Below, piece after piece: positions 1 to 64,000 of a DNA stretch of 64,000 nucleotides (positions are counted from its first letter, which is position 1; each line of letters opens with the position of its first letter). Under the pieces are notes generated by a model. It searched no databases, had not been told where the DNA came from, and saw nothing but the letters and a program-made list of their open reading frames with translations. A program made the translations under genes and the position numbers. Source of the DNA: a virus; IMG/VR virus record IMGVR_UViG_3300046453_000026, positions 1 through 64,000 of that record; one strand, 5' to 3'.

Positions 1-46
1 ATTGTGGACCTCCCGGTTTGTTCTGGGGCTTCTCACCCTCACTCCT

Positions 47-77
47 ACTATACACAGGTATCTCACAGAACTATTAT
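47..77 (-). promoter_or_regulatory. Promoter-like 31-bp element, copy A
   Basis: Read on the minus strand, this segment has a -10-like TATAGT (47-52) preceded by CCTGTG and, further upstream, AGTTC and TGAG blocks. A near-identical element (about 25 of 31 bases) lies at 57030-57060. There is no good -35 hexamer at the usual distance in either copy, so it may need an activator or a phage factor. It sits just downstream of the HU gene terminator and would fire off the left edge of the window. Confidence 0.5.
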
Positions 78-92
78 GTCCTTCGGAAGCAC

Positions 93-116
93 AAAAAGAC
101 CCGCACAGTGTGCAGG
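93..116 (-). terminator. Intrinsic terminator after the HU gene
   Basis: On the minus strand a 7-bp stem (CCTGCAC with GTGCGGG, one G-U pair, 3-nt loop) at 100-116 is followed by five U residues (A tract 93-97). It lies about 20 bp beyond the HU stop codon. A CTTCGGAAG copy flanks it on each side (81-89 and 118-126). Confidence 0.8.
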
Positions 117-135
117 CCTTCGGAAGTTCGTACGA

Positions 136-408
136 TTAGGCGGTCTTTTCTTTGAAGCGTTTACCGGGCTTGAACGCTGGGACGTAGGTTTCCGCGATAG
201 GGTGCGGAGCACCTGTCTGCGGGTTGCGTCCGACACGTGCGTTGCGGTAGCGCTTCTCAAAACTGCCGAATCCGATCATCTCTACCTTATCGCCGTCGGC
301 CACAGTATCCTCGATGGTCTCAACGGTAGAGTCAATAACTGCGCCTACTTGCTTCTTGGTCAGGCCCGTCTTTTCTGCGACGGCCTCGATCAGGTCTGCT
401 TTATTCAT
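136..408 (-). CDS. HU-family DNA-binding protein
   Basis: This 90-residue protein is a full-length bacterial HU homolog that bends and compacts DNA as a dimer. It begins MNKADLIEAVAEKTGL, keeps the IGFGSFE turn and the RxARxGRNPQTG arm with the conserved proline that intercalates into DNA, and ends VPAFKPGKRFKE. It closely resembles Bacillus HBsu. The ATG has an AAGGAGG site 9 nt upstream. It is the only gene between its own near-consensus promoter (459-488) and a strong terminator (93-116), so it is a monocistronic unit that can be expressed apart from the lysis genes upstream. A phage-encoded HU could organise phage DNA or displace host nucleoid proteins (inference). Confidence 0.96.
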   Translation of the reverse strand: MNKADLIEAVAEKTGLTKKQVGAVIDSTVETIEDTVADGDKVEMIGFGSFEKRYRNARVGRNPQTGAPHPIAETYVPAFKPGKRFKEKTA

Positions 409-458
409 ATGGGATGTCCTCCTTGGGGTTCAAGGGCTAAAGCCCTCTTGTCGCCCAC

Positions 459-488
459 AATATACCAGCGTCCTTCCGAAGCTGTCAA
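459..488 (-). promoter_or_regulatory. Sigma-A-type promoter of the HU gene with CTTCGGAAG in the spacer
   Basis: On the minus strand a perfect -35 TTGACA (483-488) is followed after an 18-bp spacer by TATATT (459-464), which has an extended -10 TGG just before it. The spacer starts with G then CTTCGGAAG (473-481), so the 9-mer begins one base after the -35 box. The upstream bases AAAAGTAT resemble those of the promoter at 26472-26500. A small GGGC/GCCC hairpin follows in the leader before the HU ribosome binding site. Confidence 0.85.
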
Positions 489-505
489 TACTTTTGTAAA
501 CACAA

Positions 506-537
506 GGAAGCCCGGCGCACTAAGTCACCGGGCTTCC
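506..537 (-). terminator. Hairpin terminator after the holin gene
   Basis: A perfect 10-bp stem (GGAAGCCCGG with CCGGGCTTCC, 12-nt loop) lies just after the holin stop codon. The following RNA, UUGUGUUUAC, is moderately U-rich. The 9-mer CTTCCGAAG at 533-541 overlaps one arm. It separates the lysis genes from the HU promoter. Confidence 0.7.
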
Positions 538-546
538 GAAGCTTAT

Positions 547-867
547 TTACTCGTCTCCGTCCAGATAATCAAGCATCTGGCCGTACAGCTTGTCGATAGC
601 TGTTACCAGCATATCGCGGGAAACGAAGAGCTTCACAATTGGCGGAAGGAGGGGATAAACCCTGTCCGAAATCAGCCACACTGCGGCTTGGCGCTTGTCA
701 GCACCTTCGGAAGCTTTCTCCTTTGCCCATGTTGATAGCTTCTTCTCTACCGATAGCATTGCGAGGGATACCTGCGTGTTAGCGTAGTGCTTAGCTCCCC
801 AGCGGAGGCCGTAACCTGCGCCGAACAGCAGGAGGACGCCCACAACGTACAGGACTGCATCGTTCAT
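547..867 (-). CDS. Holin-like membrane protein, LLH-type
   Basis: The 106-residue protein starts MNDAVLYVVGVLLLFGAGYGL, a single N-terminal hydrophobic segment (about residues 4-24), followed by a charged, helical, Lys/Glu/Ala-rich tail with no further clear membrane span. This is the pattern of the phage LLH holin family, which controls membrane permeabilisation and lysin release. I start at the ATG at 867 because AAAGGAGG lies 8 nt before it; a GTG three codons upstream would overlap that site. It lies 22 bp downstream of the GH25 lysin, the usual lysis-cassette context. A terminator follows directly. Confidence 0.75.
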   Translation of the reverse strand: MNDAVLYVVGVLLLFGAGYGLRWGAKHYANTQVSLAMLSVEKKLSTWAKEKASEGADKRQAAVWLISDRVYPLLPPIVKLFVSRDMLVTAIDKLYGQMLDYLDGDE

Positions 868-888
868 AGTAATCACCTCCTTTTCCTT

Positions 889-1803
889 TTAGGTCAGGGA
901 TTGTCCTGAAGCCTTCCGAAGCGCGTTTGCGTATCCATGGATGCGCTCCTGCTTCGGCTTGTCCCCGTCTGCGGCGAACCACGCTGGGTTAAGCCATGTC
1001 TGGATGATGACGTTCGCAGTGTCAGCAGCGAGCTTCCACGACGCAGGGGCCGGGAGGATACGAGCCGCACGCCGAACCTCTTCGGCCAGCCAGTGAACGT
1101 AATCGCGGTCTTTGTTGGTCTTGGCCGCGAACCATGCAGGGCTGAGCCACATGTTGACGACGATGTTGGCTACTTCCGAAGTAAGCACAGCTTTTCCGTA
1201 CTTGGCTTGCAGATCAGCTACGGAACCGTTGAACATGTTGACATCAAACAGGTTGCTAATGCCCTTCACCGCACCCCGGTCGGAGTACTGAAGGAATTCC
1301 CAAGACGTCCAGCCGCCCCGGTCGCGCGGGCTTTTGTCACTATTGTAGTAGGCGTACCACAGAGGGTACGCAGACAGCTTGGATGCGAGCTTGCTGTCGA
1401 TGAAGGAAGGGAAGGTGTAAACGATAGGACGGATGCCCATCAGCCCCTCTACGGTGCGAAGGAAGGCCAACCCGGCCTCTGCTGTATTGCTGCCGTTTTC
1501 GATATCGAGCACAGGAGGAAGGTCAAGGTCGAGTGCCCGAATAACACTCACGAACTTCTTCGCTTCAGCGTTTGCTTCTGCTGCGGTTCCTGCGTTCAGG
1601 TAGTGGTAAGCTCCGACAAGAATGCCGTTCTGCTTGGCTCCCCGGACGTTGGCCGCAAAGCAGTCGTCGGTGAAGGTAGTGCCTTGTGTAGCCTTCAGGA
1701 ACGCAAAAGAGATACCGTCCGCCTTGGCCTTCTCGAAGTTCACAATCCCCTGCCAGTGACTTGCGTCGAGGCCTTTTGCCATGGAGCTGTTCCATTTTTG
1801 CAT
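889..1803 (-). CDS. GH25 endolysin (muramidase) with duplicated C-terminal repeats
   Basis: The 304-residue protein is a glycoside hydrolase family 25 lysozyme that cuts the glycan strands of peptidoglycan at the end of infection. Residues 9-20 (AKGLDASHWQGI), the FAFLKATQG strand, VGAYHYLN, the catalytic pair in LDIEN (Asp100 and Glu102) and WEFLQYSD are family hallmarks. Residues after about 215 hold two copies of a ~40-residue unit with the core WL(S/N)PAWFAA, probably a cell-wall binding module. There is no signal peptide, so export would rely on the holin. The ATG at 1803 has GGAAGGCGG upstream. Neighbours are two small membrane proteins of the lysis cassette. Confidence 0.93.
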   Translation of the reverse strand: MQKWNSSMAKGLDASHWQGIVNFEKAKADGISFAFLKATQGTTFTDDCFAANVRGAKQNGILVGAYHYLNAGTAAEANAEAKKFVSVIRALDLDLPPVLDIENGSNTAEAGLAFLRTVEGLMGIRPIVYTFPSFIDSKLASKLSAYPLWYAYYNSDKSPRDRGGWTSWEFLQYSDRGAVKGISNLFDVNMFNGSVADLQAKYGKAVLTSEVANIVVNMWLSPAWFAAKTNKDRDYVHWLAEEVRRAARILPAPASWKLAADTANVIIQTWLNPAWFAADGDKPKQERIHGYANALRKASGQSLT

Positions 1804-1804
1804 G

Positions 1805-2134
1805 TTAACTACCGCCTTCCGAAGTTTGGTCACCCGCACGCCGCCGCACTACCAATGTCCCATGAAGCTCGGACACCTTGCGGTGCGTGTCATGCATGGT
1901 GGTGCGCACCTCTTGCTGGAACTGAATTTCGCGTTCATGCTGCCGCTCGAATACAGCCGATAGCTGCTCGAAGCTTTGTGTGTTGCGGTTAAGCGCCTCG
2001 GTACTGATGTTCTGCGCATCCGTGCTGTTCTTCCACTGCCCTATAAATAGCTGAAATACCTTATATCCTACAATCAGCACGGCAATACAGATTCCGGCTA
2101 TCCCTGCTTTCTCTAATCCCACAAGTTCCCCCAC
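1805..2134 (-). CDS. BhlA/UviB-like holin or membrane-anchored coiled coil
   Basis: This 109-residue protein has one N-terminal membrane span (about residues 10-32, AGIAGICIAVLIVGYKVFQL) followed by a polar coiled-coil tail rich in Gln, Glu and Arg. That layout matches BhlA/UviB-type holin-like proteins of Bacillus phages. It starts at a GTG with AAGGAGGGG 7 nt upstream. It lies directly before the lysin gene, so a role in lysis is likely; whether it or the protein at 547-867 is the true holin cannot be decided from sequence. An extended -10 promoter may precede it. Confidence 0.72.
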   Translation of the reverse strand: MGELVGLEKAGIAGICIAVLIVGYKVFQLFIGQWKNSTDAQNISTEALNRNTQSFEQLSAVFERQHEREIQFQQEVRTTMHDTHRKVSELHGTLVVRRRAGDQTSEGGS

Positions 2135-2189
2135 TGTTAACCCCTCCTTATTCGCATGATCCCCATTCCACTGCCCTCGTGACGTCCTA

Positions 2190-2198
2190 TTTATACCA
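2190..2198 (-). promoter_or_regulatory. Possible extended -10 promoter for the lysis genes
   Basis: On the minus strand TGG-TATAAA forms an extended -10 box just below the terminator at 2200-2248 and about 55 bp ahead of the gene starting at 2134. The same CTGGTAT start is seen in the promoters at 459-488 and 42368-42397. No clear -35 is present, because the terminator stem occupies that space. Confidence 0.4.
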
Positions 2199-2199
2199 G

Positions 2200-2248
2200 A
2201 AAAAGGGCGCCCTCGGTAGACCTTTTTAGGGGTAGGATCGGCGCCCTT
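2200..2248 (-). terminator. Intrinsic terminator between tail-fibre and lysis genes
   Basis: On the minus strand the stem AAGGGCGCC pairs with GGGCGCCCUU and is followed by a run of U residues (A tract at 200-204 of the 2 kb block, i.e. 2200-2204). The loop is about 28 nt. It closes the structural operon that ends at 2287. Confidence 0.82.
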
Positions 2249-2286
2249 GCGCCACTAGAACGGGTATTCATGCGAACTTCGGAAGC

Positions 2287-3075
2287 TTACGGAGTTAGGT
2301 ACAAGTAGCTAGTGGAGAAGAATATCGTACCTCCACCCACCATAGCCAGCGTACCAGAAGTCACTGTTACACGGTACGATACGCTCAGCACACCTGTACT
2401 AGCGTTATATGTGGTGCTAGGGAGGCTTGCGATTATATTTCCGGGAACTCCTATAGTGGACGAAATGGCGGCCCACGCCCCCCTAGCCATCCCGCACGCA
2501 GTAGCAAATATTCTGGTCTCTACGGAAGACGTATTAGTGTGGACAATGTATATATCAGTTCTAGTCGTAGGAGTAACGCTTACAGCCAGTAGCGTTTTAC
2601 CTATGGGTAGTGATATCGAAAAGTCCCATTGAAGCTGCAACCCTGTGTTCGTAACGGGTGCGCCACTATGTGAGAGTACACTCCCTGCCACAGTCGCGCC
2701 CGCTTTGGTGCCTACTATAGGGGCACCTTGCCCGTAAGCTATCTTGCCTGTAGCGATATCTGCAGCGGTAGCCGTGGCGTCGGCCGTAAAGGTCCCAGCC
2801 AGCCCATGTACTACCGCACTATGCCGCACGTTTGCCTGTGTGAAGTTAGGATCGTTAATGACTAGCAAGTCGCTGTCCGTTATCTGGCCGTTCACTCCCG
2901 GGAAGTAGTCTACGTACCCGTCGTGGGCAGAAGAAGGGTATCGGCCATCAATGACAAGACCACCCTCTGAGAAACCGGGCATCGCCCCTGCTGCATTGTA
3001 CAGTTCACGCGCGCTGAAGGTCTTGCCTGCGGCTACATCGGCCGCAGTTGCCGTGCCCGGAATAAAAAGTGGCAT
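2287..3075 (-). CDS. Tail fibre / receptor-binding-like structural protein
   Basis: The 262-residue product carries two copies of a short fibre-type repeat with the core TATAADxAxGKxxxxxG (near residues 8-30 and 98-125), as seen in phage tail-fibre shafts. A beta-rich, Ser/Thr/Gly-rich C-terminal half follows. The last residues (FFSTSYLYLTP) are hydrophobic strands typical of trimeric fibre tips. It follows the larger fibre gene by one base and ends the tail operon. I infer a role in host recognition; the receptor is unknown. The ATG has GGAGGGAUAG upstream. Confidence 0.65.
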   Translation of the reverse strand: MPLFIPGTATAADVAAGKTFSARELYNAAGAMPGFSEGGLVIDGRYPSSAHDGYVDYFPGVNGQITDSDLLVINDPNFTQANVRHSAVVHGLAGTFTADATATAADIATGKIAYGQGAPIVGTKAGATVAGSVLSHSGAPVTNTGLQLQWDFSISLPIGKTLLAVSVTPTTRTDIYIVHTNTSSVETRIFATACGMARGAWAAISSTIGVPGNIIASLPSTTYNASTGVLSVSYRVTVTSGTLAMVGGGTIFFSTSYLYLTP

Positions 3076-3076
3076 A

Positions 3077-4690
3077 CTATCCCTCCTCTGTGATGATGGT
3101 TGTTAGGTACGCCCCGGCTGAACCTGCGGAGCTTGCAGTTACGTAGATGTTTGTCCCTGCGGAGGCGATAAACATTACCGGAACAAAGTAGTACTCTTCT
3201 GTAGGCAGCAGCGTTCCCGCAGGTACTACAATGACGGACTTAGCTCCTCCCAGCCCCGTGTAGTTTACGCTGATACTCACGTTGGCAGTGCTGACTGCGC
3301 TTATGCGAAGATACAGCTTAACTGTATATATCCCAGCCACAGGCACTGTGTATGTCGCAGCGGTCGCAGCCGTGCCAGTTAGACTAAATTCGCTGACTGC
3401 TCGTCTGTTAGCGGCTATCTCTGTGATCTTTCCCGTGGTGCCACGTACAGGGATAGTACTTGCAGTAGCTGCTGCGTCGGCAGTTGCCCCGGCCACAAAT
3501 TTAGCGTTAAGGTTATCTACCATGATAGTGCTCGCGACTTTTAGCGGCGCGAGTGTGGCGTTGGTCGATATTAGCTGCCCGGTTGTTGCTACTCCCGCCC
3601 CAAATGTAAGCTCCAGCGATGTGTAGTCTGTTGGTATACTTCCCGTTGGTGCTCCCGCCATCATTGTCCAGCCTTCGGAACCTATCATCTTCACATTGAA
3701 TGTTCCAAGGGCTTGCGTAGCTTTGAACAGCTCCACATATGCAGCAGAACCACTAGCAGTTGGATGGTACACTACTCGCGCCCTGACTACACCCTGTGCC
3801 GCGCTGGACGAACTATAGTGGTACTGAGTGATGATAGGTCCGTAGATATCGGTAATCGCCACGTTGATTAGTGCGTGCCCAACAGCTCCGCCGGAGGTCG
3901 TCCAGTCAACAAGGAACATAGCCTCTTTTTTGGTGGAGGACGCAGCAGCACTCTCTGCGATTCTCTTCCACGAGGTCCCGGTAGTCGTCCAGCCAGATAG
4001 GGCAGGGGCTATGGACGGCACCGTGTTGAAGATGTCACCATTAGTATCCCGGACTACAACGGCGTTAGGTGCAGTTGAAGTGCTGGGTGCGTACCCTTGC
4101 AGGAATTGTGCATTGTTAGCACCCAGCTGCGTAGGCAGAGCTACCTTCACCCGGTTATCTGTCACTGTACCACCTGCGGATACGGTAGCTACTGGGATGT
4201 ACTTCTTCGTAGCGTCAGCCGTGGAGGTCACAAGCTGAATCTGCCGTTGTACCCGGCGTGAAGTCTCGTAGCCCATGTCTGAGTCGAGGATTCCGTTGTC
4301 TGCGACATTGGTGCCTCCGCTTTGGTTGCCGTCTGTTTTGATGGTGTCCGCATAGGCGACTGTAACCTCAGAATACGCAAGGTACACTGTAGCCCCAGCG
4401 ACGCCGCTAATGGACATGTTCTGTGTGTAAGGGATAGGCACGCCGCCGATTACGGCCACATCTGCCGGAACTCCCAGTGCACCACCTGTGTAGGTAAGGG
4501 CGGTCATTCCCACGAATCCGTCAGTCAGCACAAGACTGCCTAACGCGGCCATTTGACCCTGTATGATCTTCTGCATCTCCGTCAGCTCGATATCGAGGGG
4601 CACGGACCGCGCTCCCCATGTAACACGTGAGAACTGCTTGGATGACGCATATTTGTCCGTGCGCCCGGTGAAAACTGGATCAGTAGCCAT
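3077..4690 (-). CDS. Large tail fibre / baseplate-attached structural protein
   Basis: This 537-residue protein has an N-terminal part (FTGRTDKYASSKQFSRVTWG) that probably attaches to the baseplate. A central FLQGYAPSTS segment followed by VVVRDTNGDIF resembles the strand motif of fibre shafts. The C-terminal ~140 residues form a low-charge, Ala/Thr/Ser-rich beta domain (AATAATYTVPVAGIYTVKLYLR) like the C1q/TNF-like tips of phage fibres. It lies in the tail operon between a conserved structural protein and a second fibre. It has only one near-match to the 9-mer in 1.6 kb. The function is inferred from composition and position. Confidence 0.66.
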   Translation of the reverse strand: MATDPVFTGRTDKYASSKQFSRVTWGARSVPLDIELTEMQKIIQGQMAALGSLVLTDGFVGMTALTYTGGALGVPADVAVIGGVPIPYTQNMSISGVAGATVYLAYSEVTVAYADTIKTDGNQSGGTNVADNGILDSDMGYETSRRVQRQIQLVTSTADATKKYIPVATVSAGGTVTDNRVKVALPTQLGANNAQFLQGYAPSTSTAPNAVVVRDTNGDIFNTVPSIAPALSGWTTTGTSWKRIAESAAASSTKKEAMFLVDWTTSGGAVGHALINVAITDIYGPIITQYHYSSSSAAQGVVRARVVYHPTASGSAAYVELFKATQALGTFNVKMIGSEGWTMMAGAPTGSIPTDYTSLELTFGAGVATTGQLISTNATLAPLKVASTIMVDNLNAKFVAGATADAAATASTIPVRGTTGKITEIAANRRAVSEFSLTGTAATAATYTVPVAGIYTVKLYLRISAVSTANVSISVNYTGLGGAKSVIVVPAGTLLPTEEYYFVPVMFIASAGTNIYVTASSAGSAGAYLTTIITEEG

Positions 4691-4752
4691 AAGGAATATC
4701 CTCCTTTACGAAGTACCGGAAGCCCGGATTCGAGCTTCCGAAGTTTGTACGA

Positions 4753-5358
4753 TTAGAACGTCAGCTTCCACACGAGCGTGAGCTGCATAGTGTTATCTTT
4801 GTTCAGCACCGGAAATGTCTTGTAGTTAAACATCTGGCCGGAACCGTTAGTAGCTGTAGCATCCCCGCCGAATAGTCCCATCTCAACGATGGCTCCATTT
4901 GCCTCGGCTTCGAGGAACGTTGTGGTGATCTGGAGCACGTTGGTATCAGTGCCTGTGGCTACCCCGCCGGAGTCGAGGTTCGTCCACGCGGAGATGGCCT
5001 TCCGAAGCAGTGGGACCCGCAGGGCAGTCTGGGCAAGGTTCTCTGCCTGTGGAACTTGTGTGGTCCCTGTGCCTACACCTGTACCGACTTCGAGGTACGA
5101 GATGCCTGTGCCCCAGCTTGCGCCCGGGCGCATACGCTTAGCGATAAATTTGGAGGCGTTGGTCACGATCAGGTTCTTTACGTGGCGCTCGTCCACTACA
5201 GCCTCGCGCAGGATGCGGTGGTACCCGTGTGTAGGGTCATCGCCGTAGGGCACAAATTCGAGCGCGCCTGCTGGGTGCAGGTAGGCGCTGATAAACCCTT
5301 CTGGCTTGGCGAGTAGGTCTTCGTATGAGCGTTCGACGTTCTCAATGTTAGTAGACAT
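4753..5358 (-). CDS. Conserved tail structural protein, fibre-proximal
   Basis: The 201-residue protein has a helical N-terminus followed by a beta-rich region with the signature ISYLEVGTGVGTG, a pattern found in phage structural proteins encoded between wedge and fibre genes. No enzyme motif is visible. It follows the gpI-like wedge gene by 30 bp and precedes the large fibre gene. The ATG at 5358 has GAAGGGGGA upstream. The likely role is a baseplate-fibre connector; I cannot name a family with confidence. Confidence 0.6.
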   Translation of the reverse strand: MSTNIENVERSYEDLLAKPEGFISAYLHPAGALEFVPYGDDPTHGYHRILREAVVDERHVKNLIVTNASKFIAKRMRPGASWGTGISYLEVGTGVGTGTTQVPQAENLAQTALRVPLLRKAISAWTNLDSGGVATGTDTNVLQITTTFLEAEANGAIVEMGLFGGDATATNGSGQMFNYKTFPVLNKDNTMQLTLVWKLTF

Positions 5359-5388
5359 GTGTAATTTCCCCCTTCGGAAGTGTGTTAC

Positions 5389-6657
5389 TTATATAGGCCT
5401 TGTCAGAACGACTACGCCGCCGACTGTCAAGGTAGCCATTACGCGGTCTTGCTGGACGGACGATCCTGCCAGCTCCCCTACATTCAGCTCACTAACGTTC
5501 AGCTCGAATACACCGACTGAAGAATCTTGCGGTATAGTGTATACGTCGGCGCTGGGCAGCTTGACCACTCCACCAGCAGCTTCCAGCACGGTTCCACTCT
5601 GCTCCTCTTCGTACGTAGCCTGTAAAGCCACAGCTTTGGCTTCTAAGGTCGTTACTATGGTTTCGGCAATTGTGCGGAGCAGCACTCCCACCTGCTCTTC
5701 AACAGGCTGCGAGATGGCTTCAGTATAGGTCGGTCGTACAACGCTCCCTGCGGCTACGTCGGTTGGGTTCGGCATAGCCGCTTCTTCCGTAGACTTCTGA
5801 AGCGTGGAACTCCGCTTATCCAAGCTGCTGAAGGGCATTCCGGTCTGATCGGCCAGCCACGCTCGGTAGTCCTCAAACGCGGGATCGGCCATGTAGTTTA
5901 GGAAGTACTCAATACCTGCCCCTTTTGTCTCCCGGAGAATCTTATGGAGCGCGGCAGCAGTGTCCACTTGCAGGTACTTGGTACTGACTTCAAGGGCGAA
6001 CTGTAGAGGTCCCCGATCTGCAATATTGATGTTAGTGTCCTGCAAGCGGTAAGCCAGCAGCTCCTTCATCGCGATATTGTTCGTCTTCGGGTTAAACAGC
6101 CACATGGTAAAGCGCCGCACGAAGCTGTTGTCCGTCTCGTTCGGTTCCCGGTCGATGGAGAAAAAGCTTGCCCAGAAATCGAGCCAAGTCCCATCCGCCA
6201 TTGTGCGGTTCAGCTGTTTCAAGGCCTGCTCTGTGTCGTTACCCGCCTGCCGGAGCACCCGGTATATCGGATAGAGCTGCCCCCACAGCTTGGAGTGGAA
6301 GGAAGTCAGCACGGTAGGCTCTGCGCCGTCGATACGTACGTTGTCTACTTCCATCATGACGTAGGGCTTGCGGGAGTTTACCCCATCCTCGATTAGCTCC
6401 GCAGTAGGCGCCACCGTGTATCCCATCGTCGCCAAGGTGCTGAGTACATCCGAAGTGCCCATACCGTCCAGCACGATCATCTGGCGCTGCGGCATCTCTC
6501 TTCGGAAGGCTACACTGTGCAGGTACATGACACCCTCTTCAATGGTCACACGGGTATGCAGGCCGGACCCTTTGGCGATAGTCATAAACGGCCTGTCCTT
6601 CGGAAGCTTGTTCCATACGTCACCTAGATTGTCCAAGAGCTTACGCATCAGTTTCAT
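5389..6657 (-). CDS. Baseplate wedge protein, gpI/XkdU-like
   Basis: The 422-residue protein follows the gpJ-like wedge gene, the position held by Mu gp48/P2 gpI/XkdU. The middle region contains WLDFWASFFSIDREPNETDNSFVRR, which matches the way tail protein I families describe a compact helical domain after a variable N-terminus. The last 130 residues are Ala/Val/Glu-rich and may contact the fibre connector. It would bind the gpJ-like wedge at the baseplate rim. The start has GGTGAG upstream. The assignment rests mainly on gene order. Confidence 0.62.
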   Translation of the reverse strand: MKLMRKLLDNLGDVWNKLPKDRPFMTIAKGSGLHTRVTIEEGVMYLHSVAFRREMPQRQMIVLDGMGTSDVLSTLATMGYTVAPTAELIEDGVNSRKPYVMMEVDNVRIDGAEPTVLTSFHSKLWGQLYPIYRVLRQAGNDTEQALKQLNRTMADGTWLDFWASFFSIDREPNETDNSFVRRFTMWLFNPKTNNIAMKELLAYRLQDTNINIADRGPLQFALEVSTKYLQVDTAAALHKILRETKGAGIEYFLNYMADPAFEDYRAWLADQTGMPFSSLDKRSSTLQKSTEEAAMPNPTDVAAGSVVRPTYTEAISQPVEEQVGVLLRTIAETIVTTLEAKAVALQATYEEEQSGTVLEAAGGVVKLPSADVYTIPQDSSVGVFELNVSELNVGELAGSSVQQDRVMATLTVGGVVVLTRPI

Positions 6658-6669
6658 ACTCTCACCATC

Positions 6670-7815
6670 CTACACATAGATGAACGGGCTATCTGGTATT
6701 AGAATCTCCGTTGATCCTGCCGTTAGATTGTCGTAGCTGTAGATCGTCCCGCCGTCGGTGGATAGCTCCACTTTGACGTCGTACACACCGTCTATCAGCT
6801 TAATACGGGTTTCGAGGGCGGTCTGCACAAGGGTCTGCCCCAGTTTCAGTGCAGAGAAGAAATCTGCGACCTCCCTTTCGACATAAGGCGTCAATTCTGT
6901 CAATAAAACGCCATTATCCGGCGTGATAGCCAGCCTGATTGTAACGGATTTCGCAGCGGCTGAATAGAGATTTACGATGATGCCCGCAGGCTTGTAGCCG
7001 TAGACGGGCTTCCCGCTGGCGTCATAGTAGCCGTATACGACCTTCTGAACCTCGGACAGAAGTTCCGCCGACGCTACTCCCGTACCGTTCCAGACGTAAC
7101 AGTCCACCTGCCCCAGCTTGTTTACAAGGTCCTCGAAGGCTTTTGCATCGGCTACGTACTCCTGTGTGAGACCTTCGGAAGTAAGCAGTATAGCGGTGGT
7201 CGCCCCGTACTCGATAGCGGGCAGCGTCCCACGCGACAAGGAGGCGATGAATTTCTTGAATCGGTTCTTCTGCTCGTCTGCGGTTTCCTCCTCCTTGCCG
7301 TTGCTGATTGCGAGTCCATTGCTGGCGGTCTCAACCCCGGAAGGCTTAGTTACAAAGTCGATGATCGTTCCAGACTCTACGTTCCCCACGGTTCCCGGCA
7401 CTTGGCAGATCACCGGGGCGTCGATAGCCATCGTACCTACGGCCATCAATACGTCCGCCGTAGTTCGGAAGCTCACCGGAGCCTGCGTCGCTGTAGCTTT
7501 CGTCTTGATGACGGTACCCAGCGGGATCAGGTAATTTGAATCAGCAGCCGAACTTCGGAAGAACGTTATCGTCCCTGTACTGTATATCGCCTGCCGCTTG
7601 GGAAAGCCCATAACGGTATAGACGTTCTCTTCAATCAGGGTCTTGACTGCGCGGTACATACGGTCGTACTGCTCTTCTACGACCAGCCCTACCGCCTCGT
7701 ACAGCGTGCGTACACGGCTACCGACCCGAAAGTCGGTGACCTTTGTAGACACGCCACGCGTCCAGTCAATCATCTGCTGGACGACCTGCTCCATGGACTT
7801 GCGTTCGAATGCCAT
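6670..7815 (-). CDS. Baseplate J-like wedge protein (gp47/XkdT family)
   Basis: The 381-residue protein is a baseplate wedge of the gpJ/T4 gp6/XkdT family. Typical features are the N-terminal helix with SRVRTLYEAVG, the PxG-rich strand GTVGNVESGTI near residue 140, the conserved segment NGKEEETADEQKNRFKKF near residue 180 and the YGYKPAGI region followed by a C-terminal domain of beta strands. It polymerises around the hub and switches conformation when the sheath contracts. It lies directly after the gp25-like gene, exactly the conserved order of contractile tails. Confidence 0.9.
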   Translation of the reverse strand: MAFERKSMEQVVQQMIDWTRGVSTKVTDFRVGSRVRTLYEAVGLVVEEQYDRMYRAVKTLIEENVYTVMGFPKRQAIYSTGTITFFRSSAADSNYLIPLGTVIKTKATATQAPVSFRTTADVLMAVGTMAIDAPVICQVPGTVGNVESGTIIDFVTKPSGVETASNGLAISNGKEEETADEQKNRFKKFIASLSRGTLPAIEYGATTAILLTSEGLTQEYVADAKAFEDLVNKLGQVDCYVWNGTGVASAELLSEVQKVVYGYYDASGKPVYGYKPAGIIVNLYSAAAKSVTIRLAITPDNGVLLTELTPYVEREVADFFSALKLGQTLVQTALETRIKLIDGVYDVKVELSTDGGTIYSYDNLTAGSTEILIPDSPFIYV

Positions 7816-7842
7816 TGTTCCTTCCCCCTTCGTTGCTCCGGG

Positions 7843-8793
7843 CTACGACGTGGTTATCGTCGTACTTCCGAAGTTCCCTTTAACGTTGATTGTAGCTGAT
7901 GTTCCGACAACCGTCACGGTTAAATCGACATATACTGACGTACCTGCCAGCGACACCGTATTCAGGGAGACTTCTCCAAGTCGGTCATCGTACCCCAGCG
8001 TGTCGATGATATCCAGTTCCACCAGCTTGTTGATGTATGGGAGGTACGCCTTACCGATCAGCGTATGAAGGTTACTCCCATATGAGAGGTGCTTCGGAAG
8101 GCTACCCCGGCGCGTGCGCAGGCGATGGTTGACAGACTGGGCGATGTTCTCTACTCCTACGTGGGTTCCGATGTCTCCAAACCCGTCGTCTTCTAAGTCC
8201 CCATCCTCGGCCAGCGCGTAGTCTATTCCTCCGATAGCTGTGAGCACTTCGGAAGTGCTTATACTCTCGCTCCCTTCTATAGTTCCCAGCGCACTATCTG
8301 CCGGAAGGTAGACGGTCTGCCCGGTAACCAGCACTTTAGCATCCGTACCGTTGTCGATAGGGAGTTCGTTTCGGATATCGGTGAATCCGCCGTACACTCC
8401 CAAGTTGGTGTTTACTGTGCCCGCCACTACGATAGCGCTGGCGATGACGTTGCCAAATGTTCCGTAGCTAACACACCGCACGTACAGGTACCCTACGGGA
8501 GAGCCTGCCGGAATAACGGTATCCTCGACCACGGCGTAGGTCTTTACGATGCCCTGCGCATCCACTTCCGTAGTGAAGGTGGAGTTCTTCATGATGGTCA
8601 GAGAGGACGTATATAGGCCACGGGTGACCGTTATGAAGCCACTTGCGTACAGGGTCTCGACAGCTTGGTTGCTGGTTAGGAAATACGGATACTCCAGCCC
8701 GTTGTAGTCCGCTATCTCTGCCCACGTGATGCCGTACTTGGCTGCTAGGCCTTGAATGGAGTCTACGTCGGTCAGCGTGTGTTCAATAGCCAT
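7843..8793 (-). CDS. gp25-like baseplate wedge fused to an N-terminal LysM-like domain
   Basis: The C-terminal ~90 residues (ENIAQSVNHRLRTRRG, then LPYINKLVELDIIDTL) match the gp25/GpW lysozyme-like baseplate wedge fold, which nucleates the sheath on the baseplate. The N-terminal 50 residues (DVDSIQGLAAKYGITWAEIADYNG) look like a LysM module. The middle is a beta-rich segment of about 150 residues. At 316 residues it is more than twice the length of T4 gp25 (132), so it is a fusion. The stop overlaps nothing; the start overlaps the previous stop by one base. AGGTGGGA precedes the ATG. Confidence 0.82.
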   Translation of the reverse strand: MAIEHTLTDVDSIQGLAAKYGITWAEIADYNGLEYPYFLTSNQAVETLYASGFITVTRGLYTSSLTIMKNSTFTTEVDAQGIVKTYAVVEDTVIPAGSPVGYLYVRCVSYGTFGNVIASAIVVAGTVNTNLGVYGGFTDIRNELPIDNGTDAKVLVTGQTVYLPADSALGTIEGSESISTSEVLTAIGGIDYALAEDGDLEDDGFGDIGTHVGVENIAQSVNHRLRTRRGSLPKHLSYGSNLHTLIGKAYLPYINKLVELDIIDTLGYDDRLGEVSLNTVSLAGTSVYVDLTVTVVGTSATINVKGNFGSTTITTS

Positions 8794-9167
8794 TACAGTC
8801 CCACCTCCCCGGTAGTCGTGGTTGTCGTTGGAGTTCCGAAGACCGTAGTACCTTCCTGTCTGTTGATGTATACAAGGCTGTATAGCTGCGCTTGGATGTT
8901 ACGCAGCTCGATCAGGATGTCGTAGGGCACGCTTTCGGCAGTACCTAGCGCATAGGTCACTGCCCGGCATAGGTCAACGTACTGATTGATCTCGTCGGTG
9001 TTTAGGTCGACCTTGTCGTATCGTGCTTCGTTGTAGTCTACCAGCGCGCTCTCCACGCGCAGCACGTAGATTAGAATCTGCTCGATGTTGTCGCGCTGCT
9101 CCCGCAATACCGGGTAGTTGACGAGCGTGACCGACTCCTTCGGAAGGTAAAAATTGTCCAGTGGCAT
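8793..9167 (-). CDS. Small helical protein of the baseplate operon
   Basis: This 124-residue protein is mostly alpha-helical (residues 18-105) with a short Thr-rich tail (TPTTTTTTGEVG). I recognise no motif. It lies between a possible DUF6046-type baseplate protein and the gp25-like wedge and is translated from a GGGAGC site. Position suggests a baseplate or hub-associated role. Confidence 0.6.
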   Translation of the reverse strand: MPLDNFYLPKESVTLVNYPVLREQRDNIEQILIYVLRVESALVDYNEARYDKVDLNTDEINQYVDLCRAVTYALGTAESVPYDILIELRNIQAQLYSLVYINRQEGTTVFGTPTTTTTTGEVGL

Positions 9168-9172
9168 ACCAA

Positions 9173-9778
9173 TCAGCTCCCGCCTGTTAGCTTACTCATG
9201 ATTTCGTTAATGGCTGAACCGCTCTTCCCTAGCTCCGTGACCATGCTCCGGGTGCTGGGGTTGGCCTGTAGGTACTCGACGAGGTTCGTGAACTTATCCT
9301 TCAGAAGTTGGCGAAGGCAGGTAAACCGGAACTCGTAACGGTACAGCAGTGGCTCGGACTTATTGCGCTGGAGACGGAAGCTCTGGGGCTGAATCTCGTA
9401 GTACTCGTCGTCCTCCCAGTTGTACCAGTAGAGATGCAGCTTGGGTTCGTTGCTGGCGATGAACCTGCGGTAGACTTCCGCCCTGAACAGTAGGAACTCC
9501 GTACGGCCATCTACTTCCACACCCTCGGCTGACGTACGCTTCTGATATCCGGTAGTTCCTGACAGGGTCACCGTCTTAAGCCCGGTTCCGAAGTCCGTGA
9601 CGTACGCGCCGCCCAGCGTGGGCGTGACTGTCACACGGGCAGGTTCGTCCTGCGCCGCATCGTCCGGGTTGATGACGAGAGTGTGTAGCATGGTCGAACC
9701 GACGCCGTCATACTGCAAGTCGAAGGTATGGCGGTAGAACCTGCGGGCATTACGCGTTGCGGGCATTATTTCTGGCAT
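9173..9778 (-). CDS. Baseplate/hub-proximal protein, possibly DUF6046-type
   Basis: The 201-residue protein has a beta-rich N-terminal half with TPTLGGAYVTDFGTGLKTV followed by SGTTGYQKR, resembling the DUF6046-type domain seen near tail hubs of large phages. The C-terminal half is charged and helical. It sits between the spike-like gene and a small helical gene. It may serve as a distal-tail or hub ring protein; the family name is from memory and should be checked by profile search. Confidence 0.55.
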   Translation of the reverse strand: MPEIMPATRNARRFYRHTFDLQYDGVGSTMLHTLVINPDDAAQDEPARVTVTPTLGGAYVTDFGTGLKTVTLSGTTGYQKRTSAEGVEVDGRTEFLLFRAEVYRRFIASNEPKLHLYWYNWEDDEYYEIQPQSFRLQRNKSEPLLYRYEFRFTCLRQLLKDKFTNLVEYLQANPSTRSMVTELGKSGSAINEIMSKLTGGS

Positions 9779-9789
9779 GCTCTCACCTC

Positions 9790-10446
9790 CTAGTCAATTA
9801 GTGTCTTGGTAGAGGCACTCGTGATCGTCCCGGTGCAGGTCCCGATACCCGGAACGCTAACACTCACGGTGTCTCCTGCGCGGGCAGCTCCTTTGCTCCC
9901 TGTGTGGTGCTTAATCGTTCCCGCAGGGTGGTCGATGGTCACTCCTGAAGCAGTTACCGTGATAATCGCCGGAGCCGTGGCCCCTGTCTGGGAGGTCGGA
10001 AAGCTAATCAGGGCGTGGTCTGCGGCCAGCTCAATGTATGCCCGCTCGTCCTGCTTACTGTTATCCAGCAGGTGGGTCTTCACGTCCTCGTGAGATACCC
10101 CATCCTTCACTCCAATTTCGTAGACCGGAAGCTGAAGCTTGATCTTGTCCTTCTTCACGACAAGAAAGTTCGTCGTGTAGGATTGGTTCTTGACGAATCC
10201 CGCCAAGTACGGCGAATCCTTCCGCCCATCGAGGTACCCGACAACGATCATGTCACCCGATACAGGCTCCCGGTCGATATCCCCCACGACCCATATTGCG
10301 GACGGCTGGCTGTAGTCAAGGAACACAGCGCTAATCTTGCCATACTTGTGAAAGTCCTTAGTGTCTGTTACTTTGGCGAAGCGCTTGTCGTTGAAGCCCG
10401 GCTGGCGGTTGGCTGTTTTGCCGCCCAATGATGCTTGGTCTTGCAT
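9790..10446 (-). CDS. Baseplate central spike, gpV/gp5 N-domain type
   Basis: The 218-residue product has an OB-fold-like N-terminal domain with IWVVGDIDREPVSGDMIVVG, typical of gpV/gp5-type spikes where the fluid-phase strand pairs are followed by a GYLDG turn. The C-terminal part is a row of short beta strands (ITVTASGVTIDHPAGTIKHH, then GDTVSVSVPGIGTCTGTI) consistent with a trimeric beta-helix needle. It follows the hub gene, as in most contractile tails. It would puncture the host envelope and plug the tube. Confidence 0.78.
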   Translation of the reverse strand: MQDQASLGGKTANRQPGFNDKRFAKVTDTKDFHKYGKISAVFLDYSQPSAIWVVGDIDREPVSGDMIVVGYLDGRKDSPYLAGFVKNQSYTTNFLVVKKDKIKLQLPVYEIGVKDGVSHEDVKTHLLDNSKQDERAYIELAADHALISFPTSQTGATAPAIITVTASGVTIDHPAGTIKHHTGSKGAARAGDTVSVSVPGIGTCTGTITSASTKTLID

Positions 10447-10458
10447 AGTAACCCCTCC

Positions 10459-12216
10459 TTACTTTGGAATCCGTAGGACTTGCCCCGGGTAGATGTATTT
10501 ACCGTGTTCAGAAGTGTTTCGGCTATCGCGAGCGACTAGCGCGTCCTTGTTAGCATCCCATAGCTTCGTCCACAGGTCGGCCTTGCTGTATACCTGCTTG
10601 TTGGCTGCGATGGACCACAAAGAGTCTCCCTTCTTCACGGTGTAGAAACTGCTCTTCACCTCTTCGTCGGTCTTCTGTCCGACAGGTTTGGCTGGGACAG
10701 TGCCCACCTGCGTGCTGCCTGCGGTGCTCTCTTGCGGTGCTCCACCTAGTGCGACACCCCGTGTGAGCTGAAGGGTTGTTTCCCATCGGTCAAATACATT
10801 GAAGCTCTGGGTGACTCCCTCGATGTAGAACTCCCTGTTTATGCCCTTCCGAAGTAGGCGCTGACCTATCTTATAGTTCCCTTTTCCCCGGACAGTCATG
10901 GACCCGTTGTAGTACAGGTGGTTATTCTCGAACCAGTCCTTCAGCTTCTGGGTGTACTTTTTTGAAAGGTCCTCCAGCAGCGTCGGGTGCTCAGGATCGG
11001 AGGCGTCCATCGCCAGCCCTTCGATCTGCACCTCCAGTGGGGATATCCCGTACCGCTTGACGGCGTTCTCGTTCATCAGCGGAGGGGCTACACGCTTCAG
11101 GTCGATGCCCAAAGGATTGATCGTCGTACCTGCCCAGAACAGGTTATAGTGCTCGTCGTCGCTGTAGGATAGGTCCTCTTCCAGTACATCCTCGCTTGGC
11201 AGATCGTGCGTGTACAGCTGCTCCCACGCACCCTTGTAGAAAGGTGTGTTCCGTAGCGCAATCATGACGGCCGACCCGTCTTCTCCGAAGCTGAAGCGCG
11301 GCATTGGGTAGTACCCCTTGCCTTTAGGGAACTTGGCTTTGCTCTCGTCGGAAGCCTCTTCGATAGTCTCGTTTACGACCCGTGCTTTGCCTTCTGCGTT
11401 CCAAGCTTCGGAAGCTTCCCTCACATCTACGAACAGCTCCGTGAATGGGGCGATGCTGGCGCGCTCCATCAGGTTCCATATGGCACCCTCGAACTGGTCG
11501 GCAGACAAGATCAGCGGAAGGAACATATCGACCTTGGCGAAGTTGTAGCGCAGGATATTAGTTACATCCACTTTCTTCGATACTGGTTCTTTCTTAGATT
11601 CATCCCACACCGTCCATTCCACCTCATTAAGCTTCGGAAGTACGTAGCGTATGATGTTGTCCAGCACGACGGCCGGGGTTCCTTGGGTGATTTGGTCGCT
11701 CGTGAAGAAGCTCATGAGGGTTACCCATCCCTCGTCAGTCAGGAAGAACTTCTCGCTGGCCTTCTGTGCGTCCGGGTTGGCCGCGCCCAGCTCTGGGTAG
11801 AATTTCAGGGCTGATTTTACTAGCACCTTACCGAAGTCCCTCCCGGTGATGATGGTGTTTACGGTGTTGCTGCCTGCGCTGCGCTGCCGCCGGATGCGGT
11901 CAATAAGACCGACCATAACGGTGTTAAGCTTGTTGCCCTCTGCGGTCTTGTATCCCATCTGGATGACCACGAGGTCGTTCGGTAGCAACTTTGCATTCCA
12001 CTCGTCCCCGGCCAGCGTGACCGTAAAGGCCCCCGCTGGCGTGTCCATCTGTTTGGACGTAGTAACTGAGAGTACTTGGTTGGTAGGGTCGAGCGTACCG
12101 TCGTTTAGCTCCCCTTTAAGCTGGTAGCATTTGGTGTTGGTATGGAAGCTCACCCGGACGAGGGGAATGTACCGCTTGGCTCCCGCATCCTGTTTCTGGA
12201 TATAACCGTTTGCCAT
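10459..12216 (-). CDS. Baseplate hub protein with C-terminal LysM
   Basis: The 585-residue protein follows the tape measure gene and has the layout of the XkdQ/gp27 hub family: beta domains with [15 protein letters not shown] near residue 60, a long middle region and a [19 protein letters not shown] strand near residue 480, where hub proteins typically show the sequence of a D/gp44-like fold. Residues about 527-585 ([16 protein letters not shown] to [10 protein letters not shown]) are a clear LysM peptidoglycan-binding module. I use the ATG at 12216 because GGGAGGG lies upstream. In Bacillus PBSX the LysM is a separate protein (XkdP), so this is a fusion. Confidence 0.85.
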
Positions 12217-12217
12217 T

Positions 12218-15200
12218 TTAGTACCCTCCCTTCGATGGTGAAAGCTGAAGCTTCTGGCGCTCAGACTCTTTGATGATCTTCCGCACAAGGTATTCGAGGT
12301 TGTTGCTCGTTGCCTTGTTTACGGCTGCGGCACCTTCCCCGTCGAGCTTCAGCGTAACGGTGATCTCGGACTTTTGGGCGGTAGCAGACGACACCATGTT
12401 ACCGATGCTGCTGTCACCAGCGTTCATCCCGTTAAGTAGCTGCTGCGGGTCGAGAAGGTTCTGCTGCGAGTCCATATATCCAAGGTGCAGGTGGCTACCT
12501 GTTGTATGTGAGCCAGCTCCCGGAGTTCCGGGGTCGCCGCCAAGGTTGCCGACATAGTCGCCCGCATTGACGCTTGCCCCCTCCTTCAGCGCGTCGCTGA
12601 TCTTTGACATGTGCGCGTAGAAGTAGGTCTTCCCGTCCTTCATCTTGATGCCGACTGTGTTACCGCCGTCGGTCTTGTTGTCCGGGTCCCGCTTGATGAA
12701 GGACACGGTACCTCCTGCCAGTGCTTGGAGGTTGTCTCCCTGCTCTCCGTCGATATCCAGCCCTCGGTGCGGTGTGCTATGTGAGCCGTCCACATCCCCG
12801 AAGTTAGTAGTAACACGGCTCTGCCATCCTTTAAAGAATCCTGCGCCACTGGAGCCAGAGGAAGTGTTCACACCGAAGCCGTTCAGGAAGCTATTTACTC
12901 CTGTGGTCCAGTTAGAGTTCAGGTTCCTCGGATCATTGGTCGCGCCGATTGGGGCGTACTTCTGCTGGATGTCTGATACGCTGGTCAGCCCTTGGGAGAT
13001 GTAGTTCTTCTGAAGGTTAGCGGCCATCTTCTGGATGCCCTCTTCCACACTTCCGAAGTTCATAAGACCATACTTGCCCATCATCCCGCCGACGTTGTTC
13101 TTCAATCGAAGTCCGTCCGATGTCCCGTTACCCGTCTCCTGCATCGCGATGGAAGCGAGCAGCGCCGGGTCTACTCCATTCGCCTGACCTGCTTGGACGA
13201 ATGCCTCACCCATACCGGACAGCTTTCCTCCCAGCTTGGCGTTTAGTGCGGACGCTGTAACTCCGCTGTTAGTGGATGCGTTGTACCCGCTACCACTTCC
13301 GAAGGTCGTGGATATTTGATCTCCAAGATTGGAGAAGAAGGTAAGCATCGGAGCGAATAGCGAACCTACATAGGTCTTGAAGCCTCGGAACTCAGTATTG
13401 AAGCTCGCCATGGCTCTGTCGGTCTCTGTGTTGAACTCTTCCATGGCTTGGTTGGTTGTCTTGGTGTCCTTCTTCGCCAGTTCGATAGAGTCCTCATACA
13501 GAGATTTTGTGTTTGTGCCCATGGTGTTCAGGGATGTTGTACCATCCTCGGTGAAGGTCTTCAGGTCGCGCTGCATACCCGGCATAATGCCAATGCTGCT
13601 GTCTCCGCCGTCCTTACTGTTGGCGTCGGCGGTGCCCGTGCCGAATAGCTGCTGGAAGAAGCTACTGACTGCGCCAGCGCCTCCTGTTGCAGCGCCTCCA
13701 ATAGCTTCCGCAGCTCTGTCGATCCATGGTGTTTTTACATCGCCGGAAGCCTTACGCTCCTGATAGCTGGTATCGACCCATCGGGAGAGCGATGCTTGCT
13801 CTTCCTTCGACAGCTTCTCTCCGCGCTGCGACCGCAGAAGCAGGTTGTCACCGCTCGGGCTGGCAGCAAGCGTAGCCTGTTCGTCCTTCGACAGCGTCTG
13901 TCCGCTTGCTTGTCGTGCTAGTAGCTCCTTGCCCTGTGCGCTCAGTTGGGCTTCAATGTACGCTTTGGTGGCTGCTGCGTCTTTACTGCTCGGCATTCCC
14001 AGCAGTGCGTCAGAAGCCGCTGCTGCCCCTTGCATGACGCCTTGCGCCCCGTTTTGCAGAGCTGCACCTGTAGCCGACGCCACTCGGTCTACCGCTGGAG
14101 ATTGAAGGTGCTCCATTGCCGCACGGTCGCGGGCTTGCATGTTAGCCCACTCCGCCAGCTTTTTCGATTCTTCAGTACTCAGATACTTCCCACTCTTGCT
14201 CTTCTCCAGTATCCCGCCTTTGCCAGTAACCTCAGATTCGAGGGCGTTGGCTTGATCGCGCTTCTCCTGCTCCAGCTCCTTGTAGTACTGGGTGCGCTGC
14301 TGCGGGGTCTTGAAGGTCGGCTCCTTTGATGTGCCGTTTAGCATGTTCGTAGCGTTACCTACAAAGTTGTCAACCGCTCCGCCTATACCTCCGCTGGTGC
14401 TTCCGTCCCCACCTGCAAGCAGGCGCGTAAACCCGTCGGATACCACAGACATGATCGAGTTGAGGACTTCACCGATGGATGTGTTCCCTGCGGCGACATC
14501 GCCCAGAGCAGAAGCTGCGCTCACGATAGGCTCCTTAATTGCCATTACGCCTTCTAAGATAGGCCGTCCGATCTGCGACAGTGCCGCCTCGAATCGGGCG
14601 TCGGTGTCCATATAGTCCTGACCTTGGGCGGTTGAACGCTCTTCGTCGTACTTCGCGCCGGAGTCGATGGAGCCGTTTTCGATCTGCTTCATCTGGTCCT
14701 CGTTGAAGGACGTCAGACCGTTAGTTGCATCGTAGAACTCCCCAGCTTCCGACTTGGTAGCTGCGAATCCTCCATCTGTAAGCCACTTCTGCATGATACG
14801 CTTCTGAAGCTTGTCGTTACCTCCCGATATGCCCTTAACATACTGGGCCATGGCGGGGATGTTATCCTCGTTCATCAGCCCGTCTTCGAAGGAGCTTTCG
14901 AGGTCGTACAGGTCCATGCCTCCATACTTCTTCGGGTCGTATTGCTGGAGTGCCCGGATGCCCATCCATTTCCATTGATCGTTGCCCGGGGTGTAAATTC
15001 CACCCATGCCACCGATCAGGTTAGCTCCCTGCGCGCCTGTGAGCTGAGTCATGCCGTTATCCATGCCTATCTTGTCAAGCGTGGTCTGATAGGCCAAAAT
15101 CTGCTTGGCGGACCCGTCCTTCAGCGTGGTGTTCATCTGCTGTAGCAGCGTGTTGTTCGTCGTCATGACTTCCAAAATACGCGGAGTCATGCCGGACTTC

Positions 15201-16558
15201 GCTACACTCCCTGCAATGGCGTCAGCAAACTCCTTTGGCTTGGTAGCGCCGCCGATAGCCATGTTGCTCGATACACCGGAAGCAACTTCCGAAGTATTCA
15301 ATCCGTATGATCTCCCGAACTTCAGAAGTGCCTGCTGCTGCTCGGTATCAATGTTGCCTGCGCCCCGGGTGTACTGATCGAGGAAGCTCCACGTTTCCGT
15401 GTCCTTGTACCCCATGTTGTCACTGCGACCTACAGCTCCAGCGGCGTCATACTGCTCTACATTGCTGCCCGTACGCCCTGCCTGCCCACGCATACGCTGA
15501 GCGAGGTCGAGCGTATTAACTTGGCGGTTGTACGCAAGGCCATAGGCCTCCTGCGCCATCGACGCAATACCCGTCAGCCCGGCGAGTCCAAGGGTGAACT
15601 TACCCAAGCCCAGAAGCTTGCTGCTCGCTCCGCCCACTCCTCCAATGCTGCCGCCTCCGTCAGAGTCATCGTCGTCATCACTGGAAGACTTGCCGAACCC
15701 CGCTGCCTCGCGCTTCCGAAGCTGGTAGATGCGTTCGAGTTGGTCAATCTCGTCGGACATCTTCTCTAGCACTTTCTCCCGGTCGGCCAGCTCCTTCTGA
15801 AGCGCAGTTTTGTCCTCTCCGCTGGCCTTGCGCATCACATTGTAGAGGTCTTCCCATGCTGCGCTCTGTTTCTCCAGCTCCTGCCCCATCGCATCGAACG
15901 TGGACTCGAAACGCCGCCGGAAGAAGTCGAGAGCCTTCACCTGCTTGTCATCGAAAATACCGCCGGACCGTGCGCCCTTATCGACAGCGCCCGAATATCC
16001 GCTCAGGTCCTTCCGAAGTTGCTGTAAGCCTCTCGATAGGGAGCTAAACTGCGCGGGCTGCTGCCGCCCTCCTAGTGAACCCAGAGACGGAGCGGAGCCG
16101 TTAGGAGGGAATGCAGACCCTCTTCCGCCGCCTGCTGAAGCCCCGCCGGATGGTGTGCCCGCAGGTGGTGTTCCTCTCAAACCTTTTCCCTGCATATCGT
16201 ACAGGCGCTCGGTCTCTATGATTTGCTTCCGAATTAGGTCAAGCTCGCGCTCGCGCTCCGTGATAGTCTTTTTGATAGCATCGCGTTCGGCTCCCTGCGC
16301 CCGTTCCATCTTCCGGCCCATCTCGTCGATGGTGTCGTTTTGCTTCTTGAACTCGCGGTCAAGCTCTCGCAAGGTGTCTTTAAACCGCCGTGAAAACACA
16401 TCAAGCGCACGGATTTGGGAATCGTCAAAAAATCCTCCCTTCCGTGCGCCCTTGTCTATTTCACCGACGACGTTTTTCAGGTCACCTTGGAGCTGGTTAA
16501 GACCGCGCTGTAGTTGGCCGAACTCTCCCCGCGCTGATACGCGAATCGACTGTTCCAT
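12218..16558 (-). CDS. Tape measure protein with glucosaminidase-like and M23 peptidase domains
   Basis: This 1446-residue protein sets tail length. Residues 16-122 and 175-280 are two copies of one coiled-coil unit (shared cores DKGARxGGxFDD and RRF). A short hydrophobic stretch ([18 protein letters not shown]) follows near residue 320. Near residue 1146 a muramidase/glucosaminidase-type motif appears ([13 protein letters not shown], then NNVGGMMG). Residues about 1245-1370 form an M23 metallopeptidase domain with HRGLDID (near 1266) and a SHLHLG zinc motif (near 1356). These hydrolases probably open the cell wall during DNA entry. It follows the tail chaperone pair. Confidence 0.92.
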
Positions 16559-16605
16559 CGCTACCCACTCCTATGCTGTTGTGGTAGAAGCCCTAGTTTG
16601 CGGCC

Positions 16606-16992
16606 TTACGGCGTTTGAGGGACGTCTGTTTCAACGTCCTCCCAGTCTTCTTCTTTTGGTCCTGCCTGTTTCGCTGGCGGTTTCGCGTCGTACATATACG
16701 ATAATTTGGCATCCCTCTCGTTAACCTCTTTGTCCCACTCTTCGTACTCAGGGTCTGCGAACTCTTCCGCCTTCTTGTCCCGTAGCTTACGATCTAGCTC
16801 TAAGTGGGCGTACTCAAGGTCTACCTGTTCGTCGGTCATCGCGAGGAGGCGCGGGTCGGTGGGCGGAATCCCGTTATATACGTGCTTCCGAAGTATCCAC
16901 AGTTTCCGCTCCTTCGGCACCTTCACTATCAGGTGCAGATGTGTTTCGAAAGTCCTGCCGGAATGCGTCCTCCCACTCGTTGTACTTACCAA
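16606..16992 (-). CDS. Tail assembly chaperone, frameshifted extension (gpT-like)
   Basis: This open frame of up to 128 residues has no good start: the first strong ribosome site in its frame is missing, and its first third overlaps the upstream chaperone gene by 119 bp in another frame. Its useful part, from about VKVPKERK through DKEVNERDAKLSYMYDAK, is a charged helical segment. The layout matches the G/GT pair of long tails, in which ribosomes shift frame near the end of the first gene to make a fusion chaperone for the tape measure. Here the shift needed is +1 or -2. The gene ends 48 bp before the tape measure gene. Confidence 0.68.
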   Translation of the reverse strand: MVSTTSGRTHSGRTFETHLHLIVKVPKERKLWILRKHVYNGIPPTDPRLLAMTDEQVDLEYAHLELDRKLRDKKAEEFADPEYEEWDKEVNERDAKLSYMYDAKPPAKQAGPKEEDWEDVETDVPQTP

Positions 16993-17359
16993 GGATATGA
17001 TAGAGGACTTCCGGCTCGGTCACCGCCTGTACGTTCAGCAGCCACTCTGGGCGCTTGGCGATAACTACTTCCAAGGTAGACATGGTGTGCGCCATAAATT
17101 TAATAGACTCGTCTACAAGGTTAAGGTCCTTAACGCCCGCTGCGCGGAATACTTCAGACTTGATAGCACCCATCCGCATGAAGTCGGACATAGTAGGCTT
17201 CTTAAATTCGACCCACCCGCTGTATTTGTTGCCTTCCAAAGAGGTGAACTCAATATGCACGCCTTTGGTGAGGTCGCCACCTTGTCGCACTTGTCCGGCC
17301 AGCGCCATGGCCTTCCGAACCTCGTCCATCTGCGCTTCGTTACCTAGTGGTTGAGACAT
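16874..17359 (-). CDS. Tail assembly chaperone (gpG / XkdN-like)
   Basis: The 162-residue protein starts MSQPLGNEAQMDEVRKAM with AAGGAGCTGGG upstream; a start 18 codons earlier has no such site. It contains EFTSLEGNKYSGWVEFKKPT and a helical middle, consistent with XkdN/gpG chaperones that coat the tape measure before tube assembly. Its acidic C-terminus (PDSEGAEGAETVDTSEA) overlaps the downstream frame where a programmed frameshift is expected. It lies between the tube gene and the tape measure gene. Confidence 0.75.
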   Translation of the reverse strand: MSQPLGNEAQMDEVRKAMALAGQVRQGGDLTKGVHIEFTSLEGNKYSGWVEFKKPTMSDFMRMGAIKSEVFRAAGVKDLNLVDESIKFMAHTMSTLEVVIAKRPEWLLNVQAVTEPEVLYHILGKYNEWEDAFRQDFRNTSAPDSEGAEGAETVDTSEARI

Positions 17360-17408
17360 ATTACCCAGCTCCTTCGAATATTGTCGATTTTGGTCGCCAC
17401 CATTATAG

Positions 17409-17440
17409 AACAACCCCTACCGACTTGGGTAGGGGTTGTT
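17409..17440 (-). terminator. Strong hairpin between tube and chaperone genes
   Basis: A perfect 13-bp stem, AACAACCCCTACC with GGTAGGGGTTGTT around a 6-nt loop, lies between the tube stop (17456) and the chaperone start (17359). The U tail in the minus direction is short (UUGUUCU). It probably attenuates transcription so that tube protein is made in excess over chaperone, or protects the 3' end of the tube mRNA. A CTTCGGAAG copy lies just upstream. Confidence 0.65.
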
Positions 17441-17455
17441 TCGTACTTCGGAAGC

Positions 17456-17890
17456 TTACACTGTTTCTGCTACACCGGAGTCCGAAGACAGGTACAGCCA
17501 AGTAGCATTTTCTCCAGACATCGCGTTTGCACGGAAGTCTTCGGAAGTCTCTTGCAGTGTGCATCCACGGTACACGATGACGATGTCTCCTGTGAATCGG
17601 TCGGTGACCTCGATGTCGATGACATTCAGATTAAGAATGCCTGCACCATACGCTGCCAGCCCGATCTCTACAAGAGACTTCTTACGGATGCGGAACTTTT
17701 CGAGCGATACCGTTCCTTCAAAGCGAAGGGGTACCGATTCCTGCGGCAGAATGGAGCCGATTTCGTACTGGTTCTCAGTACCGAAGGACCGACGTCCACT
17801 GATAGACTGTGCGCGGCCTACTTCGATACCGTCAATTTTCAGTCGGATCGTGTGCCCAGCGTGTGCTGGCTGGTCTTTTACGATAGACAT
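17456..17890 (-). CDS. Tail tube protein (XkdM-like)
   Basis: The 144-residue protein matches the size (about 145) and pattern of PBSX XkdM-type tube subunits: an N-terminal segment, then beta strands with TIRLKIDGIEVGRAQSIS, a LPQESVPLRFEG loop region and a C-terminal strand YRGCTLQETSEDF. It stacks in hexameric rings inside the sheath. It lies directly after the sheath gene and carries a good AAAGGGGAG site. A strong hairpin follows its stop codon. Confidence 0.85.
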   Translation of the reverse strand: MSIVKDQPAHAGHTIRLKIDGIEVGRAQSISGRRSFGTENQYEIGSILPQESVPLRFEGTVSLEKFRIRKKSLVEIGLAAYGAGILNLNVIDIEVTDRFTGDIVIVYRGCTLQETSEDFRANAMSGENATWLYLSSDSGVAETV

Positions 17891-17946
17891 GGCTTATTCT
17901 CCCCTTTACGTATGTTTTAGACTTCCGAAGCCGAAGCTCCACGCCC

Positions 17947-19038
17947 TTACAGCGTGAAGTGGCTCGTAATCAGGAAGTTGTTGATCGGCAGGGTAGGCTT
18001 ACCTTCCCATTCGAGGAAGAAGGCCGTTCCGTTCTTGGTGACCTTCAGCGAGTCCGATACGTACCCACTAATCCAGCCTGCCTTCAGGAAGGCTTCGATC
18101 TGCGACACGAGGTCGTTATAGATCGTAACTTCGATGCCAGCCACACCCGCTTTGCCGATGTACTTGTTCTCGAAGTAGGTTACAAGGTTACTGGACATGT
18201 CATCCTTCAGCGTGGACACCGACAGCTCATTCTTGGTCAGGTCTTCAGTGGCGTCGGTTGTGATGCCCTGAACGATACGGAAGCCTACGTTCTGCACCAC
18301 TTCAATCGGCAGGATGTGCGCGGCCAGCAGTTCTTCGATGTCCGCTCCCATGTAGGTTGTTTCCAGCGCTGTGAACTTGACATTTTTGTAGGTCACAGGC
18401 TCCTGCGATGGTAGCCCTGCCCACAAGCCTGCGACTGCTGCGGCCATGTAGTACGAAGGTTTTGCAACCAGCACCCCAGTAGCATCAGGGATCATAGGGC
18501 ACGGAGTTGCAAGTACTGCGCGCTCACTAGCGAAAGTTGCCAGCACCTTCACCGCATCCAGTGTCAGCCCAGTAGCATGGCCGTAGAACGCGCGGCGGCT
18601 ACGACGGTTCTTCACGCTCGACATCAGAGTGACATGCGCGTCGATCTTTGTCAGGACCGCAGCAGTGGTTGTTACAGGCACGATCCCTGCAATAAACTCC
18701 GGCTGCATCAGGTCGATAGCTGCTTGCCATTCGGCGTCCGTAGGCTGAGCTGCGGCCTTCTGCACAGGGGCTACACCGATCAGATCGGCACCGTGTCCCC
18801 ACATCACACGCATAACCTCCAGCAACTCGCCCTCACCGATAGCTGTAGCGGCCTCCTTAGGATCGTTGAAGAACGACACTTTAGTGGTCGGCAACGTGGA
18901 CGAAGCAGGAATTTCCCCTACTACGGCCAGTGTTTTGAGCGCGCCGACAGTTACAGGCGTCATGCCCGAAGTGTCGACTACCGAATACGCACCCGGGCGG
19001 CTGATCTGCGCTCCGCCGAAAGAGATATTAATGGTCAT
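17947..19038 (-). CDS. Tail sheath protein
   Basis: The 363-residue protein is a contractile sheath subunit. It opens with INISFGGAQISRPGAYSVVD, the usual sheath N-terminus, has a Rossmann-like middle (VAVVGEIPASS-type strand, here LKTLAVVGEIPASS), a KNRRSRRAFYGHATG segment and ends with the strand PTLPINNFLITSHFTL that donates to the neighbouring subunit. At 363 residues it is a short, minimal sheath. It contains no copy of the 9-mer. AGAGGGGGTAAAC precedes the ATG. The tube gene follows at 56 bp. Confidence 0.92.
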   Translation of the reverse strand: MTINISFGGAQISRPGAYSVVDTSGMTPVTVGALKTLAVVGEIPASSTLPTTKVSFFNDPKEAATAIGEGELLEVMRVMWGHGADLIGVAPVQKAAAQPTDAEWQAAIDLMQPEFIAGIVPVTTTAAVLTKIDAHVTLMSSVKNRRSRRAFYGHATGLTLDAVKVLATFASERAVLATPCPMIPDATGVLVAKPSYYMAAAVAGLWAGLPSQEPVTYKNVKFTALETTYMGADIEELLAAHILPIEVVQNVGFRIVQGITTDATEDLTKNELSVSTLKDDMSSNLVTYFENKYIGKAGVAGIEVTIYNDLVSQIEAFLKAGWISGYVSDSLKVTKNGTAFFLEWEGKPTLPINNFLITSHFTL

Positions 19039-19054
19039 GGCTGTTTACCCCCTC

Positions 19055-19342
19055 TTAGGAATATGTTCTGTTGGATTGGGCTTCGAGCTGCTTTGCCCAA
19101 TCCTCTTCCGTCTGCGGCACGAGTCCGCCCTGATTGGCGTTGGCCTCGTAAACGAAGCTCGCGACCAGCCCGGGATTCACTCTATGACGTTTCAGGTATT
19201 CGTCCAGCGTAATCTTATCAGCTTCGGAAGCTGGCGTCGATACTACATTTTCCGACTCTTCCTGACCTTCCGAAGCATGAATGCCGTCGATCTTTGGCAG
19301 GTCTTGTGGCTCTTGCGCTACGCGCTTTTTTGCTGTCGTCAT
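19055..19342 (-). CDS. Small charged protein before the sheath gene
   Basis: This 95-residue protein is hydrophilic, with an N-terminal Lys/Gln-rich part, an acidic Ser/Glu middle and the helical end LDEYLKRHRVNPGLVASFVYEAN. The last part has the look of a short helix-turn domain but I recognise no family. It overlaps the upstream tail completion gene by 4 bp (ATGA-type coupling) and precedes the sheath, so a neck or tail-terminator role is possible. Confidence 0.58.
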   Translation of the reverse strand: MTTAKKRVAQEPQDLPKIDGIHASEGQEESENVVSTPASEADKITLDEYLKRHRVNPGLVASFVYEANANQGGLVPQTEEDWAKQLEAQSNRTYS

Positions 19343-19932
19343 GGCGTCTGTCCTCCTATATTAATAGTCGTGGATAGTACGGTGTCGACGGTGATATCGC
19401 TGATAGCTTCGACATTCTCGTAGACTTCGACGTTCATCGGGTTTAGGTATCGCATGGTGATTGCGCTCCAGTAGATTACTAGCGGAGCATTCTGCATCGA
19501 GCTATCCTGCTCGTCCCGGCCGCCGCCCAAGGTAACGTTTATCAGTCCCTTTTGCACGAGGGGCAGGCGGATGGCGAACAGCACGGCCTTGACCACGTTG
19601 TACAGTTCATCGCGCTTGTCCGCGTTGGTGTGCCACACGCGTACCTCGACAGCTTCAGAAAAGAAAGTTCCCTGCTCTGTGACGTACACTTTCGTGGTGC
19701 TGTTGTAGTCCTGTCCATGGTGGTCACCAATGGACTGATTTGACTCGTCGTCGCTTATCCGGTTGATGCCGATACACGGCATCTCGGTGTGCGTCTGCGG
19801 GTCCGACTTTATCACCTTCACAGCACCAAAGTTAAACTTCGGAAGTGTAGACTTTAGCGCCTGCACCAGTTCCTCTTTAACGTCGACCGTTTTAAAGTCG
19901 AAGTCCATTGTACCGATTTCCCAGTTCATCAT
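19339..19932 (-). CDS. Neck / tail-terminator-like protein
   Basis: The 197-residue protein lies between a gp10-like minor tail gene and the sheath region, the place of tail-terminator or neck proteins. It shows alternating strand and helix (EELVQALKSTLPKFNFG, VKVIKSDPQTHTEMPCIGI, VYVTEQGTFFSEAVEVRVW, RDELYNVVKAVLFAIRL), a pattern like the ferredoxin-like tail terminators. No sequence signature is decisive. It starts at an ATG after GAGAGGG. Confidence 0.6.
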   Translation of the reverse strand: MMNWEIGTMDFDFKTVDVKEELVQALKSTLPKFNFGAVKVIKSDPQTHTEMPCIGINRISDDESNQSIGDHHGQDYNSTTKVYVTEQGTFFSEAVEVRVWHTNADKRDELYNVVKAVLFAIRLPLVQKGLINVTLGGGRDEQDSSMQNAPLVIYWSAITMRYLNPMNVEVYENVEAISDITVDTVLSTTINIGGQTP

Positions 19933-19934
19933 GG

Positions 19935-20780
19935 TTAACCCTCTCCAAGCCCCATAAAGTATAAGTCCATCTCGAACCCTCTACGCACAAGCGCAAGCAC
20001 TTCCTCGCGGGTGTTCTCGACGACCGCTTCCCGGATAGGGCGCGGCTTGACGCCGGGATGCTGCCAAGCCTTCGGATCGGAGTTCTCTGACAACCTTCGG
20101 AAGGTCATGTACTGGCTGTGCCCCGACTGGCCCATCTTCGCCATCCCGCTGAACTGCCCAGTTTTCCATGTGTACCCGGCCCCCGGATGCGCCCCTGAGT
20201 GGCTACGTTGCCCTTCGGAAGATTTCCCAAGCTTGCCACCCCATGTGTATCGGTTCGTTCCGGCTGCGGACCCCAGCTCGCCGTTGCGTCTGCTATATCC
20301 CAGATTCTTGGCTGCGTCGTATATGTGCTGCGGCATAGGTGCCATCGTGACGGTTCCCGGCGTGCCGTGCCGGAACGGGATAGTGATAAACCGTTTTCCG
20401 TCCTTGCCGATCCTCGCCTTGGGGGAAGCCAGCATCTTGGCTTTCATGTCCCGTGGTTGGGAACCGCTCTCGATGATCGCCCCGGTTGGGCTGGTCGTGA
20501 AGACCTCACCCGTCATGTCCTCCGGGAAACGTAAACCGTCCTCGATGCTGCGGACGTAGGCCCCGGAAACACTATTGATGCGGAAGGTACCGCCGCTGAA
20601 GGATACCGTTGCGCCCTGTGCGTACTGAATCCACGTTCGTTGTATTACGTCCCTCGTTGCTTCTCTGACAGCCGCCGCAGTGTAGGGGAGCGCACCTGCT
20701 CCGCCTGTACGTGCCCTATCCAGCTTCTTCAGTATCTCGCCAATGTTCGGAAGGTCAGAAGAGATAGTAATTAGGCTCAT
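19935..20780 (-). CDS. Minor tail / neck protein, HK97 gp10-like
   Basis: The 281-residue protein has an N-terminal helix with ISSDLPNIGEILKKLDRA and an alanine-rich stretch AAAVREATRDVIQRTW, as in HK97-gp10-like head-tail joining proteins where a helix is followed by QxxAPxxTGxLRxSI-type strands. The middle is Gly/Ser-rich. Its start overlaps the end of the previous gene by 4 bp. The likely role is joining head and tail. Confidence 0.6.
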   Translation of the reverse strand: MSLITISSDLPNIGEILKKLDRARTGGAGALPYTAAAVREATRDVIQRTWIQYAQGATVSFSGGTFRINSVSGAYVRSIEDGLRFPEDMTGEVFTTSPTGAIIESGSQPRDMKAKMLASPKARIGKDGKRFITIPFRHGTPGTVTMAPMPQHIYDAAKNLGYSRRNGELGSAAGTNRYTWGGKLGKSSEGQRSHSGAHPGAGYTWKTGQFSGMAKMGQSGHSQYMTFRRLSENSDPKAWQHPGVKPRPIREAVVENTREEVLALVRRGFEMDLYFMGLGEG

Positions 20781-21511
20781 TTCGGCTCGAATCCTCCGGC
20801 ACGGTAGCGCAGAGCTACGTAGCGCGGCAGAAGTTGACCGTCTTGGTAGCGAGGCTTCGGAAGTGTAGTAAGCACTGTAAACACGGGCCGATGCTTATAC
20901 ACTACGCTGTAGTGCTCACCCTCCTGTGGTGCTACGCCTCCCGCCTTCCATCGGATGACGTTTCCTTCGTTGGTGAAGTCCTTACCCAGCCTGTACACTA
21001 CTTGCTCCCCGGTACTGGGGTTGACAGTACGTACATGCTGGATGCTCAGCACCTCTTCGTTTAGCAAGGTGTCCGCAGGTCGCATGTAGATAGCCTTTCC
21101 CTTTATGAGCACTTCGGAAGTCTTATAGTCATCGTCGAGTACGGTGATCAAGTCATACATACTGACGTTATATAGAGGAACGTCCTCGAAGTCGGTACGG
21201 CTGAAGGTTCCCCCTTCGGAGCGTCGCCAGTACCGCTTCGGCACGGACATCACGGCATCTCCGATATGGAACATCCCGGCCATATCCTCGAAGTCTCCGT
21301 TTTGAGTAATGCTTGTGAGCAGCACGCGCCCGATGATCGGAGGGCTGTAGGTGTACCCTTTGCCGCCGCACACCTTGCACTCGTACACAGGCTGGCCGCT
21401 GTCAAGGTTCCAGCAAGCGCACATCAGCGCCTCCTGCCATGCTACGTCCCGTCCCCGGCGTTGTATCATGGTCTCGAACTTCTCGGCGTGAATCTTAACT
21501 TCAGGCGACAT
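20777..21511 (-). CDS. Head-tail connector protein with a Cys cluster
   Basis: The ATG at 21511 is preceded by GAGAGGGGTGAGG; a GTG nine bases upstream would sit on top of the ribosome site. The 244-residue product has CACWN and YECKVCGGKGYTYSP near its N-terminus, a CxxCGGxG zinc-finger-like pattern, followed by a beta-rich body (YLNEEVLSIQHVRTVNPS-type strands). Position between a connector and a gp10-like protein suggests a neck component. I cannot name the family. Confidence 0.58.
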   Translation of the reverse strand: MSPEVKIHAEKFETMIQRRGRDVAWQEALMCACWNLDSGQPVYECKVCGGKGYTYSPPIIGRVLLTSITQNGDFEDMAGMFHIGDAVMSVPKRYWRRSEGGTFSRTDFEDVPLYNVSMYDLITVLDDDYKTSEVLIKGKAIYMRPADTLLNEEVLSIQHVRTVNPSTGEQVVYRLGKDFTNEGNVIRWKAGGVAPQEGEHYSVVYKHRPVFTVLTTLPKPRYQDGQLLPRYVALRYRAGGFEPK

Positions 21512-21526
21512 GGTCCTCACCCCTCT

Positions 21527-22378
21527 CTATACCATCGTTATTCCGCGTTCGGTACCACGGGCGTCTGCCCCTTTTGGATCAAAAAAGGCATCCACGGCAT
21601 CCTGAAAATTCTTCATTTGTGCTTGGAACAGCGTAGCTGTTGCGGACGCTGTCGTCCCGTAGGACTCAGAAAGCCCGTCGATGGACGTTGAAGCGTTCGT
21701 AATCCCCCGCTGCCGGGCGTTGCCTGTAATTCCCAGCGCGTCGACTGCTACCATCTTGGCAACGATGTTTCGGATATCTGTAGGAATCTTACCTAGCCCA
21801 TATCCGGCAACATAACTGATATACAGCATCTGAGGCACGTTACCCTGAATAGCTCCCGTGATGAACGGGTACCCCGTCAGAGTTCCGCCTGCCATGTTGA
21901 ATATCGAAGGGTCTCCGGCGTAGGGCACAATGTGTACCTGCCCGTTTCGCTTGTAGAGCTTCAGCCACTCTGGGCGCTCCAAGAAGTCCATAATGATCTG
22001 GCCGTTTGGAAGGACAAGCTTGTACTCCAATAGCTTAAGCACTGGACGCTCTCGGAGCTGCTGGAATCCGTACTGTACCCACGCTCGTGCGTCGTAGTCG
22101 TACGGTGGCTCTTCCCGGTCGTAGTCCTCACCCTCGACAAGGCCGCGCGCTTCTGCCTCTGCTACGATTACAGTAGGCTTCAGCGGAATGCCCAGCCTGC
22201 GCTCTACCTCTGTAGCCTTTGCGTCGATCATGTTCTGAAGGTCCTCGTCTTCGAGTCCATCTCCGAACTCGTCCGTGAGTTCGATCCCTGCGCACCAGCG
22301 CGTCCGTATCTCGTCCGGGGTAGGCAGGTTCGTCTCAGCGTATTTTGTGAGCTTCGGAAGTACAGGAATGATAACCAT
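21527..22378 (-). CDS. Head-tail adaptor (connector) protein
   Basis: The 283-residue protein follows the capsid genes. It has an N-terminal helical part with LPTPDEIRTRWCAGIELTDE and DEDLQNMIDAKATEVERRLGI, which resembles head-tail adaptor proteins that bind the portal, then a strand region and a helical C-terminus (RNIVAKMVAVDALGITGNA). The predicted role is to extend the portal channel. AAGGTGATG precedes the ATG. Confidence 0.62.
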   Translation of the reverse strand: MVIIPVLPKLTKYAETNLPTPDEIRTRWCAGIELTDEFGDGLEDEDLQNMIDAKATEVERRLGIPLKPTVIVAEAEARGLVEGEDYDREEPPYDYDARAWVQYGFQQLRERPVLKLLEYKLVLPNGQIIMDFLERPEWLKLYKRNGQVHIVPYAGDPSIFNMAGGTLTGYPFITGAIQGNVPQMLYISYVAGYGLGKIPTDIRNIVAKMVAVDALGITGNARQRGITNASTSIDGLSESYGTTASATATLFQAQMKNFQDAVDAFFDPKGADARGTERGITMV

Positions 22379-22387
22379 GTCATCACC

Positions 22388-22657
22388 TTACATTCTGTAG
22401 GCGACGACCGTAACGGCCGCGTCTGCTTTAAAGTTGTATACAGCCATCGGGACGACCTTTGTCACCCCTGCTTTGATCGGAATACCATCTACCCCTGCCG
22501 CGACAGGGTCCCCGGTTGTAGGATTGATGGCATTTGGATAGAACAGGGTATCGGTAGCACTGTCCACTTCGAGGTAGATGTACGCCCCATGAGTGTCCAG
22601 TACGCCGAAGGTTTGCGCCGTGATGACCTTATGTGATCTAAATCCTACGTTCAGCAT
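22388..22657 (-). CDS. Small structural protein next to the capsid gene
   Basis: This 89-residue protein is a compact beta-rich chain (FGVLDTHGAYIYLEVDSATD, then VTKVVPMAVYNFKADAAVTV) without Cys or membrane segments. It follows the capsid and acidic-tail genes and has AAGGAGCTG upstream. A capsid decoration or cement protein is a fair guess from size and location, not from sequence identity. Confidence 0.55.
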   Translation of the reverse strand: MLNVGFRSHKVITAQTFGVLDTHGAYIYLEVDSATDTLFYPNAINPTTGDPVAAGVDGIPIKAGVTKVVPMAVYNFKADAAVTVVAYRM

Positions 22658-22674
22658 AGGTCGTCAGCTCCTTC

Positions 22675-23052
22675 TTATCTCTTAGCCGCAGGGCGGGCAG
22701 GTGCAGTGCGTTTCGGTGCAGCAGGCGCCACTACTTCAGCAGCAGGTTCAGCAGCAGGTTCAGCAGCAGCAGGCTCTACTTCAGGCTCTGCGGCTGCTTC
22801 CTCAGGAGCCACTGGAGAGTATCCTGCTTCGTCCTCTTGTTGATCGCTCTCGTCGTCCTTAGTTTGATCATCTCCGTCTTCGGAAGGCTCTTCCGGGGCT
22901 TCCAGCGCACGGTATTCGTGCGAAAGCTCTGTAAGGACCTCGGCTACCGCGTCGGATACGTCCGCTACGCCGCCCTCGTCAAATTCAACCAGCTCGCCTG
23001 CCACTCTAACGTTCTCGGGGAACTCCCCGAAGTGCTTCTGAAATTTTGGCAT
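22675..23052 (-). CDS. Acidic, Ala/Pro/Glu-repeat capsid-associated protein
   Basis: The first ~55 residues (HFGEFPENVRVAGELVEFDE) form a short beta segment like those of head fibre or YqbF-type proteins. The rest is disordered: a strongly acidic stretch, then repeats of AEPAAEP (encoded by 12-bp direct repeats near 22736-22790) and a basic PKRTAPARPAAKR tail. The gene is separated from the capsid gene by a terminator. It may decorate the head or bind capsid through its tail. Confidence 0.58.
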   Translation of the reverse strand: MPKFQKHFGEFPENVRVAGELVEFDEGGVADVSDAVAEVLTELSHEYRALEAPEEPSEDGDDQTKDDESDQQEDEAGYSPVAPEEAAAEPEVEPAAAEPAAEPAAEVVAPAAPKRTAPARPAAKR

Positions 23053-23086
23053 TTATACCGCTCCTTTTTAGTGGGTTTATAGATGC

Positions 23087-23121
23087 AAAAAGGAAGGGCT
23101 TGGACTAGCCCATGCCCTTCC
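23087..23121 (-). terminator. Intrinsic terminator after the major capsid gene
   Basis: On the minus strand GGAAGGGC pairs with GCCCTTCC across a 14-nt loop and is followed by UUUUUGC (A tract 23087-23091). It lies 19 bp after the capsid stop. Partial read-through would reduce expression of the tail genes relative to the capsid protein. Confidence 0.88.
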
Positions 23122-23140
23122 TCGTTGTTGTATGGCCGTC

Positions 23141-24619
23141 TTATCGAGCGACTGGCTTCACAGTACCAAAGCTTGTTTGGCCGTAGACCGGACCGAACAG
23201 TTCGCGGTTGCTGTTGAGTCCCAGCGTTCCGATGTTCTTGATTACGACGATGCGGCGCGGGTTGTACACCTGCACCATGCCGTACATCAGGATCATGAAG
23301 CGCTCGGAGGCGGAGATACGAGCCAGCGGGAGCTTCATCAGCGGAGCGAGCTGCTTGAACGTCAGAACGTTCTCGCTGTCGTTGTCGATCAGCACAGCCG
23401 TGTGGGTGCCCGGAATATCGAAGTTGCGGTCAGGGATCACTTGGGATGCACCAGCCACAGCCTTGATTTCGAAAGCGTACAGCGCGTTTGCCGGGTTATT
23501 TGTGTAACCACGGTACACACGATACGTCAGGGCAACAGGGTCAGACACTACGCTGTTAATCTTCAGATCAACGCGTTGGCCTGCTGTAGTGGTCTGTCCA
23601 GCACCACCTACATACAGTGGTGCAGATTCGCCTGCACTGTTCTTCGCGGTTACGAAGTAGTGGTACGTACCTGCTGCCAGTTTGGAGGTAGCGTCTGCTG
23701 CTGCCGCAGTTGGAGCTGTTGCATCGCCTGTAGGGACAGCAGGTGCTCCTTTTGCCGACACAGCGGGCGGCGCAGTCTCAGGCTTCAGGAACGTGTTGTT
23801 CATGAAGTTGATGTCTGCGGTGTTCGCGGAGTAACCACGGACAGGTGCACCCAGTGTAGCAGAGTCACCAACTCCGATACGTTGACGTCCGGCAGGCCCA
23901 GTCAGGAGCTTCGAGAAGTCCTTGTGCACTTGGTTCGTCAAGTGGAGGTCAAGGGATTGACCGCCATAGTTATCAGCGATGATAGTTGCGATATCTTCCA
24001 GCGTATTCTCGTCCAGAGGGAGACCCTGCATGTCGATAATGTGCTGGTTGGCGTAGTTTTTGCCGGAAACGAAGTTCCGTACCTGCGCGATAACGCCGTC
24101 GAATGCCAGAGGGTCCAGTGCGGAATCCGCAAAGTACAATTGACGTTCGAGCTGCGTCAGGAGCCACAGTGTGCCTGCTTGGGTCTGCTGCGCGACGATA
24201 TCACCGATAGTGTTACGCACGAGCGTAGCCGGATGGGTGATGACGCGAGTAGTACCCAAGAACTTCACGTACTGGGCTTGACGCACGAAGTTGGAATCTT
24301 CTTCGCCCGGCAGACCGCCTTCGGTGAAGAACGGGGAAGACTTACCACCATAGCTGTCCAGCACGTTGAATTCTTCAACGGTGTTGAACGCTTGTTTCTT
24401 GCCGATGCTGTTCCAGAACTTGATGTGTTTCTGCTGTGCAGTAACAACCTTCAGTGTTCCTTCCAGCGATTGCGGGCGAATCGCGGACATGTCCGCATAT
24501 GCGCCATTGCCGTATGCTTCGCCGTCTTGGCCTGTGCCAAGGGCTTTATTCAGCTCTTCAAGCTCTGATAGAGAGTTCTGTCCGAAGCCGATCTCTCCCA
24601 CGTCTGCTACTTGTACCAT
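23141..24619 (-). CDS. Major capsid protein with Ig-like insertion
   Basis: The 492-residue protein is the major head subunit. The N-terminal arm (LKVVTAQQKHIKFWNSIGKK), the middle with DLHLTNQVHKDFSKLL and the C-terminal MYGMVQVYNPRRIVVIKNIG match large-phage HK97-fold capsid proteins. Between about residues 285 and 395 there is an inserted Ala/Thr-rich domain with AGTYHYFVTAKNSAGESAP and VALTYRVYRGY, the classic fibronectin-III/Ig-like strand pattern, probably displayed on the capsid surface. It lies after the protease-scaffold gene, and no copy of the 9-mer interrupts it. AAAGGGGG precedes the ATG and a terminator follows. Confidence 0.92.
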   Translation of the reverse strand: MVQVADVGEIGFGQNSLSELEELNKALGTGQDGEAYGNGAYADMSAIRPQSLEGTLKVVTAQQKHIKFWNSIGKKQAFNTVEEFNVLDSYGGKSSPFFTEGGLPGEEDSNFVRQAQYVKFLGTTRVITHPATLVRNTIGDIVAQQTQAGTLWLLTQLERQLYFADSALDPLAFDGVIAQVRNFVSGKNYANQHIIDMQGLPLDENTLEDIATIIADNYGGQSLDLHLTNQVHKDFSKLLTGPAGRQRIGVGDSATLGAPVRGYSANTADINFMNNTFLKPETAPPAVSAKGAPAVPTGDATAPTAAAADATSKLAAGTYHYFVTAKNSAGESAPLYVGGAGQTTTAGQRVDLKINSVVSDPVALTYRVYRGYTNNPANALYAFEIKAVAGASQVIPDRNFDIPGTHTAVLIDNDSENVLTFKQLAPLMKLPLARISASERFMILMYGMVQVYNPRRIVVIKNIGTLGLNSNRELFGPVYGQTSFGTVKPVAR

Positions 24620-24649
24620 GGCTCTGTTCCCCCTTTGTGTGCTTGCGAC

Positions 24650-26272
24650 CTATTCAAGCCCAAGCTCTTGTTTAATGTCCGACGTAAGTCGAAGTTGCTC
24701 GAAAGGTGTACCACCCTCGTAGCGCATGATCTCCGTACCGATCCCCATGTTTCCGGCTTCAAAGGACTTGTTCAGTACTTCCATGACGCGGCTGCGCGTC
24801 AGCGGTGCACCGTTACCCTTGTCCATGGACTTGGTGATGGTTTGGACCTCACGCTGGTTGACGACGCCTTTACGACCCACTGGGGTGCTCAGGACTGTAT
24901 CCAAGGACTTCCGAAGCTCTTCGTTATCGGAAGATAGCTCGTCCATCCGGGATGCCATAGTCTGTACGAGTCCGCCAAGCGACGTCAGCGCATTCACCAC
25001 TGCTCCCTGCTGCTTCGCAACATGGCTCAGAGACTTCTGAAGGCCGTCGACGTTAAAGCCGAACTCTTCAGCGATGTCCTGCAAGAAACCGGACACGTCG
25101 AACGCTTGCTGTTGCGTCTTACCCAGTGACTTTGCGAAATCCGTGGTTAGCGCCTTCTTCAAGTCGCCCTTTTCCTCGTCTTCCTCTTCGTCCTCGCCCT
25201 TTTCCTCGTCTTGGTTGTCGTCGTCGCCATCTTCCTCGTCTTGGTTGTCGTCGTCTTGGTCATCAGCTCCGTGCGCCTTGATTAGCTCTTCCTCTTCCTC
25301 GTCGGCAGTCTCCAATGACTTCCGAAGTTCTTCAAGGTCGGTATCAAGCTGCACTGCTGCTTTTGCCTGTGCTGCTGTTGGCATGTTGTCACCTCCAATT
25401 TTCCCGAATAGGGATTTTAGGACCGGGTACCTCTCGGAGATGTACGCCGCGTACTGACACGCTTCGTCGTAGTCCAGCCCGCCGTGGCGACCGTACAGGT
25501 ATGCACCCATTCCAGCCTCCGCTGCCGTGCCTACTACGAAAGACTTCCGAAGGTCCTTGTCCTTCATATGGTCGTGGACAAACGAACGAAAGAGCTTAAT
25601 CCATCTCTCCTGCTCGTCTTCGGTGCTCTTCGCACCTCCCTCGACCGACTGAGGCATGACTTCCGCCATCCCTGCTGTGTCGAGCGACTTGTCGACCATG
25701 TTGATCTCCACTTCGTGGTCTTTAGAGAAGGACTTTGCCAGCTCTGCCCACGTCATGGTGTTCACCGGGTTCATCGTAAGCACGACGTTCCGAAGTACAG
25801 ACTTCAGAATCTTCCCAGTCTTACGGTCTCGCTCCTTGACGCCTCCCTCGATAGACCAGCCCATAGTCCGCTTGGTGTGAGACTTTTTCAGGTCTTCGAT
25901 GGCCGTTACCGCTTGCTTTGCCAGCTCGCGATTCTGGAATAGCCGTCCTTTCACGTAAATACCGTTTACGGACTTCTGAAGCGTAGGGTGGGTGAACTGT
26001 CCGACCCTAACTTCCAGCGGTTCCCCGATGAACTGGTTGGGGCTATTGCCGTGCTCGTACTTAATCCATCCTTTCGTCAGGAAGTACGAGCAGTCCATGC
26101 CTTCCGGCGTGATGGAGTCTTCTTCTTCGTCCTTTACGTCCGAAGTCATGACCCCTTGGACTATCCAGTCACCGTTCGCGTCCACTTCTACCGACTTCAG
26201 AAGGTCAGTGTCTTCGATAGGCACCCACACGCGATAGGAGTCCGGTAGGACATTTACTGGTGTGTCAGCCAC
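24650..26272 (-). CDS. Prohead protease fused to scaffold (XkdF-like serine protease)
   Basis: I start at the GTG at 26272 (GGGAAGGTGAG upstream); the longer frame would run through the structured RNA. The 540-residue product has an XkdF-type serine protease domain at residues 1-185 with KYEHGN (His74) and MGWSIEGG (Ser140). A helical region follows, then a run of Asp/Glu with DDNQDEE repeats at about 322-375 and a long coiled coil at about 400-480, as in scaffold proteins. It would drive prohead assembly and then cleave itself and packaged proteins. The sequence is full of Leu-x-Lys-Ser peptides (LLKS, LKKS, LQKS, LRKS), partly encoded by the 9-mer. Confidence 0.87.
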   Translation of the reverse strand: MADTPVNVLPDSYRVWVPIEDTDLLKSVEVDANGDWIVQGVMTSDVKDEEEDSITPEGMDCSYFLTKGWIKYEHGNSPNQFIGEPLEVRVGQFTHPTLQKSVNGIYVKGRLFQNRELAKQAVTAIEDLKKSHTKRTMGWSIEGGVKERDRKTGKILKSVLRNVVLTMNPVNTMTWAELAKSFSKDHEVEINMVDKSLDTAGMAEVMPQSVEGGAKSTEDEQERWIKLFRSFVHDHMKDKDLRKSFVVGTAAEAGMGAYLYGRHGGLDYDEACQYAAYISERYPVLKSLFGKIGGDNMPTAAQAKAAVQLDTDLEELRKSLETADEEEEELIKAHGADDQDDDNQDEEDGDDDNQDEEKGEDEEEDEEKGDLKKALTTDFAKSLGKTQQQAFDVSGFLQDIAEEFGFNVDGLQKSLSHVAKQQGAVVNALTSLGGLVQTMASRMDELSSDNEELRKSLDTVLSTPVGRKGVVNQREVQTITKSMDKGNGAPLTRSRVMEVLNKSFEAGNMGIGTEIMRYEGGTPFEQLRLTSDIKQELGLE

Positions 26273-26295
26273 TAAGCTCACCTTCCCTTCTAAGC

Positions 26296-26465
26296 AAAAA
26301 GAACGAGGACAGCACAAGACACTCGATCTATTCGCTAACCCCGGCTTGCGCCGCGCAGTAAGCTTTCGGTCGATGCGCACAGTAGCGGGCGAGCTGGTAG
26401 GTTCCCGCTACTGTGCGTCGGTGTCTTGGGCTGTCCTCGTTCGTGGACTTCGTTGCCCTATTTCA
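26296..26465 (-). ncRNA. Candidate structured RNA of about 170 nt with its own promoter and terminator
   Basis: On the minus strand a near-consensus promoter (26472-26500) is followed by a non-coding unit. A long closing stem pairs 26421-26442 with 26301-26322: 21 of 22 positions pair, with one C-U mismatch. Inside lies a perfect 14-bp hairpin (26376-26389 with 26404-26417, 14-nt loop) and a weaker arm with GCUU/AAGC. A run of five U residues follows the stem (A tract 26296-26300), as in an intrinsic terminator. A rival 5' hairpin (26428-26458, GGGC/GCCC and GUCC/GGAC) would use bases of the closing stem, so a switch is possible. The protease-scaffold gene begins 24 nt downstream, so it is either a free-standing RNA or a leader attenuator. 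Confidence 0.8.
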
Positions 26466-26471
26466 GCCTGA

Positions 26472-26500
26472 ATAATACACTGGCTTCCGAAGGGCGTCAA
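26472..26500 (-). promoter_or_regulatory. Sigma-A-type promoter for the structured RNA and head operon
   Basis: TTGACG (26495-26500) is spaced 17 bp from TATTAT (26472-26477) on the minus strand, with an A/T-rich AAAAATAGTA just upstream. The 9-mer CTTCGGAAG (26484-26492) begins two bases after the -35. The start of transcription should be near 26465, a few bases downstream of the stop codon of the small zinc-ribbon gene. Confidence 0.85.
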
Positions 26501-26502
26501 TA

Positions 26503-26709
26503 CTATTTTTGCGCTTTTACGACAAACTTCGGGCGGGGTACTGCGGATGGTTCACCGTTCATCTCAACGGGGATCGGGTTGGGTGTTTTGCACGAGGGGC
26601 ATAGCGCCGTTGCGCCACTAGGCGTGAATAGAACCATCCGGGTCCGTAGCTTCCATCCCTCCGGCGTCTTGTCCATTAGTATCCTGTTGCACTCCGAACA
26701 GTGTAGCAT
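26503..26709 (-). CDS. Small zinc-ribbon protein
   Basis: The 68-residue protein begins MLHCSECNRIL and later has ALCPSCKTPNP, giving CxxC...CxxC, a zinc ribbon like those of Com-type or nucleic-acid binding small phage proteins. A GGAGGGAG site precedes the ATG. It lies between the giant polyvalent gene and the head operon promoter and may regulate expression or be an assembly cofactor. The zinc binding is inferred from Cys spacing. Confidence 0.72.
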   Translation of the reverse strand: MLHCSECNRILMDKTPEGWKLRTRMVLFTPSGATALCPSCKTPNPIPVEMNGEPSAVPRPKFVVKAQK

Positions 26710-26722
26710 CCGCGACTCCCTC

Positions 26723-26980
26723 CTATGCGCCGAATTGCGCTTTTTTGTCTGTTACCATGATGTCGCTGAAACCTACGCGCTCGCACGCGCCAATCAGATT
26801 CCGCCAGACCTTAGCGACGGATTCCTCTTCTTCTTCGTGGGAAAGCCCCTCGTCTATAAGTGCTCTTCGGAAGTTCCTCTCGTTGCTAGACAAGTAGCTA
26901 ACGCACTCTTGCGCATCGTCTACGGTCTGAATCTCGTCGGTGAAAGAGTCCTCGTCAAACATGCGGCTATTGTCATCCAT
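26723..26980 (-). CDS. Small acidic helical protein
   Basis: This 85-residue protein is acidic (DDNSRMFDEDSFTDE near the N-terminus, HEEEEESV in the middle) and mostly helical. I recognise no family. It follows the 2325-residue polyvalent gene by 55 bp and is translated from AAGGGGTG. It may be a partner or inhibitor of that protein, judging from position only. Confidence 0.6.
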   Translation of the reverse strand: MDDNSRMFDEDSFTDEIQTVDDAQECVSYLSSNERNFRRALIDEGLSHEEEEESVAKVWRNLIGACERVGFSDIMVTDKKAQFGA

Positions 26981-27035
26981 TCCGGTTCACCCCTTCGCAT
27001 AAAGAGGGAGCTTCCGAAGAAGCCCCGCTCGGTCG

Positions 27036-30000
27036 TCACAACAGTATCACAAGTTTTAACGCTTTGTCAGCACTTGCTGCCGGGAGCTTCGGAAGCTTGG
27101 TAACCACCCGTTCTGCCACTTTCGGCTTACGTGGTGCGGCAGTAACTCCGCGAGGTTTCCGGCGCTGATCGTTACGGCTTGTAAATCCTCGGTGCCCTCT
27201 TCCGATGGTGCCTTGCGTCTCGCCCAGCTTCGGATTCTTCTCGGCGCTGCGGGTGCTACCTGTCAGGTCCTCAACGCCCTTGATCTTAGCGTCCTGCGCG
27301 TTGAACATGAAATCCTCAACCGTGTTTGGCACGTGCATGGACTCCACCCGGACGCTGTTTGCTCTGCCGATCTGTGCGTGAGTCTTGGCAGAGTCGGAAC
27401 GTCGTACTCGCGCGGTGAACTGCGCCATCTTCTGCGGGTTCCAGTCTTGGTCGTAGTGGAACATGATGTGTGCATTACCGAAGTCGACGCCTTCTTTACC
27501 CGCCGGGGACACCGTAGTCGCCCACAGACTACCTTGATTCTTAGCATAGTCGTGCTTGTTGCCTCGGAAGCCTACTTTCGTATCCTCCCGGTCGGTGGCC
27601 TCTCCGGTGAACTGCCCCTGCCCAAGGTCTTTGTAGCCCTGCTTGTGCAGGTCGGCAAAGATCGGGTGCGACTTCCTAACCTCTTTCAGTACGTTGTCGA
27701 TGATGTCCGTACCGAATGTGGTGTAACTCGACTTCACGACGACCTTTGGAACCATAGGTACCTGACCGCGCTTGATGCGGTCCTTGTTCTCATCCTGCAA
27801 GCCGTCGAGGTACTTGTGGATGCGGTCCTGTAGGTACTGCGCTTTTGGGTTCTCCTTGTGAAGTGGCGGCAGCAGTTTAGGACTGCCGTCCCCGTTCTTC
27901 GCGTAGCCTCCCTCACCGTCGCTTTCGTAGTACCGTTTGAACCCGTCCTTATCGACGACGTAGTGCTCGCCCTCTTTCAGGCCCTGTGCTGCCTTCTTAC
28001 CAGCTTCGGAAGTAGCCGCAGCGCTTTGCGCATCGGTCGCGCCAGAGTCCAGTGCATCGCCGCCACCAACAAACATCTTATGAGACAGTGGTGCGTTCAG
28101 GAATTTCGCCAGCTTCTGCATAGCTGTCAGGTAGTTGCCGCCGTCTTTCTTACCTTGGTCAATCCCGGTGGCTGCGGCGGTCGCTAGTTCTGCCTTCTTG
28201 GATTCAGGCAGGTACTTCGCTTCCAGCTCCTTGTACTTATCGTACATACGCTGCACGGACGGGCTGACGTTCTTCGGTGTGGTCGTGGTTACCGTGTACT
28301 TCTCGCCGTTCTTGGCGTTGGTAACCTCCTTCTGCTCGGACTCGAAGTCCGTGATCGAGTGCTTCGTGCCGTAGTAGTTGTTCGTGTTGTGGTCCCGGCT
28401 GCGGTCGACCATATTCCCCATGAAGTCGGTCTTCGGTGATGGCTTATCCACTTCGGAAGCCCCTTCGAGATGCGGGAAGTGAATCTTCGACCCGTCGTTG
28501 TACGTCACGTCCTCGCCACCCCGGAACTGAATAACGTTCGCCATGATATCGCCCAGCTTCTCGGACATGGCAGGCTTGATGCCGACGATCTTGCCGTTCT
28601 TATCTTTCTGCATGTAGTTGTCCGTGAACTCCTTCATGCTCCCCAGTTCGTGCTTGCCTCCTGTTACGGTGTCAATCAGGGCGTAGGCTTCGCGCGCGTC
28701 GTTCTCCATTGGTGTACCGGACAGGCCCCATACGTTCTTGAACTTGTCGGTGGTCTCCGCCAAGGCAGTACCGCGCTTACCCTTCTGGTTCTTGAAGGCA
28801 TGGACCTCGTCAATCACGATGTTGTCATACATGCCGCTGTTGGCGAAGTGCTCACGGTTCCGCATGAACGTATCGTAGTTGACGATATGGAAGTCATGAT
28901 CTTCGGAAGCATGAGCTGATGTGTTCTTCTTGAAGCTCTTGAAGTCCACCGCTTCCTGCTCATTGCCCGCCTGACCCCACATGCTGCGGCCGCGCTCGTT
29001 CTTGACGCCCTTCAGGCCGGAACCGATGAATAGCGCTGTGCTGTTGGTGTGGGACCCGACTTCCTTACCCCAGTCAGACATGATGCCCTTCGGAGATACG
29101 ATCAGGGTCTTCTTCGGCTTACGCCCTGCTGCCAGCTCTTCTGCCTTGTAGTGCAGTCCGGCCACGACGCCCAGAATGGTCTTCCCGGTGCCCATGCCGT
29201 GCCCGGCGATTGCTCTTCCGCGCTTCCGAAGGTGGGCGGCTCCTTCAAGCTGCGTCCCGTAGAGTCCTTGGCTCGGGTTCATCAGGTAGGAGTGTTCGTT
29301 GAACTGCGCCTTGTAGTGCTTGTCGAATTCCGGGTTGCTCGTCTTGACCGTCGATGGCTGGAACTGATCACGAAGCTCCGGCACGCTCTCCGGTTTGCGG
29401 TCCTTGCGGGCAAAGTGGTCTTTCAGGTACTCCGACGCTTCGTGCGTCAGCGATATGCCTCTGCTGTCCTTGCCAAGGTCTTCACGCAGCTTTTCGAACA
29501 TGGCGGTGGATATGCGAGCTGTCCCGTCATTCAGAACCCGGACGCCTGCGGATTCGACATGCTTCCGCATAGAATCGGGCACGTGTACCTCCAGCTCCTT
29601 GACGTACGAGCTGCTGAACTTCGCCATCAGCTCCTTGCCCGCTTTGGAACGTCCCAGCACCTTCGCCAGCCGCTTGTGCTGCTGGTCAGACAGCTCGATG
29701 TCCTTCTGAAGGTTTCCGTCCTTATCGAACGCTCCTTGATTGACGTTAGCCTTCTGGAGGGCTTGTGTGAACAGGTCCTTGGCGAGGTCTGCCCGGCGCT
29801 GAGATTTTGGGTCTTCTCCCTTGAAGGCCTCCGCGATGTTCATCCGGTGCGCGCCAGATTTTGCTACTTTGACGACAGCGTTCCCGGAATCGGACAGGAT
29901 TCGACCTTCTTCCCTAGCTGCCTTCAGCTCGCCTTTGCCAAACATCCCAATGACATGGCCTTTGCCGTCTGTGACCTTATAGGTGTCGCCCTCAATCGAG

Positions 30001-33000
30001 TGGATTCGACCCTTTCTGTACCCTGCGCCGTCCTTATACATCACCGCGTTGCCTGCTTTCATGGCGACGTCGTTCTGTGTCGTAAAGCGTCGGTCCACCA
30101 GCTTACCGTTTTTAAACAAGGCCTTCACGGGTTCCCCAGTGGTCGGGTCGATACTGCCCTTCGGAACATCGCGGCTGTCAATATAGCGGTAACCGCCATA
30201 CTTGCCTCCGACGACGCGCGGCGCTCCCTTACCGTCGTATTCGAGCTGAATATGGTGACCCAGTGCGTCTCCGATGTGAATATCGCTGCCAAAGTGTGCC
30301 GTAATCCAGCGTCGGTTACCTACTGCGGACTTCAGAAGCTCGTTAAGGTCCGATTCGTTGGAAATAGGCTTACGCTGGTTCAACAAGCGCGCCATCAGAG
30401 GGTCCTTAATGTACCCTTCAGCATCGGTCGAGATATGGTTAACAGTTCCATCCGCCATCTTCTGTGCGAAGGTCTGCATCTTGATCGAGCCGTCACTATC
30501 GCGAGCTTGGTCAACCAGCTTGAACTCTTTGTGCAGCATGGTGTCCTGAAGCCCTGCTTTAGTGTTGGCGCGATGCTTCGCCCATTCGTCGTCTGTGATC
30601 TTCTTCATGAATGGCTTGTCTGCATCGGTGTTGGCAAACTGCGTTAGGGTAGCCTTAAGGTTGGAAGCGTCCTTTCCGGTGTACCCTAGCGCCCGGCCAA
30701 GGTGTCCCCAGTTCGTTAAGTCCTCATGTGCCCCGCCGTCCGGGTCGAAGGCTTCAGTAACAGCACTCGTGTACTTACCGCGCTCTTCGTTACCATCGGC
30801 GTCCTTCTTACGGGAGCCTGCTCCCCCTGTAAAGTCTCCGCCGATCTCCACCAGCATTGTCTTCCCGGTGATCGGGTTGCCAATCATGTACTTACCTTCC
30901 GGCAGCAGGTTCTTCCCTGCTTCCTCACGGGCGCGGCCCATTTCCTTCACGCCAAAAGACTCGGCCAGTGCTTCCATATTCCCGTCGGCTGCTGGGTTCA
31001 TGCTGGCTACATCCTTCAGAAAGCTTCCCATTTTGTCCTTGTTACGGCCAGCTACTGAACCGATACCTGCCAGAACCTCGCGGGCCTTGGCTTCAGCTTC
31101 GGAAGGGTTCTTACCGGATTTATAGGTATCATGATAGGCTTGCAGCGCCTCTTTGACGCCCGGCTTGTTCAAGAAGTGACTTCCAAGATGGGTCCGCTTC
31201 TCGTCCTCTGTCATGCTGTCCAGCTCTTCGCGCTCAGCGTCTGGCAGGTCAGAGTAGACATCCAGCGCTTTATGGGAGTGGTTGTCAAGAAAGTCTTTCA
31301 CATGTCCCCCTACAAGCCTATTGCCGTCCTTCTGCTTCCAGTCAGAACGCATCCGCTCCATTTGCTCGCGGAATGCTTGAACGCCGTGGTCGACCACATG
31401 GCGGTTATCCTCGTTGACGTCCGCATCACGGGTGAACTGAATATCTCCGGCGTCATCGAAGTCAACGCCCCGGTTCTTCTTGGCGTAGCTCGCGCGCTCA
31501 GTAGCGTAGTCAAAAGTACCGTCCTTCTTCCCGGCGTTCTTCTCTTTGGCTGCGATGTGGCTCTTCCATCCCTCACGAGCGGAGGCCTCGCGGCCCTCTT
31601 CGTGAGAAGCCAGCGCTTCCCTCTCATGATGAAACTCCAGCTTGTCCTCCTGCGCACCTGCGTTGTGCTCGTCCCGATGCGCCGCATTCGACGAATCATA
31701 CAGAAGCTCCCCGGTAGTAGAGCTGACAAGCACACGCTTGCCGCCCCACGTAATCCATGCAGAGCCGGGGTTCTTCAGCAGCAGCTCTTCCGACCATGTC
31801 TTACCGCCACCCTTGGATCGGGCGGCGGCGTGCTGTTGTTCAGAGATACTTCCGTACTTCTTCTTGTTGGCCTTCACATACTCGGTTGCCCGGCTGTTAA
31901 CGGCGTGGTTACTCCCGCCTTTATGGGGGAACATGGACTTCCGAAGCTCGTTACGGTGCGCGTTGAACGACTTATACAGGTCGTTGTCCGGCGGCAGCGT
32001 AAGCTCAGTGATGTGCGCCACGACGTCGCCTTCGTCCAGCATGATAAAGCTGCCCACGTACTCGTGTGGCTCCATGGACTTCAGAAGGTCATCCTTGCTA
32101 TCAGCATACAGCGTCCGGGTGTAGGTCTGCTGTAGAACATCGACACCCACACCCCAAGACCGCAGGGACTTCACGAGGTCGTATTCGTAGAAGGCCTTCA
32201 TGATCGAACCAACTACAAGGGACTTCAGCATCCGTAGCTGCTGGATGGCAGGGTGATTCTGCATAACAGCGGCGCTGATCTTCTTCATTGCCCGACCAAG
32301 GGTGTTCTCGACCCATTTCGTGTCCACGTCCGCCCCGTGCTTGTCGTTGAGACGCTGCGCCACTTCGGAAGCCGTCATGCTCGCCTTACTGCCTGTTTCG
32401 GAAGCTTGGGAGTGCTTAATGGTCATTGCCCGGATTTCGTCGTCCGTCAGTCCCATGTCACGCATAGCCTGCGGAAGCGCACCCTTCAGTTCGGCCTGCC
32501 GCTCTTTCTCGATAGCTGCTTCTTCTGGGGAGGCTCCGGTACGCTCAGTTACGCTGTCCTTAATGGACACGGTCTTCCCATCGGCGCTCTCTGCGGCTGC
32601 TTTGTCGATGCTCGTCGTCTTCTGCTGAGCGCTGTAGTTCTTCAGTGCTCGAAGCTTGTCAGATGGGTCCTCATACCGCTTGTTGGTCTGCACCCAGTCG
32701 CCCTTTGCGTCGTCATAATGCGGCGCGCGCACAATCGGGGCGTCCTTGAATGCCTTAGAGTTGGCTTCGAGGTGGTCAGCCAGCTCACCATGCGTAGGTG
32801 CCCGACCAAGCTTCTGCGTCAGCGACTCTTCGTGCTTGCGCATATCTCCGATAGCTCCGCGAATCTCGTGCGGCGCCGGGATGTCGTTCATGAAGTCATA
32901 GATGTCACGGTGCAGCTTCTGCTTCATCCGGGAAATGGTATGAGCTGCGATGGACGTGCCCTTCTCGGGGTTCTGGCTGCCGGACAGGATACTGTGCAGG

Positions 33001-34013
33001 GTCTCATACATAGAGCCGCGCGCTGCCTGAAGCAGATCACCGTATACGCCCTGCTCTTGCTGCACATTAGCGTCCTTGGCGGCTTCCTTCTTGCCCTCTG
33101 CGGAACGGTTTGCCCCTTTATGGCGCTTCAGGATGTGCATCTGTCCCATGACATGAAGTCCCCGGGACTCGGCCATCTTCTTCACAACATGGCGGGCCAG
33201 CTTGTCGTTAGCCTGCGTGATCGCCCCGGCCACGTTCTTGATGTCCTCCGCATTGCGCTTGTTGACGGGCAGCGCCATAATAGCCTGCACCTTAGGCGTG
33301 TTCCACATCGCATCAATGTGAGTAGCTTCAGCGCTCGGTGTGGACTCCAGCTTGTTCAGCTCGTCCGCTGCCTTGCTCTGCTCGTTAGCCTTCGGGTCCT
33401 CCTGCTGCCGCTTGCGGTTCTGCGGGATGGTGCCCTTGACCTCCTTGGTCTTACTGCTCTCGTCGTGCGTGGTATCGCGTTTCAGCACAGGCGCTTCCAA
33501 AGCCTGCGTCCGCTTACTCTTACGACCTTCGGAAGCTTGCACAATGTTGTCGATTGCCGTCGATGCGGTTGCTGTCGATTTCGACGGCTTCCGGGTGTCG
33601 GATGCTGTCTTGCCGGATGCTGTCGAAACGGTAGGGTCTGTCAAATTTTGGCCCCGACCCGTGCCTCCCGTGGCATTGGTCTTGTTGGCCTCTTTAGTAG
33701 CCTTGCCCTTCGCAGCGGCGTTCGCTGCACGCTTAGCTTTGGCGTCGGCCTTTTTCTTGGCCTCTACGACCTTGGCGTGGTCGTTGGCGTGCATCATGTT
33801 GGCGCGCTTAACCTTACCGATCTTGCCGTCCTCGAAGCGCACCTTATGGTGGGTATCTCCTGTCTCCTGCACGATCCCTGTTTTGCCCGTGCTTGTTACA
33901 ACCTTGCTACCGCCCTTGATAGCTGTGAACTTACCGTACGTATCACGCGGGTGCATCGAATCCCTCCATGACTTCTGAAGGTCACCCCCGATGTATAGCA
34001 CAACATCTCCCAT
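27036..34013 (-). CDS. Giant polyvalent protein: sigma-70-like segment plus SNF2-type helicase
   Basis: This 2325-residue protein is the largest in the window. The N-terminus has HPRDTYGKFT, a short motif seen in head-associated phage proteins. Residues about 250-590 follow the order of a sigma-70 factor: a region-2-like stretch (DLLQAARGSMYETLHSIL near 323), a region-3-like LGRAPTHGELADHL (near 400), a PEEAAIEKERQAEL linker (near 495) and a region-4-like helix-turn-helix starting TASEVAQRLNDKHG (near 545). Residues about 1560-2250 are a SNF2-family ATPase: GHGMGTGKT (near 1603), VIDEVHAFKN (near 1733), GLSGTPMEN (near 1766) and QFTARVRRSD (near 2196). It lies between the MuF-type head gene and the protease, where capsid-loaded polyvalent proteins are found. 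Injection with the DNA is inference. Confidence 0.85.
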   Translation of the reverse strand: MGDVVLYIGGDLQKSWRDSMHPRDTYGKFTAIKGGSKVVTSTGKTGIVQETGDTHHKVRFEDGKIGKVKRANMMHANDHAKVVEAKKKADAKAKRAANAAAKGKATKEANKTNATGGTGRGQNLTDPTVSTASGKTASDTRKPSKSTATASTAIDNIVQASEGRKSKRTQALEAPVLKRDTTHDESSKTKEVKGTIPQNRKRQQEDPKANEQSKAADELNKLESTPSAEATHIDAMWNTPKVQAIMALPVNKRNAEDIKNVAGAITQANDKLARHVVKKMAESRGLHVMGQMHILKRHKGANRSAEGKKEAAKDANVQQEQGVYGDLLQAARGSMYETLHSILSGSQNPEKGTSIAAHTISRMKQKLHRDIYDFMNDIPAPHEIRGAIGDMRKHEESLTQKLGRAPTHGELADHLEANSKAFKDAPIVRAPHYDDAKGDWVQTNKRYEDPSDKLRALKNYSAQQKTTSIDKAAAESADGKTVSIKDSVTERTGASPEEAAIEKERQAELKGALPQAMRDMGLTDDEIRAMTIKHSQASETGSKASMTASEVAQRLNDKHGADVDTKWVENTLGRAMKKISAAVMQNHPAIQQLRMLKSLVVGSIMKAFYEYDLVKSLRSWGVGVDVLQQTYTRTLYADSKDDLLKSMEPHEYVGSFIMLDEGDVVAHITELTLPPDNDLYKSFNAHRNELRKSMFPHKGGSNHAVNSRATEYVKANKKKYGSISEQQHAAARSKGGGKTWSEELLLKNPGSAWITWGGKRVLVSSTTGELLYDSSNAAHRDEHNAGAQEDKLEFHHEREALASHEEGREASAREGWKSHIAAKEKNAGKKDGTFDYATERASYAKKNRGVDFDDAGDIQFTRDADVNEDNRHVVDHGVQAFREQMERMRSDWKQKDGNRLVGGHVKDFLDNHSHKALDVYSDLPDAEREELDSMTEDEKRTHLGSHFLNKPGVKEALQAYHDTYKSGKNPSEAEAKAREVLAGIGSVAGRNKDKMGSFLKDVASMNPAADGNMEALAESFGVKEMGRAREEAGKNLLPEGKYMIGNPITGKTMLVEIGGDFTGGAGSRKKDADGNEERGKYTSAVTEAFDPDGGAHEDLTNWGHLGRALGYTGKDASNLKATLTQFANTDADKPFMKKITDDEWAKHRANTKAGLQDTMLHKEFKLVDQARDSDGSIKMQTFAQKMADGTVNHISTDAEGYIKDPLMARLLNQRKPISNESDLNELLKSAVGNRRWITAHFGSDIHIGDALGHHIQLEYDGKGAPRVVGGKYGGYRYIDSRDVPKGSIDPTTGEPVKALFKNGKLVDRRFTTQNDVAMKAGNAVMYKDGAGYRKGRIHSIEGDTYKVTDGKGHVIGMFGKGELKAAREEGRILSDSGNAVVKVAKSGAHRMNIAEAFKGEDPKSQRRADLAKDLFTQALQKANVNQGAFDKDGNLQKDIELSDQQHKRLAKVLGRSKAGKELMAKFSSSYVKELEVHVPDSMRKHVESAGVRVLNDGTARISTAMFEKLREDLGKDSRGISLTHEASEYLKDHFARKDRKPESVPELRDQFQPSTVKTSNPEFDKHYKAQFNEHSYLMNPSQGLYGTQLEGAAHLRKRGRAIAGHGMGTGKTILGVVAGLHYKAEELAAGRKPKKTLIVSPKGIMSDWGKEVGSHTNSTALFIGSGLKGVKNERGRSMWGQAGNEQEAVDFKSFKKNTSAHASEDHDFHIVNYDTFMRNREHFANSGMYDNIVIDEVHAFKNQKGKRGTALAETTDKFKNVWGLSGTPMENDAREAYALIDTVTGGKHELGSMKEFTDNYMQKDKNGKIVGIKPAMSEKLGDIMANVIQFRGGEDVTYNDGSKIHFPHLEGASEVDKPSPKTDFMGNMVDRSRDHNTNNYYGTKHSITDFESEQKEVTNAKNGEKYTVTTTTPKNVSPSVQRMYDKYKELEAKYLPESKKAELATAAATGIDQGKKDGGNYLTAMQKLAKFLNAPLSHKMFVGGGDALDSGATDAQSAAATSEAGKKAAQGLKEGEHYVVDKDGFKRYYESDGEGGYAKNGDGSPKLLPPLHKENPKAQYLQDRIHKYLDGLQDENKDRIKRGQVPMVPKVVVKSSYTTFGTDIIDNVLKEVRKSHPIFADLHKQGYKDLGQGQFTGEATDREDTKVGFRGNKHDYAKNQGSLWATTVSPAGKEGVDFGNAHIMFHYDQDWNPQKMAQFTARVRRSDSAKTHAQIGRANSVRVESMHVPNTVEDFMFNAQDAKIKGVEDLTGSTRSAEKNPKLGETQGTIGRGHRGFTSRNDQRRKPRGVTAAPRKPKVAERVVTKLPKLPAASADKALKLVILL

Positions 34014-34038
34014 GCTTGCCCCTCCTTATTTCGCGCAC

Positions 34039-34066
34039 AAAAAGCACCCGGCCTACCACCGGGTGC
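34039..34066 (-). terminator. Intrinsic terminator just before the giant polyvalent gene
   Basis: GCACCCGG pairs with CCGGGTGC (34044-34051 with 34059-34066) and is followed by UUUUUGUG on the minus strand. It lies only 25 bp upstream of the ATG at 34013, so it must be read through or bypassed for that gene to be made, the same layout as the structured RNA unit at 26.3-26.5 kb. Confidence 0.85.
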
Positions 34067-34090
34067 AAATTGTCGGTTATTGGCGAGTTC

Positions 34091-34118
34091 ATTCTATCAG
34101 ACCCGCCATGGTTTTGAA
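34091..34118 (-). promoter_or_regulatory. Possible promoter between the two hairpins at 34.1 kb
   Basis: On the minus strand TTCAAA (34113-34118), a 16-bp spacer and TAGAAT (34091-34096) form a modest sigma-A-like promoter. A CTTCCGAAG copy lies 10 bp upstream. A transcript starting here would meet the terminator at 34039-34066 after about 40 nt. Confidence 0.4.
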
Positions 34119-34151
34119 TAGGTTAGACTTCGGAAGTCCTGTAAACGACAA

Positions 34152-34180
34152 ATAACCCTAGCCATCTAGACTAGGGTTAT
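34152..34180 (-). terminator. Hairpin after the LPD1 polyvalent gene
   Basis: A perfect 10-bp stem (ATAACCCTAG with CTAGGGTTAT, 9-nt loop) lies about 105 bp after the stop codon of the 1139-residue gene. The following minus-strand bases TTGTCGTTT are partly U-rich. A second A/G-rich stretch of unknown meaning fills 34185-34284. Confidence 0.6.
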
Positions 34181-34284
34181 AAGCAGTGAAGAGGTGTCGA
34201 AGCTCCCACCTAATAACAGTGAAGCCTACTTCGGCGGAGTGGAATCTACCGTTTCGTGCCTAGTTCTACATTAGCACATCACAC

Positions 34285-37200
34285 CTACTCTCGCAAGGTC
34301 TCTCCGTCATTAAATATCTTCCGGTCCTCGTCCGGGTTCGGAATAGGGACGATGACGCCGACCCCGAAAGGTACAGGCTGGCGGCTCACCAGCTCTCCGT
34401 GTTCGTCCTCTTCAATCCACGGAGGCTTCGGAAGTGCGATGACGTAGGCAGCAGTCTCGTCGTACAGGTCGTACTGGGAAATGGCGTAGCCCAGCGCCTG
34501 CTCAAACAAGTTGGTAAAGCAGGTCTCCTGTGCTTCCTTGTCGTCATCATTACCCTTGCCCTTAGTTTGCACGTATCCCTTGGCATTGATGGCGTCCAGC
34601 TCTCGCTGTCCGATGCCCCGGTACATCACGTTGGTGTCACCGCCGAAGGGGTCGTTACCTGCCGGGTCTGGGATGATGGACTTCCACAGCTCCCGGTACT
34701 GGGCAATGGCCTGCTGCCGCTCGGCTTCATCCTTGCCCTTGACGATGCAAGGGACGTGAGTGTAGTCGAGGCCTTTGGAGGCTATCCAGCGGTGGTGACC
34801 ATCGTGGACATCGTTGTCGTACCCGATCTCGACAGGCTTCAGGCCGACGCCCTGCCGCATCTTCTCCATGTTCTCGCGCACCTTGTCCCAGTTGGTCGCT
34901 CCCTCGGTTTGGTAGATCATTTGCAGGCGGTTCACTGGGATGTAGATAACTTCCGAAGGGTCGGTCTCATGGTCGATATCGTAGGCGCTGCGCTCGGTAA
35001 TGCCAGACTCGATCCCATCCGGGTCCCGGCGGGCTTGTAGGGCTTGGTTTCGGGCATTATAGTTGTTCACCGCCTGATCTCCACGCTTCCGAAGCTCAGT
35101 AGCATTGAAGAACCTCAATGGTTCACCCTTTACCCGTTCTATATCCCGGATAAAGTCTAGGACCTGACCCTTTTGAAGTTCCATGTCCAGCGCCTTCTTC
35201 AGGGCCTTGGTCTTAGTGATGTGCTTCAGCAGCGCATCCATGGCGGCGTGCATGTGCTTGCGCTCGTCACCTACTGGGAACGGCGCGTCGAGGTTTCCCT
35301 TGGAAGTCTTCGTGTCCCACACAAGGTAGTTGTTTTTACGCTTCTTGGCGGTCAGTTTATCCTCGATCATGGACTCGAACACCCGGGCAAACATCTCGCA
35401 TCCTTGGGCGTAGTACGGCTTCCCGCCTCCGTCGAACTCTTGCATCCGGGTGTAGTACTCACTCTTACCTGTCGGAACCTGAATCTCGCCCTTGTACTCG
35501 GCCCCGGTCTTACGTTTCATCTCGTAGGCCACCATGTGGGGCAGGGCATTAAGCTCTTTCGTGTGGTTACGCTGCGCAATCTTAATACGCTTCTCCCGAT
35601 CCTTATCGGATTTCACGAACGAGCTGTTCATCACACGGTTGACCGCGCGGTCGTACTCGTTGTCAATCTTGTCCTTCCAGCGGGTGTACACTGCTTCAGG
35701 GCTATCCCCTGCCTCTATTTCCCGGCGCATACTCGGGTAGTAGGAGCCTGCGGGTCTAGCGGTGGAGTCTATCGAGACTTTCGTCACTCCACCGGGCTGT
35801 CCCGGTGCAGGCTTGCGAACGGCTTCCATCAGGTCACCGTATAGCCTCTTCAGCTCGGGGTCCCCATCGCCCATCGACTGCGGCGCATCGGATGCCAAGG
35901 ATAGCGATCCAGCGCTACCATGCGAGTAGGCATACATGATATTGTCCATCGCATGGCCCCACTCATGCGCGAGGGACCCCGCGCCGCCGAACTTGGTCAT
36001 GTTGATGACCTTACGGTCCGGCTCATAGTGGGCTACTGCTCCAGCTTTACCACGAGCACCGAACGCTATCGACAGCCGCCCATTCAGGGATACGTCCTTG
36101 TCCTCCACTCCGATGATATCAGCGAGGTCACTGAAGGCTTCGGAAGCACGCTTCAGGTGGTACAGGCCAGACGAATCGTCCACCCAGTTACCAAACTCCA
36201 CGCCCTTCATGTTGAACTGCTTGACCATGTCCTCCGGCTTCTTGACGGTCGTTTCCTTCCCACCTGTTCGCTGGTGCTCACTGACGGCCATGCGCTCCCA
36301 CTTCTTCCTGCCTGCTCCCCGTGTGGAGGAACGGTCCTTCTCGTCGGCCCCATCTGCTGCGGCTTCGGAAGGCTTGAAGTAAGTGTCCCAGTTCAGCTTC
36401 TTGTCGACCACTGTCTGGAAGGTGCGCACGCGAGAGTTGCCGTTTGTGAAGAAGTTATTCAGCTTGTCTCCCATAGCCTCGAAGTCCATAACCTTCTTGG
36501 CGGCTTCGGCCTTGCTGATACGCTCGTTGTAGTAATCGTGGTTGAAGTAGGAGGCTGAACCGCTGTTTGCTACCTTATGCTTCAGCTCCGCCAGCCCGTC
36601 ACCCTCTCTTGCAATGGTGCCCAGCTCAGACACGGACTTCCGAATGTTGTCCCACGTCTTAATAGGGGCGAGCACCCGGTGAAGCTGCCGGATACCGTTC
36701 AGGTAGGCCGCACGATCCTCGGGCTTGTCACCCGCAGGCTTCGGTGCTACCCGGTCGTATATAAGCTGCTTCAACATAGCAGCGTTAATCTCCACACCGT
36801 TCTTCTGCTCCTGCTCGAAGTCTACAGGTGGCAGGATGTTCTTCTTCACACACATCTTCTGTGCCACTTCCGGCGCAACCTTCTCCAGCGCTTCAAGGTT
36901 CTGCATCGTCGGCTCGGTAGTAAAGTTCTTTTGGAACGTGTCCTTGCGAGCGCCGCCCACCTTGTCGCCTACGTCGTAGGCCAGCTCTCGGTTAGCTTGG
37001 GCTTCGGAACGAATGTCGGCTACCTTGCCCGGCGCTTTCGCTTGTTTGCCCCCTGCCGGAGCCGCTTTTGGTGACTTCGGCTTCGCGGCTGGTTTGCGGT
37101 CTGGTTTGATGTCCACAGGTACTGTGAGTGTGGCGGGCTGCTTACCTCGAACAGGCTTCTTTCCAGCTCCGCCCACTGTTCCTGAGTCGATTTCTTTTCC

Positions 37201-37704
37201 AGCGGCGGGCTTTCGCTTAGCCGCAGGTTTGCCAGCGCTGCTACCAGCCTCGCCATCGACGGCCTTCCCAGCCCCACGACTATTACCCTTTGCCGCTCCT
37301 CCACTGGCTGCGCTCCCCTTCTTTGCCGCTACTCGTTTTTGCTTGGCTGCGGCCTTGGCTTCAGCGTCAACGTTGGCCTGATGCTTCTGAAGCTGCGGTT
37401 TGGTGGCCTTCTTCGCGCCACCACTAACTGCCGGAACCGATCCTGCCAGTACCTTGCCGTCCTTGACGTAAATATGGTGACCACTCATGGTCACCCATTG
37501 CCCACCCGGAGGCAGTTCCTTATGAACCGCCTTGGCTTGGGTCTTCGTTATCTTCGTCGTCTTCTTTGTCGTACTGGCGGTACCACTCCCCGCAGATTTT
37601 ACCTTCGTCTTCGTCGTCGGTGGTTTGGTCGTCGTGCTTTTCAGTGCCTTCCGAAGTTCCTCCGGGTTGTTGATGATGTTCAGGCTGCTCGCGTCCAGTA
37701 GCAT
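34285..37704 (-). CDS. Polyvalent protein: LPD1-type zincin, ParB-like and possible ART domains
   Basis: The ATG at 37704 has AAGGGGGAG upstream. The 1139-residue product starts with a disordered Lys/Ala/Thr-rich region of about 240 residues that includes a small WVTMSGHHIYVKDGK motif. Near residues 500-600 lies the LPD1-type block of large polyvalent proteins: GVEFGNWVDDSSG, LSIAFGARGKAGAVAHYEPD and the zincin motif SLAHEWGHAMD (HEWGH near 580). Near 930-1010 is a ParB-like domain (VHDGHHRWIASKGL near 969). The last 115 residues (VMYRGIGQRELDAINAKGY, then CFTNLFEQALGYA) resemble an ADP-ribosyltransferase fold. Its place beside the MuF-type gene suggests loading into the head and delivery into the host (inference). 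Confidence 0.83.
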   Translation of the reverse strand: MLLDASSLNIINNPEELRKALKSTTTKPPTTKTKVKSAGSGTASTTKKTTKITKTQAKAVHKELPPGGQWVTMSGHHIYVKDGKVLAGSVPAVSGGAKKATKPQLQKHQANVDAEAKAAAKQKRVAAKKGSAASGGAAKGNSRGAGKAVDGEAGSSAGKPAAKRKPAAGKEIDSGTVGGAGKKPVRGKQPATLTVPVDIKPDRKPAAKPKSPKAAPAGGKQAKAPGKVADIRSEAQANRELAYDVGDKVGGARKDTFQKNFTTEPTMQNLEALEKVAPEVAQKMCVKKNILPPVDFEQEQKNGVEINAAMLKQLIYDRVAPKPAGDKPEDRAAYLNGIRQLHRVLAPIKTWDNIRKSVSELGTIAREGDGLAELKHKVANSGSASYFNHDYYNERISKAEAAKKVMDFEAMGDKLNNFFTNGNSRVRTFQTVVDKKLNWDTYFKPSEAAADGADEKDRSSTRGAGRKKWERMAVSEHQRTGGKETTVKKPEDMVKQFNMKGVEFGNWVDDSSGLYHLKRASEAFSDLADIIGVEDKDVSLNGRLSIAFGARGKAGAVAHYEPDRKVINMTKFGGAGSLAHEWGHAMDNIMYAYSHGSAGSLSLASDAPQSMGDGDPELKRLYGDLMEAVRKPAPGQPGGVTKVSIDSTARPAGSYYPSMRREIEAGDSPEAVYTRWKDKIDNEYDRAVNRVMNSSFVKSDKDREKRIKIAQRNHTKELNALPHMVAYEMKRKTGAEYKGEIQVPTGKSEYYTRMQEFDGGGKPYYAQGCEMFARVFESMIEDKLTAKKRKNNYLVWDTKTSKGNLDAPFPVGDERKHMHAAMDALLKHITKTKALKKALDMELQKGQVLDFIRDIERVKGEPLRFFNATELRKRGDQAVNNYNARNQALQARRDPDGIESGITERSAYDIDHETDPSEVIYIPVNRLQMIYQTEGATNWDKVRENMEKMRQGVGLKPVEIGYDNDVHDGHHRWIASKGLDYTHVPCIVKGKDEAERQQAIAQYRELWKSIIPDPAGNDPFGGDTNVMYRGIGQRELDAINAKGYVQTKGKGNDDDKEAQETCFTNLFEQALGYAISQYDLYDETAAYVIALPKPPWIEEDEHGELVSRQPVPFGVGVIVPIPNPDEDRKIFNDGETLRE

Positions 37705-37981
37705 CGGTTTGCTCCCCCTTCTCATGCAAGATGGCAGGGACTGCGTTGTCCGTGTAGTAAGCATTGACATGACCTTCGCCCACGTCCACCTTCACCAGCT
37801 TTAGTAGCCCCTTGCGCACCAGCTTCTTTAGTCCGTTCTTGCTGATCATATCCGACTCTGTAAGCACGATTCCTGCGACAGGCATCCCGGTGGATACCAC
37901 CATGCCGTCAATGGCGGTCAGAACGAAGCCCTCGCGGGATTGTCTGAATTGCAGCGTGCCCTCGGTCTGTGGGTAATTCAT
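37520..37981 (-). CDS. Small head-region protein with acidic tail overlapping the next gene
   Basis: The 153-residue protein has a beta-rich N-terminal domain (LQFRQSREGFVLTAIDGMVV, then IVLTESDMISKNGLKKLVRKG) that resembles the short domain of YqbF-type proteins, and a very acidic, Gln/Asp/Glu-rich tail. Its last 61 codons (37520-37704) overlap the start of the 1139-residue gene in another frame, far more than the 4-20 bp overlaps elsewhere. AAAGGAGCTGG precedes its ATG. Either both proteins are real, or a frameshift joins them. Confidence 0.65.
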   Translation of the reverse strand: MNYPQTEGTLQFRQSREGFVLTAIDGMVVSTGMPVAGIVLTESDMISKNGLKKLVRKGLLKLVKVDVGEGHVNAYYTDNAVPAILHEKGEQTDATGREQPEHHQQPGGTSEGTEKHDDQTTDDEDEGKICGEWYRQYDKEDDEDNEDPSQGGS

Positions 37982-38001
37982 AGCTACCAGCTCCTTTATA
38001 A

Positions 38002-38505
38002 TTAGGCCTCAGTGACTTCGACCTGTAAGTATACAACAATCATGAACCGATGCTGCTCTGCGATGCGCGCCAGCCGCATGAGAGTAGGAGGCACCAGCAC
38101 TTTAAGTTTTACGCGAGCCGGGTCAATGGTCAGGTCTCTTTCCTTTGTGGTGAACACCTTACGCTCTTCAGCCGGAAGGTATCCCTCTGGATATGTCTCT
38201 ACTGCGCTATACGCGCTTGGCAGGTGGACGGTCATTGGTTCCTGACCTTCGGAAGGTACGAAGCCGTCAAAGTGCGGAGCCAGTAGCCCTGCAATTGCGT
38301 ACCCTAATCCCTCAGCAAAGTCCTCTGTCGCCTTTGCAACAACATCATCGTCGTTCTCATAGGCCTTGTACGTGTAGGTGCGCCCGTAGCACTTAGTGCC
38401 GCCTGTGGTGAACACCTTCTCGTTAGGTAATGCCTCATACAGCCCGCCTATCTCCAGTTGCTGCGAGTTGTGCTCATACGGAATGTTCTCAATTTCGAGT
38501 CTCAT
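38002..38505 (-). CDS. Conserved head-region protein of unknown function
   Basis: The 167-residue protein is a mixed alpha/beta chain with KVFTTGGTKCYGRTYTY near residue 30 and a C-terminal strand RFMIVVYLQVEVTE. It has no recognised catalytic motif. It is the first gene after the promoter at 38544-38571 and may therefore be the head of the polyvalent operon. AGGGGATG precedes the ATG. Confidence 0.58.
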   Translation of the reverse strand: MRLEIENIPYEHNSQQLEIGGLYEALPNEKVFTTGGTKCYGRTYTYKAYENDDDVVAKATEDFAEGLGYAIAGLLAPHFDGFVPSEGQEPMTVHLPSAYSAVETYPEGYLPAEERKVFTTKERDLTIDPARVKLKVLVPPTLMRLARIAEQHRFMIVVYLQVEVTEA

Positions 38506-38543
38506 TGTCCTTCATCCCCTTAATTGGTATTTGATGGCCCCAT

Positions 38544-38571
38544 GCTATACTAGGCCTTCCGAAGCCGTCAA
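38544..38571 (-). promoter_or_regulatory. Sigma-A-type promoter with CTTCGGAAG in the spacer
   Basis: TTGACG (38566-38571) is followed after 16 bp by TATAGC (38544-38549) on the minus strand. The 9-mer (38556-38564) begins one base after the -35, the same register as in the HU and structured-RNA promoters. It overlaps the last codons of nothing: it starts 4 bp beyond the MuF gene stop and drives the genes from 38505 downward. Confidence 0.8.
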
Positions 38572-38574
38572 GCA

Positions 38575-39867
38575 TTAAAGATTTGGATCAGGCGGCAGTC
38601 CTCGCTTGGCGCGCTCTTCCTGAATCAACTCAGAGGCGGACTTCAGCGTCGGTACGCCCTCCACCATCTTGTAGAACCGGGAGATGCGGTGCCAGCGGCA
38701 GCGACATAGCGGGTGCATTGGGATGCACGGACGGTATGTAGCCACTCTGCGGCCGAAGTTGGTCTTTCCCGGCCACACCATCTGTGCGTCGCTGGCCTCG
38801 GACTCTTCGGAAGGCGGCTCCCGTAGCACGGTGAACTGCTTGCCGATGACCATCTCCTTGCAGTGCTTGCAGGCGTCCACGCTGCCCATCCCAATCACCT
38901 GCTCACCATCCTCCAGCTCTGACAGGTAGGCATCGCTCGCTACCATTGCCAGCTCCGTGATAGCTACACGTCTCCAGTCCCTATTCTGCTCCCCGTACAG
39001 GTCGAATAGCTCCTGTTCGAGGCGCTTCGGAAGCCAGCGCTCCTTCTTGGCCCGGATGATTAACTGCTTGATTCCCGCCCGGTGCCTGTCGTCCACTTCC
39101 TGCACCTTGTCTGCTGCGCCGTGGGTGGCATGAGAAACGGCTGCGGCTTCACGGGGGGTAAGTGGGAGGATGGTAACCTTGTGTCCTTCTGAAGCCTTCT
39201 CACGGGCTTCTCGTTCTGTAAGGACGACGGACTCTCTCCGGGAGGCTTGGATGCTCTCCGGGAATCGGTCAACCATGGCCCCGATGGTGCTGATAACCTG
39301 CTTCTCGGACTCGTTGCGAATCTTGCCGATAAATCCCGCACGTACCATGTAGGCCTCGACAGTTTTCGCATAGTCCGGTAGGCGGGACCGTAGCATTTTG
39401 TCGATCTTTGCCAGCTCCGCCTTCTTGAAGGGGTTGGTGTCCTGAATGTACTTGACGAAGGACTCCCGCCGCTCCTTGGAGACGGCCACAAGGTCCGATA
39501 TGCGGCGCTTGGCGTTACCCATCCAGCCCTGCTTCGACTTTGTCAGGTCGTCTGCATAGGTCTCATACTCTAAAGTGAATGCCTTCTCGGTGTCCAGATC
39601 GTCAACGTTTAGGCCCAGCGCAGCAAATATGTCGGCCATACGCTGAGCGCTGGCTTCCTGAAGCTCTTCGTATAATCCGTCCTCTGCCTGCCCCAGCAGC
39701 TCGTCGCCATTACGTTCCCACATGTTGTGCTCGTCTCCCTTGCCTGCTACCACGTTCATGATCTTCGGAAGCTCCATGGCTTGGCGGAGAGTGACCAGTA
39801 TTTGCTCCCGCACTTCAGCGGGAGCTTGTTGGATGTCCTTCGGAAGCTGGATGTTTAGCTTGTTCAT
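38575..39867 (-). CDS. MuF-type minor head protein
   Basis: The 430-residue protein is a phage Mu gpF/SPP1 gp7-type head morphogenesis protein that sits at the portal inside the capsid. Its C-terminal part has the family signature: RRVAITELAMVASDAYL, then DACKHCKEMVIGK and CIPMHPLCRCRWHRI, with the paired Cys and His residues. The N-terminal two thirds are long helices. It follows the portal gene after one small gene, the standard order. Toxin or cargo domains often join or follow MuF, and here two giant polyvalent genes follow. Confidence 0.9.
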   Translation of the reverse strand: MNKLNIQLPKDIQQAPAEVREQILVTLRQAMELPKIMNVVAGKGDEHNMWERNGDELLGQAEDGLYEELQEASAQRMADIFAALGLNVDDLDTEKAFTLEYETYADDLTKSKQGWMGNAKRRISDLVAVSKERRESFVKYIQDTNPFKKAELAKIDKMLRSRLPDYAKTVEAYMVRAGFIGKIRNESEKQVISTIGAMVDRFPESIQASRRESVVLTEREAREKASEGHKVTILPLTPREAAAVSHATHGAADKVQEVDDRHRAGIKQLIIRAKKERWLPKRLEQELFDLYGEQNRDWRRVAITELAMVASDAYLSELEDGEQVIGMGSVDACKHCKEMVIGKQFTVLREPPSEESEASDAQMVWPGKTNFGRRVATYRPCIPMHPLCRCRWHRISRFYKMVEGVPTLKSASELIQEERAKRGLPPDPNL

Positions 39868-40091
39868 AGCGCACCTGCTGGTTCACTTCGGAAGGTGTAG
39901 CCATTTAGCGACAGGACGTATATAAAGCCCGGTAGCTGAGCTGCGGGTACTGTAAATACGACGTCAGTCGCTGCATCCTCTCCATCCAGCACGTCGTCGA
40001 TCTCGATGGTGACGACATAGTACTCAGGATGTTCGAGGGCGATAACAGCTTCTGACTCTTGGCTAAATCGGTTGTAGCTCTCCATTCCCAT
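39864..40091 (-). CDS. Small protein between portal and MuF genes
   Basis: The 75-residue protein is a short alpha/beta chain (YYVVTIEIDDVLDGEDAATD, then VPAAQLPGFIYVLSLNGY) with no known motif. Its stop overlaps the MuF start by 4 bp, so the two are translationally coupled. GGGAGGG precedes the first ATG. Role unknown; it is probably made with the head proteins. Confidence 0.6.
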   Translation of the reverse strand: MGMESYNRFSQESEAVIALEHPEYYVVTIEIDDVLDGEDAATDVVFTVPAAQLPGFIYVLSLNGYTFRSEPAGAL

Positions 40092-40110
40092 GTGTGAACC
40101 CTCCCTTGGT

Positions 40111-42042
40111 TTAGTAGTTATCCCAGCTAATCACGATGTTCAGCGTGGTGCCTTCTTCGTCTTCGGAAGCCAGCGACTTCTTCAGCGGGGCAGGCTTGCC
40201 CTTCTGCTTGACCTTTTCCAGTTCCATGTCATGCTTGTGTTCCAGCTTCATCTTCTCCAGCTCTTTCTCGTGCTGATCGTCCGGGTCCGGCTTGTCGTCG
40301 CCCTTGGACTTATCAGCCCCATCCTTCGCCTTGTCGCCGTCTGCCTTGGCTGACTTCTCTTGCATCTTGGCAGCGTTATCGGCCTTCAGCTTCTCCATCT
40401 TAAGCTGGTGCTCCTGATCGGCCTGCTTCTGTTCCATGGTCTGCTCGTGCTGCTTATCCAGCACTTCGAGTTGCTTGCCGTGCCCGTCATCCTGCATCTC
40501 CAGCGCTTTACCGTGCTGGTCGTCTGCGGAGGCCTGCTCTGCTTCTGGATCGTCCGGGTCGGCATTCGGGTCTGTCTGCTGCCCCATCCCGCTCTCTGCC
40601 ATGTACACCTGAATCAGCGTAGCGTTGGCCGGAGCATTTGCCCACTTCGGAAGCTCTCCGCCGTTCTGCTTTTTGATCTCGTCGATGTCCACGTCGTTCT
40701 CTGCCCACACCATGGCGACCGTCTTCACACCGGAGTTGATCTGCTTCTCTTGGCGCTCCATCTTCCGGTCCTCGTCGTCTTCGTCCAATCCCACCCAGTA
40801 GAAGGCGTACTGGTCGTCGATCTGATCGACAATCTCGGAATTGAAGGTATCGGAGAGGAAGTTCATCAGTGGAATGAGGCCCTTGTCCTTGGACTTATCC
40901 ATCTTCTCTTCGGTGTTGTCAGACTGGCTCATGCCCCCGCTCTTGCTCGTCCAGCTCTTGAATCCTACCTCGTTCGGGTCGATCTGATAGACCGCGCACG
41001 CGATGTTAAACAGGAACTCCAGAAACTCGTTAAACTGCATGTCTTGGTTGGACTGCTTCAGCGGTGTCCACTGGAACCCGGAGCCTTCCTTGGAGGCCAT
41101 GATAGGCACAGCCCACTTTCCGGCAGCACCGCTTGTGAGCTGCTTCCAGTGGCGCTTGAACCCTTCGAGCGTCTTGTCATCATAGCTACCGACGAAGGAC
41201 AGAACGCCCTGCGGCAGGTGGCTATGAGTGAAGTATGTCGTATTGTAGCGTACGCCGTTGACGATGCCGCTCACAATCTCCACCAATACCTCCAGCTCTG
41301 ACATTCCGAAGTCCGTGGTCATGATGTCGGTGCGCGGGTTACGGATAGCGTAGGCCAACTCTTCCTCAGTGTACTCTGCCACAATCTGACCGCTAATACG
41401 CTGCACGTAGGCAATGTCCCCGGCTATCTTCTTGCCCCGGTTAGTCATGGGGTCGTACACCACAGGCTCGAACGCATCCGATACAGGCGAGGTGCTAACC
41501 AGCTCAATGGTCGAGCCGTCAAGCGCCCACATCTCCGCCAGATTTCCTCCAATGGTGGGCACGGTCTCAATGGTCACCACGTCGAGGGTCAGCGTGTCGT
41601 CCACGATCTTCCGAAGGAAGGTGTTAAAGTTGTCCTTGCGCTTGCGGTTCTTGGCGTAGCCTGTCTTCAGGAAGAACTCTTCAATCTCGTGGGCCTTCTT
41701 GGCCTGCGCCTCCGTCATCTTCTCTCTGGAGTCCTTCAGGCCGATCTTGAATCCGATGTCTCCGTCGAACCGTGGACGCCGTGCATGTCGGCTGACTTGG
41801 TTCTTCCGGGTCAGCAGGATTGCCGCAATCGCCGGGACCTTTGCCATCGCCCGCAGGGTTCCGAATGGTATGATTGACTGCTTCGACCGTGTACCACCTA
41901 CACCGTAGCTGTTGGCTGGGTCGATGATGGCTGACTTTGGCTGTGCAGCTTGGCGCTCCTGCTCTTCCTTCTCTGCGGAGAGTGCCTTGTGAAGCTGCTG
42001 GCCGTATGGTGCTTTCTCCCACATCTCTAAAATGTTATCCAC
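40111..42042 (-). CDS. Portal protein with long charged C-terminal tail
   Basis: The 643-residue protein is the dodecameric portal through which DNA is pumped. I start at the GTG at 42042 because AAAGGAGGA lies 7 nt upstream, although an earlier TTG is open. Portal features are ARRPRFDGDIGFKIG near the N-terminus, a helical middle with LRKIVDDTLTLDVVTIETVP, and FNIACAVYQIDPNEVGFKSW near residue 390, the usual channel-helix region. The last ~150 residues form a Lys/Glu/Gln-rich coiled coil with several KQxExxxxQK-like turns, ending with LKKSLASEDEE. A terminator precedes the gene. Confidence 0.9.
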   Translation of the reverse strand: MDNILEMWEKAPYGQQLHKALSAEKEEQERQAAQPKSAIIDPANSYGVGGTRSKQSIIPFGTLRAMAKVPAIAAILLTRKNQVSRHARRPRFDGDIGFKIGLKDSREKMTEAQAKKAHEIEEFFLKTGYAKNRKRKDNFNTFLRKIVDDTLTLDVVTIETVPTIGGNLAEMWALDGSTIELVSTSPVSDAFEPVVYDPMTNRGKKIAGDIAYVQRISGQIVAEYTEEELAYAIRNPRTDIMTTDFGMSELEVLVEIVSGIVNGVRYNTTYFTHSHLPQGVLSFVGSYDDKTLEGFKRHWKQLTSGAAGKWAVPIMASKEGSGFQWTPLKQSNQDMQFNEFLEFLFNIACAVYQIDPNEVGFKSWTSKSGGMSQSDNTEEKMDKSKDKGLIPLMNFLSDTFNSEIVDQIDDQYAFYWVGLDEDDEDRKMERQEKQINSGVKTVAMVWAENDVDIDEIKKQNGGELPKWANAPANATLIQVYMAESGMGQQTDPNADPDDPEAEQASADDQHGKALEMQDDGHGKQLEVLDKQHEQTMEQKQADQEHQLKMEKLKADNAAKMQEKSAKADGDKAKDGADKSKGDDKPDPDDQHEKELEKMKLEHKHDMELEKVKQKGKPAPLKKSLASEDEEGTTLNIVISWDNY

Positions 42043-42070
42043 TGTCCTGTCCTCCTTTTCTCCCCGTATC

Positions 42071-42111
42071 AACAAAACAAGGGCTTCGGAAGCCCGTAGA
42101 CTCCGAAGCCC
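42071..42111 (-). terminator. Intrinsic terminator built from the 9-mer palindrome
   Basis: On the minus strand GGGCTTCGGA pairs with TCCGAAGCCC (42081-42090 with 42102-42111) and is followed by UUGUUUUGUUG. The 9-mer CTTCGGAAG at 42084-42092 forms one arm. It lies between the small zinc-ribbon gene and the portal ribosome site. Confidence 0.82.
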
Positions 42112-42123
42112 CTGCTTCAGTGC

Positions 42124-42336
42124 TTAGTGATTTGCCCGACCGTGGATGTGTCCACAACTTGGGCAATGCTTTTCACCAGTCACGGAAGGCGCACGCTTCG
42201 TGCTAGTAATGCCTCTCGGCACCGCCAGCACTCCACAGGCTGCGCATTTCACCTTGGATGGAGACGTGTCTTCCGACTTGTCTGTCATCAGGCGAGTGGT
42301 TCCGTACTGATTACCGCCCTTGCTCGCTTGCGTCAT
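42124..42336 (-). CDS. Small zinc-ribbon protein
   Basis: The 70-residue protein has a disordered N-terminus and a C-terminal ribbon with KCAACGVLAVP and HCPSCGHIHG (CxxC...CxxC). Such phage ribbons may bind DNA or RNA polymerase. It is preceded by an extended -10 promoter (42368-42397) and followed by a terminator, so it may be a separate transcription unit. Confidence 0.72.
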   Translation of the reverse strand: MTQASKGGNQYGTTRLMTDKSEDTSPSKVKCAACGVLAVPRGITSTKRAPSVTGEKHCPSCGHIHGRANH

Positions 42337-42367
42337 ATGAGCACCCCTTTCCGCTTATCGCGCCACT

Positions 42368-42397
42368 ATCATACCAGCAACGGTCACACTTCGGAAG
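42368..42397 (-). promoter_or_regulatory. Possible promoter whose -35 lies in the 9-mer
   Basis: An extended -10 TGG-TATGAT (42368-42376 on the minus strand) lies 17 bp below TTCCGA, which is part of CTTCCGAAG (42389-42397). The -35 is poor by the TTGACA standard, so the 9-mer could instead be an activator or repressor site. It would serve the zinc-ribbon gene at 42124-42336. Confidence 0.42.
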
Positions 42398-42914
42398 TGT
42401 TTTGTTTATGGGCTAAATTCCTTGCCATCACCTTACCACTACATACGCATTTATCAGTGCGGTGCTTGCAGTAGTGAGAGGAGTTACACTCCGCCGCCCA
42501 GTAGGCATCGGACTCTGCTACTTCGGAGAAGCCCATCTTAGCCATGATCATGTCGGAGGTCACTTCTCCCGGATACTCTAACGGGTGAACCCAGCATTCC
42601 ACGAACACGGTCTCACCTACTAATCCCTCCAGTGTCAGTGCAGCGAGCCTGCTGCCTATGCCTCTACCTCGGAAGGCAGGGTGCAGGGCTATCACCTTCC
42701 AGTCTACGAGACCACTCCCGGCACGCACTGCGATGGAAACACCGACGACTTCAGAACCATCGCCAACTACCCACGCCTGCACCGCTCTGCTAAGCATGCG
42801 CTCTGTGTCTTCCAGCGTGTGCGGGTAGCTAAAGTAAATGTGAGCCTTCAGCAGGGCGTTGATCCCCGCAACGTGGGATGCCGTGGCTGCACTAATGTAC
42901 TCCATCGGAGGCAT
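42384..42914 (-). CDS. GNAT-family acetyltransferase with C-terminal Cys motif
   Basis: The 176-residue protein has the GNAT acetyl-CoA-binding signature IALHPAFRGRGIGSRLAALTL (residues about 75-95) and the preceding beta strands. The C-terminal ~35 residues hold CNSSHYCKHRTDKCVCS, a small Cys/His cluster that may bind zinc. It could acetylate a host protein, toxin or small molecule. It overlaps the previous gene by 23 bp and lies within the packaging region, away from any other metabolic gene. Confidence 0.85.
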   Translation of the reverse strand: MPPMEYISAATASHVAGINALLKAHIYFSYPHTLEDTERMLSRAVQAWVVGDGSEVVGVSIAVRAGSGLVDWKVIALHPAFRGRGIGSRLAALTLEGLVGETVFVECWVHPLEYPGEVTSDMIMAKMGFSEVAESDAYWAAECNSSHYCKHRTDKCVCSGKVMARNLAHKQNTSEV

Positions 42915-43299
42915 CTTCTTTCAGCACGTCCTCGGTATCGAACTTCGGAACCTTGTGAATTACGGCCTCCGCTTTCAGGAAGTAACACCACAGCGGCTGC
43001 ACGGTCTCATACTCCGTAACGAAAGGCCTGCCGTAGTGGTGGGCGTTTACAGGTATGCGCAGGATACCATCCTGCCGGAAGCGAGCCATCATGGTGGCGA
43101 CGTTGGCAGCGCCCCACACGCCTCGGATGTTCTCTGGATTAAACGTCTCAAACTCCTTCATGCCATACACCACGAAGTATTGATCGTCGAAGAAGTCGGC
43201 CGGAGCAGTCACCATCTCGAAAGTCTCCACAGCCTTGCGGTTGTACTGGGCAATCTTCAGAAGGCCATCGCCTCCACCCGGAACGATGTGGTCGCTCAT
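42892..43299 (-). CDS. Conserved protein of unknown function
   Basis: The 135-residue protein (VTAPADFFDDQYFVVYGMKE, then PVNAHHYGRPFVTEYETVQ) is a mixed alpha/beta chain with a hydrophobic core but no motif I know. The start overlaps the previous stop by 4 bp, and a GCAGGTGG site is present. It is part of a block of small genes between PhoH and portal. Confidence 0.55.
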   Translation of the reverse strand: MSDHIVPGGGDGLLKIAQYNRKAVETFEMVTAPADFFDDQYFVVYGMKEFETFNPENIRGVWGAANVATMMARFRQDGILRIPVNAHHYGRPFVTEYETVQPLWCYFLKAEAVIHKVPKFDTEDVLKEDASDGVH

Positions 43300-43682
43300 A
43301 CGTCCACCTGCTCCCCGTTCAGGAACTTTTCAAGTTGTCCGCATGTCCATGCTGCTCCGTTGTTTAACCCCTGCACTGCTAAGCGTCGGAAAGACGTAGG
43401 GTCATAAATACGTGGCGCATGCGTTGTCCGCTTCGTTCCGATAGCCTTTTCTTCGGCGTCCAGCTCCGGGCAAGAAACGGTCATCGTGTGGTCTGTGCGG
43501 TTATCCCTTCCGAATCCCTCCATAAGTGACAGCTCAGATACTGCACGGTCAAACATCCGGCGCACCCGCCCTACGTACTGGCTAACAGTCTCAGTTGCCT
43601 CGTCCTGCTGCCAGTCCTCAAATATGTGGGTTACTGCATCTCCGCCGTTCTCACTAATGTCCGTAATGGTGATCTTTGTCAT
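43296..43682 (-). CDS. Conserved protein of unknown function
   Basis: This 128-residue protein is helical in the middle (ETVSQYVGRVRRMFDRAVSE) and carries two Cys. No family is recognised. It follows the PhoH-like gene, has AAAGGAGCTGG upstream and is coupled to the next gene by an ATGA overlap. Confidence 0.55.
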   Translation of the reverse strand: MTKITITDISENGGDAVTHIFEDWQQDEATETVSQYVGRVRRMFDRAVSELSLMEGFGRDNRTDHTMTVSCPELDAEEKAIGTKRTTHAPRIYDPTSFRRLAVQGLNNGAAWTCGQLEKFLNGEQVDV

Positions 43683-43705
43683 GCTTACCAGCTCCTTTTA
43701 TTTGG

Positions 43706-44443
43706 TTAGTGCAGTTCAGTCAGCGTGTCCTTGATCTTATCCGCCCACTGGGACACCTTGCCCCGGTAGTTGTTCGGAAGGTCGACGGTAGCTGTGAATC
43801 CCTTCTTCAGCATGTGGCGGTGGTAGACTTGGAAAGCATTCAGCCGATCGCTACCGTAGCGCTCCACCTTGCCGTCTACCTGATCGCTGTGCCCAATGAT
43901 CACTCCACGGCTACGGTCGTCATGGAGGCGGGTGAGCACGAGCTGAAGGTCAGTCACGCCCCGTGCGTTCTGGGCCTCGTCGATGATCAGAAACGCCCGC
44001 TTGTTGCGCCCACGCATATAGGTGTCGGTGACTGTCTCAATCATGCCCTTGGTGCGTAGCATCTCGACCGCTTCGTCCTGTAGGCCACACTCGGCCAGTG
44101 CTTCGTAGAACGGGGCCATTAGAGGCCGTACCTTGTCGTTGGGATCACCCGGCAGGAAGCCAAGGTTACCATTACGGGAGTCCGGGAACCGCAGGTAGGT
44201 GAGCTGATCAACCTCGCCGCGCCGCAGCATCTCAATGCCTACCATGACCGCGATAGTGGTCTTCCCTGTGCCTGCGGGTGCATCCACGAAGGTTACGGTA
44301 TGACTACAGATAGCCTCCGCATATGCCCGTTGGTGCTCGTCCAATCTCTTCCGAAGCTTGTCGGTATGCCCGGCGTACATCAGGGCGGACATGGTGCGGT
44401 CTTCCTTCGTGGTTTCAACTACGTGGAACTTGGGCTTCGACAT
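43706..44443 (-). CDS. PhoH-like P-loop ATPase
   Basis: The 245-residue protein has a P-loop APAGTGKTT (residues 55-63), a Walker B FLIIDEAQN (151-159) and the RPLMAPFYEAL and LPNNYRGKVSQW blocks of PhoH-type ATPases. The N-terminal 35 residues are charged. PhoH-like proteins are common in phages and are thought to act on RNA or in stress responses; the exact role is unknown. I use the ATG at 44443 (GGGAGGG upstream). It lies between the terminase and portal genes, so it may be made with late proteins. Confidence 0.88.
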   Translation of the reverse strand: MSKPKFHVVETTKEDRTMSALMYAGHTDKLRKRLDEHQRAYAEAICSHTVTFVDAPAGTGKTTIAVMVGIEMLRRGEVDQLTYLRFPDSRNGNLGFLPGDPNDKVRPLMAPFYEALAECGLQDEAVEMLRTKGMIETVTDTYMRGRNKRAFLIIDEAQNARGVTDLQLVLTRLHDDRSRGVIIGHSDQVDGKVERYGSDRLNAFQVYHRHMLKKGFTATVDLPNNYRGKVSQWADKIKDTLTELH

Positions 44444-44460
44444 ATGAACCCTCCCGTTGG

Positions 44461-44802
44461 TTATACTTCTTCCCCTTGCTCCGCTCTCAGGGCCTTGTCC
44501 ACCGAATCCCGCAACGCTATGAGCTGTGCAGTGCTCAGCAGCTCCAGCGGAGCGGTATGTGGGATAACCAGTAGCCCCAAGTGCGTACCCGCCTGCTTGT
44601 TCATTTCCTGCCATGCCCCTCGAAGGTTGTCCAGCTCCTGCATGGTCATCGCTTGGTTGATGACGTACATACCTTGGCGGGCTAGAACCTGCGGCTGGAT
44701 AGTGAGGGTGGTACTTACCAGCTGCTCCGGCTGCGTAACGGTCGTGACGCTAATCGGCGGCAGGTGATGCGTGCTGTCTCCCCATTCTACTTCCTTGCCC
44801 AT
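44461..44802 (-). CDS. Conserved protein of unknown function
   Basis: Starting at the ATG at 44802 (AAAGGAGC upstream), the 113-residue protein begins MGKEVEWGDSTHHLPPIS and has an alpha-helical C-terminal half (TMQELDNLRGAWQEMNKQ, then LRDSVDKALRAEQG). No motif is recognised. It lies directly before the PhoH-like gene and after a hairpin-rich stretch. Confidence 0.58.
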   Translation of the reverse strand: MGKEVEWGDSTHHLPPISVTTVTQPEQLVSTTLTIQPQVLARQGMYVINQAMTMQELDNLRGAWQEMNKQAGTHLGLLVIPHTAPLELLSTAQLIALRDSVDKALRAEQGEEV

Positions 44803-44842
44803 ATTTACCAGCTCCTTTGCCTTTATGCCCGCATCATACAAC

Positions 44843-44880
44843 GAAGCCCGCCTTCTGGGAATCCCCAATTGGCGAGCTTC
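44843..44880 (-). other. Imperfect hairpin between terminase-operon genes
   Basis: On the minus strand GAAGCTCGCC pairs with GGCGGGCTTC (one G-U), enclosing a smaller GGGGATTCCC loop. There is no U tract. The 9-mer at 44877-44885 overlaps the first arm. It may be an RNA processing site or a weak attenuator ahead of the gene at 44802. Confidence 0.5.
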
Positions 44881-44887
44881 GGAAGTT

Positions 44888-45091
44888 CTACCGTTTGAGT
44901 CTTCGGCGCTTACGCCGCCGACGCCATTCACCGATCACGTTTGTTAGCAGCAAGGGCCACGCTATTACTGCGATAGGGATAACCCTCCACCCTAGCGGGA
45001 ACGTGTCCCCTGAAGCGATCGCCCTTAATCCCCATAGCGCACCGATGGATACCCACACTACTACTGCCCACGCTATCCAAAACCCTGCCAT
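44888..45091 (-). CDS. Small two-span membrane protein with arginine tail
   Basis: The 67-residue protein has two hydrophobic spans (residues 3-24 and 34-54) and ends RRRRKRRRLKR. The positive tail should face the cytoplasm. Its stop is followed by a hairpin and its start by the terminase gene, at 13 bp. It could be a membrane-acting or superinfection-exclusion protein; I cannot assign a family. Confidence 0.7.
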   Translation of the reverse strand: MAGFWIAWAVVVWVSIGALWGLRAIASGDTFPLGWRVIPIAVIAWPLLLTNVIGEWRRRRKRRRLKR

Positions 45092-45104
45092 GCCTTCCAG
45101 CTCC

Positions 45105-46925
45105 TTAGTAAAAGAATTCTGACCCGCCGTCGTCGATTACCTTCCGAAGGGCAATAGTCAGGTAGTTCATTGCATGCCCAAAGTGGTCACCACCCGGCAG
45201 GGTGCCTACCCGCTGCTTGATGACTTCCTTCTTCGTCTTCTCGTCGGTCTCGATGTCCCGGACGAGCACGAGATTGGTAACGTGTAGGATGAAGGTCTCA
45301 AAGAGGGGGTTCTGTGCTACCCACGCCGGGATGACGAATCGACCGTCCCGGAACATCTTCGCCATAATCATCAGGGTCATGGTGCGGTCTACGCTTACCT
45401 TGGCGTCATCCTCGTTCCATACGTCCTCTATCGTCTTGGTGGCATCGGTTGACAGCGATGGGTAGAAGCAGCTGAACACCTTCCCGGGGAAGTCCTGCAT
45501 CAGCTCCCAGTTACGGTCCTTACCATAACCAGCATCGAACACCCCACGACGGGCGTCCCACTGCCGCAGCTTCTCGCCTGTCTTGCGGATGTGGGGGTTA
45601 TCCTTGCGGCCGTCATGCTGCTCTGCCTCGTCCTCCTTGATGTCCCAAATGTCGAGGATGATGATCTTGTCCGGGTTGTCCGGGTGACGCATACCGTTAG
45701 CTCCCCACGAGCGGTTACCCCAGTCGACGCCTTGGGCGACGTTGTCTCTTCGGAAGTCGTAGGGGCTTGTCATGCTATTGTCGATACACCGCATGATGTC
45801 TCCCCGGCTGACCATGACGTTGTCCCCCAGATAAGGTCGACCGATGACGTAGTTCTCGAATAGCTGGTCGAGGGCATAGTCTTCCTTCTTCTTCATGAGC
45901 TGGGTAGCGCTTATCCACGGGCATATAAGCTGACTGATCTGATAGCCCCGGACATCCTTCCGGTAGTCATACAACGGGCGCCAGAATCCACGGACCCGGG
46001 TCTCGTCACTTACAAACTGGTGACACTTAGGGCATACATAGGCGAAGGTGTCAGTCTCCCGGATGAAGCTGTTCGACAGGTGCAGGCCGTGGTTAGCGTT
46101 ACCGTAGCTGTCGCGCTTCAGGTCGACCACGCACTTCGGAAAGTCGTGGATAAGGGTCATCCAGTGATTACAGTGAGGGCACTTCATGAACCAGTGCTGT
46201 TCATCGCTCTTGCTGAAGCTTGCGTTCACGCCTACACCCGGCAGCGATGGCGTGGAGATATCCCGCCGCCAGCCGTAGGCCGACGAAGACAGAGTTTCGT
46301 TAAACGCTATCATGACGTTAGGGTGCATGCGGTCGATCTCGTCAAACCGCACCACGTCAACGTCGATACCTTCCCCTGCTCGTGCGGTGTGGCCGGAGCG
46401 GAAGAATATCCAATGGTCTGCTCCCATCTTCCGAAGCCGGACATTGTCGACCGGGTCTTCCCCGGGCTTCTTCTTGCCTGTCACTGCATCGTACCCCATG
46501 CGGTCCCGCACATACGGGCTGTCCTTCATAACCGCATCGACACGAGTCTTCGAGAAGTCCGCTACTTGGTCGAAGGTTGGGAAGACATACGCCTGCTTGG
46601 TATAGGGGTGTGTGTCCCCGAACCATAGCAATTCCCGTACCTCGTTCTCGCTGGCTCCACACTGCCGGGACTTCTGCATGGCCTTATGTGGGTGCTGGTC
46701 GTCGAGCGGTTGCTGTAGGAACTGACGCTGCCCACGTAGGCCGATACGCCAATCATCGGATGGTATCTCTATCGCCTTCCGAAGGTCGAGCGAGCCATCC
46801 TCCCGGAGCTGTTCGAAGCGATAAGGCTTACCCCGGAGCTGGGTATGGTACTGAGACCATATGCTGGGACGCTTGTTGATCTGATACTGAAGGAGCTGGT
46901 CCTGTGTCAGTCCGTCGACAGCCAT
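45105..46925 (-). CDS. terL: Terminase large subunit (packaging ATPase-nuclease)
   Basis: This 606-residue protein drives DNA packaging. The ATPase domain has the variant P-loop KSRQCGASE (85-93) and Walker B VVRFDEID (191-198). A zinc-ribbon insertion follows with CPHC (249-252) and CPKC (298-301), typical of the GpA-type terminases. The nuclease domain has VDWG (Asp401), FDAGYG (Asp464) and a GDHFGHAMNYL helix near 587. It overlaps the upstream gene by 19 bp and has AGGGGAG upstream. Its partner small subunit lies three genes earlier. Confidence 0.95.
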   Translation of the reverse strand: MAVDGLTQDQLLQYQINKRPSIWSQYHTQLRGKPYRFEQLREDGSLDLRKAIEIPSDDWRIGLRGQRQFLQQPLDDQHPHKAMQKSRQCGASENEVRELLWFGDTHPYTKQAYVFPTFDQVADFSKTRVDAVMKDSPYVRDRMGYDAVTGKKKPGEDPVDNVRLRKMGADHWIFFRSGHTARAGEGIDVDVVRFDEIDRMHPNVMIAFNETLSSSAYGWRRDISTPSLPGVGVNASFSKSDEQHWFMKCPHCNHWMTLIHDFPKCVVDLKRDSYGNANHGLHLSNSFIRETDTFAYVCPKCHQFVSDETRVRGFWRPLYDYRKDVRGYQISQLICPWISATQLMKKKEDYALDQLFENYVIGRPYLGDNVMVSRGDIMRCIDNSMTSPYDFRRDNVAQGVDWGNRSWGANGMRHPDNPDKIIILDIWDIKEDEAEQHDGRKDNPHIRKTGEKLRQWDARRGVFDAGYGKDRNWELMQDFPGKVFSCFYPSLSTDATKTIEDVWNEDDAKVSVDRTMTLMIMAKMFRDGRFVIPAWVAQNPLFETFILHVTNLVLVRDIETDEKTKKEVIKQRVGTLPGGDHFGHAMNYLTIALRKVIDDGGSEFFY

Positions 46926-47404
46926 GGCTTACACTCCCCTTCTGGAAGCTGGTAGACCGTCACTACTTGACGCCGCCACATAGCCCCATGTATGTCCCTG
47001 ATGTACTTTTCTAAGCTCCCCGCCTCCGCCTCGGTCATCTCACGAGGCTCACATAAACCATCCGGCATCTTCACGCTACTGAATGGGCTTACTTCCTCGT
47101 AGGGGCGCAGCGCTTCCTCGTAGGGGCGCAGCGCTTCCTCGTAGGGGTTAGCTGCTCCGTTGTATGTGATCGTAGATAGTACCTGCTTCGGTAGCAGCGC
47201 CTCCTGTACTACACGGTCAGGCTCTGGCACCCTACTCCCATAGGGTATGCGTGATATCACTCTGTCTTCCCACCCCGGGAACAGCGCCTCCGATCTGCCT
47301 ACTGCGCTGCTCTTAATGATCGTTACCTCTTGCACCGGACGCGGTATATTGCTACCGCCTGTCGGTGGCTTGCCTATTGGCCCTCTGTGTTCCGTCGGTT
47401 GCAT
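46907..47404 (-). CDS. Conserved protein with tandem PYEEALR repeat
   Basis: With the start at 47404 (GGGGAGGGG upstream), the 165-residue protein has a proline-rich first half, then NPYEEALRPYEEALRPYEEV, a repeat produced by 21-bp tandem DNA repeats (47092-47147). The C-terminus is helical and charged. It sits between the small terminase pair and the large terminase. Function unknown; the repeat count may vary among relatives. Confidence 0.62.
   Translation of the reverse strand: MQPTEHRGPIGKPPTGGSNIPRPVQEVTIIKSSAVGRSEALFPGWEDRVISRIPYGSRVPEPDRVVQEALLPKQVLSTITYNGAANPYEEALRPYEEALRPYEEVSPFSSVKMPDGLCEPREMTEAEAGSLEKYIRDIHGAMWRRQVVTVYQLPEGECKPWLSTD
47092..47147 (+). repeat. 21-bp tandem direct repeat, 2.7 copies
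   Basis: The unit CTTCCTCGTAGGGGCGCAGC+G occurs at 47092-47112 and 47113-47133 exactly, with a 14-bp third copy at 47134-47147. It is in frame within the gene at 46907-47404 and makes the repeat Pro-Tyr-Glu-Glu-Ala-Leu-Arg. Exact identity points to recent slippage duplication. Confidence 0.9.
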
Positions 47405-47428
47405 AATTATTCCCCTCCCCATCATCAC

Positions 47429-47463
47429 AAAAAGCTTCGGAAGCCTAGAGCGGCACCGAAGCT
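47429..47463 (-). terminator. Intrinsic terminator containing the 9-mer
   Basis: On the minus strand AGCTTCGG pairs with CCGAAGCT (47456-47463 with 47433-47440), an inner GCC/GGC extends the stem, and UUUUU follows (A tract 47429-47433). The 9-mer (47435-47443) lies in one arm. It separates the gene at 47471 from the repeat-bearing gene. Confidence 0.82.
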
Positions 47464-47470
47464 CGTATAT

Positions 47471-47731
47471 TTACACCAGCGCTGACCGCTGTATCAGGCT
47501 GGGCTTAATCTTATCCCATTCCCGCTGCATGTCCTGCTCGCTCAGCAGGTCCAGCACCATAACGATGGCGTACCCTGCATGCAGCTTCTTACAGGCATCC
47601 ACCTCTGTATACGCCTTGGACACAAGCACTACCTGCGTACCATCATGACGCACACACTTGCCGAAGAACTTCGTCGGCTTCTGCTTGACCACCTTCGGAA
47701 GTACACTTACCCCATTGTTTCCCACGCTCAA
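47471..47731 (-). CDS. Small conserved protein near small terminase
   Basis: The 86-residue protein starts at TTG (GAGAGGGG upstream). It contains PTKFFGKCVRHDGTQVVLVS and YTEVDACKKLHAGYAIVMVL, a beta-alpha pattern with two Cys but no known motif. Located between the small terminase gene and a terminator. Role unknown. Confidence 0.58.
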   Translation of the reverse strand: MSVGNNGVSVLPKVVKQKPTKFFGKCVRHDGTQVVLVSKAYTEVDACKKLHAGYAIVMVLDLLSEQDMQREWDKIKPSLIQRSALV

Positions 47732-47771
47732 CCGCCTACCCCTCTCGATTTTGCAGGTATGTCAGGTACCC

Positions 47772-48551
47772 CTACCCGACATCCTTAGTCCCCGTCAGGT
47801 TACGAATGATATCGTTCCCCATGGCGTCGAATTCGGCCTCCAGTGCCTTGCGCTCTTCCTCCGTCTTGGACTTCAGAAGCTCGGACACATCTAAGCTTGC
47901 CGTAGTTACAGTACCGCTAAGGTTCGTGTTCTGCTCGACATGCTGCTGCTCGACGAACTCGCCTTTCTCTTGGGCGAGCTGCTTCATCCCGGCCAGTACT
48001 CCTGTAATCAGGGAGCCGATAGACTTGTCAGTGATTGGTATCAGATCAGCGTTATCCACGATCTTCTCGAAGAGCTTACGAGTCAAGCGGGACAGCCCTG
48101 CAATACGCTCGCGCTGGCTGGCGAAGCCAGTCTCTAACACGAGGGCGTCTATGTGCTCCCGGAACTCCGGGTGCTGAAGCCAAGCGTAGATAATGTGCCT
48201 GCTGGCAATGCCTACGTCCGGGTCCTCTACTACCTGTGACACGGGAAAGCCCAGTGCGATAAGCTCTGCCGCCTTCATCCGGCGCTCATTCCACGTCCAC
48301 ACCTTCGGAATGTTAGGAGCGTAGCTGGCTGGCACGGTGATCTTGTACTTCTTCCCCTTGGAGCTGGCAACCTCCAGTGTGATGTACTCCTGCGCTTTCC
48401 GGTGCAAGAACTCCGGCGTCGCCACTTCGGGTAATTCCTCCGTCGGTGGCGGCTCAGGTAATGCGGTTGTTCGTGCGAATTTTAGGTTCTCTGTGCCGGG
48501 CACCTGTACTGGCTTGACGGCCTTCTTGATCTGGCTCGTGATGCGGGTCAT
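47772..48551 (-). CDS. terS: Terminase small subunit
   Basis: The 259-residue protein has an N-terminal extension and a DNA-binding region of the phBC6A51-type small terminase: NERRMKAAELIALGFPVSQV followed by ASRHIIYAWLQHPEF, a helix-turn-helix that recognises phage DNA. A long helix with SIGSLITGVLAGMKQLAQEKG would form the ring. The C-terminus (EEERKALEAEF) may contact the large subunit. AAAGAGGTGAG precedes the ATG, and a promoter lies 75 bp upstream. It is the first gene after the control region. Confidence 0.85.
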   Translation of the reverse strand: MTRITSQIKKAVKPVQVPGTENLKFARTTALPEPPPTEELPEVATPEFLHRKAQEYITLEVASSKGKKYKITVPASYAPNIPKVWTWNERRMKAAELIALGFPVSQVVEDPDVGIASRHIIYAWLQHPEFREHIDALVLETGFASQRERIAGLSRLTRKLFEKIVDNADLIPITDKSIGSLITGVLAGMKQLAQEKGEFVEQQHVEQNTNLSGTVTTASLDVSELLKSKTEEERKALEAEFDAMGNDIIRNLTGTKDVG

Positions 48552-48625
48552 GCGCTCACCTCTTTTCGGCCTCTATAGGGCCAACTTGTGCATGGTTGTC
48601 CATTGTTGTCTATACTTGTAACTAC

Positions 48626-48655
48626 AGTATAGCTTAGTCCCACTAGATTCGACAA
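48626..48655 (-). promoter_or_regulatory. Sigma-A-type promoter upstream of the small terminase gene
   Basis: TTGTCG (48650-48655), an 18-bp spacer and TATACT (48626-48631) read on the minus strand. The start of transcription would be near 48619, leaving a leader of about 70 nt before the gene at 48551. Confidence 0.65.
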
Positions 48656-48960
48656 GAAATATCTTCATATTTCGACAACATTCGGCAAGCCATGCAGCAC
48701 TAAGTCTCTCCAGCCACTTCCGAAGACCTCTCCGACGTATAGCGCTCAGATGCCTCACCCTATCTACGTTCCTGCACAACTTTGCACATATTTACTTCCG
48801 AAGCTCAGCTACCAATCCGCCACGACTCCGCTGAGGCTCCACCGCTCTACCTTACAAAATTTGACAGTACATTAAAAATAATGCCTTATATAAGAGAGGT
48901 CTTTACTCTCCCTTGACTTAACAACTATTTTGGTCCGTCGTTTAATATAGATTTATGTAC

Positions 48961-48988
48961 ACTATACCCTATGGGGGTATATTTGTAA
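48961..48988 (-). promoter_or_regulatory. Possible promoter in the control region
   Basis: TTACAA (48983-48988), a 16-bp spacer and TATAGT (48961-48966) on the minus strand. The spacer includes a run of five C. It lies between the repeat elements and the small terminase promoter and could give a longer leader transcript. Confidence 0.5.
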
Positions 48989-49053
48989 GATACTAGGAGA
49001 TGGTAACTACTGGTAGCTGTCTGGTAATCAGATAAATAATCAAACTTTTGCAA

Positions 49054-49077
49054 ATTCAGTACGAGTTGGTACGGAAT
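49054..49077. repeat. Inverted-repeat element, copy 1
   Basis: ATTCAGTACG and GTACGGAAT are separated by five bases. The arms TTCAGTAC and GTACGGAA pair at 7 of 8 positions. The same 24-bp layout, with a different 5-bp centre, is at 49194-49217, 140 bp away. Conservation of arms but not of the centre suggests a dimeric protein-binding site. Confidence 0.82.
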
Positions 49078-49193
49078 ACTCACATGTTTTCATTTTTTAT
49101 TTTTCAATTTGAAAAAAATATTTTTTATTTTTTGAAAAAAGAAAAAATAATTCGTGGGGGGAGGGGGGGTATATTTTCTGTGTGACACCCGTT

Positions 49194-49217
49194 ATTCAGT
49201 ACGTACTCGTACGGAAT
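49194..49217. repeat. Inverted-repeat element, copy 2
   Basis: Second copy of the ATTCAGTACG-N5-GTACGGAAT element, here with the centre TACTC. It sits on the other side of the A/T tract and G run from copy 1, so the two copies bracket those features. Confidence 0.82.
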
Positions 49218-49345
49218 TGATAAAAGTTGACCGAAAAAGCATTTTTCAGGGGTGTGGTATGCCGTCGAATCCGTCGAATTTGTCGATTTGGTAGGGGTGG
49301 GGGTATACGTCCGGGTAGCCAAGGGTACCCTCATGGGGTATAAAA

Positions 49346-49372
49346 GGAAAAACCCCGCCGGGGTGGGCGGGG
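49346..49372 (-). terminator. Intrinsic terminator ending the early gene block
   Basis: On the minus strand CCCCGCC pairs with GGCGGGG around a 6-nt loop and is followed by UUUUUCCUUUU. It lies about 120 bp beyond the last gene of the right-hand block (49492) and isolates it from the control region. Confidence 0.9.
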
Positions 49373-49491
49373 CATTCTCTGGGGTATATGCGGTTGTGTT
49401 CCGTTTGGGGTATGCCTTATATTACCCTGCCTGTTGCCGGATAAACAAGGCCCAATATTTCCCTTGTTGTCGATCTTCCGAAGCGCGGAGC

Positions 49492-49905
49492 CTATGGTGT
49501 AGTAGGTTCGTCGATTGGCGCCGCCGGATTATCCGGGTCTGCATCCACCCAGTCCGGGTTAGGCTCAGTGCCCAGTACAGTCTCCACTCGTGAGTATGAT
49601 AGGTATCCGTCAATTAGCGGGCTGAATGCTCCCTCAATTCCGGTGTCTCCCACAATAGCATCCCACGCCTCCACGGTTAGTGCGCCTAGTGTAATACGGG
49701 CGTTGATGATTGCTGCCGCGCCCTCGGCAACTCTGCCTACCTGTGCCAAGATAGCAAGGGGTTTCTCCATCAGTGTTAGGTCTGCCCGCGAGTAGAAGCG
49801 AATGACCTCCACCGAATCTCCGCTGGCCTTATTCTGGAGTGCAATGGTTTTACGCTCCGTTGGTTTGCCGACATCCAAAGTCAGCACTGTTGCCACAATT
49901 GCCAT
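49492..49905 (-). CDS. Conserved protein of unknown function
   Basis: I start at the ATG at 49905 (GGGAGAGG upstream). The 137-residue product begins MAIVATVLTLDVGKPTERKT and shows beta strands then helices (LTLMEKPLAILAQVGRVAEG), ending in a Pro/Asp-rich tail. The opening resembles small phage structural or tail-associated proteins, but I recognise no family. It is the last gene before the control region. Confidence 0.6.
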   Translation of the reverse strand: MAIVATVLTLDVGKPTERKTIALQNKASGDSVEVIRFYSRADLTLMEKPLAILAQVGRVAEGAAAIINARITLGALTVEAWDAIVGDTGIEGAFSPLIDGYLSYSRVETVLGTEPNPDWVDADPDNPAAPIDEPTTP

Positions 49906-49941
49906 GTCTATCCTCTCCCTTCGGAAGCATGATAACACGGG

Positions 49942-50757
49942 TTATCCGCCGACGTATATAGCGTTTCCCGGGATGTGATCGTCATTCACTGACACCTGTG
50001 TTACCGGGATTCCCCTGTAGTGGGTGAGCTTGCCCGCTATTTTCTTATCCGGGTATGGTTTTGTGATTTCCGCATATAGTTCGTCGTAAGCGACGTGTCC
50101 CAGCACAATAATTGCAGGAGGAAAACCAACCGCCTTCGTGTGTCCTTGTATTTTACGCCGCAGCTCTTGCTCCGGCGACCACGAGCTGCCCTTTCCGAAG
50201 AATGGGGTTCCCGCAGGTACCGCCGCATCCTCGGTCAGCCCCTCGTAGTATGTTTTAGGAGTCGGCGCGGGTGGTACCGTTGGCAGGGTATCGTTCATCT
50301 CTTGTAGTGCCCTGTGCGTGTGGGTGTCTTCGAATCTCCCGTTCGCAGCGCCTCCGGCCGTTTCTGTGGTCATCTCCCCGTGGAGCGATTTAACCGCAGC
50401 GTAGGTAATCATCGTGTCAGAGAATTGCCTAACCGCCGCCTCCCCTTGCGCCATATAATTGGGCGCCTGCCGCAGCTCGGTAGCTTCGTATTTAGCGAAC
50501 ATATGCTCGTATTGCTCAATCTCCGGTGCACTGAATACAGGGACATGGGCATCCTGCGCCTCGCTCCAGCGCATGAGGTAGCTAGTCTTTTGTACCTGCA
50601 CAGCTGGTCGTCTGTGCGCCCACATTGCCTTAATTATTTCCTCCTGCGTCGGGTAGTGGTCGAACGCTCCACAGAAGAGGTTGCCATCTGCTGCTCGCAG
50701 CTCAAATACTTCCTTGGTAGTATCCTTGCCGCGCTTGCTCTCATCATTCGTAATCAT
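49942..50757 (-). CDS. Conserved protein of unknown function, 271 aa
   Basis: The protein has an N-terminal part rich in charged residues, a helical middle (EQYEHMFAKYEATELRQA) and a C-terminal beta-alpha-beta region (AIIVLGHVAYDELYAEITK, then YRGIPVTQVSVNDD) that looks like a small nucleotide- or ligand-binding fold. No motif is decisive. Its start is coupled to the previous gene by an overlap of 4 bp, and AAAGGAGGA precedes it. Confidence 0.58.
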   Translation of the reverse strand: MITNDESKRGKDTTKEVFELRAADGNLFCGAFDHYPTQEEIIKAMWAHRRPAVQVQKTSYLMRWSEAQDAHVPVFSAPEIEQYEHMFAKYEATELRQAPNYMAQGEAAVRQFSDTMITYAAVKSLHGEMTTETAGGAANGRFEDTHTHRALQEMNDTLPTVPPAPTPKTYYEGLTEDAAVPAGTPFFGKGSSWSPEQELRRKIQGHTKAVGFPPAIIVLGHVAYDELYAEITKPYPDKKIAGKLTHYRGIPVTQVSVNDDHIPGNAIYVGG

Positions 50758-50993
50758 TGGTCATGTCCTCCTTTAGTTTGTGGCTCAATGCGGCTGCGCA
50801 GCACCGGAGCCTCTTTGTTCATTTGCTCGTAGCGGTTGATTTCCCGCTGCGTGTTGCTCCCGGAACGTTCCTCCAGCCGTCTGGCATCCCTCATGGGCTG
50901 CACGGCGCGGGTGTCCAGCATAATGTTCTGACAATCCCTTGCTCCCTTGTCTGCGGGCAGCTTGGCTCTTCTCCCTGTCCGCTGCTTGGTCAT
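50754..50993 (-). CDS. Small basic protein
   Basis: This 79-residue, Arg/Lys/Gln-rich protein (KQRTGRRAKLPADKGARDC, then RDARRLEERSG) has no hydrophobic core and is probably disordered or nucleic-acid binding. It is linked to both neighbours by ATGA-type overlaps. No family recognised. Confidence 0.52.
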   Translation of the reverse strand: MTKQRTGRRAKLPADKGARDCQNIMLDTRAVQPMRDARRLEERSGSNTQREINRYEQMNKEAPVLRSRIEPQTKGGHDQ

Positions 50994-51181
50994 TTGGCGA
51001 GCAGGTTGGCTGCTGCCTCTTTGATGGCCTCGATCTGCTCCGCGTCAGATAGCGCAGCGAACGCCTCAACAACGTCATCCGGCACACTCTCGTATGCACC
51101 TTCCAGCTCAACGAGGTTGCTCATAAAGTCGTACTCGCTGTTAGACAGCCAGTCAATAACAGTCTGCTGGTCATCAGTCAT
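50990..51181 (-). CDS. Small acidic helical protein
   Basis: The 63-residue acidic chain (LSNSEYDFMSNLVELEGAYE, then LSDAEQIEAIKEAAANL) is helical, of the DNA-mimic size class, but no known inhibitor is recognised. ATAGGAGATG precedes the ATG. It overlaps the next gene by 4 bp. Confidence 0.55.
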   Translation of the reverse strand: MTDDQQTVIDWLSNSEYDFMSNLVELEGAYESVPDDVVEAFAALSDAEQIEAIKEAAANLLAK

Positions 51182-51200
51182 TTACCACATCTCCTATCTG

Positions 51201-51497
51201 CTAGATGGTCTCTTCCAGCGCCTCTACCGCGCTTCCGAAGTCATCGAATGACTCCTGTATCTGCCCCAGTGCCTCCTTAAGGCGCTCTAATACTTCCATG
51301 CGGCTGTTGTAGGTTTCCAGCCGCTCTGACAGTGTAGCTCCCAGTTCTTCCATGCTGTCCAAACGGTCAATCTTCTGCTCCAGCTCGTCCGCTAATTCCT
51401 CATAAAGCTCAGTCAGCCGTGCTACCTCGTCCAGCGGGAAAGCGGCTGTAAGCGCCGCCGCCTCCTTGACTGCCTTCTGGGTGTCTTGCTTATTCAT
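51201..51497 (-). CDS. Coiled-coil protein
   Basis: The 98 residues form a nearly continuous heptad pattern (LTELYEELADELEQKIDRL, LETYNSRMEVLERLKEALG). No catalytic or membrane feature is seen. The start overlaps the upstream stop by 4 bp (ATGA). A structural or adaptor role is possible. Confidence 0.6.
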   Translation of the reverse strand: MNKQDTQKAVKEAAALTAAFPLDEVARLTELYEELADELEQKIDRLDSMEELGATLSERLETYNSRMEVLERLKEALGQIQESFDDFGSAVEALEETI

Positions 51498-52132
51498 GGC
51501 TCATTACTTTCTTCGTATCCGCCCCATACCTTGATGCCCTTGATACCCGGAACCTCCATTAGCCGCACCGAATCGTATGTTAGCGTAGTCGTTGCACCTG
51601 AAGGTACTTTGCCTAGTACTCTGCCTACATCGGCGCGCTTCGATTTCCGATCCACGACTTGGTAGGCTTCGGAAGACAGGAACACGAAATCCGGCGTTCT
51701 ACGTGCAGGAGCACCCGGTGGAAGTGGCTTTGCTCCGTAGATTGCGGCATGCACCAGTAGCTCTACATCTGGCGGGGAGTACAGCACGGGATGCTCGTTG
51801 CCCATGCGGATAATGAAATCTTCCCGCAGCTCTGCGCGTGGCTCCCAGCAAAATGCCTCGACGAGTCTGCGATGCTCCATCTCCGGGTTAAGCTGCTCTG
51901 TTACGATAATGGTGCGGCTAATGGAGTCCGTCACGTCATGCTGCTGCGTGCTCATGTAGTCCATCTGCACAGCCTCACCGCTTGGGTTTACATAAATTAT
52001 TGCGAGCACTCGCACGTCATACTGAAGTCTACGCCCTTGGGTGCGAGCCTTCAGGGTCTGGAACAGCTCACCAACTTTCATGGACTTCGGAAACTCGTAA
52101 GGCTTAGGCACAGTGCCTGATTGATCTGTCAT
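51494..52132 (-). CDS. Conserved protein of unknown function
   Basis: The 212-residue protein is a mixed alpha/beta chain with a basic N-terminal segment (LKARTQGRRLQYDVRVLAII), a middle with EDFIIRMGNEHPVLY and a C-terminal strand region. No family is known to me. It is the first gene after the SpoVT-like regulator; AAAGGAGAG precedes it. Confidence 0.58.
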   Translation of the reverse strand: MTDQSGTVPKPYEFPKSMKVGELFQTLKARTQGRRLQYDVRVLAIIYVNPSGEAVQMDYMSTQQHDVTDSISRTIIVTEQLNPEMEHRRLVEAFCWEPRAELREDFIIRMGNEHPVLYSPPDVELLVHAAIYGAKPLPPGAPARRTPDFVFLSSEAYQVVDRKSKRADVGRVLGKVPSGATTTLTYDSVRLMEVPGIKGIKVWGGYEESNEP

Positions 52133-52162
52133 GGCTTGATCTCTCCTTTAGGTGTAGTGTAC

Positions 52163-52777
52163 TTACAAGCTAAGCTGCTGCTTTAACGAACGGTTGATAA
52201 ACTCGGCAGCAAATGCGGCCTGCGCCTCCTGCTGTGGATCAATAGGATTTCCACTCTTACTGATCAGCACGACAACCCCCTGAGTGTCGTCTTCGATACC
52301 ACCAATGCGGCGCAGGTGGTAAGAGTGGGAAGGGATCGTACCCCATCCGCTATCGAGGTCAAGCTCACCCGGGTCGCATAGCTTCAGGTACGCGCGGTCT
52401 CCTTCAATCGCACTGATCGTGCATTTAACACTATCCGTTCTTAAGAAGTCACTGATATCCTCCCCTACACTACTGCCCGAAGGGATACGCTGAAGCCCGC
52501 GAGTGACTATTACCTCGGCCGTGTCTGTAATGACGACCGCGCAATCGCTTGACTGGAACAGGGACTCTGCAATTGTGGAGGCGTGGTCCGCAATATTGCC
52601 TACAGTGCTATACCGCCGCATTAGTACAGAACCATCCTTACCCAGCATGATCTCCAAGGGGTCACCCTCCCGCGCGTGCATAGCGCGGCGGATATCTTTA
52701 GGGATTACGACGCGTCCAAGGTCGTCGATACGGCGTACAATCCCTGTAGCTCTCCATTCATTTGATGCTGTTGACAT
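52163..52777 (-). CDS. SpoVT-like AbrB-family regulator
   Basis: The 204-residue protein matches the two-domain plan of stage V sporulation protein T. Residues 9-52 (ATGIVRRIDDLGRVVIPKDI, then REGDPLEIM) are the swapped-hairpin AbrB DNA-binding domain, and residues about 58-190 form a GAF-like sensor domain of SpoVT length. SpoVT proteins tune forespore genes in Bacillota; the phage copy may alter sporulation or early host transcription. Host SpoVT is about 178 residues, so this one is slightly longer at the C-terminus. AGGAGGATACACAT sits at the ATG. This strongly implies a spore-forming host. Confidence 0.9.
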   Translation of the reverse strand: MSTASNEWRATGIVRRIDDLGRVVIPKDIRRAMHAREGDPLEIMLGKDGSVLMRRYSTVGNIADHASTIAESLFQSSDCAVVITDTAEVIVTRGLQRIPSGSSVGEDISDFLRTDSVKCTISAIEGDRAYLKLCDPGELDLDSGWGTIPSHSYHLRRIGGIEDDTQGVVVLISKSGNPIDPQQEAQAAFAAEFINRSLKQQLSL

Positions 52778-52802
52778 ATGTGTATCCTCCTCATTTTGGG
52801 GC

Positions 52803-52943
52803 TTACTTAATGCGCTTCGTTTTATATGACAGGGTCATCCGTATCAAGTAGCAGGCTTCGCGGGCTTCGTGGAATTCTCCCTTGTACGTCTGTTTCACCA
52901 TGTTACGAAACAGGAACCATAACAGCCTCGCCTTATCCCGCAT
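52803..52943 (-). CDS. Very small basic protein
   Basis: A 46-codon frame starting at 52943 overlaps the phosphatase gene's stop and ends just before the SpoVT-like gene. The product is short and basic with the hydrophobic stretch ARLLWFLFRNM followed by a Lys/Arg-rich end. The ribosome site (GGTGGCGAAG) is weak. It may be a small membrane-active or leader peptide, or not expressed. Confidence 0.4.
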   Translation of the reverse strand: MRDKARLLWFLFRNMVKQTYKGEFHEAREACYLIRMTLSYKTKRIK

Positions 52944-53604
52944 CTTCGCCACCATCAGACTTCGGAAGCTCGAATGGGTTAGCTACTAACAGCTTGTGCT
53001 CCCAGCTCATGGCGTTGTACGTCTCATGGCATTCCGTGCAATTGCACGAGTTGACAATTACTTTTTCTTTTAGGTCATAGTTACCCCTCAGGGTGTCCCC
53101 CAGTAGAGCGTCGCATCGGGCGCAGCTTACCTGCGCCATGGATGTGCGGACAACGTTGCTGTGCCCCAGTATGGCGCACACCACAGCAGGCGTGCGAGGA
53201 TCGGATAGGGTCAGGCCAAGCTGCGCCAGCAAGTGCAGGAGCTGGTGACTTCCGTAGATGCCCGCCTCTTCCTTGACGGTGACGGCCTTGTCATCCCAGT
53301 ACTCATGCGCGTAGATTTTAGGACTCCGGCCCTCAAACCAGCGGAATGTCGACGGGTGATGCTCGTTGAAGTACTTAATCGGCAGGTTGTACTCCTTGAT
53401 GACCTGCTTGGCATCCTCCAGCTTATAGCCTGAGCGGCAGGTCCACAGCACGAACTCCGTGTGCGGGTTGGCGGCGAGCTGCCCTTTCATCCGGTCAACC
53501 GTGGACTGAATAATGTGGCCTTTGGTAATGTCCGGCCAGCCGCCAGCATAGATGCAGTCATCGAAGTCGATAGCGATAATGTACAGCGGGTCGCGCTCTT
53601 TCAT
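52933..53604 (-). CDS. HAD-family phosphatase with zinc ribbon
   Basis: I use the ATG at 53604, where a GAGG site lies upstream. The 223-residue product has the HAD nucleophile motif IIAIDFDDCIY near residue 12 and a FVLWTCRSG segment with the Thr of motif II. The end carries CARC and CNCTEC pairs, probably a zinc ribbon. Phage HAD proteins hydrolyse small phosphates such as nucleotides; the substrate cannot be told. It is next to a MazG-like gene, so both may act on nucleotides. Confidence 0.82.
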   Translation of the reverse strand: MKERDPLYIIAIDFDDCIYAGGWPDITKGHIIQSTVDRMKGQLAANPHTEFVLWTCRSGYKLEDAKQVIKEYNLPIKYFNEHHPSTFRWFEGRSPKIYAHEYWDDKAVTVKEEAGIYGSHQLLHLLAQLGLTLSDPRTPAVVCAILGHSNVVRTSMAQVSCARCDALLGDTLRGNYDLKEKVIVNSCNCTECHETYNAMSWEHKLLVANPFELPKSDGGEDAG

Positions 53605-53632
53605 AGGCTCGTTCCTCGTTTCGTAGTATTTA

Positions 53633-54181
53633 TTAAGGTCTTCGGAAGTTAAGGGTGTGCTGCGGCCAAGCGCTCCGCGTGGCTTCGGGTTCGTTCTTCT
53701 CCCTCCAGCGCCTGTCGAGCTGTTCACATTTCGCCTCCATCGCAGATGCGAGGTCAATGCCTAAGTAGTCTGCCGCGACTGCGATGTTCCACACCATGTC
53801 AGACAGCTCGTACCCGATAAGCCTCAGACGTATGTCGCGCGGCCCATCTTCAATGCGGACCCCTTCTAACCGGATAATCTCCTTGGCTACTTCTCCAAGT
53901 TCGGAAGTAAGGTGCAGCATGCGGTTCGCTATGGGTACGTCGTACAGACCGTGCTGCTTGGCTGATTCAGCTACCCGCGCCTGATACTCACTCATTCCAT
54001 ACTTCGGAAGTTCGGCACTGCCACTCTTCGGAAGTACAGTGGGTAAGCAGTCAGAACAATAGTTGATTACCATGTCCACGCCGTGGGACTCTCCGCATAC
54101 CTTGCATGTGCCACTTGGCACCGGGTGCCCTACCCATTCGTGCAGAGGCTTGCACTTCTCGCAGTTACATATCTCTTTCAT
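53633..54181 (-). CDS. MazG-like nucleotide pyrophosphohydrolase with N-terminal Cys cluster
   Basis: The 182-residue protein has two parts. Residues 5-45 hold CNCEKC, CKVCGES and CSDC, a zinc-finger-like set. The second part (LTSELGEVAKEII, then LIGYELSDMVWNIAVAADYLG) is an all-alpha NTP pyrophosphatase of the MazG type with the ExxE and D/N metal ligands. Phage MazG proteins lower (p)ppGpp-like or aberrant nucleotides. The fusion with a Cys cluster is unusual. It overlaps the small gene upstream by 4 bp. Confidence 0.82.
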   Translation of the reverse strand: MKEICNCEKCKPLHEWVGHPVPSGTCKVCGESHGVDMVINYCSDCLPTVLPKSGSAELPKYGMSEYQARVAESAKQHGLYDVPIANRMLHLTSELGEVAKEIIRLEGVRIEDGPRDIRLRLIGYELSDMVWNIAVAADYLGIDLASAMEAKCEQLDRRWREKNEPEATRSAWPQHTLNFRRP

Positions 54182-54336
54182 TCTTGATCGTCCTCCTTTG
54201 ATTCGTCCGTATTATGTTCGCTGTTGTACAGCCTCTCTGCCCGCTCCCGGGCGTCGGCCTTGCTGAAGGCAAATACGTTATACTTTTCGCCCTTGTGTAT
54301 CACGGTGTACACACGCATCGGTAGCCACATGTTCAT
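54178..54336 (-). CDS. Small 52-aa protein between two zinc-ribbon genes
   Basis: The frame starts at the ATG at 54336, overlapping the upstream stop as ATGA, and ends overlapping the MazG-like start as ATGA, so it is coupled at both ends. The peptide (MNMWLPMRVYTVIHKGEKYN, then ARERAERLYNSEHN) has a short beta hairpin and an acidic tail. No family recognised. It is easily missed because of its size. Confidence 0.65.
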   Translation of the reverse strand: MNMWLPMRVYTVIHKGEKYNVFAFSKADARERAERLYNSEHNTDESKEDDQE

Positions 54337-54539
54337 AGATCATGTTCCGAAGTGTAGTGCACAGACTTCTCGCACGAGGGGCACGACGGCGGACAAGAGT
54401 AGCTGCTGGTTGTGAAGAACTTCTCCCCACAGTCCTTGTCGTCACACTGGCACTCGTACAACCGCATGCCCAGCACGTCAATGATGCGGCCGCTTGCTGT
54501 GTAGGTAACGTTGGCGGCGTGACTGTGCTTTGTAGTCAT
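54333..54539 (-). CDS. Zinc-ribbon protein
   Basis: The 68-residue protein contains YECQCDDKDCGEKFF and SYSCPPSCPSCEKS, with Cys pairs spaced like a zinc ribbon. Its start overlaps the previous gene by 4 bp. Such proteins may bind nucleic acid or host polymerase. The ligand and partner are unknown. Confidence 0.7.
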   Translation of the reverse strand: MTTKHSHAANVTYTASGRIIDVLGMRLYECQCDDKDCGEKFFTTSSYSCPPSCPSCEKSVHYTSEHDL

Positions 54540-55195
54540 AGATCGTCATCCTCTCCGATATCCCACATCACCCATGCAGTACGTTTCTGCCCACGGTCGA
54601 AGTATTTGAAGTTAGCCGTAATCCACTTAAGCTGCGCCACGGTGGCTCCGCTGAATTCGAGGTTAAGCCCGCCCAGCTTTGGGGAGGTAGTAATGATTCC
54701 GTCTCCGTCTTCATTCGGGTCAGCCTCACCCCTGTACCGCCGGACGCCGGAGAAGTAGATGAAGGTGAACTGCTCTTCGAAGGTGTAGTCACGCAGCACC
54801 AGCGCATGCTCAGTACTCGCGCATTTCAGGAACACCCCATTTGGCAGCAGTACCCCGCTGACTCCCATGCCTTCCTCGAATTCGTACTGCGTAGCAAGGT
54901 CTGCGCCGCTCAGCGCCTTCTGCTTCATGTACCAATCGGCCAAGCTACGGGGATCGGCAGTAAGGCTCATGCCGACTGTCATTCCCCTATTCACCATGTG
55001 CACCAGTATGCTTCGGAACTCTTCACCGATTAGCTCCTTAATCTCGTACTCTGCCGCGACCTCGTCCACAATCTGGGATGCATGGTACTCGCTGTGCATC
55101 TTTAAGGCTTCCGCAATCTGATCGTTTGAGAGTCCGAACGCCCCACCCACTCTGCGCGGGATAACAGGGTCTTTCTTGTGCTCTTCTTCAGCCAC
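54536..55195 (-). CDS. Conserved protein of unknown function, 219 aa
   Basis: I start at the GTG at 55195, which has GGAGGTG upstream and overlaps the previous stop by 8 bp; the earlier frame lacks a site. The product has helices in its first half (LSNDQIAEALKMHSEYHAS) and strands in the second (GVLLPNGVFLKCAS, then EFSGATVAQLKWITANF). I recognise no motif. It precedes a run of tiny zinc-ribbon genes. Confidence 0.6.
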   Translation of the reverse strand: MAEEEHKKDPVIPRRVGGAFGLSNDQIAEALKMHSEYHASQIVDEVAAEYEIKELIGEEFRSILVHMVNRGMTVGMSLTADPRSLADWYMKQKALSGADLATQYEFEEGMGVSGVLLPNGVFLKCASTEHALVLRDYTFEEQFTFIYFSGVRRYRGEADPNEDGDGIITTSPKLGGLNLEFSGATVAQLKWITANFKYFDRGQKRTAWVMWDIGEDDDL

Positions 55196-55487
55196 AGACG
55201 GGCACCTCCACCACGGGCACCGGGACGCCCAGCAGCTCTGCGAGGGTGTCATAGTGAGCCTGCATGTCATCCCGCTGCTGCCGCAGAATAGGTAATCTGT
55301 GCTTGGCCCGGTGCTTCAAGGTCTCATACGCCTTGTCCGACCGGAATGGACCGTTGTCCACAAGGCGCGCTACTTTCTCCATATGCTGAACCTGTGCGTT
55401 GAAATTTTTCAGTTGCTCCGCTGCTTCCTTATACGCCCATTGGAGCGAGACGTTGACCTGCTGTGTTACGTTAATTTGAGTACTCAA
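55188..55487 (-). CDS. Helical protein, paralog of the next gene upstream
   Basis: The 99-residue protein shares the plan of the 83-residue neighbour at 55484-55735: a WAYxEA..QL helix (LQWAYKEAAEQLKN) near the start and a C-terminal helix ending LAELLGVPVP. They are likely tandem duplicates. No function known. Its start overlaps the neighbour by 4 bp. Confidence 0.62.
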   Translation of the reverse strand: MSTQINVTQQVNVSLQWAYKEAAEQLKNFNAQVQHMEKVARLVDNGPFRSDKAYETLKHRAKHRLPILRQQRDDMQAHYDTLAELLGVPVPVVEVPVCG

Positions 55488-55735
55488 TGTTGCACCTCCG
55501 GTGGTAAGCCTAACGCCTCAGACAGCGTCTTTACGTGGCGGGTTAATTCTGCATGCTCTGCGTACAGCTCCGGGAGCTTATCCTCACAGGCTCTACGGTA
55601 GGATTCCGATTGCGGCACATGGGGTGTAGGCCGGGCGTTGCTCTCCATCTGTGCAGTTATGCGCTTGTTCACGCTTAGCTGCGCGACGGCTTGGGTGTAC
55701 GCCCACAGCATCGCGTCTATAAGCTGTTGTTCCAT
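55484..55735 (-). CDS. Helical protein, paralog of the gene downstream
   Basis: The 83-residue protein has MLWAYTQAVAQLSVNKRI near the start and LTRHVKTLSEALGLPP near the end, matching the next gene (LQWAYKEAAEQL and LAELLGVPVP). The middle differs. It overlaps the gene upstream by 19 bp. Function unknown; probably arose by tandem duplication. Confidence 0.62.
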   Translation of the reverse strand: MEQQLIDAMLWAYTQAVAQLSVNKRITAQMESNARPTPHVPQSESYRRACEDKLPELYAEHAELTRHVKTLSEALGLPPEVQH

Positions 55736-55983
55736 TCGTCCACCATTTCCCTTCCTCGGGCGGTCAGTCTGGCTGCAAAGTAGGCCCGGCGACCTGTGCC
55801 GTCCGTTACGTCGATGAACTTCGGAAGCTCGTGAGTAGGTATGATTGTAATAGCTTCCGGGTGCAGCGCCTGCACCTCCCGGAGACGAACGGCTGATGCG
55901 TACTCGAACACGGTCGCGCCGTTGTCAATGATGTCCATGCACTCATAGTGATCGTCGGTTAAAGCGGTGAGTTTTTGGGCCAT
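55717..55983 (-). CDS. Small conserved protein
   Basis: The 88-residue protein has a short winged-helix-like end (RLTARGREMVDEWNNS) after a beta-rich part (AITIIPTHELPKFIDV). A DNA-binding role is conceivable but not shown. Overlaps both neighbours. Confidence 0.52.
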   Translation of the reverse strand: MAQKLTALTDDHYECMDIIDNGATVFEYASAVRLREVQALHPEAITIIPTHELPKFIDVTDGTGRRAYFAARLTARGREMVDEWNNSL

Positions 55984-56237
55984 GATTTAATCGTCACCTG
56001 CTCTCTTCTGGCCTCGTTGTACTTCTGAAGTACTTCGGGGTCTCCGTAAAGTGTGAATATTGCCATGCACTGGCGGCAATCCATTCCGACGTGTAGTGTA
56101 CGATCAGGGGACTCGACGATAATTACGCCGAATTTCCCCTCTCCCGGTTCGGGCTTGGCCGCCGATGCTGCACGCCCCGGCGAATGATTGCCACAGGTGC
56201 AGGTCATGGGACCCATGGTGATGATGTTAGCGTTCAT
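55959..56237 (-). CDS. Small Cys-rich protein
   Basis: The 92-residue protein has MTCTCGNHSPG near its start and DCRQCMAIFTLYG later, giving two CxC/CxxC clusters compatible with zinc. A strand region FGVIIVESPDRTLHVGMD lies between. It is coupled to the secreted protease gene by a 4-bp overlap. Function unknown. Confidence 0.62.
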   Translation of the reverse strand: MNANIITMGPMTCTCGNHSPGRAASAAKPEPGEGKFGVIIVESPDRTLHVGMDCRQCMAIFTLYGDPEVLQKYNEARREQVTIKSWPKNSPL

Positions 56238-56980
56238 TGTGCTGCCACCTCTCTATGGTTATCAATGTAGCTGTTCACGAACTGCTGTACATACTGGCCG
56301 CTCACGTAGCAGGCGATATTCAGGTACGTACCGTTCGCCTCTTTCATTACTGCATACGTAACGCCGACTACTTGCCCGCTGTAGTTAAGGATCGGACTGC
56401 CGGAGTTTCCGGGGCGCTGCATGATGCTAACCAGCCCCGTAGCAGGGTTCTCGATGATCCCTTCGTTGCGGCGCGGGTAAGTGCTACCCATGCTCTCCAG
56501 TGGGAATCCCATTGCTGCAACGGGTGTCCCCGGAGCATCGACGCCGAATGCGAAGGGTGTCACATACTCGCCATCCTTCGCGTCAATCTCAAGCAGCGCT
56601 AAGTCTCTTGCAGTATCCACAGCGACGACGTTGGCGCTTATTGCTACTTTGCGGTGGTCCTTATCTCCGGTGTTGTAGTACAGATTAATGGCCGTCCGGC
56701 CATGGATATCTACCACATGACGGTTCGTTACGAGCAGCGTCTTGGTTACAAAGAACGCGGTGCCCAGTGTGCTGTCGATGGCGGTAGTCACATCGTCAAT
56801 AGGTCTCGCGGACATCACATGTACTTCCGCTACGCTACCCCGCAGCGCATCGAGCGCCGGATAGGCCGCCTCTCCTACGACTGTTCCTGATACGACAGTA
56901 CCTACGACGGGGTCAGCACATACGGTTTGACCTGCGAGCAGGATAGAGAGCATAACGGATAGGATAATTTTCTTAAACAT
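56234..56980 (-). CDS. Secreted trypsin-like serine protease
   Basis: The 248-residue protein has a Sec-type signal peptide (MFKKIILSVMLSILLAGQ, cleavage after VCA at residue 22) and a chymotrypsin-fold domain with the triad: NRHVV (His88), DTARDLALL (Asp126) and QRPGNSGSP (Ser193). It resembles HtrA-type proteases without the PDZ domain. It should act outside the membrane, on envelope or secreted proteins. AAAGGAGATG precedes the ATG; a 12-bp hairpin and a special promoter lie directly upstream, so it may be expressed separately from its neighbours. Confidence 0.9.
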   Translation of the reverse strand: MFKKIILSVMLSILLAGQTVCADPVVGTVVSGTVVGEAAYPALDALRGSVAEVHVMSARPIDDVTTAIDSTLGTAFFVTKTLLVTNRHVVDIHGRTAINLYYNTGDKDHRKVAISANVVAVDTARDLALLEIDAKDGEYVTPFAFGVDAPGTPVAAMGFPLESMGSTYPRRNEGIIENPATGLVSIMQRPGNSGSPILNYSGQVVGVTYAVMKEANGTYLNIACYVSGQYVQQFVNSYIDNHREVAAQ

Positions 56981-57000
56981 GATTCAACATCTCCTTTAGT

Positions 57001-57029
57001 GGGTATGGCAGGTCTCCCTGCTCATACCC
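57001..57029 (-). promoter_or_regulatory. Perfect leader hairpin before the secreted protease gene
   Basis: On the minus strand GGGTATG and GCAGG pair with CCTGC and CATACCC (12 bp, one bulged A) around a GAGA tetraloop. There is no U tract, so it is not a normal terminator. It ends 20 nt before the ATG at 56980 and may stabilise the mRNA or hide the ribosome site. Confidence 0.78.
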
Positions 57030-57060
57030 ACTATACACAGGCAACTCATGGAACTCTTAC
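57030..57060 (-). promoter_or_regulatory. Promoter-like 31-bp element, copy B
   Basis: This is the second copy of the element at 47-77. TATAGT (57030-57035 on the minus strand) follows CCTGTG, with TGAG and AGTTC blocks upstream. It lies at the stop codon of the gene above and points into the protease leader. Reuse of a 31-bp block 57 kb apart suggests a shared regulator. Confidence 0.6.
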
Positions 57061-57509
57061 CAGTTAACGTCATCGGTCATAAACAGGTTGGCCTTATGGG
57101 GTGTGTTCGTCTCGTAGAACTCTTCACCCTTATCGTGGCCCCATTTCTTAGCCCACGCGCGACTCTTTTCGATGGTTAGCGCCCGGCTGTAGCGGTCGCC
57201 GGACTTGCCGCAGTCGTGGCAGTGTGACCGGGTAAAGTACAGTCCGCCGCCTTGCCATGGCTCGCCGTCTGTCTCTACGTTAGCGTGTGGGCAGTGGCGC
57301 TGTAGTGTTTCAAGCTCCCACTGAATAACGCGCCTCCTGCCCTCTGCTGCCCGCTCCTCCATCTTCGCAGCTTCCAGCCGTTCCTCAATCCGCGCCCGTG
57401 CAATGCGCAGCTCTTCCGAAGGCAGGGACTTGATGTGTATCGGTAGGTAGGTCGGAGCTATGCCCCTCCTCAGGTTGATCGGTGTAGGTCCTTGCAATGC
57501 CTTTACCAT
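57057..57509 (-). CDS. Coiled-coil protein with zinc ribbon
   Basis: The 150-residue protein has a helical part (LRIARARIEERLEAAKMEER) and a ribbon made by CPHANV and SHCHDCGKSG. The C-terminus is basic. A nucleic acid role is possible. Its start overlaps the upstream stop by 7 bp, and AAGGATG precedes it. Confidence 0.65.
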   Translation of the reverse strand: MVKALQGPTPINLRRGIAPTYLPIHIKSLPSEELRIARARIEERLEAAKMEERAAEGRRRVIQWELETLQRHCPHANVETDGEPWQGGGLYFTRSHCHDCGKSGDRYSRALTIEKSRAWAKKWGHDKGEEFYETNTPHKANLFMTDDVNW

Positions 57510-57874
57510 TGGATCACATCCTTGTTCAAGTCTTTGACCTTCTGAAGTGCGTACTCGTGACGCTTCTCGCCCTCACATAGCGTTTTCCAGATCATGGAGC
57601 CTTCCACCAGTGCTGCACCATGCTCCGCGAGTAGGTGCGCTTTGACGGCCAAGATATGCTCCAGTGTCATCCCGCCCTCATTTGGCGGTTTTAAAGGGGA
57701 CAGCGTGCGTCCTCGCTTGTCCCGCCATTTGTTGCTTGTAAGTACATCCTCTGTTCGATCCTCGCGCGACGGCAGGTACGGAGAGCCGCTGCTGTGGAAC
57801 TTCTTTCCGCTCTTCGAGAACCACTCACCCTGATTCAGGGCGAGGTCCATATAGTAGTCCGCCATCTCACCCAT
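57503..57874 (-). CDS. Conserved protein of unknown function
   Basis: The 123-residue product starts MGEMADYYMDLALNQGEWF and contains HSSGSPYLPSREDRTED and a helical end. Many aromatic and charged residues, no recognised motif. It overlaps both neighbours by 7-8 bp. Confidence 0.55.
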   Translation of the reverse strand: MGEMADYYMDLALNQGEWFSKSGKKFHSSGSPYLPSREDRTEDVLTSNKWRDKRGRTLSPLKPPNEGGMTLEHILAVKAHLLAEHGAALVEGSMIWKTLCEGEKRHEYALQKVKDLNKDVIQW

Positions 57875-58355
57875 TAGCGTCAGCCTTCGGAAGTGCTTCG
57901 AGGTCTTCTTGGAGCCTCCGCAGATCGTCTGTGATATCCCGCGTGCGCTGCATAATCAGCAGTACCACCGGGACCATATCCGTCTCGAAGGCACTCAGGG
58001 CGTTGTACTCGTCCAGCAGCGTGTTAATACCGTCTTGCAGCATAGAGCGCTTGTACTCGATATCGCGCTTCGGAAGTATGTACCCTGTGATCTGCCGGAT
58101 GGCCTGTTTCTTACCTTCTAGCTCTTTCTCCAGCCGCTGGCGCTGCGTCACAAGATAGGCACCCTTACGCTCCAGCTCTTCGTTACCTTCGTTTGTGCGA
58201 ATGAAGTATTGGTGGATGCCGTCCTCGATCATGACCACATCCGGCAGCACCCGCTTGATGGTCTCGAACCTCTCCTTGGCGAGTTCGAGATTAGCCATCT
58301 CAATGCTGTGGAAGGTGCGCAGGCGTTCGATATCATCTATCGCCATAGGGGCCAT
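57867..58355 (-). CDS. Coiled-coil protein of unknown function
   Basis: The 162-residue chain is almost all helical with heptad-like stretches (LVTQRQRLEKELEGKKQAI, then DITDDLRRLQEDLEALP). No catalytic motif. The 23-bp overlap with the gene above suggests coupling. Role unknown. Confidence 0.6.
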   Translation of the reverse strand: MAPMAIDDIERLRTFHSIEMANLELAKERFETIKRVLPDVVMIEDGIHQYFIRTNEGNEELERKGAYLVTQRQRLEKELEGKKQAIRQITGYILPKRDIEYKRSMLQDGINTLLDEYNALSAFETDMVPVVLLIMQRTRDITDDLRRLQEDLEALPKADANG

Positions 58356-58737
58356 CTCCCTTGTATCCGCGCGGGCGCATTACCCGACCGCTGGTGGCAC
58401 CGTACATACTGTCAATCATCCGGTTGGCCCGCGCCTGCACCATACCTTTATGTGTGGCCGAAATAACAGCTCCTACCATCTGCCCGTAGTTGTTGTTTTC
58501 TGGAGGTGAGATCAGCTTGTTAAGGACCTCTTGCAGCTTGGCCGCTCCTTCGTCATCTCCCACTGCCTGCATGCTCTCGATGGACTCTTTGGTCATTTCA
58601 ACCACGCCCTTAATGAGCGGATGGTCTGAAAGTGTGCCTTCTGCCAGCTCGTTAAGAAGTTGTACCGCTTGCGCGGAGAGGGTGACGGTCAGTGTGCCGT
58701 CCTCGTTCAGGGTCCAGCTCTTGCTCTTGTCACTCAT
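58333..58737 (-). CDS. Conserved protein of unknown function
   Basis: The 134-residue product has an N-terminal strand-helix unit (TLTVTLSAQAVQLLNELAE) and a Gly/Arg-rich basic C-terminus (RVMRPRGYKGDGPYGDR). It may bind nucleic acid through the tail. No family recognised. It overlaps the DUF1653 gene by 8 bp. Confidence 0.55.
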   Translation of the reverse strand: MSDKSKSWTLNEDGTLTVTLSAQAVQLLNELAEGTLSDHPLIKGVVEMTKESIESMQAVGDDEGAAKLQEVLNKLISPPENNNYGQMVGAVISATHKGMVQARANRMIDSMYGATSGRVMRPRGYKGDGPYGDR

Positions 58738-59032
58738 AGTGGATAGTCTCCTTTGGGGCTTCCGCCCTTAGTTCTGTAGTAGCTTGGATTAGCACCTGTT
58801 GCTGCTCTGTCACGGTTAGTAGCCGGAATCGTGGTACTTCATTTCCTTCTGCATCCTGCACCGTTGTATGGAAGGACTTCTCGGACCGTACCCATACCTG
58901 CGGCTTGTCAACGTGCATATTTTGATACACGACTGTAGCCTCGCCGTCAGCTTCGCGCTTCGCGTCTGCTATAAGCACCCGATAGTACTCCTTACTCTTA
59001 TAATGCTGGTACACGCTGCCCGGGTAGATCAT
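58730..59032 (-). CDS. DUF1653-family protein
   Basis: The 100-residue protein has the DUF1653 pattern: YQHYKSKEYYRVLIADA near the N-terminus, ATVVYQNMHVDKPQVWVR in the middle and GNEVPRFRLL at the end. Its role is unknown, though the fold is common in small proteins that accompany metabolic enzymes. It overlaps the next gene by one base. Confidence 0.8.
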   Translation of the reverse strand: MIYPGSVYQHYKSKEYYRVLIADAKREADGEATVVYQNMHVDKPQVWVRSEKSFHTTVQDAEGNEVPRFRLLTVTEQQQVLIQATTELRAEAPKETIHYE

Positions 59033-59652
59033 TAGCCTTTCTCCGGCGCAGAGGGCGGTGTGGCAGCAGGTGCATTAAAGGACAGCGCGCCGGACATCAG
59101 CATGGAACCGATAGCCTTCGTGACCAGCTCTTGCAGCATCCCGTCTACCCGCTTTTCGTCGAAGTTGGCTGCGACCCGCTCCCTGTACTCCTCAGTCACG
59201 TATTGTGGGATAAGCTTCCGAACCTCGACTTCAACGAGCGGCTTCAGGTCGTCGGTAGCTTTCTGCCACGACTTGCGATAGTCGTCTCCATAATTGCGCA
59301 CAACTTCCTCAGCCATCGCCCGGATGGTCTGTCCACTACCTGTGTTGAGGCCCGCCGTTTTCATAGCATTATTGAAGTGTTCCGCAAGGATTTCTGCTCC
59401 CCACCCGGAGAACGAACGCTTGTGTCCGTTCCACACGTTAGCCTCGTCTATCTTAATGGCAGCGTCAATCATCTGCTGCACCTTACGCTCAGCCAGCTTA
59501 GTAGCCTGCTCTTCCACCTTAGCTGCGATGTGCGGGTTGTTCAGCCACGCGTCCAGCATGGCGCTCGCAAGATTTTGCTTGATCTGCGCGGTAGGCAGTT
59601 CCCCATGTACGAACCCGATCAGTTCTTCAATGCTCAGTGTAATTTTACCCAT
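59032..59652 (-). CDS. Conserved helical protein of unknown function
   Basis: The 206-residue protein is mainly helical (LASAMLDAWLNNPHIAAKVEE, then YVTEEYRERVAANFDEKR) with an Ala/Pro tail. I recognise no family. AAAGGAGCTGG precedes the ATG at 59652. It may be a structural or replication accessory protein; position gives no clue. Confidence 0.55.
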   Translation of the reverse strand: MGKITLSIEELIGFVHGELPTAQIKQNLASAMLDAWLNNPHIAAKVEEQATKLAERKVQQMIDAAIKIDEANVWNGHKRSFSGWGAEILAEHFNNAMKTAGLNTGSGQTIRAMAEEVVRNYGDDYRKSWQKATDDLKPLVEVEVRKLIPQYVTEEYRERVAANFDEKRVDGMLQELVTKAIGSMLMSGALSFNAPAATPPSAPEKG

Positions 59653-59710
59653 TATTTCCAGCTCCTTTGATTTTGTTTGATGGGCAGGTTGCTACCCTGC
59701 CCAGTCTTCG

Positions 59711-60019
59711 CTACTCCAGCTCTTCTTCTCCGTCATCGTCCCAACTACCCGCGCCTTCGTCCTCTGCCTCTTCCTGCTCTGTCACCCATGTGCGGATGAT
59801 CTCGCGTTCCCGTTCGCCCGGTTTGAGGCTGCTGTTGAAGCGGTTTACTACGCCTGCCGCCCGCGCTGTCAGAGCATTACCGACCTCGTCATCGGACAGA
59901 GAACCATCATTGATGCTCTCTTCTTCGATCTCCACCAGTACCTCTTCCCACGAAGCGGAGGCCTCAAGCTCTTTAGTCTTGGACTTCCGAACCTCACCGT
60001 GCACTACGAATACCTTCAC
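59711..60019 (-). CDS. Small acidic protein
   Basis: The 102-residue protein has a helical middle (SWEEVLVEIEEESINDG) and a strongly acidic end (EDEGAGSWDDDGEEELE). Charge alone suggests a DNA-mimic or polymerase-binding role, but there is no sequence match to support it. It overlaps the gene above by 4 bp. Confidence 0.55.
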   Translation of the reverse strand: MKVFVVHGEVRKSKTKELEASASWEEVLVEIEEESINDGSLSDDEVGNALTARAAGVVNRFNSSLKPGEREREIIRTWVTEQEEAEDEGAGSWDDDGEEELE

Positions 60020-60636
60020 TCCTGCCCGCTCCCTTTAGCTTCCACGGTCTCCATGGCGCTCTCGATTTCTGTTGCTCCCTCTGCCCCGTCTGAGGCGTCG
60101 GCTATCTGCTGCATCTCTTCAGTCAGCATTCCCATGGTGCGCATACCTGCCTTATTAAAGGCCTCTTCTAAACTTGCCAGCGTCCTCATGGTATACACTC
60201 GGGTCTCCAGCGAACCGCTCAGTCTGTGCATTGCAGTATGAAGGTTCTCAACCTCTTTAAGTAGCTGCGGGTTGCGCAGCACAAAGCTCTTCAGCGGTGC
60301 CGCCATGGATACAAAGTCCTTATGCTCCCGGCGAATCTTGCGATTTTCTTTAAGCTTCAGAAGTATGCCGTGCGCATCCTTGCGTGGAAAGTCGGCCAGC
60401 TCGACCGCGTGGGTCAAGTCTCCATATTCAAGGTCCATCGCATGCACTTGGTCATGTGCTGCGTCATGCAGGATCGGTACCTTAACCAGCGCATGGTGCA
60501 GCATGTCAATCAGCATCAGAAGCCCACCTGCACCCTTCAGAACCTCGGCGGGTATCGCGGTCTTCATTGCCTGCTCTCCCTGCCGCTTACTCTCTACCAG
60601 CCTACGTCTTGCCTGCCCCATCTCAATCAGTCCCAT
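60016..60636 (-). CDS. Conserved helical protein of unknown function
   Basis: The 206-residue product is helical (LLMLIDMLHHALVKVPILHD, then HTAMHRLSGSLETRVYTM) with an acidic tail. A better ribosome site exists for the internal ATG at 60567 (GGGAGAGC), so the protein may begin there. Its first codons overlap the previous gene. Role unknown. Confidence 0.55.
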   Translation of the reverse strand: MGLIEMGQARRRLVESKRQGEQAMKTAIPAEVLKGAGGLLMLIDMLHHALVKVPILHDAAHDQVHAMDLEYGDLTHAVELADFPRKDAHGILLKLKENRKIRREHKDFVSMAAPLKSFVLRNPQLLKEVENLHTAMHRLSGSLETRVYTMRTLASLEEAFNKAGMRTMGMLTEEMQQIADASDGAEGATEIESAMETVEAKGSGQE

Positions 60637-62225
60637 CTATCCAGTTTGTATGAGGCTGTGCCTGTTGCTGCTGTCACTCGTATAGTAGCGTTAAGTGCCG
60701 CGCCACTTTGTAGGCGGATACCACATGCCGACGCTTCTTCGTATCCACCAAGCTGTGCGTTCTTCGAATACGATTCGATAGTGGAGCGTACTTCCCGAAG
60801 CTCGGACTTCAGCGTCTCAGGGAATAGCGCAATCCCTGCGCGTCCGGCGCGGTTGTCCCTCGCTCCGTCAAGTATGAAGATAACGGCCTTGCCTTGGTGC
60901 GCGTTCTCCTCGTACCACATGGACGGCTGATATGTGACGCCTGTTACCTTGCACCATCCACTCGTGAGTCCCCATTGAGACGGTGCAGAGCCGCCGCTAT
61001 ATACGTACCAGTTAACTGGGTTGCGGCGTTCCTCTGTATCCCATTGCAGGATAGGCGGCGCGTCCGCGTTGACAGCGGTCAGGAGCGCGGTGAAGGCATC
61101 GGTTCCACTACGCACTTGGTACTCGATAACTTCAGCGTTCGGAAGCACGGTCTCCAAGAACTTACGCCATGTCATAGTGACCGTTGGGAGCGTCATCGCC
61201 TTGGCTGGGGTTGGAGCGTCCTTTGCCTTCAAGTGGCCGAACAATCCGCCAGCCGCTTGCTCGTTTTTCGGAAGTGCAGGCTTCCATATCGTTTCGATCT
61301 CGTCCAGCCTTGCGAATCGGCGTTCTAGTGATGGTGCAAGTCCCAGCTTCTCGAATATCTTCTCGGCTTGGGCGATGTTCCCGGCGCTCGGTGCAGCTTG
61401 TGGGCGCTGGTACTGCAATGGGTGCATCTTGGCAGAGAAACGCTTCTTCACGCTCTCAAACTCCATGCCGGACTGAATGTCGTCGAGCAGGGTCCCGATC
61501 ATGGAGCTTCTGACGTGGGCGAATCCAGCCGGAGCAGTAGCCACCGCCAGCCATACTGCGTTGTTGCGGGTCTTGAGGTTCTTGACATGCACACCGCTTT
61601 CCGCCAGCTTCAGGAACCATTCTGCCACGCCCAGCGTCTTCTCACTACGGTACAGCACCTCACTCTTTAGAAGCGTGACCGCTTGCTGTATGGTTGGCAG
61701 GCTGTACGACTGAATAGCTTCCTGAAGCATCCGATAGTCTTCGCGCTTCTCAGCCATCTTCTGGCCTGCCGTCATAAGGCGGCTTGTGTACACGGACTTC
61801 GGAATCTGGGTAACAGACATGTGTGTCCATTCGCCTGTCTGCGGTTGTCCCCATACCTTTTCTTCCGACAGGAACACTCCTGTCACCTCGGCCTTCTTGA
61901 CCGCCTCAATCACTGCATTCACGGACGGCAGGAAGAACGTTGGCGCGTTCAAGTCCCACATGACAGGCTTTATCGTACTGTCCGCCTCGATGGTCACCAG
62001 TCCGCCGAAGCGGTCGACGAAGTTCGCGCAGGCTCGGCAGGTGTAGTACTGTCGAGCTTCGGCGGGCAGGTTGTGTAGGAACAGCTCGAACAGGTTGCCC
62101 GCGTCTGTTGTAAACAGGCGTGTTCCCTCCGTTACGTTCGCGCTGTAGTTGTGCCTAACCGCCTGCTCCAGCGCCGGATAGTTGTGGTTATTCTCATTAG
62201 GGGCCGTCCCCGTAGTCATTGTCAT
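60627..62225 (-). CDS. Conserved phage protein with Cys pair, 532 aa
   Basis: This is the largest gene of the early block. Near residue 62 it has YYTCRACANFVDRFGGLVTI, a CxxC-containing segment that I have seen in many large-phage proteins of unknown function. A long helical middle and a beta-rich C-terminal third (VTMTWRKFLETVLPN, then VKGITYQPSMWYEENAHQ-like strands near residue 430) follow. It may act on nucleic acid. It starts just below a tiny gene whose end contains its ribosome site. Confidence 0.7.
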   Translation of the reverse strand: MTMTTGTAPNENNHNYPALEQAVRHNYSANVTEGTRLFTTDAGNLFELFLHNLPAEARQYYTCRACANFVDRFGGLVTIEADSTIKPVMWDLNAPTFFLPSVNAVIEAVKKAEVTGVFLSEEKVWGQPQTGEWTHMSVTQIPKSVYTSRLMTAGQKMAEKREDYRMLQEAIQSYSLPTIQQAVTLLKSEVLYRSEKTLGVAEWFLKLAESGVHVKNLKTRNNAVWLAVATAPAGFAHVRSSMIGTLLDDIQSGMEFESVKKRFSAKMHPLQYQRPQAAPSAGNIAQAEKIFEKLGLAPSLERRFARLDEIETIWKPALPKNEQAAGGLFGHLKAKDAPTPAKAMTLPTVTMTWRKFLETVLPNAEVIEYQVRSGTDAFTALLTAVNADAPPILQWDTEERRNPVNWYVYSGGSAPSQWGLTSGWCKVTGVTYQPSMWYEENAHQGKAVIFILDGARDNRAGRAGIALFPETLKSELREVRSTIESYSKNAQLGGYEEASACGIRLQSGAALNATIRVTAATGTASYKLDRWD

Positions 62226-62229
62226 TGGT

Positions 62230-62373
62230 TTAATTCACTCCCTGTGCGTAGTCAATATCGAACTCATACATCTGCGACAAGTACTGCCGCTTAATCACCA
62301 GCCATGCACACCCGCTCTCATGGTGTGCCATAACGAATACGATCTGATAAGGCTCGCCGCGCACGTTGACCAT
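62230..62373 (-). CDS. Small 47-aa protein before the 532-aa gene
   Basis: The frame begins at the ATG at 62373 with GGGAGGG 6 nt upstream and ends at a TAA at 62230. The peptide starts MVNVRGEPYQIVFVMAHHES and continues WLVIKRQYLSQMYEFD. No motif. It lies in a stretch that would otherwise be an unexplained 250-bp gap, and its end includes the site used by the next gene. Confidence 0.7.
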   Translation of the reverse strand: MVNVRGEPYQIVFVMAHHESGCAWLVIKRQYLSQMYEFDIDYAQGVN

Positions 62374-62474
62374 GCCGCCCTCCCTATACCTACCCCAGCG
62401 TTCCAAGATGGATACGCTAGGAATGTAGGTGAAGGCGGGATCGTACGGCCTAAAGCGTTGGTGCTCGGTGTCCT

Positions 62475-63425
62475 CTACTTTGGGGAGGGTGGGGCCGGAC
62501 GCCTACGTGCAGGTGGCGTAGCAAGCGGGCTATTAAGGGCATCTATGGCCTGCTGCCGCTCTGCCATATCCTCTGCTGTTAGCTGCTCCGGCTCCCCACC
62601 GCTTAGTCCGCCCAGCAGCTCTTGCGGGACCGGAGGCGAAGAACGTACAGGCTTACCCATTACCTGCTGCTGAAACGGCTTACCGACGTTTGTACGCTTG
62701 GTCGCCCGGCCGTTTGCGCTATGGTACACCGTTTCATGTCCTTGTGGCTTCAGGGTAACCTCCAGCGGGTAACTTCCCGGAGTCGGTTCCCTGTACTGCC
62801 GTTTGTAGCCCACCACGTTAATGTACGGCGCGACTTCTTCCTGCTCGTCCATAAGCAGCAGCAGGTCAACCAGTGCCATTGTGTCCTCCATTGCGGAGTG
62901 AGCGCCCTCCAGCGAAACGCCGTAGTGCGCGGCCATCGCTGTGAGCTTATGACTACCCTTCGGAACCCGGTCGCGCGCGATGGTCAGCGGGCACAGGATG
63001 TCGATATACTCCAGACTCCCAAAGTGCCCCATCTGCCGCTCCAGCATGTTTTTCAGTACGGTGTAGTCAAAGGTAGCGTTGTATGCTACAAGCACCGGGT
63101 CCTCTGCTGTCTCTTCCGGCTCGTTCTCCGCTCCAAGTATCATATCCCATAGGATGCTCGCGGCCTTGTACTCCGACATACCCTTCAGAAGGTCGGCGCG
63201 GCTATGATGCCCATTCTCTAAGGCTTGAGACCAGCCCGTCTCCGGGTGGTCCATTGGATTATAGTAAATCAGGGTGTTGAACATGCTAGTGACTTCGCCC
63301 TCTACTACCCGGACGGCGCACACCTCAACGGGCCGCTGCGCCATCAGATCGAGCTTACCGTCCGGGGTCTGCGCCCCGTTAGTTTCGAAGTCGAGTACAA
63401 TCAGTGTCCGTGGAATCACGATCAT
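62475..63425 (-). CDS. DnaQ-type 3'-5' exonuclease
   Basis: The 316-residue protein starts at the ATG at 63425 (GGGGAGG upstream); the longer frame has no site. It has the DEDD exonuclease motifs: VLDFETNG (Asp12, Glu14), LVAYNATFDY (Asp120) and HSAMEDTMALVD (His176, Asp181), like the proofreading subunit and RNase T. It removes nucleotides from 3' ends and may proofread, trim RNA or degrade host DNA. The C-terminal 90 residues are Pro/Arg-rich and probably flexible. It overlaps the gene above by 47 bp. Confidence 0.88.
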   Translation of the reverse strand: MIVIPRTLIVLDFETNGAQTPDGKLDLMAQRPVEVCAVRVVEGEVTSMFNTLIYYNPMDHPETGWSQALENGHHSRADLLKGMSEYKAASILWDMILGAENEPEETAEDPVLVAYNATFDYTVLKNMLERQMGHFGSLEYIDILCPLTIARDRVPKGSHKLTAMAAHYGVSLEGAHSAMEDTMALVDLLLLMDEQEEVAPYINVVGYKRQYREPTPGSYPLEVTLKPQGHETVYHSANGRATKRTNVGKPFQQQVMGKPVRSSPPVPQELLGGLSGGEPEQLTAEDMAERQQAIDALNSPLATPPARRRPAPPSPK

Positions 63426-63744
63426 CCGACCTCCCCTTGTCCTCAATTTGATCGTACACAATATAATTGTCGTCCTCTCCAAGTACGTAGCGGACGCCAT
63501 CTTTGACGTAGCCCCTGCACCACTTGACGAAAAGGTCGCGCGGTACGCCGCTGGTGTGGCGGCAGTTCGGGGTAGTGTTGTACAGTACATACATCCATGT
63601 GGTCGCTACGATGTGGCGGCGACGCACTCCGCCGTTGTGAAACTCGGTGACCCCTTCATCCACTAACTTAGCGAGCTGGGGCCAGCTCAGGCTTTTAAGT
63701 TTGCGACGTGCACTCTCTGCTGCGTTCTTTTGGGTGGCGGTCAT
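63379..63744 (-). CDS. Small conserved protein of unknown function
   Basis: The 121-residue protein is basic, with SARRKLKSLSWPQLAKLVDE near the start and a small beta region (VRYVLGEDDNYIVYDQ). No motif recognised. It is coupled to the gene above by a 4-bp ATGA overlap and overlaps the exonuclease start. Confidence 0.55.
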   Translation of the reverse strand: MTATQKNAAESARRKLKSLSWPQLAKLVDEGVTEFHNGGVRRRHIVATTWMYVLYNTTPNCRHTSGVPRDLFVKWCRGYVKDGVRYVLGEDDNYIVYDQIEDKGRSDDRDSTDTDCTRLRN

Positions 63745-63998
63745 TTCGATCTACCCACTTCCGAAGTAGGTGGCGGAGGCGGCTCAATGCCTAACGCGAT
63801 GCGCAATCTCCGGGTCGCTACGTCTACCCGGTATGTCGCGATGTTCATATCGTCGATTGCTACGTTGATGTAGGCGGACTCTGCTTGGTCGAAGTTCTTC
63901 TCAGCTCGCCGGAGTTCCCGGTTGGCCTCAAAGAATTCAATCTGCGCGTCCATGATCCCGTCGTGCGCCGGATTTTTGCCCTTCGGAAGGTCGGACAA
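63741..63998 (-). CDS. Helical protein at the window edge, possibly partial
   Basis: The 85-residue frame starts at a TTG at the very edge, so the true start may be beyond 64000. The chain is helical (DAQIEFFEANRELRRAEKNFD, then ATYRVDVATRRLRIALG) with a Pro tail, loosely like DUF2508-type small proteins. Its end overlaps the next gene by 4 bp. Confidence 0.5.
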   Translation of the reverse strand: MSDLPKGKNPAHDGIMDAQIEFFEANRELRRAEKNFDQAESAYINVAIDDMNIATYRVDVATRRLRIALGIEPPPPPTSEVGRSK

Positions 63999-64000
63999 TG

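Follow-up and report, generated by a model that had tools for sequence, protein, structure and literature searches.

What is the function of a long, strongly folded non-coding RNA placed directly ahead of the head genes of a phage? The locus belongs to IMG/VR virus record IMGVR_UViG_3300046453_000026 (64.7 kb), most of which is covered by the 64,000-nt stretch analyzed here, hereafter the window. By gene content the phage is a myovirus, with an SPO1-type TerL (phrog_675), a portal, a head protease-scaffold, a capsid protein and a tail sheath, and nearly all genes of the window lie on the minus strand. On the same strand, the RNA locus sits between the gene of a 68-aa Zn-ribbon protein and the head protease gene, whose ribosome-binding site (RBS) lacks the GAGCUGG motif discussed below. 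The features that frame it are as follows.

26472 to 26500, minus strand: promoter TTGACG-17-TATTAT of the RNA and of the head protease and capsid genes (10/12 matches)
24650 to 26272, minus strand: head maturation protease and scaffold gene, the first gene after the RNA
23141 to 24619, minus strand: major capsid protein gene
23087 to 23123, minus strand: intrinsic terminator after the capsid gene, occurring in RNA-less relatives too

The promoter had already been proposed in an earlier, sequence-only reading of this locus and is found as described, at 26500..26472 with 10/12 matches; all relatives show a promoter-like sequence at the matching place. The terminator is strong, lies directly 3' of the capsid gene in nearly all relatives checked, and carries a recurring GGGCUAG motif in the RNA-bearing phages. 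Upstream of the RNA, the Zn-ribbon gene (26503-26709, minus strand) encodes four cysteines and a conserved RTRMxLF, precedes the head protease even in distant phages, and its product shows a weak resemblance to Mu Com (hhalign E = 9e-6, probability 83%); comparison with Pfam and NCBIfam assigned it to no family. The head gene region also encodes a giant 2325-aa protein with an SNF2-type helicase domain (27036-34013, minus strand) and a 1161-aa protein with a ParB-like nuclease domain (34285-37770, minus strand).

The structural elements claimed in the sequence-only reading, namely a 22-nt closing stem, a perfect 14-bp hairpin, a third arm and a terminal U tract, are all present in the window.

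26421 to 26442, minus strand: closing stem, 5' strand (inverted repeat)
26301 to 26322, minus strand: closing stem, 3' strand (inverted repeat)
26376 to 26417, minus strand: central arm, a 14-bp stem with a 14-nt loop
26323 to 26374, minus strand: third arm (AUCGA...UCGA), in 6/12 members only
26296 to 26300, minus strand: U tract after the closing stem, real and not conserved in relatives

The two strands of the closing stem form a 22-nt inverted repeat with 95% complementarity (26301-26322 / 26421-26442), and the stem of the central arm is perfect over 14 bp (26376-26389 / 26404-26417). The segment 26470..26285 of the minus strand folds at -88.4 kcal/mol, compared to a shuffled mean of -58.9 (z = -7.05; 0/200 shuffles as good), which, together with the closing-stem covariation in relatives, upholds the earlier claim of selection for RNA structure. 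The complementary strand folds too (z = -6.4). We assign the RNA to the minus strand because of the promoter direction, the covariance-model scores (79.9 bits, versus 35.1 on the complementary strand) and the closing-stem variation, in which a hand alignment shows G-U wobbles (6) and just a single C-A mismatch. The protease reading frame can be extended through the RNA from a GTG start, but relatives do not keep this extension: the RNA is non-coding.

Comparative sequence analysis indicates that this phage-encoded RNA is a new family. A protease search combined with DNA patterns yielded 12 distinct members in IMG/VR contigs, which are possibly incomplete. Every member precedes the same head protease gene, 23-36 nt from its start, and this spot is kept where the upstream genes differ (members L012 and L014); each contig bears one copy, including contigs of 94-106 kb. 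Stem sequences differ almost wholly between groups, yet pairing is kept. The covariation among homologs on which the sequence-only reading had staked its structure is indeed observed: in the closing stem, 92.5% of cells are paired, 14 of the 20 pairs show double changes and none of 500 shuffles is as good. The covariation score is 0.451, versus at most 0.136 when the strands are slid; a 10-sequence version was also run, and the hand alignment gives 198/210 paired cells and 19/21 pairs. The closing helix has 20-29 pairs in 12/12 members, with a central 1x1 mismatch in 11 of them; being about two turns of near-perfect double strand, it is by its length a putative RNase III substrate.

Outside these contigs the RNA was not found. 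Rfam 15 gave no match at the gathering score in the window and eight relatives, and nothing at E up to 10, the best subthreshold match (E = 4.2) lying on the other strand. A BLASTN search of 50,697 phage records with the RNA returned chance matches only, no cultured phage record carrying it, and a second viral scan with the loop pattern returned 78 stretches with no new member beyond L065/L134. Among genome contigs, one Paenibacillus prophage has a related protease without the RNA at that place. In SPO1-like phages the RNA is likewise absent between the portal and protease genes, the gap of less than 80 nt leaving no room for it.

Upstream of the closing stem lies a second conserved element, which gives rise to an alternative fold.

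26445 to 26458, minus strand: conserved 14-nt 5' box GGGCAACGAAGUCC (family consensus GGGCAACRAARUCC)
26428 to 26458, minus strand: alternative (nascent) 5' hairpin, in which the box (GGGC/GUCC) and the 5' strand of the closing stem (GGAC-A-GCCC) pair

Since GGAC-A-GCCC is the conserved middle of that 5' strand, the hairpin and the closing stem are mutually exclusive. This competing hairpin, also noted from the sequence alone, is real, its pairing being kept in 93.8% of cells across relatives with a covariation much weaker than that of the closing stem. In L010, L014 and L060, concerted changes affect the box (G to A), the stem (C to U) and the 3' strand (G to A), and in L012 the hairpin as a whole gives way to CUAUAC/GUAUAG and ACC/GGU with the 6x1 loop retained, which would occur by chance at about 0.7%. 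In minimum-energy folds of growing transcripts, the 5' hairpin appears at about 44 nt and persists until synthesis of the 3' strand. A hairpin of the box with itself (GGGC/GUCC) was rejected, as it is not kept in L010, L014 or L012. Shine-Dalgarno (SD) accessibility is lower in several members. A riboswitch-like leader, in which the freed 3' strand would sequester the protease SD, was also rejected, since the native pairing is not above chance and no better than shuffled or swapped pairings.

Our main finding concerns the loop of the central arm.

26391 to 26399, minus strand: loop segment UACCAGCUC, complementary to the extended RBS GAGCUGGUA

While the sequence of the arm stem changes completely from group to group, the loop core CCAGCUC is identical and unpaired in 12/12 members, in most of them within UACCAGCUC. 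This loop is the reverse complement of an extended SD sequence, AAAGGAGCUGGUAAnnAUG (matching part, GAGCUGGUA), which is frequent before the RNA-bearing phages' own genes. The complementarity had been missed by the sequence-only reading. RBS calls in the following counts are heuristic.

In the RNA-bearing contigs, CTG follows RGGAG at 33/77 (G004), 24/98 (G006), 11/97, 11/87, 13/118, 8/73, 6/25 and 4/55 of the SD-led starts; the corresponding values for RNA-less relatives are 0/76, 3/77, 2/67 and 0/44. CTG is the commonest trimer at this place in the window and in six of the seven larger other RNA-bearing contigs, the exception being G008. CUGGUA is the top hexamer after GGAG (39/854 starts), whereas it does not reach the top list for the 421 RNA-less starts. 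GAGCUGG occupies RBS positions in 34 cases in G004, where 3.3 are expected, and in 29 cases in G006, where 8.1 are expected. The share of its sites at such positions is 112/362 in RNA-bearing versus 2/43 in RNA-less phages (p = 1e-4), motif counts which are not independent, since the phages are related.

The same conclusion can be approached from the RNA. When all its 8-mers are scanned against the RBS windows, a sharp peak appears at the loop, which matches 21 RBSs in G006 (mean elsewhere, 0.32), 20 in G004 (0.06) and 11 in G007 (0.14). In the latter, the L008 loop contains the generic anti-SD CUCC and its matches are therefore less specific, 11/421 RNA-less RBSs matching it as well. The loop peak drops to 6 in G001, where the UCCUC-containing 3' strand reaches 5, and is minimal in G002 and G003 (2 each). 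Scrambling the loop in G006 gave a mean of 0.67, with one scramble as high as the real loop (maximum of 23 versus 18). L012 keeps the loop core, yet no RBS match of at least 8 nt is found in its 80-kb contig. With that exception, a conserved unpaired segment of the RNA is complementary to translation initiation regions beyond chance. Changes in loop and RBS also go together: the L010/L014 loop UUCGCCAGCUC, with CG where others have UA, matches over 11 nt the RBS GAGCUGGCGAA of the same phages, and the flanking C after CUGG is found in 4/10 versus 7/79 cases (p = 0.019).

Which genes would be read by this loop? The predicted target RBSs in the window are listed below.

37985 to 37993, minus strand: GAGCUGGUA, RBS of a 153-aa gene, matching the window loop over 10 nt
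43686 to 43694, minus strand: GAGCUGGUA, RBS of a 128-aa gene
44806 to 44814, minus strand: GAGCUGGUA, RBS of a 113-aa gene
45095 to 45103, minus strand: GAGCUGGAA, RBS of a 67-aa gene (7-nt match)
59656 to 59664, minus strand: GAGCUGGAA, RBS of a 206-aa gene (7-nt match)
17363 to 17371, minus strand: GAGCUGGGU, RBS of the tail assembly chaperone gene (7-nt match)

Across the genomes, motif-bearing genes include those of DNA polymerase A (3 genomes), a Cas4-type exonuclease (4) and dUTPase (3), together with ThyA, ThyX, an actin-like protein and a DNA methylase, one ortholog of each being identified by profile and the others by N-terminal similarity. Most motif sites lie outside the head-tail region; a few late genes have the motif too, namely that of the tail assembly chaperone and the gene after the capsid gene. 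Plus-strand open reading frames in the tail region (16706-17920) are probably spurious; relatives carry minus-strand tail genes there, among them that of a tail assembly chaperone, whose start lies at 17359.

Since the conserved loop is complementary to an RBS motif found before many phage genes, the RNA probably lowers their translation. We therefore favor, with a probability of roughly 0.6, the reading that it acts as a late-made antisense repressor in trans of the motif-marked genes and is made as the 5' leader of the head transcript. Among the three options offered by the sequence-only reading, a regulatory RNA thus fits best, in preference to a packaging RNA or a terminating leader. A transcript starting, presumably late, ahead of the protease-scaffold and capsid genes would yield the RNA as its 5' leader. 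The 5' box would pair first with the nascent 5' strand and be displaced once the 3' strand is made, which may delay activation. Cleavage of the two-turn closing helix by RNase III or another RNase specific for double strands could then perhaps release the RNA from the mRNA. The freed loop would pair with the SD and spacer of the motif-bearing mRNAs and block ribosome binding, so that translation of replication, nucleotide-metabolism and accessory genes would fall, and the head genes, whose RBS lacks the motif, would stay translated. Repression, rather than activation, is assumed because the pairing position covers the SD.

Taken further, AAAGGAGCUGGUAAnnAUG may mark a regulon of up to about 30 genes that a single capsid-leader antisense RNA would silence as a whole, an RNA-based early-to-late translation switch to which we give even odds. 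If so, making the capsid message would itself repress the replication proteins, a simple and easily tested coupling of virion assembly to the shutdown of early functions, and the loop/motif pair could yield a small orthogonal part for translation control. However, several findings speak against the antisense reading: the L012 lineage has no target set, G002 and G003 have few long matches, and the constant spacing from the protease gene, to which the RNA is strictly linked, fits a cis-acting leader as well. The motif could also be an RBS preference of the host or the phage, unrelated to the RNA.

A purely cis-acting 5' leader of the head mRNA would set protease and capsid levels, by a long helix near the RBS that stabilizes the message, by an RNase III processing site or by binding of a phage protein, and the loop-RBS match would be incidental. 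The single copy always found 23-36 nt before the protease start, even with different upstream genes, the compact transcription unit formed by a strong promoter of its own and the terminator after the capsid gene, and the closing helix of every member agree with such a role. It leaves unexplained, however, why the conserved loop exactly complements the commonest extended SD of the same phages. Moreover, the sequestration of the protease SD that it might involve is not above chance, and the neighboring Zn-ribbon gene is absent from L012's contigs, including that of 80 kb, and is therefore not an obligate partner of the RNA. We consider this explanation rather unlikely. Attenuation, with the mutually exclusive 5' hairpin as antiterminator, would make use of a conserved element and of the T-rich stretch that follows the closing stem in the window and, offset, in L008. 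Nevertheless, a usable U tract is missing from the other 10/12 members, and the stem lies 23-36 nt from the start codon. Since the U tract is not conserved, the RNA is not a terminator; the pairing of the freed 3' strand with the SD is not significant either, and the earlier suggestion of a leader that terminates unless switched appears highly improbable.

The φ29 pRNA has a long terminal helix with a branched center, and the size, closed long helix and multi-arm center of the RNA resemble it in outline, near the head genes. This likeness had led the sequence-only reading to suggest a packaging RNA, which seems to us barely credible. The phage is a SPO1-type myovirus rather than a small protein-primed podovirus with a φ29-type packaging ATPase, its ordinary SPO1-type large terminase and portal are encoded 14-20 kb upstream, and the RNA is linked to the protease gene, not to a packaging ATPase. 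In addition, the third arm is absent in 6/12 members, so that this second arm is dispensable, and only one loop is conserved, leaving no conserved loop-loop pair to form a ring. A processive antitermination leader would act in the nascent RNA, letting the polymerase read through the capsid terminator into the tail genes. Directly after a late promoter, and with a strong terminator about 3.2 kb downstream, the RNA presents a linear box and then a conserved-loop hairpin, a layout like the boxA/boxB of nut sites. It is also, like the HK022 putRNA, a structured RNA directly following a phage promoter. However, the putRNA is about 70 nt long and consists of two separate stem-loops (PMC9378689), unlike the RNA described here, which has a closing helix and does not share the put layout. 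The capsid terminator is equally present in RNA-less relatives, and few other terminator-like sites occur downstream, which makes antitermination quite improbable. Pairing of the loop with the capsid-gene terminator was examined and rejected, RNA-less control phages pairing as well or better.

As an antisense repressor, the RNA would stand outside known RNA families and act like known repressors of phage mRNAs and like SD-covering bacterial small RNAs. Trans-acting bacterial RNAs with SD-pairing loops include RNAIII of Staphylococcus aureus and the C-rich-motif RNAs of Firmicutes. Like these, the phage RNA combines a hairpin-loop anti-SD, several predicted targets and a long double strand suited to RNase III; unlike them, it is phage encoded, its putative targets are the phage's own genes, and its match also covers CUGGUA, a dedicated spacer motif beyond the SD. 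Homology to them was not found. In phage T4, about 30 mRNAs are subject to competition between RegA and ribosomes, and RegB cleaves early mRNAs at the GGAG of their SD (PMC3014915). The phage RNA is likewise predicted to act on the translation initiation regions of a set of phage mRNAs, including those for DNA polymerase and nucleotide metabolism. Whereas these phage-wide repressors are proteins, here an RNA made from the head operon leader would recognize a dedicated extended SD by base pairing. Phage small RNAs such as OOP, sar, PreS, VpdS and 24B_1 base-pair with phage or host mRNAs, and in the examples given by a recent review, each of those with phage targets regulates a single mRNA or a small number of them (cII, ant, d_ant) (PMC12197685). 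Unlike these examples, the motif described here is common to tens of RBSs in the RNA-bearing phages.

The promoter of the RNA has a further peculiarity in its spacer.

26484 to 26492, no strand assigned: CTTCSGAAG palindrome between -35 and -10, exact in 10/12 relatives

The palindrome, degenerate in L012 and L016, is likely an operator. CTTCSGAAG occurs in 99 copies in the 64 kb (e.g., at 26484, 27011 and 38556), versus 2.2 expected, and 86 of the copies are inside genes. It is iterated likewise in RNA-bearing relatives and absent from the RNA-less relatives tested. At 38542-38571 (minus strand), a second promoter-like site has TTGACG followed by CTTCGGAAG in the spacer, like the promoter of the RNA, and TTGACG sites with a spacer palindrome are possibly a phage promoter class in which the palindrome would serve as operator.
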